DNA of 38,802 bases from a virus (IMGVR_UViG_3300021440_000011:1-38802), one strand, 5' to 3'. Shown: positions 1 to 38,802, counted from the first letter of the stretch. Made by a program: numbers and translations. The notes: generated by a model not told the origin, from the sequence alone.

Positions 1-127
1 GCAACCAAGCGGCATGGACGATCAACGGCGCAAACCAGACCGGTACGTCATTGGCTATTGGCGGCTTAACTGCAACCAACGTAATCAAAGCCGGTACGGT
101 GTTCACTATCCCTACTGTTTTCAGGGT
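1..127. repeat. Terminal direct repeat (circularisation overlap), left copy
   Basis: These 127 bases are identical to the last 127 bases of the window. They lie inside the coat gene, whose reading frame is continuous across the join. The length 127 is a usual large k-mer in de Bruijn assemblers, so this is most likely the assembly overlap of a circular contig and not a biological terminal repeat. The unique circle is about 38,675 bp. Confidence 0.95.
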
Positions 128-542
128 ACACCCGTTAACGCTTGCACCTACAACCGAGTTGATGCAGTTCACCGTAACCGATGATTTTACTGCTGCAGGC
201 ACAACCGGCACGATCAATATCAGCCCCGGTATTTATTTTGCACCGCCAAACCAAAACGTAACCAATGCAGCCGCCAACGGCGCTACGGTTACTTTATTTG
301 CAGCTGCAAGTTCATCAACTGCGTACAACCTAGCGTTCCACAAAGATGCGTTTACGGTTGCCACCGCGCCATTAGACTTGATTGCCGGGGCAGAAGGTTA
401 CAATGCTTCATTGCCAAACGGCTTAAACGTCAGGGTGATGACGTTCGGCAACGGCCTAACCGATGTCAATGCAACACGTATTGATATATTGGCAGGTTTT
501 GCCGCACCGCGTCCTGAATGGGCTTCACGTATCGCCCAATAA
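1..542 (+). CDS. Major capsid (coat) protein, C-terminal part, P22 gp5-like
   Basis: This is the 3' portion of the coat gene, which begins at 38009 and crosses the end of the window. The frame starts at base 3. Joining 38009-38675 to 1-542 gives 1,209 nt and a 402-residue protein, close to the 430 residues of P22 gp5. This part is rich in Ala, Thr, Asn and Gly with short beta-prone segments and ends in PRPEWASRIAQ. The gene follows the scaffold gene and precedes the tailspike and tail-adaptor genes, as expected of a P22-type head module. The internal TTG at base 51 is not the real start. Confidence 0.85.
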   Translation, partial: NQAAWTINGANQTGTSLAIGGLTATNVIKAGTVFTIPTVFRVHPLTLAPTTELMQFTVTDDFTAAGTTGTINISPGIYFAPPNQNVTNAAANGATVTLFAAASSSTAYNLAFHKDAFTVATAPLDLIAGAEGYNASLPNGLNVRVMTFGNGLTDVNATRIDILAGFAAPRPEWASRIAQ

Positions 543-576
543 GCGATACAGGCTTAGGCAGGCCATAAAACTGCTA

Positions 577-602
577 GGGGCTGTCTCCCTCGTACCAGCC
601 CC
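577..602 (+). other. Stem-loop between coat and tailspike genes
   Basis: A 7-bp perfect stem (GGGGCTG/CAGCCCC) encloses a 12-nt loop in the coat-tailspike gap. No U tract follows, so it is a weak terminator at best. It may trim or stabilise the abundant coat mRNA or attenuate transcription into the tail genes. That role is inferred. Confidence 0.5.
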
Positions 603-632
603 GATCCCTAATTATTTAAAATAGGCGGTAAA

Positions 633-2480
633 ATGGCTGTATTCCGTGACAAATACAAAGTTAAGTTAGCTCAACCTTCAGCCGTTGGGGAAGATTTATA
701 CCTTTCCGCCACGCCAGAATTGCTAAGCAAAGGTTGGGTATCATCAGACAACGGCTTGACGTTTGACATAATGGTGTCAGAATCAGATCGGTGGTCAATC
801 ATGTCTGATTGTACCTACACGCAAGCCACCAACAAACTAAGCCGTGGTACGCTGATCAAGACGAGCGACCCGGCTAACCTTCCTATATCATTTACTGTCA
901 ATGCGATTGTAGAAAATGTCCTGACCGCAGAAAAAATGGCGGAATTTTTAACCCCGCTATCGGTTGATTATGTGACCGTCAAAGACTTTGGCGCAATAGG
1001 TGACGGCGTAACGGATGACACGGTTGCAATACAATCGGCAATCAACGCCATTGGCATTGCAGGTGGCGGAGAGGTACGTTTCGAAAGCAATACATACCTT
1101 GTTTCCAATGCTGCGCCCGGTGCGGCGAGTTGGGATAACATGGCTGCCTTGTTTATTTTGTACAACAACGTAAGGCTGGTAGGGTTAGGCAGTTCTACAA
1201 AAATAAAGCTCAAGGCGGCCAGCAATTGCCACGTCATAAAAATTGGCAGCCGTGTGACCAGCATCGTAGCGGTGACAGGTTGCGGCGTGTTGAACATGGA
1301 AATAGACGGCAACAGGTTAAACCAAACGTTGTCGCTCGAAACAGAAACGACTAACCATTGGCAAGGAATTGACGTATCGGACAATTGTAATTCGACCACC
1401 CTACGTGACTTATACATCCATGATTGTATGCACTATGCGATCGGTTTTCAGCGATCTGAGTTTATAAATTGTACAGTTGAAAATGTGGTTTTGGAAAACA
1501 CCGGCGGTGATGCGCTAGACTGGAAGAATGACACCGGAAACAGTTATGGCAATATTTTGAGAAATGCCAGAGCCAAAAACTTTGGCCTTTCCACTTTTGT
1601 GACCAGCCCACAAGCCGGTTTCGATTTGAGGTCTGGGATTATCGCGTCTGAGCTGGCCGTACAGGGTATGACAGGCGCGGCGTTAAATGGTGGTTCTGGT
1701 ATCCGGTTGCAGAATGGTACGCCGGGCGAAACACCAAAGCAACCGACTTCAGTAGATGGTTTCTTAGTGGTTGGCGATGGCGACAATACGCGGAATGGCG
1801 TTAGGGTAATTACCCGCTACGGTAAAATATCGAACGGGCGAGTCACTTCTGTTGGTGATGGCTTGTCGATGACTGACCCAGATTGTAAGCTGCGTGACAT
1901 TGTTTTAGAAAGCAATAATGTAGGGGCTAGGTTTTGGCAAAACACTGGAGCAGGTGTCGAGGCGGATACGAATGTTATTGTTGGCTTAACTGTAAGGGGC
2001 AATGCACAAGCCGGGATCATTTGCGACTCTGTTGACGAATTAAATTTTATTGGCTGCGACGTACGCGGTGCTAACGGTATTGGTTACGATATAAGGGCAG
2101 GTTGCACAAATATCAGGATCATAGGCGGGTCATTAACCGGAAACACGACCAATTTGTCTGATGCGGGGTCGCAAACATTTATTCAAGGAGTTTCGGGTTT
2201 TTCAACCGCCAAGCAACTGACCGCATCCATTGCCATTGATTCGACAGGCACTAAATCAATCACCATAGCGCATGGCTTGCCTTACACGCCAAATATTTCC
2301 CATGTGCGGTTGCAACTAAAGCGCAATACCAATATTGGTGATTGGTCGGTCGGTTTCTTATGGGCAACATCATCGGATGCAACCAATATCAACGGGCAAA
2401 TAAGGGTTTTAACTGCGTCCGCAACGGTCGGCGCTGTTGTCGATGTCGTGGCGATTATTGATAATTATAGGATTTTATAG
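633..2480 (+). CDS. Tailspike with pectate-lyase-type beta-helix
   Basis: A 615-residue virion protein. Residues 1 to about 110 form an N-terminal region that probably anchors it to the tail. From about residue 116 the sequence VKDFGAIGDGVTDDT followed by a Gly-rich GGGEV segment is the classic opening of the Pectate_lyase_3/right-handed beta-helix fold used by tailspikes that bind or cleave surface polysaccharide. The helix runs to about residue 510, and a C-terminal beta domain of about 90 residues probably drives trimerisation. It sits directly after the coat gene and before the tail hub genes. The substrate (O-antigen or capsule) cannot be read from sequence. Confidence 0.8.
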   Translation: MAVFRDKYKVKLAQPSAVGEDLYLSATPELLSKGWVSSDNGLTFDIMVSESDRWSIMSDCTYTQATNKLSRGTLIKTSDPANLPISFTVNAIVENVLTAEKMAEFLTPLSVDYVTVKDFGAIGDGVTDDTVAIQSAINAIGIAGGGEVRFESNTYLVSNAAPGAASWDNMAALFILYNNVRLVGLGSSTKIKLKAASNCHVIKIGSRVTSIVAVTGCGVLNMEIDGNRLNQTLSLETETTNHWQGIDVSDNCNSTTLRDLYIHDCMHYAIGFQRSEFINCTVENVVLENTGGDALDWKNDTGNSYGNILRNARAKNFGLSTFVTSPQAGFDLRSGIIASELAVQGMTGAALNGGSGIRLQNGTPGETPKQPTSVDGFLVVGDGDNTRNGVRVITRYGKISNGRVTSVGDGLSMTDPDCKLRDIVLESNNVGARFWQNTGAGVEADTNVIVGLTVRGNAQAGIICDSVDELNFIGCDVRGANGIGYDIRAGCTNIRIIGGSLTGNTTNLSDAGSQTFIQGVSGFSTAKQLTASIAIDSTGTKSITIAHGLPYTPNISHVRLQLKRNTNIGDWSVGFLWATSSDATNINGQIRVLTASATVGAVVDVVAIIDNYRIL

Positions 2481-2482
2481 CA

Positions 2483-3241
2483 ATGGCATTAGTACCTTAT
2501 CCGCCAATACCAGCCCCGGTCACCGCGACTTATGTCCCTGCTAACACGGTCAAGACAATAGACATAGTGAACACGGCATTTACTTTGGCTGGGCGTAAAG
2601 CAATCGGTAACCCGTTAGATGGTGAGGAGTTGGCTTGGGGCATGACATTACTAAAAGGAATGATAAACTCTTGGCAAGCAGACGGGCTGTTCATCCCCTT
2701 TGTAACAGAGGCAGTTGCTACAGTGTCAGGATCACCCGTGGCAATCGGTACAGGCCAAACAGTCAATGTACCTAGGCCGCGTTTTGTAAGGGACACGTCT
2801 TTTTTTAGGGTGACTAATGTCGATGTGCCTGTACACTGGTTAAATGAGAAAGAATTTAACCAATTACAAACAAAAACAATAAGCTCACAATATCCTTTGT
2901 ATGGTTATTATGATGCGGCTATCCCGGTCGGTAAGCTTTACTTTTGGCCTGCCCCTCAAAATGTAGAATTGCATTTGATACTGGATGCTGAACTGCCTGC
3001 ATTTTCTGATTTTAATATAACTGACTATGCCATTGATACAGGCTATTCAGAGGCTATTTATTTGACCTTGGCATGTAAGGCATGCTTGGGAATAAAAGAA
3101 ATACCGGCTGATTTGGAACGCAATGCAAACAAGGCGGTAAGCAAGATCAGGAGGAACAATGGCAAAGTGCCGGTCGTTAACCTACCTTACCAAATAGGTA
3201 GCAAGCATAAAGCCTCTTGGGAAGATTTCTTGATTAGCTGA
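2483..3241 (+). CDS. Head-tail adaptor / tail accessory factor, P22 gp4-like
   Basis: 252 residues. After a Pro-rich leader the segment IVNTAFTLAGRKAIGNPLDG and the following helical stretch match the P22 gp4-type family, which caps the portal and stabilises packaged DNA. A YFWPAPQ segment near residue 155 is typical of adaptor proteins of this group. It lies 2 nt after the tailspike and abuts the gp10-like gene, the usual partner that binds on top of gp4. It is longer than P22 gp4 (166 residues). Family assignment is good; the detailed role is inferred from context. Confidence 0.7.
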   Translation: MALVPYPPIPAPVTATYVPANTVKTIDIVNTAFTLAGRKAIGNPLDGEELAWGMTLLKGMINSWQADGLFIPFVTEAVATVSGSPVAIGTGQTVNVPRPRFVRDTSFFRVTNVDVPVHWLNEKEFNQLQTKTISSQYPLYGYYDAAIPVGKLYFWPAPQNVELHLILDAELPAFSDFNITDYAIDTGYSEAIYLTLACKACLGIKEIPADLERNANKAVSKIRRNNGKVPVVNLPYQIGSKHKASWEDFLIS

Positions 3242-4659
3242 TGAGACAAGAATATAACGTCAATATAACACAAGGGAAAGGCAGGTCGCTGAATGCGAAC
3301 GCAGCCGAAAACCTCAACTGTTATGTGGAACAAACTTCGGACGGTCGTCAAACCATTGTTGGAAGGCCGGGGCATTCGTTAAAATTTGTCCTGCCAAACG
3401 CACCAGTAAGGGGGTGTTACAGCGATACAGGAACATCATACTGGGTGGCAGGTAATGGCGTTTATAAGGTGCTTCCTGATTTCACGGTACAACATTTAGG
3501 CAATATCGGGACGTACAACGGTAAAGTTAAATTTGCATCGAGCGGGATCGATTTGATGATCGTCGATGGTGTTTCAGGTTGGTCTATTTCTATTTCAAGC
3601 AGTGTTTTGACCCAGATAACTGACCCAGATTTCCCAAATAACCCCGTCAGTGTCGTATTTATTAACAATTACTTTGTCGTTACTGTCAAAGGGTTGCAAC
3701 AGTTTTTTGTAAGCCAAGAGTTAAACATTGCTACGGCATGGAACGGGCTAGATTTCGCAACGGCAGAGGGTAACCCTGATGCTATCATGGCGGCTGAAAT
3801 ACTTAGCGGCGAATTGGTATTGATGGGATATAAGACGACGGAGTTATGGAGTTTCACAGGTAATTCTGACTTCCCGTTTCAACGTAATTCCAACGTCGTC
3901 ATAGATCAGGGATGTATTGCCGCTAATTCCCCCGGAAAAGCCCTAGACTCGATTTATTGGCTAGGCGGTGACGACATAGGGCAAGGCATAGTGTGGCGGC
4001 TTAACGGTTACCAGCCAGAACGTGTGTCTACCCATGAGATAGAGCAAAAAATAGCATCCATGCCGTATATTGAAGATGCGTTCTCTGTCGTATACCAAAT
4101 AGAAGGGCATGTATTCTATATACTCCAATTCCCTAGCGGTAATACCACGCTGGCTTACGATACAGTTACCGGCTTATGGCATACTTTGAGTTACAGAGAC
4201 CCTATAACTGGCGAAAGCGACATATGGCGCGTTAGTTGCCATTGTTTCTCAGGGTCTCGGCATTTAGTCGGTGATACACAAAACGGGAACGTGTACGACA
4301 TAAGGACAGACGTATATACCGATAACGGCGCACCCATAATCATGCAAGTGACCGGTACGGCCAACAAATTTGAACAAAAAGAATTGTTTTACACTGAATT
4401 TATTATCGACATGGAAACAGGTGTCGGTATTAATGCCAACGAACCGCCATTGATTGGCTTGCAATGGAGCAATGACGGTGGCCACACGTACGGCAATTGG
4501 CGCTATACGTCGATAGGCTCAATAGGGCAATACGGGGCAAGGGCTTACTTTTCGATGCTAGGGAAAGGCCGTAACCGTGTTTGGCGTATCAGGATAACAG
4601 AGCCTGTAAAGCGGGTTTTACTCGGTACTGTAATCAATGCACAGGCAGGGATTAGCTAA
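3241..4659 (+). CDS. Tail hub / packaged-DNA stabilisation protein, P22 gp10-like
   Basis: 472 residues, the same size as P22 gp10 (472). The N-terminus has the family pattern of an ENLNCYVE segment followed by RPGHSLKF, and the remainder is an all-beta, repeat-like sequence with many Trp and Gly residues. In P22 this protein closes the portal channel between gp4 and the tail needle and holds the tailspikes. The ATG overlaps the stop of the gp4-like gene, indicating coupled translation. Confidence 0.8.
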   Translation: MRQEYNVNITQGKGRSLNANAAENLNCYVEQTSDGRQTIVGRPGHSLKFVLPNAPVRGCYSDTGTSYWVAGNGVYKVLPDFTVQHLGNIGTYNGKVKFASSGIDLMIVDGVSGWSISISSSVLTQITDPDFPNNPVSVVFINNYFVVTVKGLQQFFVSQELNIATAWNGLDFATAEGNPDAIMAAEILSGELVLMGYKTTELWSFTGNSDFPFQRNSNVVIDQGCIAANSPGKALDSIYWLGGDDIGQGIVWRLNGYQPERVSTHEIEQKIASMPYIEDAFSVVYQIEGHVFYILQFPSGNTTLAYDTVTGLWHTLSYRDPITGESDIWRVSCHCFSGSRHLVGDTQNGNVYDIRTDVYTDNGAPIIMQVTGTANKFEQKELFYTEFIIDMETGVGINANEPPLIGLQWSNDGGHTYGNWRYTSIGSIGQYGARAYFSMLGKGRNRVWRIRITEPVKRVLLGTVINAQAGIS

Positions 4660-4940
4660 TGTTTAAGTTCCGCTCACAATCAAAATTTGTAGACAAGGAA
4701 GGAAGGTTAACCCCCGAAGCATTTACTGCATTGCAACCAAGTACGAAAAATATTTTAACCTTTGTGGCGCAATCCTTTGTTTCCGAAGAACAAGCTATTA
4801 TTTATTTGCCATCTAGCCAAACTATAAACTTTACCCGAAACGGGCAAACAGTGGTTATTACGTCAAACGTAATAACCTTAAATAACGGTGATGCTATTTC
4901 ACTTGCAAGCCCACAAACAATTATTTTTATACCGTTATGA
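4659..4940 (+). CDS. Small virion-associated hypothetical protein
   Basis: 93 residues with overlapping starts and stops on both sides, so clearly part of the tail operon. The first 45 residues are mixed helical; the second half alternates hydrophobic and polar residues (beta strands). I do not recognise a family. The position after the gp10-like gene could suit a tail-needle or tip component, but it is far shorter than P22 gp26 (233 residues) and lacks a long coiled coil. Confidence 0.55.
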   Translation: MFKFRSQSKFVDKEGRLTPEAFTALQPSTKNILTFVAQSFVSEEQAIIYLPSSQTINFTRNGQTVVITSNVITLNNGDAISLASPQTIIFIPL

Positions 4941-5515
4941 GAAATTTTATCAAAATAAACCATGCAATAAACATGGATACGGTAATCGAAGAAATAATAT
5001 CCAATGACGCGTTATTTATGCCTATGCCAATAGAAACATTGGATCACAGGAATCCCGGCCACCCACACAGGGAATTACGCTGCATTACGTTACGGATGAC
5101 CCCGTTTAAAGACGACATTTGCACTAATCACCAAAGCGCTGACGAAGCGGCAGACGAGCTTATTGCGTATGACCTAGATATATATAAATTATTCCCAGAA
5201 TGTCGCCGTGCAGTTTATCGGGTAATGGAAGCTGTAAATGCTAGCCAGATAGGCCGAGTTTGTGTGGCAAGGTTAGACCAAGGGAAGCGTATCTATGGCC
5301 ATTACGACCAAGGTGATTCGGCAAGGTATTATAAGCGGTATCATTTGATGATAAGCGGCAAAAAAGATAACTGGATAACTTGCGGTGAAGGCGCTGACGC
5401 TGAACATTTAGAAATGCTTACGGGTGAATGCTGGTCATTTAACCATGAATTATGGCATTCGTTCGCCAACCACAGCACAGAGCCGCGTATTTATTTGAAC
5501 ATGGATTTAAGGTGA
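4937..5515 (+). CDS. Putative Fe(II)/2-oxoglutarate aspartyl/asparaginyl hydroxylase-like protein
   Basis: 192 residues. The C-terminal half has the facial-triad pattern of the aspartyl/asparaginyl beta-hydroxylase family: GHYDQGD gives H122 and D124, ELWHSFANHS gives H174, and R184 in EPRIYLNMDLR could bind 2-oxoglutarate. This suggests an active jelly-roll oxygenase that hydroxylates a protein side chain. Its place between the tail hub and ejection-protein genes, with an overlapping start, suggests late expression and a virion or host protein as substrate. Fold assignment is moderately sure; the substrate is unknown. Confidence 0.65.
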   Translation: MRNFIKINHAINMDTVIEEIISNDALFMPMPIETLDHRNPGHPHRELRCITLRMTPFKDDICTNHQSADEAADELIAYDLDIYKLFPECRRAVYRVMEAVNASQIGRVCVARLDQGKRIYGHYDQGDSARYYKRYHLMISGKKDNWITCGEGADAEHLEMLTGECWSFNHELWHSFANHSTEPRIYLNMDLR

Positions 5516-5519
5516 TATT

Positions 5520-6653
5520 ATGATTATAGGGGCAGCAGGTGGGGCAATAGCGGCGGCAGGTATTAGCGCGGCTGCAACGGTAGGCACGTCATTGATGTCA
5601 GGTGATTCGGGGGCGGCAGGTGCTGCATCGGCACAAGCAGCAAACGATAAGCTTACTAGAGAGCAATTGCAGCTTGCAGGGCAGGCAAGGGACAGGGCAA
5701 ACGCTTACCAAAGCCCATATTATAATCAAGGGTCACAGGGACAAAACAAGCTTGCCTATTTATTGGGGACTTCGAATATTGAAGAAACACCAAACGATAC
5801 AAGCTACAACGCCTATCGGGCAATTATTACCCAACGCAACCAAGACGCAAAAACTGAGCTACAGCAGCATATGGCCTCACGGCCTAACCCGAAGAACAAA
5901 AAAGCCTTTGCTGCATGGAAAAAAACAAAAGACAGCATTATCCAGAAAAGGGACAACACGCAGGACATTCTCAAGAAAGGGACAACAGCAATACAGTTCC
6001 AGAAATGGCAAGAAAAGCAACCGGGGACAATTAAGCGAGAAATACCAAAAGATGCAAGTTACGGCTCTTTACTTGCGGATTTTGGCGAAAAATGGCAAGA
6101 CCCTGAGTTTAAGTTTGAAGAAGATCCCGGCTACCAGTTCAGGAAAGAGCAAGGTAATCGCGAACTTGACAAGCGCCTATCCGCTATGGGATTGGCCTCG
6201 AGCGGGGCGGCATTAAAAGAAGGCTCACGGTTTAATCAAGGCTTGGCAGATCAGTCATACAATGATGCATTCAACCGTTTCCAAACAGAACGCGGTTTTG
6301 ATTATGGCCGTTATCAAGACAGATTTAATCAATTCAATGCTGAAAAACTTAATAAATTCAACATGTTGACATCACAAGCACAATCAGGCCAACAAGCGGC
6401 TGGGCAAATGTCGCAAAATGAAAACATTTACGGCGGCAATGTGACAGGTGCAAAAGCCCAACAAAACCAAGATACCCAGCAAAATATTTACAACCGGACT
6501 TATGCAGATCAAGGACAGATTGCAGGTGTCGGTAATGCTATCGGTGGGCTGGTTAAAACAGGTGTTGATGCGTATGGCAAGTATCAAGGTGCAAAAAGTG
6601 TATCAACGCCAAAAAGTTTAAAGAAGTCTAAATTGTTGGGCAGGGGGTACTAA
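5520..6653 (+). CDS. DNA ejection (internal virion) protein, P22 gp7-like
   Basis: 377 residues. The first 30 are Gly/Ala-rich and hydrophobic with membrane-inserting character, followed by a Gln/Asn-rich helical body. The segment RELDKRLSAMGLASSGAALK near residue 213 is a recurrent signature of phage internal virion proteins. A good ribosome site (AAGGTG) lies before the ATG. It is the first of three consecutive genes matching the ejection cluster (gp7, gp20, gp16) of P22-like phages, whose products leave the capsid ahead of the DNA and cross the host envelope. Confidence 0.7.
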   Translation: MIIGAAGGAIAAAGISAAATVGTSLMSGDSGAAGAASAQAANDKLTREQLQLAGQARDRANAYQSPYYNQGSQGQNKLAYLLGTSNIEETPNDTSYNAYRAIITQRNQDAKTELQQHMASRPNPKNKKAFAAWKKTKDSIIQKRDNTQDILKKGTTAIQFQKWQEKQPGTIKREIPKDASYGSLLADFGEKWQDPEFKFEEDPGYQFRKEQGNRELDKRLSAMGLASSGAALKEGSRFNQGLADQSYNDAFNRFQTERGFDYGRYQDRFNQFNAEKLNKFNMLTSQAQSGQQAAGQMSQNENIYGGNVTGAKAQQNQDTQQNIYNRTYADQGQIAGVGNAIGGLVKTGVDAYGKYQGAKSVSTPKSLKKSKLLGRGY

Positions 6654-7918
6654 TGGCAGTCGTTTATAATCCATCGTTACAAATGCTTGCAGGGCAAATG
6701 CCCGATATAACTGATTCTTACAATAAAAGTTATGAATATGGCAGGGATCAAGAGATTAAAAATCAAAAACTATCAGAAGCAAGGGCGCTGGCGGGTGATA
6801 TTTCTGCCTATGACCCAAGCCAGCATGGTTCTCTGCCTGAGTATTTAAAAAGCAAAGGGCATATTAAAGAAGCGTACGATTACGGCAAAAAAGAGGCCGA
6901 TATTGCCAAAACAAACGTTGAAATAAAAAAAGAGCAATACGATTCAATTTTAAAGGATTTTGAAATAGGCGGACAGGTAGCTCAAAGCTTATTGCAAGTC
7001 CCAGATGGCCAATTAAGCGCTGACTATGCCATTAAACACGTAACTAATTTAAGCAAACAAGGGGTATTAAGGCCGGAACAGGTTCAAGGGTTTCAGGCAA
7101 AAATACAACAAACAGGCGGAAATGAAATGGCTATCAGGAACGCCATGCAGCAATTGCAACAGCAAGCAATCAGCAGCAAGGATGCCTTAGTTAATCACAT
7201 GAAAGAAAAAGACCAAGCAATTACCATGCGGGGTCAAGATATGGATTACAGTCTAGGAAAAGGAAACTTAAGCCTTAACCAAAATAAAGCCGATGTCGAT
7301 ACAGAATACAAGTCAAGAAGCCTTGATTTAGCACAAAGCAGAATAGATGCTGACCTAGCGTATAAGGCGGCAAACATTAACCTTGCCCGTGATAAGCTTG
7401 ACGCAGAAGGGAAGAAAGCAGCCGCGAAAAAATTACCGACAATTAATCAGGGGGCTATTGATAGCATAGATACAGCAATGGAGTCATTAAAAAAGATAAT
7501 AAACCACCCGGGAAGGGAAAGTGCTACAGGCGTAGGATCGGTGATTCCATCTTTTCCGGGAGGCGATGCGGCTGGTTTCGACGCTCGGCTAGAAACATTT
7601 AAAGCCCAAACATTTGTCCCAATGGTTGCACAACTAAAAGGAATGGGTGCTTTATCTGACGCAGAGGGCAAGAAATTGACCGCCGCTGTGGGTGCGCTTG
7701 ATCCTAAGATGGGCGACGAGGAATTCAAGTCTAGCGCACTGGAAATAATGAAAGAATTGCAGCTTAAACGACAACGCGCTATGGGCGACAATTCCCCAAG
7801 AAACATGACAAGCAGCGGTTTTGATGACGCGCATTTGCAAGCGCAAGCGCAAAAACTTGGAAAAGACCCTGAAAAGATAAAAGCTTTCCTTGCTTGGAAA
7901 GCTGGGCAGGGTGGTTAA
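6653..7918 (+). CDS. DNA ejection protein, second of three (gp20-like position)
   Basis: 421 residues, largely alpha-helical with long Gln/Lys/Ala-rich coiled-coil stretches between about 90 and 260 and no signal peptide. The ATG overlaps the stop of the gp7-like gene, and the next gene starts at the base after its stop. Composition and position fit the second ejection protein. I see no catalytic motif, and the family is assigned by context only. Confidence 0.6.
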   Translation: MAVVYNPSLQMLAGQMPDITDSYNKSYEYGRDQEIKNQKLSEARALAGDISAYDPSQHGSLPEYLKSKGHIKEAYDYGKKEADIAKTNVEIKKEQYDSILKDFEIGGQVAQSLLQVPDGQLSADYAIKHVTNLSKQGVLRPEQVQGFQAKIQQTGGNEMAIRNAMQQLQQQAISSKDALVNHMKEKDQAITMRGQDMDYSLGKGNLSLNQNKADVDTEYKSRSLDLAQSRIDADLAYKAANINLARDKLDAEGKKAAAKKLPTINQGAIDSIDTAMESLKKIINHPGRESATGVGSVIPSFPGGDAAGFDARLETFKAQTFVPMVAQLKGMGALSDAEGKKLTAAVGALDPKMGDEEFKSSALEIMKELQLKRQRAMGDNSPRNMTSSGFDDAHLQAQAQKLGKDPEKIKAFLAWKAGQGG

Positions 7919-10078
7919 ATGGCAAAAGTAGCCCCGGAGCAAGTTATTCAAGGGCTGCTGGACAGGGGGTACTCACCTGTTGCAGCCGCAGGAATTGCCG
8001 GAAACTTAGAACACGAGTCAGGCTTTGATACGTCCGTCCGAGAAAAATCACCCATGACAGAAAGCGCAAGGAAACAAGGTGGCGGGTTTGGCCTTGCCCA
8101 ATGGACAAGTGCGGACAGGAAGAATGGCTTGTACAACATGGCTGCAATGAAAGGCGTTCCGGTAGATGACTTAGATTTGCAATTAGATTATTTGGACCAC
8201 GAGCTAAAAAACACACATAAAAAAGCATTCAAAGCTTTGCAATCGGCAAGAAACCCACGTCAAGCCGCATTTGCGTTTAGCAGGCATTATGAAATTCCGA
8301 GCCGTAAATATGCGAACAATGCTAAGCGAATGGGTGCTGCTGAAAAGTTTTTTAACATGCTTAACCCAATTAGTACGGCTAATGCCGATGAAATGCAAGA
8401 TATCGATCCGGCAGAATTTGCACAATGGGAACAATCGCAACAACAACCACAAAAACAAGCGGACATCGACCCTGAAGAATTTGCCGCTTGGGAAGCCAGC
8501 CAACAGAGCGCAGGACAAAAGGTTGGTGAAGTTATCACCGACATAGGTGGCGGTGTTCTCAAGGGCGCGTCTAATATCGGCAATACGATATTGAGTGCGG
8601 CAGATAGCTACAACGAACTGTTAGGGAACAAGTACGCATTATCAAGCCAAGAAACAACGGGCGCAGAACGTAGGAAACAAGCCACTGAAGGCTTAAAAAG
8701 CATGGGTGTCGATACCGATTCTGGCACATACAAAGCATCTGAATTAGGCGCTGAAATTGCCGGTACGGCTGGTACTGGTGGCTTGTTGGCGAAAGGCGCT
8801 GCAAAAGTCGCCCCCGCATTGGTTGAATCATTGGCAAGCTCAGGCATGGCTGGCGCTAATCTTACACAGAAAGCCGTTGGCGGCGCAATAACAGGCGCGG
8901 CTAGTGCTGGCTTGGTTGACCCAGAAACAGCAATTTATGGCGGCGTATTGGGCGCAGTTTTGCCACCTGTCTTAAATGTGGCTGGTAAGGCTGGGCAGTT
9001 GGTCGGAAAAGCGGTAAAAGGCAAGGACTTGATACCTAAAGCGACCAAGGAAGCAGGTGCAAAAGCCATTGAAAATGGATTTGTGATCCCCCCTTCACAA
9101 GTCAAGCCGACGCTATTGAATAGGTTAGTTGAAGGCACGGCTGGGAAGATCACAACCGCCCAAAACGCCAGTGCGGCTAACCAAGAAGTAAGTAACCGTC
9201 TGGCCATGAAAGCCATCGGCGCGGAATCATTGGGTGACGAAGGTATTGCGGCAGTCAGGAATTCGGCAAATAAGGCTTATGATGCGATTGGAAAGGCTGG
9301 CAAATTTACGGTAGACGACACATTCCATGCTGCTTTAGATAAGGCGGCATCGCGTACTTCTAAGTTTAAGGAAGATTTCCCGGGTCTGAAAAACAACGAC
9401 GTAGACAGCCTGATCGATAGCTTGAAAGGTAAGGGCGAGTTTAGCGCAGATACGACTATAGAAGCCATCAAACGACTAAGGGTAGACGCAAGCGCAAATA
9501 AAATATCAATGGACGCGGCAAAAAAAGAGTTAGGGCGCGTCCAAGGCAAGGTGGCTGCATCACTGGAAGACTTGGTGGAGCGCAACCTAGAGAAATCAGG
9601 CAACAAAAAGTTATTGGAAGATTATCGGGTTGCGCGGCAAACCTTGGCCAAGGCGCACAGCATTGAAAAAGCCGTCGATAAATCGACTGGAAACATCAAC
9701 GCCAATAAGCTCGTACAAGAGCTACAAAAAGGCAAGCCGTTGACTGGTGAGCTAAAGGATATAGCAGAGTTTGCCCAGGCGTTCCCGAAAGCCGCGCAAA
9801 ACATTAGTAAGATGGGAAGCTTGCCGCAAACAAGCCCGTTAGACGTAGCCAGCGTAAGTACCTTGGCAATGATGGCCGGGCATCCCGGGTATATGGCTTT
9901 GCTTGCGCTTAGGCCGGCGGCAAGGAAGCTGGCATTATCAAAATTTATTCAATCCGGGCTAACAAAAAAATCCGTCGATGTAGCTGGTGATGTGCTGATA
10001 CCTTACAAGAATAAACAAATATCCAAACTCTTGCCTAGTGCAGCAGTGCTTGCAGGAAGCCAAGCAGGAAGGCAATAA
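7919..10078 (+). CDS. DNA ejection protein with N-terminal phage-tail lysozyme domain (gp16-like)
   Basis: 719 residues. Residues 1-145 form a phage-tail-lysozyme-type muramidase domain: GIAGNLEHESGFD holds the catalytic Glu (E31/E33), and GGGFGLAQWT is the family's second signature. Two tandem copies of a motif DIDPxEFAxWExSQQ follow at 161-175 and 182-196. The long remainder alternates Gly/Ala-rich hydrophobic helices (about 285-365, 645-680), fitting insertion into the inner membrane, with charged helices. The likely role is to cut a hole in peptidoglycan and line the DNA channel. It is the last gene of the ejection cluster. Confidence 0.75.
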   Translation: MAKVAPEQVIQGLLDRGYSPVAAAGIAGNLEHESGFDTSVREKSPMTESARKQGGGFGLAQWTSADRKNGLYNMAAMKGVPVDDLDLQLDYLDHELKNTHKKAFKALQSARNPRQAAFAFSRHYEIPSRKYANNAKRMGAAEKFFNMLNPISTANADEMQDIDPAEFAQWEQSQQQPQKQADIDPEEFAAWEASQQSAGQKVGEVITDIGGGVLKGASNIGNTILSAADSYNELLGNKYALSSQETTGAERRKQATEGLKSMGVDTDSGTYKASELGAEIAGTAGTGGLLAKGAAKVAPALVESLASSGMAGANLTQKAVGGAITGAASAGLVDPETAIYGGVLGAVLPPVLNVAGKAGQLVGKAVKGKDLIPKATKEAGAKAIENGFVIPPSQVKPTLLNRLVEGTAGKITTAQNASAANQEVSNRLAMKAIGAESLGDEGIAAVRNSANKAYDAIGKAGKFTVDDTFHAALDKAASRTSKFKEDFPGLKNNDVDSLIDSLKGKGEFSADTTIEAIKRLRVDASANKISMDAAKKELGRVQGKVAASLEDLVERNLEKSGNKKLLEDYRVARQTLAKAHSIEKAVDKSTGNINANKLVQELQKGKPLTGELKDIAEFAQAFPKAAQNISKMGSLPQTSPLDVASVSTLAMMAGHPGYMALLALRPAARKLALSKFIQSGLTKKSVDVAGDVLIPYKNKQISKLLPSAAVLAGSQAGRQ

Positions 10079-10146
10079 ACACCAACGCAAAAGCCTTGTA
10101 CAGGCGATAGGTTAAATATGACATCAAATTATTATAGGCTGAAAAA

Positions 10147-11268
10147 ATGACCGGTGTAATCGCAGTTTTACCGACACATACGTTTTTTAACAATAACGGT
10201 ACGCCTTGCGCCAATGGCCGTCTACATGTGATCGGGGCAAATACAAGCCCCCCTTCTGGTAACTTGCCATCATGGATAGACAAGGCCCAAACTATCGTGA
10301 ACACTAACCCTATTATACTTGATGCTTTAGGGCAGTGTTCACTTTGGCTGGAAGCAGGGCAAGTTTATGATTTGCTCCTAAAGGATGACCCATTAGGGGC
10401 AAATACCGGTACTCCCGGATCTACTATACGCACCTATGAAGACGTTTCAGGTGCTTCTAGCGCATTGATTGCACCTACGCAATGGGTAGTTACAGGGTTA
10501 ACCCCGTCCTTTGCTAATAGCCGTACATTTACCGTTGTTGGTGACCAAACATCTATATATAGTGTTGGGCGCAGGGTAAGGTCACTAAATACAGGTGGAA
10601 TAAAGTACGGCACTATTATAGCCAGTGTTTATGGCGCTGTAACTACTGTAACATTGGGGTTTCAAAATAATACTGATGCTATTGACTCAGGGATTAGCGC
10701 GGTTGATGTAGGACTAGAAACAATCGTAAACACTGCATCACAAACAGGTGACGGCTCTATTATTGACATGTCCAGTTATTCTGGCGCAGATATAAGGTTG
10801 GCAATAGGGCAAACATGTGTGTACAACATTGCGTCAGTAACTTCATTACCATTAAGGATAGCTACGGGTGATAACCAAGCGTATACATTAGACATAACTT
10901 ATCCTTATAGAGTGGGCGCATCGAACATAACAGCAAATTATTTGCAGCCTAACAATACGGTGGCTGGGGTTTTGTCGGTAATTTATTCAAATTTTTACAG
11001 TACAAACGTTATGAATGTTGCTACCCTTACAACTAACATATTTGCAATTGACGGGGGTAACGTTTGCTATAGGTCTCTTACCGACATTTGTACAAAAACT
11101 ACAGGGAAGAACATGGTAAGCAGATATACTGGGCATGATGGTACATTTCAAACAAATGGGCAGGCGATAAACGTCTGGAACGATGCCGTTACTGTTTGGA
11201 CAAGCTTAGGGACATTGCAGTTTAATGCTTCAACTACGGCAAGAGTACTGGTAAAGCGTGTAATTTAG
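10147..11268 (+). CDS. Second tail fibre/spike protein
   Basis: 373 residues. Residues 1-95 follow a pattern common in N-termini of phage receptor-binding proteins: a short Pro/Gly segment, then NPIILDALGQCSLWL and YDLLLKDDPLGANTG. The rest is Thr/Asn/Gly/Val-rich beta structure without a recognisable enzymatic motif. It is separated from the ejection genes by a 68-nt gap and lies just before the lysis genes. It is probably a second receptor-binding or adaptor fibre working with the tailspike at 633-2480. Confidence 0.6.
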   Translation: MTGVIAVLPTHTFFNNNGTPCANGRLHVIGANTSPPSGNLPSWIDKAQTIVNTNPIILDALGQCSLWLEAGQVYDLLLKDDPLGANTGTPGSTIRTYEDVSGASSALIAPTQWVVTGLTPSFANSRTFTVVGDQTSIYSVGRRVRSLNTGGIKYGTIIASVYGAVTTVTLGFQNNTDAIDSGISAVDVGLETIVNTASQTGDGSIIDMSSYSGADIRLAIGQTCVYNIASVTSLPLRIATGDNQAYTLDITYPYRVGASNITANYLQPNNTVAGVLSVIYSNFYSTNVMNVATLTTNIFAIDGGNVCYRSLTDICTKTTGKNMVSRYTGHDGTFQTNGQAINVWNDAVTVWTSLGTLQFNASTTARVLVKRVI

Positions 11269-11286
11269 TAAATTATGGAGGTGAAA

Positions 11287-11922
11287 TTGAATTACCTGCA
11301 AAAATATCAGCAACAGCTAGGGCTTGTTCCAGACGGGATAATAGGCAATAAAACAGCACAAGCGTTTATGGATGATTTAGGCATAACTGACAAATTATTT
11401 TTTTCACATATGATGGGGCAGATTGCCCATGAGTCAGGGCTTTACAAAAATGCCCGTGAAAACCTAAATTATAGCGAAGCTGGATTATTAAACATCTTCA
11501 AAAAATATTTTTCTGGCAAAGCTGGCGATAAAAGTGCTGCTTTTTATGCGCGACAGCCTGAAAAAATAGCCAATTTGGTATATGCAAACCGCATGGGAAA
11601 CGGTGATGAAGCTAGTGGGGACGGTTGGAAATATCGCGGCATCTTCGGGTTGCAACTGACGGGCAAAGATAACATATTGGCGTTTATCCGTTACCTTGGC
11701 CTTACTGATGACACTGACCCAGATAGCTTACTCGATAACCCTAAAAATTATTTTCTTTCAGCGTTGTTTTGGTTCAAAAAAAATGGAGTGGACAAGCTAT
11801 GTACATCAACCAAAGAGAATTGCATAGTTACTGTTACAAGGCGTATAAACGGAGGTACAAATGGGCTTGCAGACCGTATCAAGCAAACAAAAATAATGTT
11901 TAAATCAGTCGGTATTGCATAA
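11287..11922 (+). CDS. Endolysin, glycoside hydrolase family 19 (chitinase-like)
   Basis: A 211-residue lysin. A short peptidoglycan-binding-like N-terminus (QQQLGLVPDGIIGNKTAQAF) precedes a GH19 domain with both catalytic glutamates (AHESG, and the E of the nearby ENLNYS), KYRGIFGLQLTGKDN, and a C-terminal RINGG segment. GH19 endolysins cleave the glycan strand of peptidoglycan. The frame opens at ATG 11275, but a full Shine-Dalgarno GGAGG lies at 11277-11281 inside that frame and 5 nt before TTG 11287, so the TTG is the better start. There is no signal peptide, so a holin is needed for release. Confidence 0.85.
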   Translation: MNYLQKYQQQLGLVPDGIIGNKTAQAFMDDLGITDKLFFSHMMGQIAHESGLYKNARENLNYSEAGLLNIFKKYFSGKAGDKSAAFYARQPEKIANLVYANRMGNGDEASGDGWKYRGIFGLQLTGKDNILAFIRYLGLTDDTDPDSLLDNPKNYFLSALFWFKKNGVDKLCTSTKENCIVTVTRRINGGTNGLADRIKQTKIMFKSVGIA

Positions 11923-12146
11923 TGTTATTTGTAAGTAAACAAAAGCATGATGCAGCCTTAAAAGAATTGGAAACATTGCGTGATTACAAAGAAAGGGCAG
12001 ATAACTACGTCAATAAGCTTGTTCTGGAAATAGAAGCGCTTAAAGAGAGCAATTTATTGCTAGAACTTAAGCATAGGGCAGGGCAAAACGTTATCAATAA
12101 CATTCGATCAATCTTAGAACCGGCAAATTTTAATGATCAGCAATGA
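11922..12146 (+). CDS. Small coiled-coil protein in lysis region
   Basis: 74 residues, nearly all helical with heptad Leu pattern (ALKELETLRDYKERAD, LVLEIEALKESNLLLEL). The ATG overlaps the endolysin stop. It has no membrane segment, so it is not a spanin by itself. It could be a small scaffold or regulatory protein of the late operon. Family unknown. Confidence 0.55.
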   Translation: MLFVSKQKHDAALKELETLRDYKERADNYVNKLVLEIEALKESNLLLELKHRAGQNVINNIRSILEPANFNDQQ

Positions 12147-12267
12147 GTTATCTTCACAAATATTTTTAAAGGCAGTCTGCATAATTGCCTTATTGATAGC
12201 ATTTATCGGTGCTATTATTGTAATGAGCGCCATCTCATTAAAGTGGCTTTTTTTAACCCTTAACTAG
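12133..12267 (+). CDS. Small single-span membrane protein (holin candidate)
   Basis: A 44-residue ORF with one strong hydrophobic helix at about residues 13-36 (VCIIALLIAFIGAIIVMSAI) and a short polar N-terminus. It starts 14 nt inside the end of the coiled-coil gene and stops 8 nt before the next gene, filling the gap. Position just after the endolysin suits a holin or pinholin-like protein, but several other membrane ORFs nearby compete for that role. No clear ribosome site; the call rests on the membrane helix and tight packing. Confidence 0.45.
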   Translation: MISNELSSQIFLKAVCIIALLIAFIGAIIVMSAISLKWLFLTLN

Positions 12268-12275
12268 GAAACATC

Positions 12276-12602
12276 ATGGCTAAAATCAACACAGAAACAT
12301 TTTATGACGTAACTTTTTTGCTTGGTACAGACCCCGGCAAAGTGGACGCTTCTACCCCTGCTACATTGGTTATTGACCCGTTAGTTACTGACGCGACCGT
12401 TACCCCAGTCGTTATTGCCGAAGGCGGTGCAAGTGCATCCTTTTCAGTAACCAAAACAAGCGTAGGTGATGTACCTTATACTCTCACTTTCGACAAAAAC
12501 ATTGCCGCCGGTACGCTTGATCTTGTGCATACTGGAGTCTTGCAGTTTGTTGAAGCAGTCGCTATCGGAGCTGACAGCGCGGTAGTAACCGAGCGAGTTT
12601 AA
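12276..12602 (+). CDS. Ig-like beta-sandwich protein, possible decoration/adhesion protein
   Basis: 108 residues of Val/Thr/Ala-rich beta sequence with no signal peptide and a good ribosome site (AGGAAA). Composition and length resemble small Ig-like phage surface domains. It ends in IGADSAVVTERV; the same 10 residues IGADSAVVTE, encoded by 23 identical bases (12564-12586 and 12987-13009), recur near the end of the next gene, although the two proteins are otherwise unrelated. A strong terminator-like hairpin follows. Function inferred, not shown. Confidence 0.55.
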   Translation: MAKINTETFYDVTFLLGTDPGKVDASTPATLVIDPLVTDATVTPVVIAEGGASASFSVTKTSVGDVPYTLTFDKNIAAGTLDLVHTGVLQFVEAVAIGADSAVVTERV

Positions 12603-12609
12603 CCAAATT

Positions 12610-12642
12610 CCAGTAGTTAAGTGATCCTTAACTACTGGTTTT
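12610..12642 (+). terminator. Rho-independent terminator-like hairpin
   Basis: A perfect 12-bp stem (CCAGTAGTTAAG / CTTAACTACTGG) with a 5-nt loop is followed by four T residues. It lies between two same-strand genes, so it probably lowers, but does not abolish, transcription into the downstream small genes. The T tract is short. Confidence 0.65.
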
Positions 12643-12659
12643 CCAAATAAGGAGTATAT

Positions 12660-13061
12660 ATGGCTTTGATTAATGATTACCTTGCCAAGCTAGAAGCTGA
12701 TTTAGTTGAGACGTTGGCATTAGTGGCAGGGGGTGAAGACAACCTTGATATACAGGCAGGAGAAAGTACGCTAACACCCGAAACGATAGCCAAGGAAACG
12801 GAGGTATTGCTTTACTTGAAAGCACGAAGGGACTGGCTTATAAATGCAATTTCAGGCTTGAAAGAAAATATTGAAATGGGATTTGATGAGATTCCGCCCT
12901 TTGATGTTAACCAGTCTGTAAAAGAAGAAATCGCTTTGAAGCAAGATCAAATGAAATTGTTTTCTGATTTATTGCGCCCGATAGTAATCGGAGCTGACAG
13001 CGCGGTAGTTACCGAAAGGGAAACGGTTATTCCTGAACCGACGGCAAAAAAGAAAAAATAA
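12660..13061 (+). CDS. Hypothetical helical protein with shared C-terminal peptide
   Basis: 133 residues preceded by a strong ribosome site (AAGGAG). The first 105 residues are acidic and helical; the last 30 hold IGADSAVVTE, identical to the end of the preceding Ig-like protein, followed by a Pro/Lys tail ending KKKK. The shared peptide suggests a common docking tag or a recent copy event. Family unknown. Confidence 0.55.
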   Translation: MALINDYLAKLEADLVETLALVAGGEDNLDIQAGESTLTPETIAKETEVLLYLKARRDWLINAISGLKENIEMGFDEIPPFDVNQSVKEEIALKQDQMKLFSDLLRPIVIGADSAVVTERETVIPEPTAKKKK

Positions 13062-13066
13062 TAGAT

Positions 13067-13342
13067 ATGGACAAGCTTGCAGACCCGACACTATGGGCAG
13101 CACAAGGCGGTTTGCTTGGACTTATCATATTTGGCGTGTTTATAGTGCTTGGCTTTGTATTGCTTGGCTTACAGAAAAAAATAGATACCATACCCTTGCA
13201 GATCGGTGATGCTAAGGCTGATATTATCCTGCAACAAGAGAAGATAAAATCTTGTGTTCTGAAAGCACTCTATGATTCTGGTGCTATACCTGATAGGCGT
13301 AAGCGTAATAAAATTGTTGAAAACGACCAAAGGGGGGCTTGA
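13067..13342 (+). CDS. Membrane protein, holin-like
   Basis: 91 residues. One long hydrophobic segment at about 12-36 (GGLLGLIIFGVFIVLGFVLL) is followed by an amphipathic, charged C-terminal helix. A single N-terminal span and charged tail fit a class III holin or a spanin-like protein. It starts 5 nt after the previous stop and overlaps the next gene by 4 nt. Confidence 0.55.
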   Translation: MDKLADPTLWAAQGGLLGLIIFGVFIVLGFVLLGLQKKIDTIPLQIGDAKADIILQQEKIKSCVLKALYDSGAIPDRRKRNKIVENDQRGA

Positions 13343-13554
13343 TGATTTATTTTATTATGGCAGTTTTGGTTTTAATTATTGTTTACCTTAAGATTGCAAT
13401 GCGCGATAAAAACAAGGAAATAGACCATATTTACAAGCGCATGAACAAGATCGAATACAAGCTAAAAATTATGCAAGACGAAGAGGCTGTAGACATGTTA
13501 AGCAGTAAGTGGCGCATGGACAAGAAAGTAGATTATTGGGTTGACGAAACTTGA
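13339..13554 (+). CDS. Small membrane-anchored coiled-coil protein
   Basis: 71 residues: an N-terminal span (MIYFIMAVLVLIIVYLKIAM) then a charged helical region with heptad character (EIDHIYKRMNKIEYKLKIMQ). This topology suits an inner-membrane spanin subunit or an assembly factor. Overlaps the upstream gene by 4 nt. No nested lipoprotein gene is visible. Confidence 0.5.
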   Translation: MMIYFIMAVLVLIIVYLKIAMRDKNKEIDHIYKRMNKIEYKLKIMQDEEAVDMLSSKWRMDKKVDYWVDET

Positions 13555-13717
13555 CATAAATAAGAAATACGACTCTTTCCGGTGTCGCCATGAGTTTAAA
13601 AAAGGCGGCTGGATAAAGTCAAAAGACCAAACAAATTGGCCTTGTACGCTATGCGGTAAGATATTTAAAATACAATTATTGCTTATTGAAATACTTTTAC
13701 ACGGAAAGCTTAAATGA
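13541..13717 (+). CDS. Small zinc-finger-like protein
   Basis: A 58-residue ORF from a TTG start overlapping the end of the previous gene, with an ATGA overlap to the next. It contains a possible metal site: CRH (residues 15-17) and CTLC (35-38), followed by a basic helix. The overlaps on both sides are the main argument that it is real. Confidence 0.5.
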   Translation: MTKLDINKKYDSFRCRHEFKKGGWIKSKDQTNWPCTLCGKIFKIQLLLIEILLHGKLK

Positions 13718-13863
13718 ATCATGAGAGCGAAAACATGTTTATATTGGCTACCTGTTTATTTGGCATGGTATGGATATTTTTTGCTTCGATTAACGACATG
13801 ATGCTGCTGATCATGACCACTTTATCTATCGTCTCATTATTTTTTTTTATAAGGTTTAGATGA
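13714..13863 (+). CDS. Small two-span membrane protein
   Basis: A 49-residue ORF with two hydrophobic helices (about 8-24 and 29-46) separated by a short Asn/Asp turn. It shares ATGA overlaps with both neighbours. Two-span topology resembles class II holins, making it one of several holin candidates in this cluster. Confidence 0.5.
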   Translation: MNHESENMFILATCLFGMVWIFFASINDMMLLIMTTLSIVSLFFFIRFR

Positions 13864-14051
13864 AATATTACAACCTCAAATTAACCGCATTAGTAGGTAT
13901 ATTGATTATCATTGCCGCCGTGGTGGCGTTTATTGGGTCTGGCAGTGATTCGGATAATTTCCCTAAGGTTGTCAAAGCTGTAATGATAGGCGTAGTTGCC
14001 GCAATTGGGACGGTTGCCGATGAAATACCACAAGAAGGAAACGATGAATAA
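13860..14051 (+). CDS. Small membrane protein
   Basis: 63 residues with a hydrophobic N-terminal segment (LTALVGILIIIAAVVAFIG) and a second weaker hydrophobic stretch at 38-52, ending in an acidic tail. It begins in the ATGA overlap of the upstream gene and overlaps the downstream spanin-like gene by 8 nt. Holin or anti-holin are possible roles. Confidence 0.5.
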   Translation: MKYYNLKLTALVGILIIIAAVVAFIGSGSDSDNFPKVVKAVMIGVVAAIGTVADEIPQEGNDE

Positions 14052-14313
14052 TTGCCTCAAATCCAACATCATCGTTCTGGCAATAACATTGCTTGGCGCT
14101 TCTTTGTTTGTTGATGGGACAGGTAAACAAATAACAACACTTCAATCCCAAAATAACGCCCTACAGCAAGCTTTTAACGAGATGCTTGCCAAGACAATAG
14201 ATAATCATGAAAAAGCCACAGAAGCGCTTGAAATGGCTCAACGTGAAGTTACCGCAAAGCGCAATGAACTCGATATTTTAAAAAAAAGCCTCGAAGCAAA
14301 AGGCTGCAAATAG
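14044..14313 (+). CDS. Rz-like inner-membrane spanin candidate
   Basis: From the ATG at 14044, preceded by AAGGAAAC, this encodes 89 residues: a short cytoplasmic start, a single span (NIIVLAITLLGASLFVDG), then a long helical, Gln/Glu/Lys-rich periplasmic domain. That is the i-spanin plan used to fuse inner and outer membranes in lysis of Gram-negative hosts. I could not find an o-spanin lipoprotein gene nested in it or following it. It is the last gene of the late operon. An upstream in-frame start at 13996 is less likely. Confidence 0.6.
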   Translation: MNNCLKSNIIVLAITLLGASLFVDGTGKQITTLQSQNNALQQAFNEMLAKTIDNHEKATEALEMAQREVTAKRNELDILKKSLEAKGCK

Positions 14314-14466
14314 CAAAGAAATTACAACCTCATATTGCAAAGCATATGGGTAACCCCCCCCAAAAACTTTTCATGTTCTCGAAAGAGTCAATAAAAAAAG
14401 ACGTATTCAGGAAGCATAATCGTTTGGTTATGGATCAAGTATGCCGTTGATTATTTATCACACTAT

Positions 14467-14493
14467 CCTTTAAGTAAATTATTTTCTTAAAGG
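14467..14493. other. Hairpin in the convergent gap between late operon and array 1
   Basis: An 8-bp perfect stem (CCTTTAAG / CTTAAAGG) with an 11-nt loop. It lies where the rightward late operon and the leftward cassette array converge, so it could act as a weak bidirectional terminator. The remaining 14314-14466 shows no ORF with support. Confidence 0.4.
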
Positions 14494-14498
14494 AAAAC

Positions 14499-14548
14499 AC
14501 CTGCCAGAATAATAGATTATCCGGTCAGGTTTCTATTTAGCGTTATAC
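14499..14548. other. attC-like terminal element of array 1 (copy of 28362-28417)
   Basis: Read on the - strand it begins with GTATAAC, contains an imperfect CCTGACCGG.../...CTGGCAGG hairpin, and closely matches the element that ends array 2; the two share a continuous run covering the outer box and the first hairpin arm. In this copy the second hairpin arm is diverged and the closing GTTATA box is lost. The stop codon of the last array-1 ORF lies in its outer box. Confidence 0.55.
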
Positions 14549-14710
14549 ACCGCGTTTCCACTCGAAAAAGCAAAGTATTGCCGCACCATGCAATGCATAC
14601 AAAAAACTAAATCCGTGGCTTCTTGTATAGCAATAAGATGCCTTGGCCATTAATAAGCCACGCGCCCATTTACTGCCGTTATAAGTAATCGCCTTAAGAT
14701 ATATGTGCAT
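14543..14710 (-). CDS. Hypothetical cassette protein
   Basis: 55 residues from the ATG at 14710, which has AGAGGA as ribosome site and overlaps the end of the upstream ORF; a TTG at 14728 would add six residues. The sequence is aromatic- and Cys-containing with a hydrophobic C-terminal half (SFLYALHGAAILCFFEW), possibly membrane-associated. Its TAA stop lies inside the outer box of the terminal attC-like element. I recognise no family. Confidence 0.45.
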   Translation of the reverse strand: MHIYLKAITYNGSKWARGLLMAKASYCYTRSHGFSFLYALHGAAILCFFEWKRGV

Positions 14711-14921
14711 TTGGAATCCTCTTTTCAATCATTCCCCAAACCTGTTCACATTCCGGCCAATCATTTTCTACGAAAACACCTTGAACAATTTCTTTGCCTT
14801 CCAGTAATCGGTGGCGATTAATCTTTCTGCATAAATCATCAAGCAGGTTTTTTTCTTCGTCTGTCAAATAAGCAGCAATGTCTTTGTTTTTTAATACGGT
14901 GTATCTGTTTTCTCGTTGCAT
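14694..14921 (-). CDS. Small phage-type hypothetical protein in attC-bounded cassette
   Basis: 75 residues, charged and helical (RYTVLKNKDIAAYLTDEEKN ... VENDWPECEQVWGMIEKRI). This type of short protein recurs among accessory early genes of tailed phages, where its role is unknown. It starts 4 nt after the end of the attC-like site at 14926-15009, as a cassette gene would. Confidence 0.6.
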   Translation of the reverse strand: MQRENRYTVLKNKDIAAYLTDEEKNLLDDLCRKINRHRLLEGKEIVQGVFVENDWPECEQVWGMIEKRIPNAHIS

Positions 14922-14925
14922 TTAC

Positions 14926-15009
14926 GCATAACCCCTCATTCAAGCCGACGATTTACCGTCGGCGGTATTGTTTGGTGCACCCAAGGCGCGGCTTAATTCT
15001 GCGTTAGGC
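14926..15009. other. attC-like recombination site, array 1
   Basis: An 84-bp quasi-palindrome with outer boxes GCATAAC and GTTAGGC (+ strand) and inner boxes TTCAAGCCGAC and GCGGCTTAA. The extra C in the left inner box (TTCAAGCC against TTAAGCC) is the base that sets attC polarity and points to + as the usual top strand. The stop of the 15004-15168 gene and the start of the 14694-14921 gene flank it exactly. This is the clearest site of array 1. Confidence 0.8.
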
Positions 15010-15168
15010 ATCATATTCTTCAGTTTCCACAATATGTGCCCCGCAACAACGCGGCATTTCTTCTAATAAACACCAATAATCAGCCATATTCAGTTGGGTT
15101 CGAACTTTTACCCACGTCCCTTTTTTCATCTGCCTATAGAATTTGAATTGCCGTAGCCAAAAAATCAT
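15004..15168 (-). CDS. Small phage-type hypothetical protein in cassette
   Basis: 54 residues from ATG 15168, which lies 12 nt after the closing GTTAGGC box of the site at 15181-15256. A TTG at 15216 would place the start inside that site. The protein is basic and aromatic at the start (FWLRQFKFYRQMKKGTWVKV) and ends with a CC pair and an acidic tail. TAA lies inside the next attC-like site. Family unknown. Confidence 0.55.
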   Translation of the reverse strand: MIFWLRQFKFYRQMKKGTWVKVRTQLNMADYWCLLEEMPRCCGAHIVETEEYDA

Positions 15169-15180
15169 CGCTTTAAATAA

Positions 15181-15256
15181 GCCTAACAGTTCGCCCAACC
15201 AGACCCGCTTGAGCAATGCGGTGTTTCTTAATCTCAGTCATGCGGTCTGGTTAGCT
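15181..15256. other. attC-like recombination site (degenerate), array 1
   Basis: 76 bp with outer boxes GCCTAAC and GTTAGCT on the + strand and an inner inverted repeat (AACCAGACCCGC / GCGGTCTGGTT). The boxes coincide with a gene stop on one side and a gene start region on the other. The inner boxes differ from the AAGCCG type of the other sites, so it may be a separate lineage or a rearranged site. Confidence 0.5.
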
Positions 15257-15913
15257 TTGCGTTTGCAGCGCCACTAACCTATCTATGCCTATAGCTACCT
15301 CGAATACCACGCCATGCGGCCAGTCTTTACGCACAGAACAGCCAGCTACCTCAAGACCTCCTATGCGCCAATCAATTGTCCGCTCGCTATAGTGTGGCAA
15401 TTCATCCGCATCTATTGCGCTTCCTCCATAAACTTTGGTAAGCACATCTAGTGCTTTTTCGATATACGGCGCTTTACTTCCGTGGCTGGCAAAAAGCTGA
15501 AATTCCATCTGGTAAAACTGAACCAGCCGCAGCTTGCTTGCCCTCATCGTGTCAGGCTTTTCTTCGTCTCGGAACGATAGGCCAACCTGCCACATACAAA
15601 ACGGAAGGCGCTTCTTCATTTGCGCTTCTTGGTCAAAGCGCAGGCGCATCGCTTCAAAAGTCCCCGCCGTCGTTTCCGGTCGCAGGTAGCCGCGCCTGCC
15701 TGCGTCGATCAAATCGAACTTGGCTTCAATATGCCCTCTTAATTGCTCGGCTGGCGTCAATATCGGTGTCTCGGTTCGCTCCATCTGCACAGCAGGATTC
15801 AGCTCTCGCCATGTGTCCAAGAGCAAAACAGGAATCTCCCTCACCAAACACTCGCGGCGCAAAATTTCGCGCTCACTCCACAACACTGTTGCGTTTGAAA
15901 AACAATTTTTCAT
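15251..15913 (-). CDS. Stand-alone class II aminoacyl-tRNA synthetase core, GlyRS-like
   Basis: 220 residues. YLRPETTAGTFEAM (76-89) matches the YLRPETAQGxF signature of glycyl-tRNA synthetase and relatives. LPFCMWQVGLSFRDE (103-117) followed by FYQMEFQLF (133-141) is class II motif 2. SERTIDW (176-182) and a GLEVAGCSVRKDW segment follow the GlyRS active-site strand, and GIDRLVAL (209-216) is motif 3. There is no anticodon-binding domain, and full GlyRS is about twice as long. It may be a catalytic remnant that charges something other than tRNA or modifies host translation. It has a plausible ribosome site (GGGACGATAAG) and lies between two attC-like sites. Confidence 0.7.
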   Translation of the reverse strand: MKNCFSNATVLWSEREILRRECLVREIPVLLLDTWRELNPAVQMERTETPILTPAEQLRGHIEAKFDLIDAGRRGYLRPETTAGTFEAMRLRFDQEAQMKKRLPFCMWQVGLSFRDEEKPDTMRASKLRLVQFYQMEFQLFASHGSKAPYIEKALDVLTKVYGGSAIDADELPHYSERTIDWRIGGLEVAGCSVRKDWPHGVVFEVAIGIDRLVALQTQS

Positions 15914-15933
15914 CTTATCGTCCCGTCGTAAAT

Positions 15934-15993
15934 GGCTAACTACTACTTCAATATGAAGCTCCGCCTACCGGCTTCGCGCCGATGACGTTATAC
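15934..15993. other. attC-like recombination site (short), array 1
   Basis: 60 bp, the classic minimal attC length, with outer boxes GGCTAAC and GTTATAC on the + strand and inner complementary segments around GAAGC and GGCTTC. It separates the synthetase-like gene from the 51-residue ORF upstream. The inner boxes are less regular than at 14926 or 16156. Confidence 0.5.
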
Positions 15994-15999
15994 ATCAAA

Positions 16000-16155
16000 T
16001 TATAATATTCTGTAGTCACTATGAATGCTGTTCGTCTTGGCGTGGAAAAAATGCGACTCCGTTCTATCTTCATCAATGTAAAACTTAGTGTAACAAGGGT
16101 GAACGTGAAAGTACGCCCAACGCACAAAAAATAGCAATTGTAAAAATAGTTTCAT
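16000..16155 (-). CDS. Short cassette ORF, hypothetical
   Basis: 51 residues (MKLFLQLLFF at the start, then VRWAYFHVHPCYTKFYIDED). The ATG directly follows the closing box of the attC-like site at 16156-16239 and the TAA lies 7 nt before the next site, exactly filling one cassette. A hydrophobic N-terminus could be a membrane anchor. No family recognised. Confidence 0.5.
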   Translation of the reverse strand: MKLFLQLLFFVRWAYFHVHPCYTKFYIDEDRTESHFFHAKTNSIHSDYRIL

Positions 16156-16239
16156 TTATAACCCCTCATTCAAGCCGACGCATCACCGCCAGCGGTTTCG
16201 TTTGGCGCTGCATCAGCGCGGCTTAATTTTGCGTTATAC
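16156..16239. other. attC-like recombination site, array 1
   Basis: 84 bp with outer boxes TTATAAC and GTTATAC and strong inner boxes (TTCAAGCCGACGC / GCGCGGCTTAA). Read on the - strand, its first half is identical over 27 bases to the first half of the array-2 site at 27757-27839, showing that the two arrays share cassette ends. Polarity, from the extra C in TTCAAGCC, is + as top strand. Confidence 0.8.
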
Positions 16240-16389
16240 AATTTTCCAGCCATACACGATTTCACCAAATTTAATTAATCCGTCTTTAGTTTCCGCACCT
16301 TCATCGGTTACGGACAAAATCTTTCGCCATCCGCTTGCTGTTTTTATTTGCTGCCCTGCTTTTATGTTTGTCCCAAGCTTAAATATCAT
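16234..16389 (-). CDS. Short cassette ORF, hypothetical
   Basis: 51 residues (MIFKLGTNIKAGQQIKTASG then WRKILSVTDEGAETKDGLIK), a compact mixed alpha/beta sequence ending GWKIV. It has a good ribosome site (GGAGATTGG) and its TAA stop lies inside the next attC-like site. It looks like a small OB/SH3-like beta barrel, but that is a guess. Confidence 0.55.
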   Translation of the reverse strand: MIFKLGTNIKAGQQIKTASGWRKILSVTDEGAETKDGLIKFGEIVYGWKIV

Positions 16390-16404
16390 TTCCAATCTCC
16401 AGCC

Positions 16405-16475
16405 GTCTACCCGGCACTCAAGGCGACGCCGTTAAGCATCGCGGTTTATATTAGCGCCAAAGTTCTGCGTTAGTC
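16405..16475. other. attC-like site with internal deletion, array 1
   Basis: 71 bp, outer boxes GTCTACC (mutated from GTCTAAC) and GTTAGTC on the + strand. It is a near-copy of the array-2 site at 27380-27465: on the - strand, runs of 12, 22 and 25 bases are identical, but this copy lacks 15 bases that carry one inner box. The loss of one inner box and the changed outer box suggest it is inactive. Confidence 0.7.
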
Positions 16476-16712
16476 ATCATGTTTGGTTGTTTCATCAAGC
16501 CGCCATGAAAACCACCAAGCTGCAAAAGAGAAGAACACAGCCTGCCAGTTGCCATGCTTAAATATCGCCCCTCCTAGGGTAATAACAAAGGCGGATGCCA
16601 TTAAGTAATGGCTTAAACGTAACGGCTTGTATTTTACATACTTATATATTTTGCCGCCTAACAAGTCGCCCAAGTGGGACGCTCCAACAGTTTGTGGTGT
16701 TTCTTTAGTCAT
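16470..16712 (-). CDS. Small two-span membrane protein in cassette
   Basis: 80 residues from ATG 16712, with GGGG 8 nt upstream; starts at 16718 or 16742 are possible. After a polar segment (LGDLLGGKIYKYVKYKPLRL) come two hydrophobic helices (HYLMASAFVITLGGAIF and AVFFSFAAWWFSWRL). It ends in the outer box of the site at 16405-16475. Probably an inner-membrane protein; role unknown. Confidence 0.55.
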   Translation of the reverse strand: MTKETPQTVGASHLGDLLGGKIYKYVKYKPLRLSHYLMASAFVITLGGAIFKHGNWQAVFFSFAAWWFSWRLDETTKHDD

Positions 16713-16739
16713 TATCATCGCCCCTTGGCTTTGCGTTGG

Positions 16740-16951
16740 CATGATAGATACAGGCCGGTCGTTACTCCGGCTATCAGCTCACACATCTAAGTATGCCTAC
16801 TCAGAATTAGTCCCCATGCCTGGGAGTTGGCTGTTAATGGTGCTGATTGCTGCGGCGCTACAGCCAGCCGTTGCCACCCATCCAGCTACGGATAGTGAAC
16901 CGCCCAATTTACGCCTGAGTGTCTACTTTCCACTCCGCTGTATCTATCATG
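16740..16951. repeat. 212-bp segment with 14-bp perfect terminal inverted repeats
   Basis: CATGATAGATACAG at 16740-16753 is repeated inverted at 16938-16951. The segment sits between the last - strand cassette gene and the small zinc-ribbon ORF. No target-site duplication is evident. It contains a hairpin (GCCGG/CCGGC at 16753-16772) and short ORFs on both strands. It could be a miniature mobile element, a structured RNA gene or a fused cassette; the sequence does not decide. Confidence 0.55.
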
Positions 16952-16956
16952 CTTAA
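16741..16956 (+). CDS. Possible + strand cassette ORF within the inverted-repeat segment
   Basis: A 71-residue ORF whose ATG follows an attC-type closing box (GTTGGCA, 16734-16740) and whose TAA lies in an opening-type box (GCTTAAC, 16951-16957). It has a hydrophobic stretch (SWLLMVLIAAALQPAVA). It is the only ORF in array 1 that reads in the usual attC direction, opposite to its neighbours. A 36-residue hydrophobic ORF on the other strand (16797-16907) competes. Low certainty. Confidence 0.25.
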   Translation: MIDTGRSLLRLSAHTSKYAYSELVPMPGSWLLMVLIAAALQPAVATHPATDSEPPNLRLSVYFPLRCIYHA

Positions 16957-16971
16957 CACGTCTCAAAATAG

Positions 16972-17082
16972 TCAAATCAAAAACTTATTTTTCTGCATCC
17001 TAGTCCTTTTCTTGCAATCTGGGCATTTTCCAGCAACAGCTCTCTTTGCCGTTGCCTTATGTAATTTATAATTTTTGCTCAA
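16972..17082 (-). CDS. Small zinc-ribbon-like protein
   Basis: 36 residues from a TTG overlapping the end of the upstream gene: a very basic chain with a CPDC pair (residues 19-22) ending RTRMQKNKFLI. It is too short for a complete four-Cys zinc site but could bind metal as a dimer. Position as the last gene of the overlapping early operon supports it. Confidence 0.4.
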   Translation of the reverse strand: MSKNYKLHKATAKRAVAGKCPDCKKRTRMQKNKFLI

Positions 17083-17416
17083 CAGCTTTAATAAGCGCCT
17101 TCATGTTTAGTTCAGCATGGTATCTACCTTTACACTTAACAAGCGCAGTCGCAGCAGATTCAATGGATTCTAACCTGACCAGATTGGCACGTAATGCCGC
17201 CAGTTCTTCGGCCTGTGCGTCTAGCTTGGCTTGCATGGCTTCTAGCCTATTAGAAGCTTCGCTTAATACAATGTCTGCATCATGGTCGCATTCGGCGGGT
17301 ATACGCATATAAAATTCGGAAATATTCCCATTGGAGCAATGTTCGGCTAATTCATTAAGGCGATTGCACAAAATATCAATTGGCACGGTTTTTGGGTCTT
17401 TATATTGATTGCTCAT
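17066..17416 (-). CDS. Early coiled-coil protein
   Basis: 116 residues, helical. A central heptad segment AKLDAQAEELAALRANL (about 64-80) is nearly the same as one in the upstream gene product. It starts in an ATGA overlap with that gene. Likely a small oligomeric early protein; role unknown. Confidence 0.55.
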   Translation of the reverse strand: MSNQYKDPKTVPIDILCNRLNELAEHCSNGNISEFYMRIPAECDHDADIVLSEASNRLEAMQAKLDAQAEELAALRANLVRLESIESAATALVKCKGRYHAELNMKALIKAVEQKL

Positions 17417-17718
17417 TCCTTTACCTCTAGTACAGAAGAAATGCCCAATTCTTTCTCACCAGTTAGAATATAGGTTGGCTCATAGTTAGAGTCATAGAGG
17501 CCAAATTGAAATGCTGTTAGCGCGTTATCTTTGTAAGTGGCTTTTGCAAACCCACGCAAAGCCGCCAGTTCTTCGGCTTGCGCGTCCAGCTTGACTTGCA
17601 TGGATTCGGTAGCGGCTTCCCATCCGTCAAAAGCAACCTGCTTAGTAGATGCCTTTTGGTTGATTACTTGCGCGTATTTGCTTGCATAAAACCAATTGTC
17701 AAATTCGTCGACCATCAC
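17413..17718 (-). CDS. Early hypothetical protein sharing a coiled-coil motif with its neighbour
   Basis: 101 residues. The N-terminal FDNWFYASKYAQ and GWEAATESM pattern is typical of short phage early proteins that end in DUF551-like modules. VKLDAQAEELAALRGF (about 42-57) repeats the motif of the adjacent gene. ATGA overlap with the ERF stop shows translational coupling. Confidence 0.55.
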   Translation of the reverse strand: MMVDEFDNWFYASKYAQVINQKASTKQVAFDGWEAATESMQVKLDAQAEELAALRGFAKATYKDNALTAFQFGLYDSNYEPTYILTGEKELGISSVLEVKE

Positions 17719-18407
17719 CCCCCCTGTAACTCGCTAGACCTGAAGTCCACATCCACGTTGTATTGCTGTTGTTGCTCTGGCGACATGCTTTTGTATATTG
17801 CCGTTAGAGATTCCATGCTGTCGGCGTTGGTGATCAGGTTAGGCCAGTCGGTTGTGTCGCTTGTTTTTGGCGTTAGCTTGGCTTTCAACACGTCCTTTAA
17901 CGCAGCATGATCAGGCTTGACGTGAGTAGGCACTTTCTGCCACGCAGAAGCCAATTCTTGCGCTGTTTTTGCGGATTTTAATGTTTCAGCATAGTCCGTA
18001 GGTGTCTTTTTGGGCGTGTCTCTGTCAGTAGGCGGCTGTGCGTCTACTGTGTCATGCTCGGTAAGCTGCAAAGCTTGCAGCCACAGGTATCTGGTCAAAT
18101 AGCTTTGTGCGCTACCGACAATCTGTATTGGTGACGCACCTTTTACCGTTGCATCGGCTACAGGCGAGCAGAAGCTAATCACAGATTCCGGCTTGTCGCA
18201 ATCAACAATGTGGAGGGCGGCCTTTTCTTTGTCTCCAAAGTCAAGCACTGAACACAATCTCTGGTCTAGGAAAAGTTTCTGTGCAATAGGCATAAAATCC
18301 GACAATTCGTAGTATGAATAGCCTTGGAATTTGTTAAGACCACTTTTTTTCATAGGTATGGCCGCTAAATCTACCCTTACTTTTTGAAGCTTAGAATAGA
18401 CGTTCAT
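17715..18407 (-). CDS. erf: ERF-family single-strand DNA annealing protein
   Basis: 230 residues from ATG 18407, which overlaps the stop of the small upstream gene (ATGA); an in-frame ATG at 18419 would add four residues. The N-terminal 130 residues show the ERF pattern: Lys-rich GLNKFQGYSYYELSDF, a beta segment ending ISFCSP, and IVGSAQSYLTRYLWLQAL. ERF proteins anneal complementary single strands and in P22 circularise the injected genome. The C-terminal part is a linker and a small helical domain. It belongs to the leftward early operon with the Gp157-like gene. Confidence 0.85.
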   Translation of the reverse strand: MNVYSKLQKVRVDLAAIPMKKSGLNKFQGYSYYELSDFMPIAQKLFLDQRLCSVLDFGDKEKAALHIVDCDKPESVISFCSPVADATVKGASPIQIVGSAQSYLTRYLWLQALQLTEHDTVDAQPPTDRDTPKKTPTDYAETLKSAKTAQELASAWQKVPTHVKPDHAALKDVLKAKLTPKTSDTTDWPNLITNADSMESLTAIYKSMSPEQQQQYNVDVDFRSSELQGG

Positions 18408-18520
18408 TTCAGTTCCCATTGCTCCCTCATATATTCTTCTGTTTCTTCGTAGGCTTCGCGGCCTTCGCGCTCGGCACGTTCGTACTCATCTGATTGGTAT
18501 TCTTCTGTTTCGTCACTCAT
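18404..18520 (-). CDS. Very small acidic protein
   Basis: 38 residues, strongly acidic with repeats of EEY/EYER type (SDETEEYQSDEYERAEREG). It is linked by ATGA overlap to ERF and by 4-nt overlap to the Gp157-like gene. Such overlapping mini-genes are often regulatory or simply translational couplers. No family recognised. Confidence 0.5.
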   Translation of the reverse strand: MSDETEEYQSDEYERAEREGREAYEETEEYMREQWELK

Positions 18521-19008
18521 TTGATGCTAAGCCTCATACCGTCTATTTCCAAGTGCGCCCCGTCCAACAAGCCGTTTTCTTGGATAAATTTCTTGATTGC
18601 CGTTTTGTCGACTTCTTTTTTTATCCTTACAAGGCTGTCGGGAAGCAGATCAATATCGTCAATGATGACTCTAGGAGGGCATTTTGCCAACTTTACCGAA
18701 AATTCAGGGCATTCAATAGAATCTATGCCTGTTTTTATCATACTTGTAAGCAAATATTCTTTTAACCGTGCAACATGCGCCTCTTTGAATTTTCTCCTTT
18801 CTGCCATGCGTTGTTCAGCTAATTTAATAGCTTCGCATTCTGATTCTATTGACTGAAAATATCCTGCTACATTGAGCGCTTTAGAAGTAAAGTCGTCTTT
18901 AATCCCTGTGCTTTCTAATGTGTCAATAAATGTTTGCTCATCGCACCACTGCAAATTATCAAGTATCGTCAAGTATTCATTTGTTATGTCGTATAAAGGT
19001 CTGCTCAT
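18517..19008 (-). CDS. Siphovirus Gp157-family protein
   Basis: 163 residues. An N-terminal helical coiled-coil half with KEYLLTSMIKTGIDSIECPE leads into the conserved beta part FSVKLAKCPPRVIIDD and a KKEVDKTAIKKFIQENG helix, the typical Gp157 layout. The family usually lies next to ERF or RecT-type annealing genes, as here, and is thought to act in recombination or host-resistance functions; the exact role is not established. Confidence 0.75.
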   Translation of the reverse strand: MSRPLYDITNEYLTILDNLQWCDEQTFIDTLESTGIKDDFTSKALNVAGYFQSIESECEAIKLAEQRMAERRKFKEAHVARLKEYLLTSMIKTGIDSIECPEFSVKLAKCPPRVIIDDIDLLPDSLVRIKKEVDKTAIKKFIQENGLLDGAHLEIDGMRLSIK

Positions 19009-19211
19009 GACATTACCCCGCCAATTGGTAAATAATCGTGTTCGTCAACAATCCCATAATATTCGTCTAGCTCGACAACCGGTTCTTCGCACTCGTCCAA
19101 TATCCTTTTTTGTTCGCGGTATATGTTGCCAAACGCTTCTTTTTCGCTTTCTCCGTAAACCAATCCTTTGCAGGTATAGGTAACGGTGTATTCATAAGTT
19201 TTGGCTTGCAT
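19005..19211 (-). CDS. Small early hypothetical protein
   Basis: 68 residues, beta-rich start (TYEYTVTYTCKGLVYGE) followed by an acidic tail with EYYGIVDEHDYLPIGG. Overlaps both neighbours by 4 to 20 nt in the leftward operon. No family recognised. Confidence 0.5.
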   Translation of the reverse strand: MQAKTYEYTVTYTCKGLVYGESEKEAFGNIYREQKRILDECEEPVVELDEYYGIVDEHDYLPIGGVMS

Positions 19212-19380
19212 GTTGCCCTTCCAAAATATTCAAAACTGCGTTTAATTCCAAGTCTGTTTCACGCATGTGCGACAAACGCCCACGCTCATAGCCAAGCTTG
19301 TATGCTTGTTTTATCAAGTCGTGATGGCCTTTATATTTGTCCCATATTTCGATAATTTCCGGCGTGGTAAGCTCGATCAC
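19192..19380 (-). CDS. Small early hypothetical protein
   Basis: 62 residues from a GTG start that overlaps the preceding stop (GTGA). Helical, with IWDKYKGHHDLIKQAYKLGY. It could be a small nucleic-acid-binding or adaptor protein; nothing specific is seen. Confidence 0.5.
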   Translation of the reverse strand: MIELTTPEIIEIWDKYKGHHDLIKQAYKLGYERGRLSHMRETDLELNAVLNILEGQHASQNL

Positions 19381-19550
19381 GACACGTAACCTGCAAACAC
19401 AATAGCCAAAACAATCACCTCAAACGCAAATGCCATCGCAATTAATGGTTCGATCCTTTCTTTTTTGATTGGAATTTTGCCCCAATCGTTTACTGCAAAA
19501 TCTCGGTTGTAAACTGATTGGCGGATGGTTTTTCGCTTTTCGATAATCAT
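19377..19550 (-). CDS. Small membrane-anchored early protein
   Basis: 57 residues from ATG 19550, chosen because it overlaps the upstream stop (ATGA). A basic N-terminal half is followed by a C-terminal hydrophobic span (PLIAMAFAFEVIVLAIVFAG), so a tail-anchored inner-membrane protein is likely. Role unknown. Confidence 0.5.
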   Translation of the reverse strand: MIIEKRKTIRQSVYNRDFAVNDWGKIPIKKERIEPLIAMAFAFEVIVLAIVFAGYVS

Positions 19551-19750
19551 GCTGCAACACCGTTTATATGAGCCATTCCCCATTTGTTTACCATGCTTAA
19601 AACATTGGCCTTAGAAGCTTCTATTTGTTCAGCTGTAAAACCTAATTTTTTGCATTTGTTAGTAGCGTAAATTATTGAATCGTTGACTGTTGGTGTCCAC
19701 GCCATTGCTTCAAATGCGTAAAAAGAAAATTCTGATTTGTAGTTGTACAT
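19547..19750 (-). CDS. First gene of leftward early operon, hypothetical
   Basis: 67 residues from ATG 19750, preceded by CCGGGGAAA as ribosome site; an in-frame start at 19792 is upstream of the predicted transcript start and less likely. Aromatic-rich start (YNYKSEFSFYAFEAMAW) then helical with EQIEASKANVLSMVNKWG. No family recognised. Confidence 0.55.
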   Translation of the reverse strand: MYNYKSEFSFYAFEAMAWTPTVNDSIIYATNKCKKLGFTAEQIEASKANVLSMVNKWGMAHINGVAA

Positions 19751-19782
19751 GTGTGTTTCCCCGGTGTGTTTTGGATGGTTAA

Positions 19783-19810
19783 AATATAGCACATTGCGAA
19801 TTAATTACAA
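19783..19810 (-). promoter_or_regulatory. Leftward early promoter
   Basis: On the - strand: -35 TTGTAA (19810-19805), 16-nt spacer, -10 TATATT (19788-19783). The predicted start near 19776 gives a short leader before the 19750 gene. It is placed to drive the recombination operon and then array 1. Confidence 0.6.
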
Positions 19811-19863
19811 TAGGTAAAAGCGATATGTTTATATTTATTTTCATCCCTACATACCATAAATCA

Positions 19864-19869
19864 TATAAT
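19864..19869 (+). promoter_or_regulatory. -10 element upstream of the exported beta-helix gene
   Basis: A perfect TATAAT 34 nt before the ATG at 19903, but with no good -35 at the usual distance. The promoter, if real, would need an activator or be weak. It is divergent from the leftward early promoter. Confidence 0.35.
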
Positions 19870-19902
19870 CTATTTTCTTTTAATGACTTAGATAAAACAA
19901 AT

Positions 19903-21003
19903 ATGAAAACACTTAAAATATTATTTTTAATTTTTCCGCTCACGGCTTCGGCTTTTTTTGAAAACCAGATCAATGTTACTGGGTTATCGACTGCAAATAC
20001 GGCGGCGGCGGCATTAGCTAATAAGAACATTATCCAGAACGCTGTTAACCAAGGGCTTTCAATTAGCTCAACCGTAAATATTCTTAGCCAAAATGCGTAT
20101 ATTGATGCGGTGGCAGGTGCAAAGGGCATTGTTGTACCAGCAAATACTAAGATTAACTTAAACAAAACTACGCTTAAGGTTTACCCAAACGCTTCAAATT
20201 CTTATAGTATTTTTAGAGTTGAAAGCGTCAACAACGTGATTATCCAAGGCGACGCTACCAGCAAGCTAATTGGTGACCGTGATTTGCATGATTACAGTGT
20301 TGCGGGATTTTTCGGGTTTGGTATTTCAATAAAAAACTCGTCAACCGTCACACTATCCGGTTTTAACATTAGCGACATGATGGCGGATGGCGTTTATGTC
20401 GGTGGCGCGTCTAATTCGACTATTAGGTTACAGTATATGACGTTAGATCATAACCGTAGACAAGGCATGTCTGTTATTGCCGTTAATGGCATGGTAGTAA
20501 CTGGCTGTACGTTTAGCAACACGGCAAGCGGTGACCCAGCGTTAGGGATTGATTTTGAGCCTAATTCTCCTACACAGTTAATTTATAACGTACAAGTTGC
20601 GAGTAATACCTTTGTTAATAACCAAGGCGGCGGCATGAAGGCTTATACTGCAAGTTATCTTGATGACAATTATTACAATGTATTGATTAACAACAATTCA
20701 TTTAATGAAACAAACCCAGCAATAACCTTTTCTAATTCTAGGAACATTATTGCGAAGTTTAATACTATGACAGTTGCTCAGAATTGCGTGACAATGGTTG
20801 GTTCTACGAATAACCAAGTTTTTTCTAACACTTGCATACGTAAAACGCCGGGCAGTACGGCATTATACGCCCCCGTTATAGTCGGTCGCCCTAATACTGG
20901 TAATACGTTTATAAACAACACGTTGACAAGCTATTCCGGCGTTGTTAAACCAGCCAATACACCTGCAAGCCAAGTTTTGACTACAGGTAATATATTAAAC
21001 TAA
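19903..21003 (+). CDS. Exported right-handed beta-helix protein
   Basis: 366 residues from ATG 19903. It begins with a classical Sec signal peptide (Lys-containing start, hydrophobic LKILFLIFPLT, predicted cut after ASA). The body is a pectin-lyase-like parallel beta-helix: a SIFRVESVNNVIIQGDA turn, then many NxxITFSNSxNI-type coils with VxISNNTF/NNNSF patterns. Tailspikes lack signal peptides, so this is not a virion spike in the usual sense. It may be sent to the periplasm or cell surface to alter polysaccharide, receptor access or exclusion. It is monocistronic, between the divergent early promoter and the HTH regulator. No ribosome site is obvious. Confidence 0.65.
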   Translation: MKTLKILFLIFPLTASAFFENQINVTGLSTANTAAAALANKNIIQNAVNQGLSISSTVNILSQNAYIDAVAGAKGIVVPANTKINLNKTTLKVYPNASNSYSIFRVESVNNVIIQGDATSKLIGDRDLHDYSVAGFFGFGISIKNSSTVTLSGFNISDMMADGVYVGGASNSTIRLQYMTLDHNRRQGMSVIAVNGMVVTGCTFSNTASGDPALGIDFEPNSPTQLIYNVQVASNTFVNNQGGGMKAYTASYLDDNYYNVLINNNSFNETNPAITFSNSRNIIAKFNTMTVAQNCVTMVGSTNNQVFSNTCIRKTPGSTALYAPVIVGRPNTGNTFINNTLTSYSGVVKPANTPASQVLTTGNILN

Positions 21004-21018
21004 CATCGCAAATAGCTA

Positions 21019-21047
21019 TTGACATAGTGATTGCTATTAGCTATATT
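21019..21047 (+). promoter_or_regulatory. Promoter of HTH regulator, probably leaderless
   Basis: -35 TTGACA (21019-21024), 17-nt spacer, -10 TATATT (21042-21047). The predicted start falls at or next to the ATG at 21054, so the mRNA is likely leaderless, as for some phage repressor messages. TAGCTAT occurs twice around the promoter (21013-21019, 21038-21044) and could be an operator. Confidence 0.6.
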
Positions 21048-21053
21048 GAAATT

Positions 21054-21245
21054 ATGAATTTAATACTTGAATATAGACGCAGTAAAAAAATTACCCAAAA
21101 AGTTTTGGCGAGCAAGATCGGCATAAGCCAATCTGTGCTATGCGATTATGAGTTAGGTAAAAAGATCCCATCAGTAAAAACCGCTAAAAAAATCGAACAA
21201 ATCACAAAAATATGCGCCAAAAAAATTGTTTTTGGTGATACTTAA
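21054..21245 (+). CDS. HTH (Cro/CI-type) transcriptional regulator
   Basis: 63 residues from ATG 21054. ITQKVLASKIGISQSVLCDY followed by ELGKKIPS is a standard HTH_3/XRE helix-turn-helix. It has no cleavage or dimerisation domain, so it is Cro-sized. A GTG at 21027 would add nine residues but lies within the promoter. It probably controls the divergent early genes and its own promoter. A strong terminator follows. Confidence 0.75.
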   Translation: MNLILEYRRSKKITQKVLASKIGISQSVLCDYELGKKIPSVKTAKKIEQITKICAKKIVFGDT

Positions 21246-21272
21246 ATCCTCCATGATGTTGTGTTCATTACT

Positions 21273-21298
21273 GCCCTCGTTCCAGAGGGCTTTTTTTT
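21273..21298 (+). terminator. Rho-independent terminator after HTH gene
   Basis: 6-bp G+C-rich stem (GCCCTC / GAGGGC), 6-nt loop and eight T residues. It ends the HTH transcript 28 nt after its stop. Confidence 0.85.
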
Positions 21299-21312
21299 GC
21301 CTAAAATTTATT

Positions 21313-21341
21313 TTGACAAGGCAATATTTTTAGTTTAATGT
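21313..21341 (+). promoter_or_regulatory. Rightward early/replication promoter
   Basis: -35 TTGACA (21313-21318), 17-nt spacer and a weak -10 (TAATGT, 21336-21341; alternatively TTTAAT at 21334). It precedes the RHH gene and the replication operon. The poor -10 suggests control by a regulator. Confidence 0.5.
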
Positions 21342-21368
21342 AGCACATAAATAACACAGGAATAATAA

Positions 21369-21530
21369 ATGAAAAGAGACGAGCAAGTGCATTTAAGGAT
21401 ACCTTATGAAGTTAAAGAGGATGCAAAAAAATACGCAGTCATAGACAACAGATCTTTATCCGGTTTTGTTGTCGAGGCGGTAAAACTGCGTATCGCGGCC
21501 ATGAAAAAAGAACAATCAAAGGCCATTTGA
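21369..21530 (+). CDS. Ribbon-helix-helix (Arc/Mnt-type) DNA-binding protein
   Basis: 53 residues: a short basic beta strand (EQVHLRIPYEVKEDA) and two helices (KYAVIDNRSLSGFVVEAVKL), the Arc/Mnt repressor plan, including the NRSLSGFVVEAV second helix. It starts the replication operon and ends one base before the replication gene. Likely a transcriptional regulator of this operon. Confidence 0.7.
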   Translation: MKRDEQVHLRIPYEVKEDAKKYAVIDNRSLSGFVVEAVKLRIAAMKKEQSKAI

Positions 21531-21531
21531 T

Positions 21532-22371
21532 ATGGCGCGTTCTAGAAACATTAAGCCGGGGTTTTTCCAGAATGAGCAGCTTGGTGAACTATCTCCAATT
21601 GAACGGTTGGCATTTATTGGGATGTGGACAATAGCAGACTTTAATGGGTGCTTAGAATTCAGGCCAAAAAGGTTAAAAGTACAGCTAATGCCTTATGATG
21701 ATTGTGATTTTGAAAATATCGCGATAAATCTAGATAAATCTGGATTAATACGGAATTATTCGGTACAAGGACAGAGGTATATCAAAATAATAAATTTTAC
21801 ACGGCATCAGAACCCCCATAAGAATGAAAGGAACGCTGGGAGCAATGTTCCAGACATAACGGACAATGAATCGCAAGTAATTGATTATAATGAACTCGCG
21901 ATTAATACGGAACAAAGACGGAACAAAGACGGAACTAATCGTGCTGATTCCCTCTTACTGATTCCTGATTCCCTTAACCCTCTTACTGATTCCCTTAACC
22001 TGATTCCAGATATATCTTTTACTAACGTAAAAGATAGTGAATTAACTGTAAAAAAACAAAAAAGAAAATATGATGAAACTCCTTACGAGGAAATATTAAG
22101 GCTGTATGGGAAAATGCTGCCTGAGATGCAGCAACAATATTCTTGGACGGATAAGCGTAAAGCACAAGTACGTGCGTTGTGGGAAGACAAGGGCGAACTG
22201 CCAGAGATGGAAGATTGGGAAAAATACTTCAAATTCATTAGGTCAAGTAAATTTTTGATGGGGAAAGTTCCGCCGATAAATGGGCATAAGCAGTTTAAAG
22301 GGTCTTTGGAATGGATAACCAAAAGGACAAATTACATAAACATAACTGAGAGGAAATATCATGGTGAATAA
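21532..22371 (+). CDS. Replisome organizer / replication initiation protein (lambda O-like)
   Basis: 279 residues. ARSRNIKPGFFQNEQLGELS and the following LAFIGMWTIADFNGCLE form the winged-helix N-domain common to phage replication proteins. A low-complexity linker (about 125-160) is encoded by short repeats that may be the origin iterons, and a C-terminal DnaD/DnaT-like helical domain (KFIRSSKFLMGKVPP) probably contacts the host helicase loader. It overlaps the next gene by 11 nt. Confidence 0.75.
   Translation: MARSRNIKPGFFQNEQLGELSPIERLAFIGMWTIADFNGCLEFRPKRLKVQLMPYDDCDFENIAINLDKSGLIRNYSVQGQRYIKIINFTRHQNPHKNERNAGSNVPDITDNESQVIDYNELAINTEQRRNKDGTNRADSLLLIPDSLNPLTDSLNLIPDISFTNVKDSELTVKKQKRKYDETPYEEILRLYGKMLPEMQQQYSWTDKRKAQVRALWEDKGELPEMEDWEKYFKFIRSSKFLMGKVPPINGHKQFKGSLEWITKRTNYINITERKYHGE
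21908..22007. repeat. Tandem short repeats inside the replication gene, possible origin iterons
   Basis: CGGAACAAAGA occurs twice in tandem plus a partial third copy (21908-21935), followed by five copies of CTGATTCC with spacers (21944-22007). Lambdoid phages place replication-origin iterons within the O gene in the same way. Function inferred from position. Confidence 0.55.
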
Positions 22372-22855
22372 AAAGCACGAACACGAACATAAAGCTTTGC
22401 CTGATTACCAAGATTTAACTATCGAGGGATATATCTGGAAATACTACATTGACGCATCGCAAGATCACGCCATGAAATATCCACGCGTCGTCTTGCAGCA
22501 GCTTGGATTTATGGGAGACAAAAAGCCTATTGAGTTCTGGATGTGGTTGATTGAACAGCCAAAGGACGGAGAATTTAAACAAAACAAGGGCAAGCGTCTT
22601 GTCTGGCCTTACGTGGACAGGCTGGCGATGTGTGCGGCAAAGTTCATACGGCTTTCAGACGAAGAACAAGGCTACATCCTGAAAGCAAGGAAACAAGACA
22701 AGCCGATCTGGTGGCGTGGCGACGATATGGAAAACTTTAGGAAGATAGCTAGGGAAACGTACCGATACAACCAACTGGACGACGCGAAAAGGGACGAATA
22801 CCGCAGGTCAGCAATGGCTCAGGTTAGGCGGATGGTGGCGCATGGAAACCCTTGA
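22361..22855 (+). CDS. Hypothetical protein of replication operon
   Basis: 164 residues. Trp- and Lys-rich, helical, with FWMWLIEQPKDGEFKQNKGK and a C-terminal basic helix (DEYRRSAMAQVRRMV). It sits in the place of a helicase-loader gene (lambda P position), but no Walker or loader motif is visible. Overlaps both neighbours. Confidence 0.5.
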   Translation: MVNKKHEHEHKALPDYQDLTIEGYIWKYYIDASQDHAMKYPRVVLQQLGFMGDKKPIEFWMWLIEQPKDGEFKQNKGKRLVWPYVDRLAMCAAKFIRLSDEEQGYILKARKQDKPIWWRGDDMENFRKIARETYRYNQLDDAKRDEYRRSAMAQVRRMVAHGNP

Positions 22856-23009
22856 TGAAGCCTTTGCAAGGCAAGACCGAGAAGCCAAAGCCGCAAAGCT
22901 CGCCCAATGGCGTGAAATACAGGAACGCGCACCGAACATGGCTGAAGATTTTAAACAACTTCACGCCGCGTTCGGCAAGGTGGTATTGAAATCGGTGGAA
23001 TTCAAATGA
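22842..23009 (+). CDS. Small helical protein
   Basis: 55 residues, Ala/Lys/Glu-rich coiled-coil type (FARQDREAKAAKLAQWREIQ). It starts 14 nt inside the upstream gene and its TGA overlaps the ATG of the Ref-like nuclease, so translation is coupled. No family recognised. Confidence 0.5.
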   Translation: METLDEAFARQDREAKAAKLAQWREIQERAPNMAEDFKQLHAAFGKVVLKSVEFK

Positions 23010-23284
23010 ACACAGCCCCAACGAAAGAAGAGAGAAAGCACATGGATGCTGTTGCTAGGTTGGGATGTATTGTTTGCAGACAACCAGCACAGATACATCA
23101 TTGCGGAACTCACATGGGTGGAGGACGTGACCATAAGAGGGTAATTCCTTTGTGCGTAATACACCATACAGGCGGTGGTCATGGCGTTGCTATACATGCC
23201 GGTAAAAAAACATGGCAGGAAAAATACGGGGCAGAAGAAGAACTGCTCGCAAAAGTAAATGTTTTACTTGATGTTAAGGTTTGA
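23006..23284 (+). CDS. Ref-like (RecA-dependent) HNH nuclease domain protein
   Basis: 92 residues with CIVC (about 19-22) and HHCGTHMGGGRDHKRVIPLC followed by HHTGGGHGVAIHAGKKTWQE, the pattern of the Ref/RecA-dependent nuclease family related to P1 Ref. The His cluster and CxxC suggest a zinc-supported HNH site. It is consistent with a role in early recombination beside ERF and NinB. Confidence 0.75.
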   Translation: MNTAPTKEERKHMDAVARLGCIVCRQPAQIHHCGTHMGGGRDHKRVIPLCVIHHTGGGHGVAIHAGKKTWQEKYGAEEELLAKVNVLLDVKV

Positions 23285-23286
23285 AC

Positions 23287-23388
23287 GTGGAATTGCACTT
23301 GGGATTTTATATTTTTATGGCGATTCTGGCGAATTTAAGTGGGGTAGAATCCACGAAAATAAAAAATACGTCAGTTTGTGAATGGTAA
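23287..23388 (+). CDS. Possible mini-ORF
   Basis: 33 residues from a GTG 2 nt after the Ref-like gene, with a short hydrophobic stretch (LHLGFYIFMAILANLSG). No good ribosome site; fills part of the 143-nt gap before 23428. Weak call. Confidence 0.2.
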   Translation: MELHLGFYIFMAILANLSGVESTKIKNTSVCEW

Positions 23389-23427
23389 TTAATTAAACGT
23401 TGTTCTAGCGCTAAATTTTGGGCTTGT

Positions 23428-23799
23428 ATGATAGATTTAGATTTTGACAGTTTCGTTGACGAATTGACCGAATGCGGATGGCGGCCAACCCATGACGAAG
23501 GCAACAAGAAACTGCGTAAGTTTTGGGAATTGCACCAGCCTGACGGCTACGATGCCAAGTGCATCAGGGTATTGCGCGCTGATGAGGTGGCAGAACGCTT
23601 CGATTGGGCGAAGTCAGGAGAATTGGCGCACAAGTACAAGCGCGACGTGAATTGGGTGGAAATGGGGATGGAGGCTTGCCGCAGGGCATCGGTAGACCCA
23701 AGCTATTTTATCCGTCGTTATCTGGAAAAAGAGGAAGGGATAGATAAGAACCCGTTGGTTGAACAGGCTTACCGTGATTTGAGGGATGGGGTGGTATGA
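23428..23799 (+). CDS. Hypothetical early protein
   Basis: 123 residues, charged, helical, with Trp and Arg clusters (ECGWRPTHDEGNKKLRKFWE) and a C-terminal RRYLEKEEGIDKNPLVEQAY. It lies between the Ref-like and NinB genes. No family recognised. Confidence 0.55.
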   Translation: MIDLDFDSFVDELTECGWRPTHDEGNKKLRKFWELHQPDGYDAKCIRVLRADEVAERFDWAKSGELAHKYKRDVNWVEMGMEACRRASVDPSYFIRRYLEKEEGIDKNPLVEQAYRDLRDGVV

Positions 23800-23802
23800 A
23801 AA

Positions 23803-24324
23803 ATGGCTGAAATCCTCGTCAAAAAATTTGGCGGCATGGTGTTTGGTGCGGATAAGACAAGCAAGGATGAACTGGCCACGTATGGAAATGGCCTTTACGT
23901 TTGCAAACTTACCAGACGTCCAACCGGTAAACCTACAGAAGAAATGCGTAGGGCAGGCCAAAACAGGACATTGTGGGCATGGCTGACAGATCTTGAACGC
24001 ACAAAAGTAGAAAGCATGGCAGGGACAACTAAAGAACAGTGGCATGAGAAGCTCAAATTTGATTACCTTGCCCCGATTTACATCCGAGACGACCAAACTT
24101 ACGCTGAAATGTTTACGGCGCTAGAAATAGTCTTAAATTCGCTAGGACGTGCTGTTTATGAAAACTTGTTGGCAGGAGTCATCAAGGAAACATCGACAAC
24201 GAGGGCGACGGTGGCGCAATTTGCGGAATATTTGCGGTGCATCGAGCATTTTGCACATGGGAATGGGGTCGTTTTACGCACTGACCCGGCCATTTACAAA
24301 CTTATTTTTGGGGAAAATTCTTGA
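23803..24324 (+). CDS. ninB: NinB-like recombination protein
   Basis: 173 residues. NRTLWAWLTDLERTK (about 53-67) and STTRATVAQFAEYLRCIEHF followed by HGNGVVL match the two conserved blocks of lambda NinB (Orf), a recombination mediator that helps load annealing proteins on single-stranded DNA. The presence of ERF in the same genome fits. Slightly longer than lambda NinB (146 residues). Confidence 0.8.
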   Translation: MAEILVKKFGGMVFGADKTSKDELATYGNGLYVCKLTRRPTGKPTEEMRRAGQNRTLWAWLTDLERTKVESMAGTTKEQWHEKLKFDYLAPIYIRDDQTYAEMFTALEIVLNSLGRAVYENLLAGVIKETSTTRATVAQFAEYLRCIEHFAHGNGVVLRTDPAIYKLIFGENS

Positions 24325-24536
24325 AACTAACAAAAAACAAAGCACAAAGCATTTCTGAAGAATACAAGCTGGCCGGTTACTTGTCCCGACAAGAAGCGGC
24401 AAAGAAGCTTGGTAATACTAACCCAAGGGTGGCCGAAAAAAAACTTGGCGAGCCCGACAAGGTGATAAAAATAGGCGGCACGGTAATAAAAATGTACCAT
24501 CAATCAAGAGTTGAAGCTTACCTTGCCAGATGTTGA
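24321..24536 (+). CDS. Excisionase-like (MerR/AlpA-type) HTH protein
   Basis: 71 residues from a TTG that overlaps the NinB stop. YLSRQEAAKKLGNTNPRVAE and a following IKIGGTVIKMYHQSRVEAYL segment form a small winged-helix of the excisionase/HTH_17 type. With no integrase visible, a transcriptional role is as likely as excision. Confidence 0.65.
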   Translation: MKLTKNKAQSISEEYKLAGYLSRQEAAKKLGNTNPRVAEKKLGEPDKVIKIGGTVIKMYHQSRVEAYLARC

Positions 24537-24555
24537 GTCAAATAGAAAGAATGTG

Positions 24556-24583
24556 TTGACAAATGCAAATAATTTGATAGACT
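24556..24583 (+). promoter_or_regulatory. Internal early promoter
   Basis: -35 TTGACA (24556-24561), 16-nt spacer, -10 TAGACT (24578-24583). The leader before the ATG at 24650 contains a hairpin (TGCGG/CCGCA, 24613-24628) and a good ribosome site (TTGGAG). Confidence 0.5.
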
Positions 24584-24649
24584 ACTTGAAAGCTTGAAGA
24601 TTAAGCAACCGGTGCGGCGGTAACCGCAAACCTGATTGGAGAATCGACA

Positions 24650-24946
24650 ATGAAACAAGTTACTAGAATTGAAATGGCAAATGATAACGATATTTACTCT
24701 GTTTCGTTTGGAAAAGAAATAAGCATTATTACCGATGAAGAAGGCCGCTACATAGTTACTGATGACGGAAAAGAAGAAGGCGAATTATTCTGGTCATGGA
24801 GCTTTGATGAAGCAAAAGACTTTTTGCAAAAAGAAGCAGTAGATGAAAATTTGATCGTTAAAGGTTACGGCGTCAATTCATGTTTAAAATTTTGGCAATT
24901 GCCAGAAAAATTTAAATCTGAAATTTTTAAAATGGCGGTGGCTTAA
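24650..24946 (+). CDS. Hypothetical early protein
   Basis: 98 residues, acidic, with beta strands then EGELFWSWSFDEAKDFLQKE. It is the first gene after the internal promoter and has the best ribosome site nearby. No family recognised. Confidence 0.55.
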   Translation: MKQVTRIEMANDNDIYSVSFGKEISIITDEEGRYIVTDDGKEEGELFWSWSFDEAKDFLQKEAVDENLIVKGYGVNSCLKFWQLPEKFKSEIFKMAVA

Positions 24947-24947
24947 G

Positions 24948-25475
24948 TTGGAAAAAAAGCACTATAACGTAGGTAATCGTTATGCAGCCAAAGGCGACCA
25001 TAACGCAGATGCTTTTATCCACGCCAGATGCACAAAAAAAGACAAAGCGGCTTGGATTGCTAAAGCAAGCTCCGAAGGTATGAAGCTAACCACTTGGATT
25101 ATAAAGACTATGAACGAAGAATTAACACGTGTGGAAAACGTACATTTAGGCGGATGGATAAATGCAAACGAAGTACAGCCTCCATTGATCGAAAATCTAG
25201 ATCAATCGGCGAATGTATGGGGCTGGGACGGGTATAAAATAATGGTCGTTGCTCTTTTCGTTGATCCAGATGGCTGGTACTGGGCAAATGCTTATGGGAA
25301 TGTATTTTGTGACGCTGAGTATGATGATGAATACGACATTAAATATTGGCAACCGATAGCAATCCCAACACCTCCTAATCATACGGAAAATGCCGGCGCT
25401 ACTATCAGACAACCTATATCAATGCTTAACTCAAAGCTAATGGAAAAGACAGATGAAGACAATATTTGTTTCTGA
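24948..25475 (+). CDS. Hypothetical protein with RHH-like N-terminus and DUF551-like C-terminus
   Basis: 175 residues from a TTG one base after the preceding stop. Residues 20-60 (HARCTKKDKAAWIAKASSEG then LTTWIIKTMNEEL) resemble an RHH DNA-binding unit. Residues 70-145 (an NEVQPPLIEN segment, DGYKIMVVALFVDPDGWYWA and KYWQPIAIPTPP) follow the DUF551 pattern. If right, it is a fusion of two common small phage modules. Confidence 0.5.
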   Translation: MEKKHYNVGNRYAAKGDHNADAFIHARCTKKDKAAWIAKASSEGMKLTTWIIKTMNEELTRVENVHLGGWINANEVQPPLIENLDQSANVWGWDGYKIMVVALFVDPDGWYWANAYGNVFCDAEYDDEYDIKYWQPIAIPTPPNHTENAGATIRQPISMLNSKLMEKTDEDNICF

Positions 25476-25498
25476 TCAGGTGCAAACTTGGATAGGAA

Positions 25499-25717
25499 AT
25501 GTCTAGGACGTATGAATTAATATGCCTAGATTGCAAAAAACGACTCTGGGTAGGTCAGGGTGACTCTAAACGCAAATACCTGTACACGACTGAAAAACAT
25601 TTAGAGAATTTGAACAATTTTTTGTTTTCTCATGAAAGGCACAAAATAAAATTTGGTGATGACGAATTTCTTGACACTTTCGATTACGAAGAAGTTGGAG
25701 ATATTGAAGATGCATAA
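25499..25717 (+). CDS. Small CxxC-containing protein
   Basis: 72 residues with CLDCKKRLWVGQG near the N-terminus, then a lysine/aromatic region and an acidic tail. A partial zinc ribbon is possible. Its stop lies in GCATAAC, the first attC-type box of array 2. Confidence 0.55.
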   Translation: MSRTYELICLDCKKRLWVGQGDSKRKYLYTTEKHLENLNNFLFSHERHKIKFGDDEFLDTFDYEEVGDIEDA

Positions 25718-25747
25718 CGCAAAGCTAACCGGGCGTGTACGATTATG
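25712..25747. other. Truncated attC-like site, start of array 2
   Basis: GCATAACGCAAAGCTAACCG, the opening half of a site, is followed within 20 bases by a weak closing box (GATTATGG). The inner partner box is missing. It marks the left edge of the array-2 region. Confidence 0.4.
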
Positions 25748-25996
25748 GAATTGATGCATAATTCAGAACGTGCAGAATTGGAGGCGCTGCGCAAGGATGT
25801 AGAGACATTCCGATGGATGCTATCTCGCTTGAAGGCTTACGACATTGACGGCCCAGAGCTTGTGTTTTCGTGGCCTTATGGCGTTGATTTCAATTTTGGC
25901 GCTCCAATTGAAAGCATACACGCTGCAATGGATGAGGTACAGACTTTGGAGTCGTTGCATAACGCCAAATTAAGGCGACCGAAGGAAACCAATTGA
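25745..25996 (+). CDS. Small phage-type protein in cassette
   Basis: 83 residues. Helical start (NSERAELEALRKDVETFRWM) then a Trp/Phe-rich segment. Its last residues (HNAKLRRPKETN) are translated from the opening half of the next attC-like site, so the original stop has been lost or shifted. No family recognised. Confidence 0.55.
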   Translation: MELMHNSERAELEALRKDVETFRWMLSRLKAYDIDGPELVFSWPYGVDFNFGAPIESIHAAMDEVQTLESLHNAKLRRPKETN

Positions 25997-26013
25997 CAAC
26001 GGGTGAATTATGG
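25957..26013. other. Degenerate attC-like site, array 2
   Basis: Opening box GCATAACGCC and inner box AATTAAGGCG are clear; the closing half (GGGTGAATTATGG) is poor. The upstream gene reads through the first half. Confidence 0.4.
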
Positions 26014-26258
26014 GAAATCAAGAACTTAAACAACCGCTAGAGTACGGCCAGAGTGTGCAGAGTTACGCCATGGAATATTCTGGGAATGTTGTTGAAATGG
26101 GCGACTTAGAAGAATCTGAAAGTGGTTTTCTAGTCGAGATACGACCGCAAGTTTTTATAAAAATTTGCGGATTTGCTAGGCACGACATAATGGCAATGCC
26201 TAATATTTTGTATAAAAAAGTGAAAATAACGATAGAAACTGTTGATCGCGTTGAATGA
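26010..26258 (+). CDS. Small hypothetical cassette protein
   Basis: 82 residues, acidic first half (EMGDLEESESG), beta-rich second half. Its C-terminal codons overlap a GCGTTGAATGAG segment that resembles a closing attC half. No family recognised. Confidence 0.5.
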   Translation: MGNQELKQPLEYGQSVQSYAMEYSGNVVEMGDLEESESGFLVEIRPQVFIKICGFARHDIMAMPNILYKKVKITIETVDRVE

Positions 26259-26268
26259 GAAATTATAC
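26224..26268. other. Possible degenerate attC-like site, array 2
   Basis: GCGTTGAATGAG followed by a changed closing box (ATTATAC) matches the closing half of the site at 28059-28142; an AAATAAC box lies upstream. It directly precedes the ATG at 26269. Weak as a functional site. Confidence 0.3.
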
Positions 26269-26481
26269 ATGAAACAATTACATATTGGAGCAAGCCCAAT
26301 TACTAACCGTATATTTGCAGGACACCTACTTAAGGACGGGCGTTCATGGGGAGAAGGTAAACAGGATGTGACAGGCATTGCATGCTCCGCCGTGATTGAT
26401 CACGTGATGGCTAGCGGCGGATCAGTCATGATTACGGATAACGGCGAACCGATATATGAAATAACGGTACGAGAACTGTGA
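26269..26481 (+). CDS. DUF7446-like small phage protein
   Basis: 70 residues from ATG 26269 (an earlier in-frame start at 26242 lies in the upstream gene). IGASPITNRIFAGHLLKDG followed by WGEGKQDVTGIACSAVIDH matches a widespread small phage protein family that I associate with DUF7446. A compact beta-alpha protein; role unknown. Followed by a GTGA overlap. Confidence 0.6.
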   Translation: MKQLHIGASPITNRIFAGHLLKDGRSWGEGKQDVTGIACSAVIDHVMASGGSVMITDNGEPIYEITVREL

Positions 26482-26822
26482 AGAATAACGCAGACATGGA
26501 AGAGTGGGAAGATGTGTATGTTCCGACGCACCCCATCAAGGGAGGCCGCTGGGTATCCTGCGTGGCAGAGATTCGCTGCAACTCAACTGGAGAGGTACGC
26601 GAGCACGAAACGCACGAAATCATAATGGATGGCGACGAAGACCCGGGCGACTACATTTGGAGCGACGGCAATTATTCCTGCGACTGCAACCGCCGCCTGT
26701 TCTTTGCTCGCGCTGCTGGCCATGATGAGGACTGCGACAAAGATTGCAGCGATGGGCGCTACTCCGTCCGAGTGCGGAACAAGAAAAGCGGGCGCGTGTG
26801 GTACAGCGAATTTAATGTCTAA
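26478..26822 (+). CDS. Cys-rich hypothetical cassette protein
   Basis: 114 residues from a GTG overlapping the upstream stop; ATG 26496 is the alternative. The first codons read through an attC-type opening box (GAATAACGCAGAC). It has a Cys/Asp-rich C-terminal half (CDCNRR, CDKDCSDGRYSVRVR) that could bind metal. G+C content is visibly higher than that of its neighbours, suggesting separate acquisition. TAA lies in the next attC site. Confidence 0.5.
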   Translation: MKNNADMEEWEDVYVPTHPIKGGRWVSCVAEIRCNSTGEVREHETHEIIMDGDEDPGDYIWSDGNYSCDCNRRLFFARAAGHDEDCDKDCSDGRYSVRVRNKKSGRVWYSEFNV

Positions 26823-26879
26823 CGCTGATTTAAAAGAAACAGCTGACGGTTAGCGTCGGCTTGAATAAGGGGGTTATAC
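26817..26879. other. attC-like recombination site, array 2
   Basis: 63 bp. Outer boxes GTCTAAC and GTTATAC, inner hairpin GCTGACG/GCGTCGGC, closing half CGGCTTGAATAAGGGG. The stop of one gene and the start of the next (4 nt after) abut it. Confidence 0.75.
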
Positions 26880-26882
26880 ATT

Positions 26883-27146
26883 ATGAAAATTTGGAAATGG
26901 GAAATTGAAGTAACTGACCATCAAGTGTTGACGCTACCCGCCATGGCGCAAATACTCGATGTGCAGATGCAGGGCGACAAGTGCTGTTTGTGGGCTTTAT
27001 GCGACGAAAAAGCAGAGTATGAGCCACGCAAATTAGCAATTTATGGAACTGGCAACCCAATGCCTAATAACACTGGTGAATATATTGCCACTTTTCAAAT
27101 GGCCGGTGGCGAACTTGTATTTCATGCTTTTGAATTTGACGTATAA
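26883..27146 (+). CDS. DUF7352-like small phage protein
   Basis: 87 residues: WKWEIEVTDHQVLTLPAMAQ, then KCCLWALCDEKAEYEPRK, then IYGTGNPMPNNTGEYIATFQ match a small all-beta phage protein family I associate with DUF7352. Common in phage early regions; function unknown. Stop in the outer box of the next site. Confidence 0.65.
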   Translation: MKIWKWEIEVTDHQVLTLPAMAQILDVQMQGDKCCLWALCDEKAEYEPRKLAIYGTGNPMPNNTGEYIATFQMAGGELVFHAFEFDV

Positions 27147-27159
27147 CGCTTAGTTAGGT
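27141..27159. other. Collapsed attC-like site (both outer boxes, no core)
   Basis: GTATAAC and GTTAGGT are only 5 nt apart, so the hairpin core is deleted. Likely inactive scar of a former site. Confidence 0.45.
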
Positions 27160-27181
27160 GCATTCGGAGAGAGGAAACAAC

Positions 27182-27437
27182 ATGCAAAAAAAATGAGAGC
27201 AATGCCACTTGGCGGCCGATTGAAACAGCCCCAAAGGACGGACTTAGGTTTTTGGCCGTAGATCAGGACCGGGCGATGGGGGTCGTTTGGTGGAACAGCA
27301 AAGAGCAGATGTTTGAGGATTTGCAGTGCCTTATTGAGAACGACGGGGTGCTTACTCACTGGATGCCGCTACCGCCTGCACCTAACGCAGAACTAAGGCG
27401 CGCCGACGCTGGCGCTAATATAAACCGCGATTCTTAA
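27182..27437 (+). pseudogene. WxPIETAPKDG-type small phage protein, frame broken in an A8 tract
   Basis: ATG 27182 has a good ribosome site (GAGAGAGG, 7-nt spacer) but reads ATG CAA AAA AAA TGA. Removing one A from the eight-A run (27186-27193) restores an 84-residue protein with TWRPIETAPKDGLRFLAV and a C-terminal THWMPLPPAP, hallmarks of small phage proteins of this class. The intact part of the downstream frame runs to TAA 27437, with its last 20 codons reading through an attC-like site. It could be a true mutation, an error or a transcriptional-slippage gene. Confidence 0.6.
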
Positions 27438-27465
27438 CGGCGTCGCCTTGAGTGCCGTGTTAGGT
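27380..27465. other. attC-like recombination site, array 2
   Basis: 86 bp. Outer boxes ACCTAAC and GTTAGGT are perfect matches to RYYYAAC and GTTRRRY; inner boxes CTAAGGCGcGCCG and GGCGTCGCCTTGAG pair. It is the intact version of the deleted array-1 site at 16405-16475. Confidence 0.8.
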
Positions 27466-27473
27466 TTTAAAAA

Positions 27474-27749
27474 ATGGCTGGCGAATTTTTACGTTTTTTG
27501 GCACAAAAAAGGTTGTGTTTTCATTGCCATGAGCCAATGAAACCAACACCTGTTAGAAAGAAAAGAAATGGGGATTACGATAAAGGATGGACGCGGGAAC
27601 ATATTGTTCCAAAAAGCAAGGGTGGAAGGAAAGGGGATAATATTGTTCTGGCTCACTACAAATGCAATCAAGAACGAGGCAATGTAGACCCGACACTTGA
27701 AATGATTGAACGGGCAAAAGTTATAAACGCCATTGCTTCGGAAATTTGA
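27474..27749 (+). CDS. HNH endonuclease in cassette
   Basis: 91 residues. CFHC (15-18), WTREHIVPKSKGGRKGDN and LAHYKCNQERGN (about 68-79) form a complete HNH module: two zinc-type CxxC/C pairs and the REHIVP catalytic His. The ATG lies 8 nt after the closing attC box. Standing alone, it may act in packaging, DNA processing or homing; its target is not evident. Confidence 0.75.
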   Translation: MAGEFLRFLAQKRLCFHCHEPMKPTPVRKKRNGDYDKGWTREHIVPKSKGGRKGDNIVLAHYKCNQERGNVDPTLEMIERAKVINAIASEI

Positions 27750-27756
27750 CAATGGT

Positions 27757-27839
27757 GCATAACGCAAAATTAAGCCGCGCTGATGGAAGCTAAAAAGAAC
27801 GCTGACGTTAAGCGCGTCGGCTTGAATGACCTGTTATAC
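27757..27839. other. attC-like recombination site, array 2
   Basis: 83 bp. Outer boxes GCATAAC and GTTATAC; inner boxes AATTAAGCCGCG and CGTCGGCTTGAA. Its first half is identical over 27 bases to the array-1 site 16156-16239 read on the - strand. The start codon of the next ORF lies inside it. Confidence 0.8.
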
Positions 27840-28064
27840 GGTGGCAACTGTCCAGTACCAAAATATATTGCAGTATGCCCAGAATGCGGAGACAAACTGC
27901 ACGTTGATGCTATGGAATGGGAAACAGAATCTGGAGTGCCTACAACTGGTGGATTATATGTTTATTGTAAAAACAAAGAACAAGACAGCCATATGTATTG
28001 GCAATCCGATTGGCAAAGCATTATTAATGCGGCTGAGAAATGGTGTGGTGCAGTTGACGTATAA
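27783..28064 (+). CDS. Zinc-binding-like small phage protein
   Basis: 93 residues from an ATG inside the preceding attC-like site, so the first 19 residues are translated from the site. The conserved part is CPECGDKLHVDAMEWETESG followed by GLYVYCKNKE and WCGAVDV, a CxxC/C pattern of small phage proteins. The stop lies in GTATAAC. A later start cannot be excluded, as no other ATG precedes the conserved region. Confidence 0.6.
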   Translation: MEAKKNADVKRVGLNDLLYGGNCPVPKYIAVCPECGDKLHVDAMEWETESGVPTTGGLYVYCKNKEQDSHMYWQSDWQSIINAAEKWCGAVDV

Positions 28065-28142
28065 CGCTTTAATTAACGCGGCCAGCACCGAGCCAAGCTG
28101 TGCCGCATTGCTAAATGGCTCGCGTTGAATGAGGGGTTATAC
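28059..28142. other. attC-like recombination site, array 2
   Basis: 84 bp. Outer boxes GTATAAC and GTTATAC, inner segments TTAACGCG and CGCGTTGAATGAGG. ATG of the next gene follows at 28145. Confidence 0.7.
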
Positions 28143-28144
28143 CG

Positions 28145-28357
28145 ATGGAAAGATTTAGCAATTTTACTAATAACCAAAGGCTTATAGAAGCCTATAAAAA
28201 TGACTCACTATTTCATAGCGTAGTGACCGCCCATGAAATGAAAACCAGTTCTTATGTAGAAATGCTGGAGGATGCCGTTATTGCGCTTATTGAAAAGGCA
28301 AACACAGCGCATGATCTGAGCGTTAAATATGTTAGGCGTTATGGGCAGATTGAATGA
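28145..28357 (+). CDS. Small helical cassette protein
   Basis: 70 residues, helical (RLIEAYKNDSLFHSVVTAHE then YVEMLEDAVIALIEKANTA). The ATG is 2 nt after the closing attC box; the stop is 4 nt before the next opening box. No family recognised, though similar lengths and style recur in phage early genes. Confidence 0.55.
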   Translation: MERFSNFTNNQRLIEAYKNDSLFHSVVTAHEMKTSSYVEMLEDAVIALIEKANTAHDLSVKYVRRYGQIE

Positions 28358-28361
28358 TGAC

Positions 28362-28417
28362 GTATAACGCTAAATAGAAACCTGACCGGATAATCGATTA
28401 TCCGGTCAGGTGTTATA
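28362..28417. other. attC-like terminal element of array 2 with 30-bp perfect palindrome
   Basis: GTATAAC and GTTATA outer boxes enclose a perfect 30-bp palindrome at 28381-28410 (CCTGACCGGATAAT and its inverse). It closely matches the element at the far end of array 1 (14499-14548). ATACATAA direct repeats follow (28420-28441). Confidence 0.6.
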
Positions 28418-28443
28418 AAAATACATAAATACATAAATACTTA

Positions 28444-28695
28444 ATGAAAAATTTTGAACCTCACCCAATTTCTAGGCAATACCAAGTATGTAGCCAGTCA
28501 CGAGAAAGCAAGTGGTTATCCCCATACCGGGACACGCATTACACGCTTACGCAATTGTGCCGAAAATACGACATTTGCAAGGAATCCATGATCAGCATCT
28601 TGCCACGGCCTGACTTGCGAAGCCCTTATGGAAACCGCACGAGGTTGTGGGAAAAAAAGGCCGTCATTAAATTTTTAGGGGAGGCAACCAAATGA
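28444..28695 (+). CDS. Hypothetical early protein, possibly DNA-binding
   Basis: 83 residues, basic. HYTLTQLCRKYDICKESMIS could be a helix-turn-helix. First gene after array 2; overlaps the next gene by 4 nt. Family not recognised. Confidence 0.5.
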   Translation: MKNFEPHPISRQYQVCSQSRESKWLSPYRDTHYTLTQLCRKYDICKESMISILPRPDLRSPYGNRTRLWEKKAVIKFLGEATK

Positions 28696-28889
28696 TAACC
28701 GATTGTTTTGTAAGCTTAAAAGAAAGTAGCGATATCGATTGGTTGCTTGAGCGATTTCCTCAAGCAGAACCGGACAAAATTGAGGCGTTCACTGAAAAGG
28801 TGGCAATCATTTGGGCGGACATGTCAGTCGATGAAGAAACGGCGCGAGAATCGGCTTTAAAGATTATTTTTGGGGGGGATGATGTTTGA
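28692..28889 (+). CDS. Small acidic early protein
   Basis: 65 residues, acidic and helical (DIDWLLERFPQAEPDKIEAF). Coupled to both neighbours by overlaps. No family recognised. Confidence 0.5.
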   Translation: MITDCFVSLKESSDIDWLLERFPQAEPDKIEAFTEKVAIIWADMSVDEETARESALKIIFGGDDV

Positions 28890-29037
28890 GATATTGGTAT
28901 TTATTTATATATTTGTCGGTATAGTCGTATTTAAGGAAAATTATGGCATGTGCGAAAAGTTTTGGGGTTCATTGCAAGCCGCTATTAGCTGGCCTTTTTT
29001 GTTTCTAGTTTTAATAATGTTTTTGTGTGTTGGTTGA
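28882..29037 (+). CDS. Small two-span membrane protein
   Basis: 51 residues with two hydrophobic helices (ILVFIYIFVGIVVF and PFLFLVLIMFLCVG) joined by a short polar loop. Preceded by TGGGGGGGA as ribosome site and overlapping the upstream gene by 8 nt. Role unknown. Confidence 0.5.
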   Translation: MFEILVFIYIFVGIVVFKENYGMCEKFWGSLQAAISWPFLFLVLIMFLCVG

Positions 29038-29064
29038 TCACAGTGACGTTTATATGGGGGATAA

Positions 29065-29349
29065 ATGAAAACATTTGAAGAATGGTGGGTAAATGAAAGT
29101 GGATGGGACGATGGAGAACCTTTGTTAGCTGAGGGGTATTTAGCGCAATCAGCATGGAACGCAGCCACTGAAACCGCAAAGCCTAGATGGATTCCTGTAA
29201 GTGAGAGATTGCCCACTGAATTGCAGCCTTGTGTAGTAAAAGTTGATGGCAATAGTTGTCCACTTGTCCGTTTTTATTTGCCGGGAACTAAGAAATGGTT
29301 ATCAGTTAACCAAATAAATGTAACTCACTGGATGGAGATACCAGAATGA
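29065..29349 (+). CDS. DUF551-family protein
   Basis: 94 residues with WIPVSERLPTELQPCVVKVD and the closing THWMEIPE, the DUF551 signature. The N-terminal FEEWWVNESGW and AEGYLAQSAWNAA segments are the usual partner module. Widespread in phages; function unknown. Confidence 0.75.
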   Translation: MKTFEEWWVNESGWDDGEPLLAEGYLAQSAWNAATETAKPRWIPVSERLPTELQPCVVKVDGNSCPLVRFYLPGTKKWLSVNQINVTHWMEIPE

Positions 29350-29368
29350 AAACATTTAGGATGTCAAA

Positions 29369-29755
29369 GTGACAGAAACTAAGCCAAAGTACAATGAAAA
29401 GCTAAAATACAGCCATAAAGTAAGCGAACACGCCCACCAGTGCCATTATTTCAACTGGATACGGTACGCATATCAAAACAAACTAGCGTTTGCTATACCG
29501 AACGGTGGCAACAGGGACAAAATTACAGGTGCACTATTGAAACGTGAAGGTGTAACGCCAGGTATACCGGATATTATGATTGCCAGTGCAAACGGCAAAT
29601 ATCATGGGCTATTTATCGAGATGAAAAAAGAAGATGGAAGCTTAAGTCCAAGCCAGAAAGCCATTAAGGCAAAGCTTGAGAGCGAAGGGTATTGTGTCGA
29701 AGTCTGCAAAGGGTGGGAGCAGGCAGTAAAAATTACTCAGGAATATTTTAAATGA
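29369..29755 (+). CDS. VRR-NUC domain nuclease
   Basis: 128 residues from a GTG. FAIPNGGNRDKITGALLKRE, then GVTPGIPDIMIASANGKYHG, then LFIEMKKEDGSLSPSQKAIK give the PD-(D/E)XK core of VRR-NUC (D of PDIM, E of IEMK, Gln/Lys following). Such phage proteins act as small Holliday-junction or structure-specific nucleases, consistent with the recombination genes and headful packaging. Confidence 0.85.
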   Translation: MTETKPKYNEKLKYSHKVSEHAHQCHYFNWIRYAYQNKLAFAIPNGGNRDKITGALLKREGVTPGIPDIMIASANGKYHGLFIEMKKEDGSLSPSQKAIKAKLESEGYCVEVCKGWEQAVKITQEYFK

Positions 29756-30024
29756 CCGCTAAATCAAACAAAGAAAATGTAAAAGAGCAAGTAACTTTAT
29801 CGGCTGGACTTGCCCCGCAACCAGAACAAGGGGAATTGTGCAATATCAATAACTCTGAAAACCCATTTTACATAGAGTGCAAAGGGAATGGCGACAAATT
29901 ACAAATAGTAAGGGTTTATTTCCCAAAAAAATGCACGCGGGCGCAGATTGATAAAAGGCTGAATATGCTTGTTGACGCGGCTATTGAGCGCGGAATGATT
30001 GAAGTTGTTGATAATAAAATATAA
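29752..30024 (+). CDS. Hypothetical protein before terminase
   Basis: 90 residues. Polar start, then a beta-alpha second half (KLQIVRVYFPKKCTRAQIDK). Overlaps VRR-NUC by 4 nt. No family recognised. Confidence 0.5.
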   Translation: MTAKSNKENVKEQVTLSAGLAPQPEQGELCNINNSENPFYIECKGNGDKLQIVRVYFPKKCTRAQIDKRLNMLVDAAIERGMIEVVDNKI

Positions 30025-30036
30025 AAATGGTATATA
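30008..30036 (+). promoter_or_regulatory. Putative late-operon promoter
   Basis: -35 TTGATA (30008-30013), 17-nt spacer, -10 TATATA (30031-30036) with an overlapping TATAAT at 30033. It lies in the AT-rich gap before the terminase genes, where a late promoter would be expected. Confidence 0.45.
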
Positions 30037-30073
30037 ATCAACATAATATAATTAACAAATTACAGGGTATTTC

Positions 30074-30454
30074 ATGGCGGTTGGTAGACCTACCCTTTAC
30101 GATGAGAGTTATTGTGAAGGCGTTATAGATTTTATGGGGCAAGGGTATAGCTATACAGCATACGCAGGTCACATAAGGGTAAATCTCGATACGCTATACG
30201 AGTGGCAAAAAGTCCACCCAGAATTTTCCGAAGCTACAAAGATTGCAAAGAACGTAAGGTGCGCAACGCTTGAAAGGGAGCTGTTGGCAGAGGATGTATC
30301 GCCGCGTGTTACGGCTCGGATCTTTGCATTAAAGAACGCCGCACCGCATGAATGGGCAGACAAGAAAGACGATAACGAAGCCCTAAAGGATGCAATAACA
30401 GTCATTAAGCGCATCATTGTAGACAGTGGAACTGAACCTACAAACGCCGCGTAA
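30074..30454 (+). CDS. terS: Terminase small subunit
   Basis: 126 residues. VGRPTLYDESYCEGVIDFMG with the following HIRVNLDTLYEWQKVHPEFS is the small-terminase HTH; an ERELLAEDVSPRVTARIFAL helix and a C-terminal PHEWADKKD segment complete the family pattern. It recognises the packaging site and regulates the large subunit. Overlaps the large subunit gene. Confidence 0.8.
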   Translation: MAVGRPTLYDESYCEGVIDFMGQGYSYTAYAGHIRVNLDTLYEWQKVHPEFSEATKIAKNVRCATLERELLAEDVSPRVTARIFALKNAAPHEWADKKDDNEALKDAITVIKRIIVDSGTEPTNAA

Positions 30455-31646
30455 ATTTGCCCCCCTGCTTAATCAGTCCCGTTACAAAGGGATACATGGT
30501 GGCAGGGGATCAGGTAAGTCGCATTTCATGGCTGAAATGTTGATCGAGCGCTGCATGATGCAAAAGACTGACTGGGTATGCTTGCGTGAAGTTCAAAAGA
30601 CCCTAGACCAGTCTGTCAAGAAATTACTGGAAATAAAGATCCAAGCTTACGGGCTAGGGCAATATTTCGAGATCCAACAAAACAAGATCAAAACCCCATA
30701 TGGCGGGGTAATAATATTCCAAGGAATGCAAGACCACACGGCTGAATCGATCAAGTCTCTGGAAGGCTTTGACGGTGCATGGTTCGAAGAGGCGCAGACT
30801 TGTACCCTAAGAAGCCTTGATCTATTAAGGCCAACCATCCGAAAGGAACAATCAGAAATATGGTTTACTTGGAACCCAACCAATGAAACAGACCCGGTAG
30901 ACCTATTCCTACGCAAAGACCCGCCGTCTGATGCAATAGTAATAGAGGCAAATTACCATGATAACCCTTGGCTTCCGGGCGTTCTTTATACCGAAATGCA
31001 ATGGGACAAGCATAGGGATTTTGATAAGTATGAGCATATATGGCTTGGCAAGTACAATATTAACTCTAACAAGCGGGTATTCAAGAACTGGCGCGTGGAA
31101 GAGTTTGAAGCAGAGCCAGGGGAAGTATTCCGGCTTGGCGCTGACTGGGGATTTAGCATAGACCCGTCTGTACTGGTACGCTGTTTTATAAAGGGCAAGA
31201 ATTTGTATGTAGACTATGAGGCTTACATGATAGGGTGTGAGATCATCAACCTGCCTGAATTGTTTTTGTCCGTCCCAGATGCCGAAAAGTGGCCTATTAC
31301 TGCTGACTCAGCAAGGCCCGAGACTATCGCACACATGGTCAAGCACGGATTCCCAAAGATCAGGGCCGCCGTCAAGGGCGCTCGTAGCCTAGAAGAAGGG
31401 ATCAATTTCTTGCAGACATTTGATATTATTGTCCATCCTCGATGCGTACATACCATTGACGAGCTTAAACTTTATAGCTACAAGGTAGACCCGCTTACCA
31501 ATGACATACTGCCTATATTGGAAGACAAGGACAACCACGTTATAGATGCTTTAAGATATGCGTGTGAAGGCGCTCGAAGGATAAAGAAACAAGAACCTAT
31601 CCCGATCAGCAAAAAACCAGTTTCAACCAATTGGATGGCTAGATAA
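30426..31646 (+). CDS. terL: Terminase large subunit
   Basis: 406 residues from a GTG inside the end of the small-subunit gene. Walker A GGRGSGKS (25-32), Walker B FDGAWFEEA (115-123) and a TWNPTNE coupling segment make the ATPase. The RNase H-like nuclease has D240 (GADWGFSID), D294 (TADSARPET) and D374 (HVIDALRYA). Terminase_3/PBSX-like. It packages DNA through the portal encoded next to it. Confidence 0.95.
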   Translation: MELNLQTPRKFAPLLNQSRYKGIHGGRGSGKSHFMAEMLIERCMMQKTDWVCLREVQKTLDQSVKKLLEIKIQAYGLGQYFEIQQNKIKTPYGGVIIFQGMQDHTAESIKSLEGFDGAWFEEAQTCTLRSLDLLRPTIRKEQSEIWFTWNPTNETDPVDLFLRKDPPSDAIVIEANYHDNPWLPGVLYTEMQWDKHRDFDKYEHIWLGKYNINSNKRVFKNWRVEEFEAEPGEVFRLGADWGFSIDPSVLVRCFIKGKNLYVDYEAYMIGCEIINLPELFLSVPDAEKWPITADSARPETIAHMVKHGFPKIRAAVKGARSLEEGINFLQTFDIIVHPRCVHTIDELKLYSYKVDPLTNDILPILEDKDNHVIDALRYACEGARRIKKQEPIPISKKPVSTNWMAR

Positions 31647-33883
31647 TGGATAAAAAGAACAAAGGCTTGTCAATCGTCGAATTAGCCCGTAAGCGTTATG
31701 CAATGGCCAAGGCTTACTATGCCCCTAGCCGTATGCTTAGCAAGGCCGACATCGATTTTGTTTATGGCGATCCAGATAATGCAGCCCAATACCCTGCAAA
31801 ATTGCGTAGGGACGTATCGTTTGCCGACAATGCCAACCTGACCGTCAACATTACCGCCCAAACGTGTAAAAAGATTATAAATAACGTTAGGATGAACAGG
31901 CCACAAGGCAAGGTGATACCTGCCGATGGCGCAGCAGACCGAGAAGCCGCCGAAGTCATATCCAAGTGGTGCAGGTCAGTACAAAGCTATTCTAACGCCG
32001 ATGATGCAAGCGACCATGCGTTTGAATGCATGATACATGGTGGCGAGGGATACTGGGAGATGATCGTAGAACCTGAATCTTACGACTCATTTAAACTAGT
32101 GCCACGCTTAGAGATGATCGACGACCAATTCAGCGTACTGATTGACCCTGCCGCAAGAAAGCTGGACAGGTCTGACGCGGAATGGGGCTTTATTGAGGAA
32201 GCAATAAGCTATGACAGGGCGGCACGTGAACACCCTAATATTGACCCAGTAGACTGGGATAAGGACGGCAATTGGGTAAGGGATGATACCGTTATCAGGT
32301 GCAAGTATTACTATTGTGACTATGTCGATGACGTACTTGAAATGTATGAGGACAACTCAACTGCTTTCCGTTCCGAAAACAGATCGGGCGGCCTTGCTGT
32401 CATAAACAGCCGTAAATCCCAACGCAAGGAATGGCACATATGCCTATTGCTTGGCGGTGAGGATAAGCCGGTTGATAAGCAATTGTGGTTAGGTACAATG
32501 CTGCCGATCATAAGCGTCTATGGTGATATGTACAAAGTAGACGGTATACCTTACTTTAAGGGGCAGGTTAGGGACATAAAGGACGTTAACCGCATTGTTA
32601 ACTATTCGTTCTCATCTGCCGTAAAGAACATAGCCTTGCAGGGTGATGTACCTTGGACAGTTCCGGTTGAAGGCGTGGCTGGCTTGCCTGAATGGGATAA
32701 CCCACAAGAAAATAACGGTTATTTGCGCTATAACTCTTACGATGAAGCTGGCAACCAAATACCACGGCCTGAGCGTAACGCCCCTGCCGTAACACCATCG
32801 GCACACATGGCATTGCTGCAAAAAGGTATTGAGCTTGCACAGGACATAACAGGACAGTTCAGCGTACCCGGACAACATTCGAAAGATACAAGCGGAATAG
32901 CGCTTGATCGAAAGAATGCCCAAAGCGAGCTGAGTACATTCCATTTTGTCGATAACCTGACCCGCGCAAAGCGGTATGAAATGGCCTTGTTGGTTGATAT
33001 ATTCCCCCATATTGTCGAAGCTGACGACATAATCAGGCTATTGAACGAAGACGGGACAGAAGAACTTGCCAAGGTACAGCCAGAAATGGAAGGCGCTTAC
33101 CGTGGGCCAAACGACCAAACAGAAGACATTGAACATGTGATAAACCCTAAGGTTGGGAGATATGACGTAGCCGTGACCGTCGGCGCAAGTTACCAGACCA
33201 AGCGCCTTGAAGATGCAGACCGTATCATCGACATGACTAACAAAAACCCTAACTTATGGCAAACGCACGGGGATTTAATCGTAAAACAGCTTGATTTCCA
33301 AGACGCCGATTCATTTGTCGCTAGATTTAGGAAAACCATGCCACCGGGCACGATTGACGAAGAAGGCCAAGAGCCAATACCGCCACAAGCACAGTCACAA
33401 ATGCAGCAAATGGATGCCCAAATACAGCAAATGGGGATGCAGCTTGAAAACGCACAGTTACAACTGCAACAAATGCAAGCAGAACTACAGCAAATCGAAG
33501 TTGAAAAGCAACGCTTGGACATCGAGAACAGGCAAGTCAAGAGCATGATGCAAATCAAGGAAGCAGAGCATAAGCTATCCGTATTGGCCAAACAGTCTAT
33601 GCCACAAGAAAATGAGCCTAAAGAAAATGAAGCCAAAGAAGAAGATAACGAAGGCGATGAAATGAGCAAGGAAATAGATGAAATAGCCTATATGCTTGAA
33701 GAATCTGCCATCGAAACAAATAACCAGATTGCACAATTGATGCAAACTATTGAACAAGGCAATGCGTCAATGCTACAGGCACAATTAGCGCTTGCAGAGG
33801 CTATCAATCGGCCTAAAACGTCGAAAATATCGATACAAAAGGACGCTGGCGGTAATTATGTCGGTGAAAAAATAGAAACGTGA
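31646..33883 (+). CDS. Portal protein, P22 gp1-like
   Basis: 745 residues, similar to P22 gp1 (725). NVRMNRPQGKVIPADG and ADREAAEVISKWCRSVQ, then IDPAARKLDRSDAEWGF and PYFKGQVRDIKDVNRIVNYS, are the conserved gp1 blocks. Residues about 580-645 form a very Gln-rich coiled coil (the barrel region), followed by an acidic C-terminus. The ATG overlaps the terminase stop. Confidence 0.9.
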   Translation: MDKKNKGLSIVELARKRYAMAKAYYAPSRMLSKADIDFVYGDPDNAAQYPAKLRRDVSFADNANLTVNITAQTCKKIINNVRMNRPQGKVIPADGAADREAAEVISKWCRSVQSYSNADDASDHAFECMIHGGEGYWEMIVEPESYDSFKLVPRLEMIDDQFSVLIDPAARKLDRSDAEWGFIEEAISYDRAAREHPNIDPVDWDKDGNWVRDDTVIRCKYYYCDYVDDVLEMYEDNSTAFRSENRSGGLAVINSRKSQRKEWHICLLLGGEDKPVDKQLWLGTMLPIISVYGDMYKVDGIPYFKGQVRDIKDVNRIVNYSFSSAVKNIALQGDVPWTVPVEGVAGLPEWDNPQENNGYLRYNSYDEAGNQIPRPERNAPAVTPSAHMALLQKGIELAQDITGQFSVPGQHSKDTSGIALDRKNAQSELSTFHFVDNLTRAKRYEMALLVDIFPHIVEADDIIRLLNEDGTEELAKVQPEMEGAYRGPNDQTEDIEHVINPKVGRYDVAVTVGASYQTKRLEDADRIIDMTNKNPNLWQTHGDLIVKQLDFQDADSFVARFRKTMPPGTIDEEGQEPIPPQAQSQMQQMDAQIQQMGMQLENAQLQLQQMQAELQQIEVEKQRLDIENRQVKSMMQIKEAEHKLSVLAKQSMPQENEPKENEAKEEDNEGDEMSKEIDEIAYMLEESAIETNNQIAQLMQTIEQGNASMLQAQLALAEAINRPKTSKISIQKDAGGNYVGEKIET

Positions 33884-33895
33884 GGAGTATAATTA

Positions 33896-34318
33896 ATGGC
33901 TAATTTAACAACCGTAACAGACAACAAGATTATGGACCATGTACACGGCAAGACCGCGTACACCATGCCACAATTGTTCATAGGCTTATCGTCAACCACA
34001 CCAACAATAGCCGGTGCGTTTACCGAGCCTACTATAGGTACTGGCGGGTATGCGCGTATTGCGACAACTGGCGCAAGCTGGAACGCCGCAGCTGCTGGCG
34101 TGTCTGCAAACGCAGCCGCCTTGGCATTCCCTGCATCAACCGCCGCATGGTCATCAGGTGCAACCGCATTGACGCATATGTGTTACTTCGATAGCGCTAC
34201 GGGGACGGCTGCATCTAACTTGGTCATGTTTGCGCCATTGGGTACGCCGGTTACTGTCAATGCGTCAGGGGTAACCATAAACTTCCCGATCGGGCAAATC
34301 TCCGATACACAGGCTTAA
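33896..34318 (+). CDS. Gp80-like minor virion protein
   Basis: 140 residues, Ala/Thr-rich beta protein. DHVHGKTAYTMPQLFIGLSS, then a GGYARIATTGASWN segment and THMCYFDSATG match a phage structural family that includes mycobacteriophage Gp80-type proteins. Preceded by GAGGAG. It may be a decoration or tail-associated protein; the role is inferred. Confidence 0.55.
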   Translation: MANLTTVTDNKIMDHVHGKTAYTMPQLFIGLSSTTPTIAGAFTEPTIGTGGYARIATTGASWNAAAAGVSANAAALAFPASTAAWSSGATALTHMCYFDSATGTAASNLVMFAPLGTPVTVNASGVTINFPIGQISDTQA

Positions 34319-34321
34319 GTC

Positions 34322-34996
34322 ATGGCGATTACAACTTTTTACATGCCGGAAACCATAACGCCAAATAGTGCTAAATGGGCTAGGCATTATTGGAAGTTAT
34401 GTAGTAGGGCTGTAGAAAGAAAATTAGTTGATGTTTTTATTGAAAAACATCATGTATACCCAAAATGTATGGTTGGCGACAATAATATTACTGTTGAATT
34501 AACGGCTAAAGAGCATTATTTGGCTCATCAACTATTGGTTAAAATGTACCCTAATAATAACAAACTTGTGTTTGCTGCATTTTGCATGACCAATGGTAAT
34601 TGCGGTAGAAATCCTAGGGTAAAAATGAGGGAATATTCGTGGCTAAAAAGAAAAAGGGCAGACGCTGCTAGGGATGCATTAAAAGGTAAGACAGGGAAGC
34701 CGCACACAGAAGAAACAAAAAACCGTATTAGAGACACATTGAAGAGAACAAGGCCAGGCGGGTATGTTAGAAGTGCTGAGGAAATTGAAAACATGAAAAT
34801 TGGGTTAGCAAATTCTTTAAAGCAGAAAAATAAAATATGTTATAGCCCTTTAGGTACAAAACATTCAGAAGAAACGAGGTTAAAAATGAGTATTTCTCGG
34901 AAAAAATCAATCACGCCTGAGTATTGCAAAGCACAATCTGAAAGAATGAAGCGTATTTGGGCAGAAAGAAGTGCTGAGGCGGCATCATGTCCATAG
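34322..34996 (+). CDS. Free-standing HNH homing endonuclease with NUMOD3 repeats
   Basis: 224 residues. EKHHVYPKCM (41-50) then ITVELTAKEHYLAHQLLVKM is the HNH core; GKPHTEETKNRIRDTLKR and GTKHSEETRLKMSISRKK are two NUMOD3 DNA-binding motifs. Base composition is more A-rich than the flanking structural genes, as expected of a mobile intruder. The first 15 residues (MAITTFYMPETITPN) are not part of the family and may come from a structural gene it invaded. It overlaps the next gene by 10 nt. Confidence 0.85.
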   Translation: MAITTFYMPETITPNSAKWARHYWKLCSRAVERKLVDVFIEKHHVYPKCMVGDNNITVELTAKEHYLAHQLLVKMYPNNNKLVFAAFCMTNGNCGRNPRVKMREYSWLKRKRADAARDALKGKTGKPHTEETKNRIRDTLKRTRPGGYVRSAEEIENMKIGLANSLKQKNKICYSPLGTKHSEETRLKMSISRKKSITPEYCKAQSERMKRIWAERSAEAASCP

Positions 34997-35805
34997 TTTC
35001 TTGGGACGGCTATGTCGCAGCGCCAAAGCAACAGCTTTTATACAACAAGACCGGCACAGTAACGACTGTAGCCAATAACTGGTTTGCAAATCATACACTT
35101 GCAGGGAATCCCGGCGCTGGCGTGTTGGCGGCTACTGCAACCGTCACGACGGTGGCCGCATCTGCTGGCGTTGTGCCTACGGACACTTTGGCTGGTTGCC
35201 CGTTCATTGATGTAAAAACAGGCTCATATTACCTTAGCCGTATTAAATACTTAAACAGCGTAGCCTCACAAGTTTTGGTATTTGACCGGCTGTGGCACGT
35301 CAATATGTCAACCGCCACGCTAGGAACTGGCACTATAACTGCCCCTGCGTCATATGCCGGTAGATTACCCGCTGGGAGTTTCAACAATTTGCTTATCGTA
35401 CTTGAAATAACCACGGCAATAGCAGCCAGTGCGGTAACCGTAAGCGTTACCTATACCAATCAATCTGGTACTGCTGGAAGGACAACCGGCGCAAGTGCTT
35501 CATTGTCTGGGTTTACCGTCAACCGATGGGTGTTTATGCCGCTCCAATCTGGGGACAGTGGGGTACAGCTAATACAAAATATTGTCGTCGGAGGTGTTGC
35601 CGCCGCTACTGGTGCGTTTAACATTGCTGTCATTCGCCCGTTATGGTTCGGAAACGTCGGCACGGCCAATACTGGCGGCACTGAAGGTTTTGACCAGACT
35701 GGCGCACCTGAAATATACTCCGATAGCTGTTTACAGGTCGCCACATTGCCGCTTAGTACGTCATCCGGCGCACCTACGATGATCCTAGAAGTTGCATCAG
35801 GCTAA
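34987..35805 (+). CDS. Virion structural protein, beta-rich
   Basis: 272 residues, Ala/Thr/Val/Gly-rich with SIVSWDGYVAAPKQQLLYNK at the start and many short strands. It resembles minor head or fibre-like proteins but shows no specific motif. Located between the homing nuclease and the repeat protein in the head module. Confidence 0.55.
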   Translation: MSIVSWDGYVAAPKQQLLYNKTGTVTTVANNWFANHTLAGNPGAGVLAATATVTTVAASAGVVPTDTLAGCPFIDVKTGSYYLSRIKYLNSVASQVLVFDRLWHVNMSTATLGTGTITAPASYAGRLPAGSFNNLLIVLEITTAIAASAVTVSVTYTNQSGTAGRTTGASASLSGFTVNRWVFMPLQSGDSGVQLIQNIVVGGVAAATGAFNIAVIRPLWFGNVGTANTGGTEGFDQTGAPEIYSDSCLQVATLPLSTSSGAPTMILEVASG

Positions 35806-35808
35806 ATA

Positions 35809-36933
35809 ATGTCAAAGTTCGGTAACTACCCGTTACTGTCAAATGGTAGATACCTATTTAAACTCGCTGGTAACTTCTCAAGCGCCTCCGAGTCGATCAC
35901 TAACGACATATTCTTTGAAACTGTTAGCGGTACTGTATTAGATACCTCTGCCACATCAAGTTGGGTATGGTCAAACACTAGCGCCAATGCAGGCGTAAGC
36001 GCATTAACCAATACAACAGCAACAAGCTCTTGGCTATGGAGCAACACATCAGCCAACGATTCGGTAAGCGCCACAATAAACACGTCTGCCAGCAGCGCAT
36101 GGACGTGGGCAAATACCTTGGCTAATGCTTCTGTACTTGCTACCGTCAATACATCCGCATCATCAAGTTGGGCATGGACAAATACACTAGCCAATGCGTC
36201 TGCATCAATAGCGGTTGACACCTCTGCCACAAGCACTTGGCTATGGGCAAATACAGCCGCTAACCCCACTATAGGGACATCATTAAACACCTCTGCAACA
36301 AGTTCATGGCTATGGCTAAATACAGCCGCAAATCCAAGCGTCGGGTTATCCTTAAACACTTCATCATCATCCAGTTGGATATGGGCTAATACGTTAGCCA
36401 ATGCGTCCATATTGGCGACGGTAGGCACGTCTTCAAGCAGCAATTGGGTATGGTCAAATACCCTAGCCAACCCTTCCATAAGCAGCGGCATAAACACGGC
36501 TGCAACAAGTTCATGGCTATGGGCAAACACCAGCGCAAATGCAACACAAAGCAGTTCAACGTCTTCAAGCAGCAACTGGCTATGGTCAAATACGCTTGCC
36601 AATAATGACCCGGTAGCCAACCAAGATCAAACCAGTAGCGGCGGCTTAGCCCCAGAAGATTACGCATACAAGGTAAGGCATCAAAAAGCAAGGCAATTAA
36701 AAAATAAAAATGAAGTTAATCAAAGCCAAGCAATAGAAATAATCAAGCAAGTTGTTGAAAAGGCTGAAAACGACAGTAAAAACATAAAGGCCGCATTCAA
36801 AGGCGTAAAGGATGCACAAAAAGAATTATATTATGCAGAACAAAGGCTTATAAATTTCCTTGAAGCACAAGAAAAAGAATTGTTGGACGCGCAAGAATTG
36901 CAAATCATCAAGATAATTGCGGAGTTGTTATGA
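35809..36933 (+). CDS. Trp-repeat virion protein with coiled-coil C-terminus
   Basis: 374 residues. After 45 leader residues come ten tandem repeats of about 23 residues with consensus T-S-A-T-S-S-W-x-W-x-N-T-x-A-N-x, then a charged helical tail (about 285-374) rich in Lys/Glu/Gln. The regular WxW repeats suggest a beta-solenoid or beta-hairpin stack, and the tail may anchor it to the head. Its place between portal and scaffold genes suggests a head-exposed fibre or decoration. I recognise no family. Confidence 0.6.
   Translation: MSKFGNYPLLSNGRYLFKLAGNFSSASESITNDIFFETVSGTVLDTSATSSWVWSNTSANAGVSALTNTTATSSWLWSNTSANDSVSATINTSASSAWTWANTLANASVLATVNTSASSSWAWTNTLANASASIAVDTSATSTWLWANTAANPTIGTSLNTSATSSWLWLNTAANPSVGLSLNTSSSSSWIWANTLANASILATVGTSSSSNWVWSNTLANPSISSGINTAATSSWLWANTSANATQSSSTSSSSNWLWSNTLANNDPVANQDQTSSGGLAPEDYAYKVRHQKARQLKNKNEVNQSQAIEIIKQVVEKAENDSKNIKAAFKGVKDAQKELYYAEQRLINFLEAQEKELLDAQELQIIKIIAELL
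35944..36609 (+). repeat. Ten tandem 69-bp coding repeats
   Basis: Each 69-bp unit encodes one 23-residue WxW repeat; the ninth and tenth are slightly shortened. Units differ at third positions and in the spacer residues, so the array is not freshly duplicated. Confidence 0.8.
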
Positions 36934-37106
36934 AACTCGACAATAAGGAAACAAAAGAATTACGAAGCGGCAGTTATCGGATAATAGATAAGACAGCACC
37001 GATGATTTATCAAAAAAATGATGACCATGCCATTGCCAATGGTTACATGGAAGCGTTAAGGCAAATGATGGATGATAATAGCAAAAATCCTGACTTAACC
37101 GTTTGA
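36930..37106 (+). CDS. Small hypothetical protein before scaffold
   Basis: 58 residues from an ATG overlapping the preceding stop (ATGA). Polar, helical C-terminus (HAIANGYMEALRQMMDDN). No family recognised. Confidence 0.5.
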   Translation: MKLDNKETKELRSGSYRIIDKTAPMIYQKNDDHAIANGYMEALRQMMDDNSKNPDLTV

Positions 37107-37211
37107 TTTTATAGCTTGCAATAGTTAAAAATATAATATGTAATACGTTCTATATGATGTTTTTATATATAGCTACCCGTGGCTTTCATGGGGGTAACCG
37201 AGGTTACGATA

Positions 37212-38000
37212 ATGAGTGAAGATAACGTTACTGCTGGCGAAACAGTAGGGGCTGAGGCCGAAGAATATACCGAAACCGATACCGGGACAGAAGAATCGGG
37301 CGGGGAAGAAACCCCGGAGAAGGTTTACACCAAAGCTGAACTGGACGCGATCTTAAAAGATACTGCCGAAAAGACCAGAAAAAGCACGGAACGTAAACTG
37401 CAAAGGCGCTACGAGCGCGAGATGGCTGCTAAAACAAGCCAGATAGACGATACACCTGAATTTAATCCCGACAGCGTCCCTAAAAAAGACGGTGAAACGG
37501 ATGCGGCATGGATTGCACGGATTGCCCGTTTACAAGTACAGCACGAAAAGCTGGAAGCTGACAGGCAAGCGAAGCAAGTCGAAGCCGTAAAGGAATTTGA
37601 AAGCTTTCAAGAAAGTGTCGATGACTTTTACGAACGCGCCAATGCCATCCCTGAATTTGATGAATATGAATTTAGGGCGTATGTATCTGACTATAAATTG
37701 TCTGATGCATGGGCAGAAGCGTTGGTATCATCGGACAAAGGGGCGCAAATTGCTGCATGGTATGTTACTAACCCCAAAGAGTTTGAACGCTTGTCAAAGC
37801 TTGGTAAGTACCAACAGGTTACGGATATTGGCAAAGTTGAAGCACGTCTCGAAAAACAGGTTAAACAGGCCGCTAACCCTATGACTAAAGTCAAAGGTGG
37901 CGAGGTAACGTTAAACAGGCTGAAAGCTAATCCTGATTCTTTGAGCGATGATGAATATTATTCATTACGGAGGCAGGAAAGAGCCAAAGCCTATAAATAG
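37212..38000 (+). CDS. Scaffolding protein, P22 gp8-like
   Basis: 262 residues from ATG 37212, preceded by GAGG at good spacing; a GTG at 37179 would add 11. The first 45 residues are acidic and disordered, then a long charged helical body (KTRKSTERKLQRRYEREMAA), and a small basic C-terminal helix (LRRQERAKAYK) like the coat-binding helix-turn-helix of P22 scaffold. It lies immediately before the coat gene. The size (P22 gp8 is 303) and layout agree. Confidence 0.75.
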   Translation: MSEDNVTAGETVGAEAEEYTETDTGTEESGGEETPEKVYTKAELDAILKDTAEKTRKSTERKLQRRYEREMAAKTSQIDDTPEFNPDSVPKKDGETDAAWIARIARLQVQHEKLEADRQAKQVEAVKEFESFQESVDDFYERANAIPEFDEYEFRAYVSDYKLSDAWAEALVSSDKGAQIAAWYVTNPKEFERLSKLGKYQQVTDIGKVEARLEKQVKQAANPMTKVKGGEVTLNRLKANPDSLSDDEYYSLRRQERAKAYK

Positions 38001-38008
38001 GAAATACA

Positions 38009-38802
38009 ATGGCTGATAATTTATTAACACATAAAATGATCGCCCGTGCATCGGCTGACATCCTCGAAGAAGAATCACCTTTTTTGATGAACGTCAACCG
38101 TGCGAGGCAAGCTGAGTTTGCAACAAATCAAGGCGGTTTTAATAAAGGTGATTACGTAGACGTAAAAATCCCGGGCACTAGTAAAGTGTTTGACGGTGAA
38201 ACATTTGCCGAAGGCGGCGCGGCGGCTGACTACCAAGAGCGTTCTGTCAGGCTGCAATTGAACATCCGTAAGCACATGGCGCTTGATTTCACCATGAAAC
38301 AAAGGGCTTTGGATATTACCGAGTATAAAGAGCGTATCTTGCGGCCTGTAATGCGGCAAATGTCCAGCTGGCTAGAGGGAGAGTTTATCCGCCGTGCTGT
38401 TATTGCAACATCGAACACTGTCGGTACGGCTGGGACAGTGCCAACAACCATGAAGACATACGCGCAAGCACGTGGGAAGATGCAAAAATTCTTGACCCCG
38501 AGCGGTGACAGGAGCTTGTTGATTTCGTCAGATGCCAACATCGAAATGGTTGACTCATCTAAGCAATTGTTCCACGCAAATGCCCAGATTGAGAAAAACT
38601 ATTTAACCGGCGCTATGGGCGAAGCTCAAGGCTTCATGTGGTATGAGCATCAATCTATACCAACCATTACCCAAGGCAACCAAGCGGCATGGACGATCAA
38701 CGGCGCAAACCAGACCGGTACGTCATTGGCTATTGGCGGCTTAACTGCAACCAACGTAATCAAAGCCGGTACGGTGTTCACTATCCCTACTGTTTTCAGG
38801 GT
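38009..38802 (+). CDS. Major capsid (coat) protein, N-terminal part, P22 gp5-like
   Basis: The first 264 codons of the coat gene, running off the window and completed at 1-542. ADNLLTHKMIARASADILEE and SPFLMNVNRARQAEFA at the start, then GDYVDVKIPGTSKVFDGETF and SVRLQLNIRKHMALDFTMKQ, are the gp5-type N-arm and backbone of the HK97 fold. Ribosome site AGGAAA. The last 127 bases duplicate the window start. Confidence 0.85.
   Translation, partial: MADNLLTHKMIARASADILEEESPFLMNVNRARQAEFATNQGGFNKGDYVDVKIPGTSKVFDGETFAEGGAAADYQERSVRLQLNIRKHMALDFTMKQRALDITEYKERILRPVMRQMSSWLEGEFIRRAVIATSNTVGTAGTVPTTMKTYAQARGKMQKFLTPSGDRSLLISSDANIEMVDSSKQLFHANAQIEKNYLTGAMGEAQGFMWYEHQSIPTITQGNQAAWTINGANQTGTSLAIGGLTATNVIKAGTVFTIPTVFR
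38676..38802. repeat. Terminal direct repeat (circularisation overlap), right copy
   Basis: Exact copy of bases 1-127, inside the coat gene. See the left copy; it indicates a circular map. Confidence 0.95.

Follow-up and report, generated by a model that had tools for sequence, protein, structure and literature searches.

Integrase-less attC arrays of inverted gene polarity in both early operons of a P22-like phage

Closest described systems and the phage genome

Lambdoid phages, like the phage studied here, carry small variable genes in both of their divergent early operons (the nin region and the left-arm region), and to our knowledge these accessory-gene regions are not bounded by attC sites. 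Clusters of attC sites without an integrase (CALINs) are known from other phages: Qi et al. (2023, PMC9892861) report 17 phage CALINs, MW202573 among them, and recombination of attC sites of other phages with the integron integrase IntI1. Our window (the whole 38,802-nt stretch of viral DNA that was analysed) resembles MW202573 in having a phage attC cluster and no integron integrase, and the two share TerL (61%) and a structural module, but the sites of MW202573 lie in its recombination-gene arm whereas both divergent arms of the window carry an array. Neither inverted polarity nor cassette exchange with host integrons or other phages is reported for phage CALINs in the accessible text of PMC9892861. 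The sedentary chromosomal integrons L274, L275 and L300 of Methylomonadaceae have attC sites of the same type and length (84-86 nt) as the window, and L300 shares the DUF7446 cassette with the phage; L274 and L275 carry intI and canonical cassettes, whereas the window phage has no intI and its cassettes are inverted. The class 1 integron of plasmid R388 has attC boxes and structure recognised by the same model (R2, below, which scores both of its sites at ~52 bits), but it combines canonical polarity, intI1 and resistance genes where the window has phage genes.

The window is a 38.8-kb record of a P22-like phage, encoding a P22-type portal protein (PF16510 P22_portal, 4e-119) and structural proteins that are matched in MW202573. 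One coat gene of MW202573 is matched by both window ends (51-542 and 38009-38802), and as this gene appears split over them, we probably have a near-complete genome in circularly permuted form. From the attC type and cassette homology we infer a methanotroph-like gammaproteobacterium of the family Methylomonadaceae as host. The early region diverges near 19.8-21.0 kb, the left arm (-) running through Gp157 and ERF to array 1 and the right arm (+) through an HTH protein and a replication-type protein to array 2, about five small genes and then TerL at 30426. As the original prediction had it, the two arrays lie on opposite strands and are oriented away from the regulatory centre (gene strands - and +); its placement of both at the distal operon ends was only approximate, since array 2 is separated from TerL by the small genes, a VRR-NUC gene among them. 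The ERF protein, used as search bait, recovered no relatives.

Neither a phage integrase (PF00589) nor an integron integrase (TIGR02249) was matched anywhere in the window, and the related array-bearing phages gave no TIGR02249 match either. With no intI gene, the window arrays are not complete integrons; because no integrase was matched, the array is a CALIN, a class that takes at least two close attC sites and here has three strong and several weak ones within 2.7 kb, with covariation and no neighbouring intI in the window. In a phage without integrase, recombination must therefore rely on a host enzyme or on homologous annealing. At the same time, the ORF map and the stop-in-box test described below show single small ORFs between two attC sites, the arrangement of a gene cassette.

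The attC sites and genes of the two arrays

Two covariance models were used: R1 (18 pairs), trained on the sites at 27380, 27757 and 28059 plus two array-1 sites and run with filters off, and R2, built from 76 sites. R1 recovers its five training sites at 74-97 bits, assigns E values of 7e-6 to 8e-5 to array-1 sites on which it was not trained (16405-16475, 15181-15266 and 16656-16740), and scores three MW202573 sites at E 8e-4 to 5e-3. In the 76-site model, 91.5% of cells are paired compared with 80.0 +/- 0.6% in shuffles, the covariation score is 0.289 compared with 0.091, and sliding the partner columns by 1 to 3 abolishes both signals. As a control, we scanned 50 whole phage records that are related by their TerL or replication protein, and 47 of them contained no attC at E<=0.02. 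The TAA of the site-initial TAAC stops an ORF of at least 45 aa at 28 of 52 sites, as against 89 of 1096 other TAAC words drawn from the same sequences (p=4e-16). By these sequence-based tests, the attC observation is confirmed as real and well above chance.

The four array-2 sites named in the original prediction were all scored by R1 (86, 84, 74 and 19.6 bits), and the additional degenerate sites that it mentioned were found in weak, half or collapsed form at 25711, 25957, 26246, 27141 and 28362 (Table 1). Its + strand genes for small DUF-type, HNH and zinc-type proteins have counterparts in the DUF7446, DUF7352 and HNH domains and in a CPECG-motif protein. The attC-model search that it proposed thus found support, and the sites are not a phage-specific repeat unrelated to integrons.

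Table 1. Features of the two arrays and neighbouring genes, in window coordinates
Feature	Position	Strand	Evidence or remark
Array 2
Truncated attC remnant, array 2 start	25711..25740	+	32 nt (25704-25735) at 87.5% identity with a stretch at an attC of a methanotroph integron (L300)
Small ORF, 83 aa, no family	25745..25996	+	
Degenerate attC-like site, left boxes retained	25957..26012	+	Sequence and fold; not scored by models
Small acidic ORF, 82 aa, no family	26010..26258	+	
attC right half, directly 5' of DUF7446 gene	26246..26268	+	Repeat family D3 with 27817 and 28120
DUF7446 protein gene	26272..26481	+	PF24233 7e-16
Acidic ORF, 114 aa	26478..26822	+	TAA stop within next attC box
attC, short	26817..26879	+	R1 19.6 bits, E 0.015
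DUF7352 protein gene (phage family)	26883..27146	+	PF24043 1.4e-23; phage homologues; stop within next box
Putative collapsed attC, two outer boxes, TATAACGCTTAGTTAGGT	27141..27159	+	R2 12.7 bits, weak
attC	27380..27465	+	R1 86 bits, E 3e-20
HNH nuclease gene, 91 aa	27474..27749	+	PF01844 2e-7
attC	27757..27839	+	R1 84 bits, E 1e-19
CPECG-motif (zinc-ribbon-type) protein gene, ~72 aa	27846..28064	+	
attC	28059..28142	+	R1 74 bits, E 6e-17
Small ORF, 70 aa, no family	28145..28357	+	
Terminal attC-like palindrome	28362..28418	+	E 0.06
Array 1
Terminal palindrome	14496..14548	-	
attC	14926..15009	-	R1 94 bits
attC, outside training set	15181..15266	-	E 1.2e-5
Glycyl-tRNA-synthetase-like core gene (cassette)	15251..15913	-	PF00587 2.7e-6; PDB GlyRS 5e-5; phage genes 85% identical
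attC	16156..16239	-	R1 97 bits
Decayed attC	16405..16475	-	E 7e-6
attC, outside training set	16656..16740	-	E 7.5e-5
Neighbouring genes
ERF annealing protein gene	17718-18419		Left arm
VRR-NUC gene	29369-29755		One of about five small genes between array 2 and TerL

Sequence is shared between the arrays: 51 nt of the attC at 27380-27465 are 96% identical to 16409-16459 in array 1, and 53 nt of the terminal palindrome of array 2 are repeated inverted (92%) at the array-1 end, 14496-14548. This palindrome has no exact match in viral contigs. By sequence, the degenerate sites of array 2 are attC remnants, and the one at 27141-27159 looks like an attC with its hairpin deleted. The reading of the genes as attC-bounded and cassette-like therefore stands, but not every array gene is presently a mobile unit, because several sites are degenerate or collapsed; such decay is as expected if recombination is rare now. 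PADLOC identified no defence family beyond weak HNH similarity.

Other searches were also carried out. Rfam returned chance matches only, none of them to attC, and blastn found no match for the array region among phages or for one site among plasmids. A strict DNA pattern of the window attC matched nothing in 85k genomes, and a relaxed version matched a Methylobacter-binned phage contig, Stenotrophomonas and Pseudoxanthomonas. A box pattern with three mismatches was dropped for the covariance models, its matches being at chance level.

Polarity of sites relative to genes, and recurrence in other phages

In a canonical cassette the folded, recombining attC strand is non-coding. This is what we see in the R388 control, where dfrB2 and orfA are on the + strand and the attC sites on the - strand, and in the methanotroph integrons L274 and L275, which adjoin intI (TIGR02249, 495 and 497 bits) and whose cassette ORFs lie opposite the model strand. 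The window genes, by comparison, are encoded on the model strand: of the eight sites accompanied by a clear ORF of 60 aa or more, every one has the ORF on that strand and none has it opposite. Sites and operon are likewise on the same strand in 11 of 11 arms of seven phages (the window and six others), for which a sign test gives p 0.001, to be taken as a guide only as the arms of related phages are not independent. ORF-only polarity is noisy in two of the phages (4:4 in G054 and 1:2 in MW202573 by the strict test), and there the operon or annotated gene strand was used.

We considered whether the ORFs are artefacts, with true canonical genes on the other strand, and rejected this on the grounds that Pfam domains fix the coding strand: DUF7446, DUF7352 and HNH place it on + in array 2, and a class II tRNA synthetase core places it on - in array 1. 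Inverted polarity is also seen for Dam, N6_N4 methyltransferase and DHHA1 domain cassettes in G031, G032 and G079. It is not universal in phages, however, because the TJE1 phage CALIN is canonical by its annotated genes. With inverted polarity, what travels is an attC with the gene downstream of it, and the stop codon of that gene is often contributed by the next box. Thus, while the attC array claim of the original prediction holds, the orientation of the sites is inverted with respect to true integrons, which it had not noticed. Within the literature searched, inverted attC polarity relative to genes is new here, although earlier reports may exist.

Two oppositely oriented arrays are found in G031 (3 + 15 sites), G032 (3 + 11) and G054 (4 + 5), and single arrays in G079, G021 and MW202573; two arrays on opposite strands in three other phages is likewise a new finding here. 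Recombination genes and the lysis module flank one array of the window, G031, G054, G021 and MW202573, and the second array of the window and of G031 is flanked by replication genes and terminase. Phage attC clusters, earlier isolated cases, thus recur at similar places in related phages. The return of the two-arm layout in G031, G032 and G054 fits a recurrent slot for accessory genes, but 'designed' says more than the data show, and most related phages have no array. The cassette proteins differ almost entirely between phages, with few families in common (Dam methyltransferase, a 70-aa family in G079 and MW202573, and a DHH protein).

Cassette homologues and explanations proposed for the arrays

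The window cassettes, as a fused query against 237 Methylomonadaceae genomes, gave three telling matches, and attC sites of window type and length were present in 10 of 201 genomes of this family, some of them beside intI. A DUF7446 homologue (63% aa) lies at 9154-9396 of L300, between two attC sites of a chromosomal array of ~20 sites; most clear-ORF cassettes of that array are canonical, and the DUF7446 cassette is inverted, as in the phage. A host integron thus holds one cassette, at the least, that is of phage type. The comparison of array content that the original prediction called for was in this respect productive for host integrons, while among related phages the cassette proteins were almost all different. 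The GlyRS-like cassette matches, over 44 aa and with 89% aa identity, a gene at the margin of a Methylobacter-binned phage contig (terminase, portal), where the matching gene is followed by attC in inverted polarity. Versions of this gene with 67-86% identity occur as ordinary genes in 12 viral contigs, none of which has an attC at E<=0.05, and four DUF7446 and DUF7352 homologues checked in other phages had no attC nearby. Taken together, the attC-free phage homologues and the cassette-bounded matches make it seem that phage genes become cassettes. A longer methanotroph prophage gene contains a counterpart of window 27832-28064 (zinc ribbon) that extends from box to box, and also, in frame, GTATAACGTTTTGTTATAC, a stretch that looks like a collapsed attC; a search by peptide pattern found no viral relative of this cassette. 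The occurrence of window-cassette homologues in these other contexts (a host integron and other phages) is new here.

The main alternative, which we regard as unlikely, is that the attC sites serve as short homology linkers, allowing the phage ERF protein to recombine cassettes wherever sites are similar, without an integron integrase. The phage indeed encodes ERF and no integrase, its sites are 75-96% alike within and between arms, and decayed sites would still be usable as homology. Yet the zinc-ribbon homology begins and stops at the outer boxes and not anywhere within the site, and a phage-type cassette is present in a host array, a setting in which IntI normally does the recombining; both of these are, at the same time, compatible with annealing between phages. 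It is more doubtful still that the sites persist because they punctuate the RNA or the operon (intergenic hairpins and ready-made stops) with recombination incidental: the first box often holds a stop codon, some sites are terminator-like by pattern, and weak attC terminator activity is mentioned in PMC9892861, but the box sequences, extra-helical bases and bottom-strand pattern of true attC are retained, terminator-like matches in the region are near shuffle level (20 vs 16.1 +/- 4.3), and related records are mostly (47 of 50) without such sites. A host integron piece acquired once by packaging or recombination error, its orientation accidental, has a parallel in the integron-segment capture that PMC9892861 reports for Vibrio anguillarum prophages but is scarcely credible here, given that a captured block would bring canonical cassettes whereas the window genes are inverted, that two cassette genes belong to phage families, and that several phages show the pattern in both of their arms.

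We consider it probable that the arrays are integrase-less phage cassette arrays of inverted polarity, on whose sites a host IntI acts in trans to recombine cassettes. A unit consists of a small phage accessory gene and an attC on its 5' side, with which it would travel; the TAA stop of the gene often comes from the crossover-side box of the following site. The cassette genes would be read from the divergent early promoters, not from an integron Pc. During infection or as a prophage, the host integron integrase could act in trans on the foldable (= coding) strand, so that cassettes may be excised and inserted, and may pass from arm to arm or to and from other phages and host integrons. All sites of an arm have one polarity, therefore only inverted-gene cassettes would be expressed in the phage; in a host array such cassettes would be antisense and therefore silent from Pc.

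More tentatively, phages might keep a cassette pool of their own, of polarity opposite to that of bacterial integrons, with polarity separating two pools that use the same host integrase. If this were true, phage cassettes would be silent in host arrays and host cassettes silent in phages, and a simple assay could ask whether attC polarity separates the two pools. The findings point to a path, open to experimental test, by which genes may pass between phages and integrons, with phage early genes as a possible source of some cassettes of unknown function, and suggest that phages exchange genes in a cassette currency that is a variant of the bacterial one.

Should the replication origin lie between the two divergent operons, the recombining attC strand would be the lagging-strand template in both arms. 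In Vibrio cholerae, inverting the array to the lagging-strand-template state led to more cassette excision (PMC11023631). Gene direction in our window is tracked by GC skew, which fits, short of proving, an origin between the two arms.

Cassette boundaries in other phage sequences

A methanotroph prophage gene (L302 7740-8279; G091:C166) contains, in frame, an apparently collapsed attC (GTATAACGTTTTGTTATAC), which suggests that this gene consists of two cassettes fused through loss of the attC hairpin. A window-type attC lies near one end of each of two phage contigs (L258 and L301), both from one Methylobacter MAG, and these contigs may be pieces of a single phage with the break at its cassette array. 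A 48-kb viral record from IMG/VR (the L181 contig, G048) carries a terminase and 18 attC sites together with a full integron integrase at the contig end, and this is perhaps a prophage adjoining a bacterial integron.

Record ends and other genes of the window

Both ends of the window (1-542 and 38009-38802) match a single coat gene of the related phage MW202573, and the record is therefore probably circularly permuted and nearly complete.

Features of the window
Feature	Position	Strand
Gene amid structural genes	4937-5515	+
Glycyl-tRNA-synthetase-like core protein, 220 aa	15251-15913	-
Repeat copies, in adjacent left-arm genes	17188-17242; 17553-17607	-
Repetitive protein	19825-21003	+

The two repeat copies share 55 nt at 87% identity and represent a small tandem gene duplication. 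As an ordinary gene, the glycyl-tRNA-synthetase-like protein is also encoded, at 67-86% identity to that of the window, by 12 viral contigs, of which several have lengths of 44-64 kb. The repetitive protein, encoded next to an HTH gene in the middle of the divergent early region, has a signal-like N-terminus and is probably a beta-helix. From its sequence alone, the gene amid the structural genes may encode a hydroxylase of the 2-oxoglutarate/Fe(II) type.
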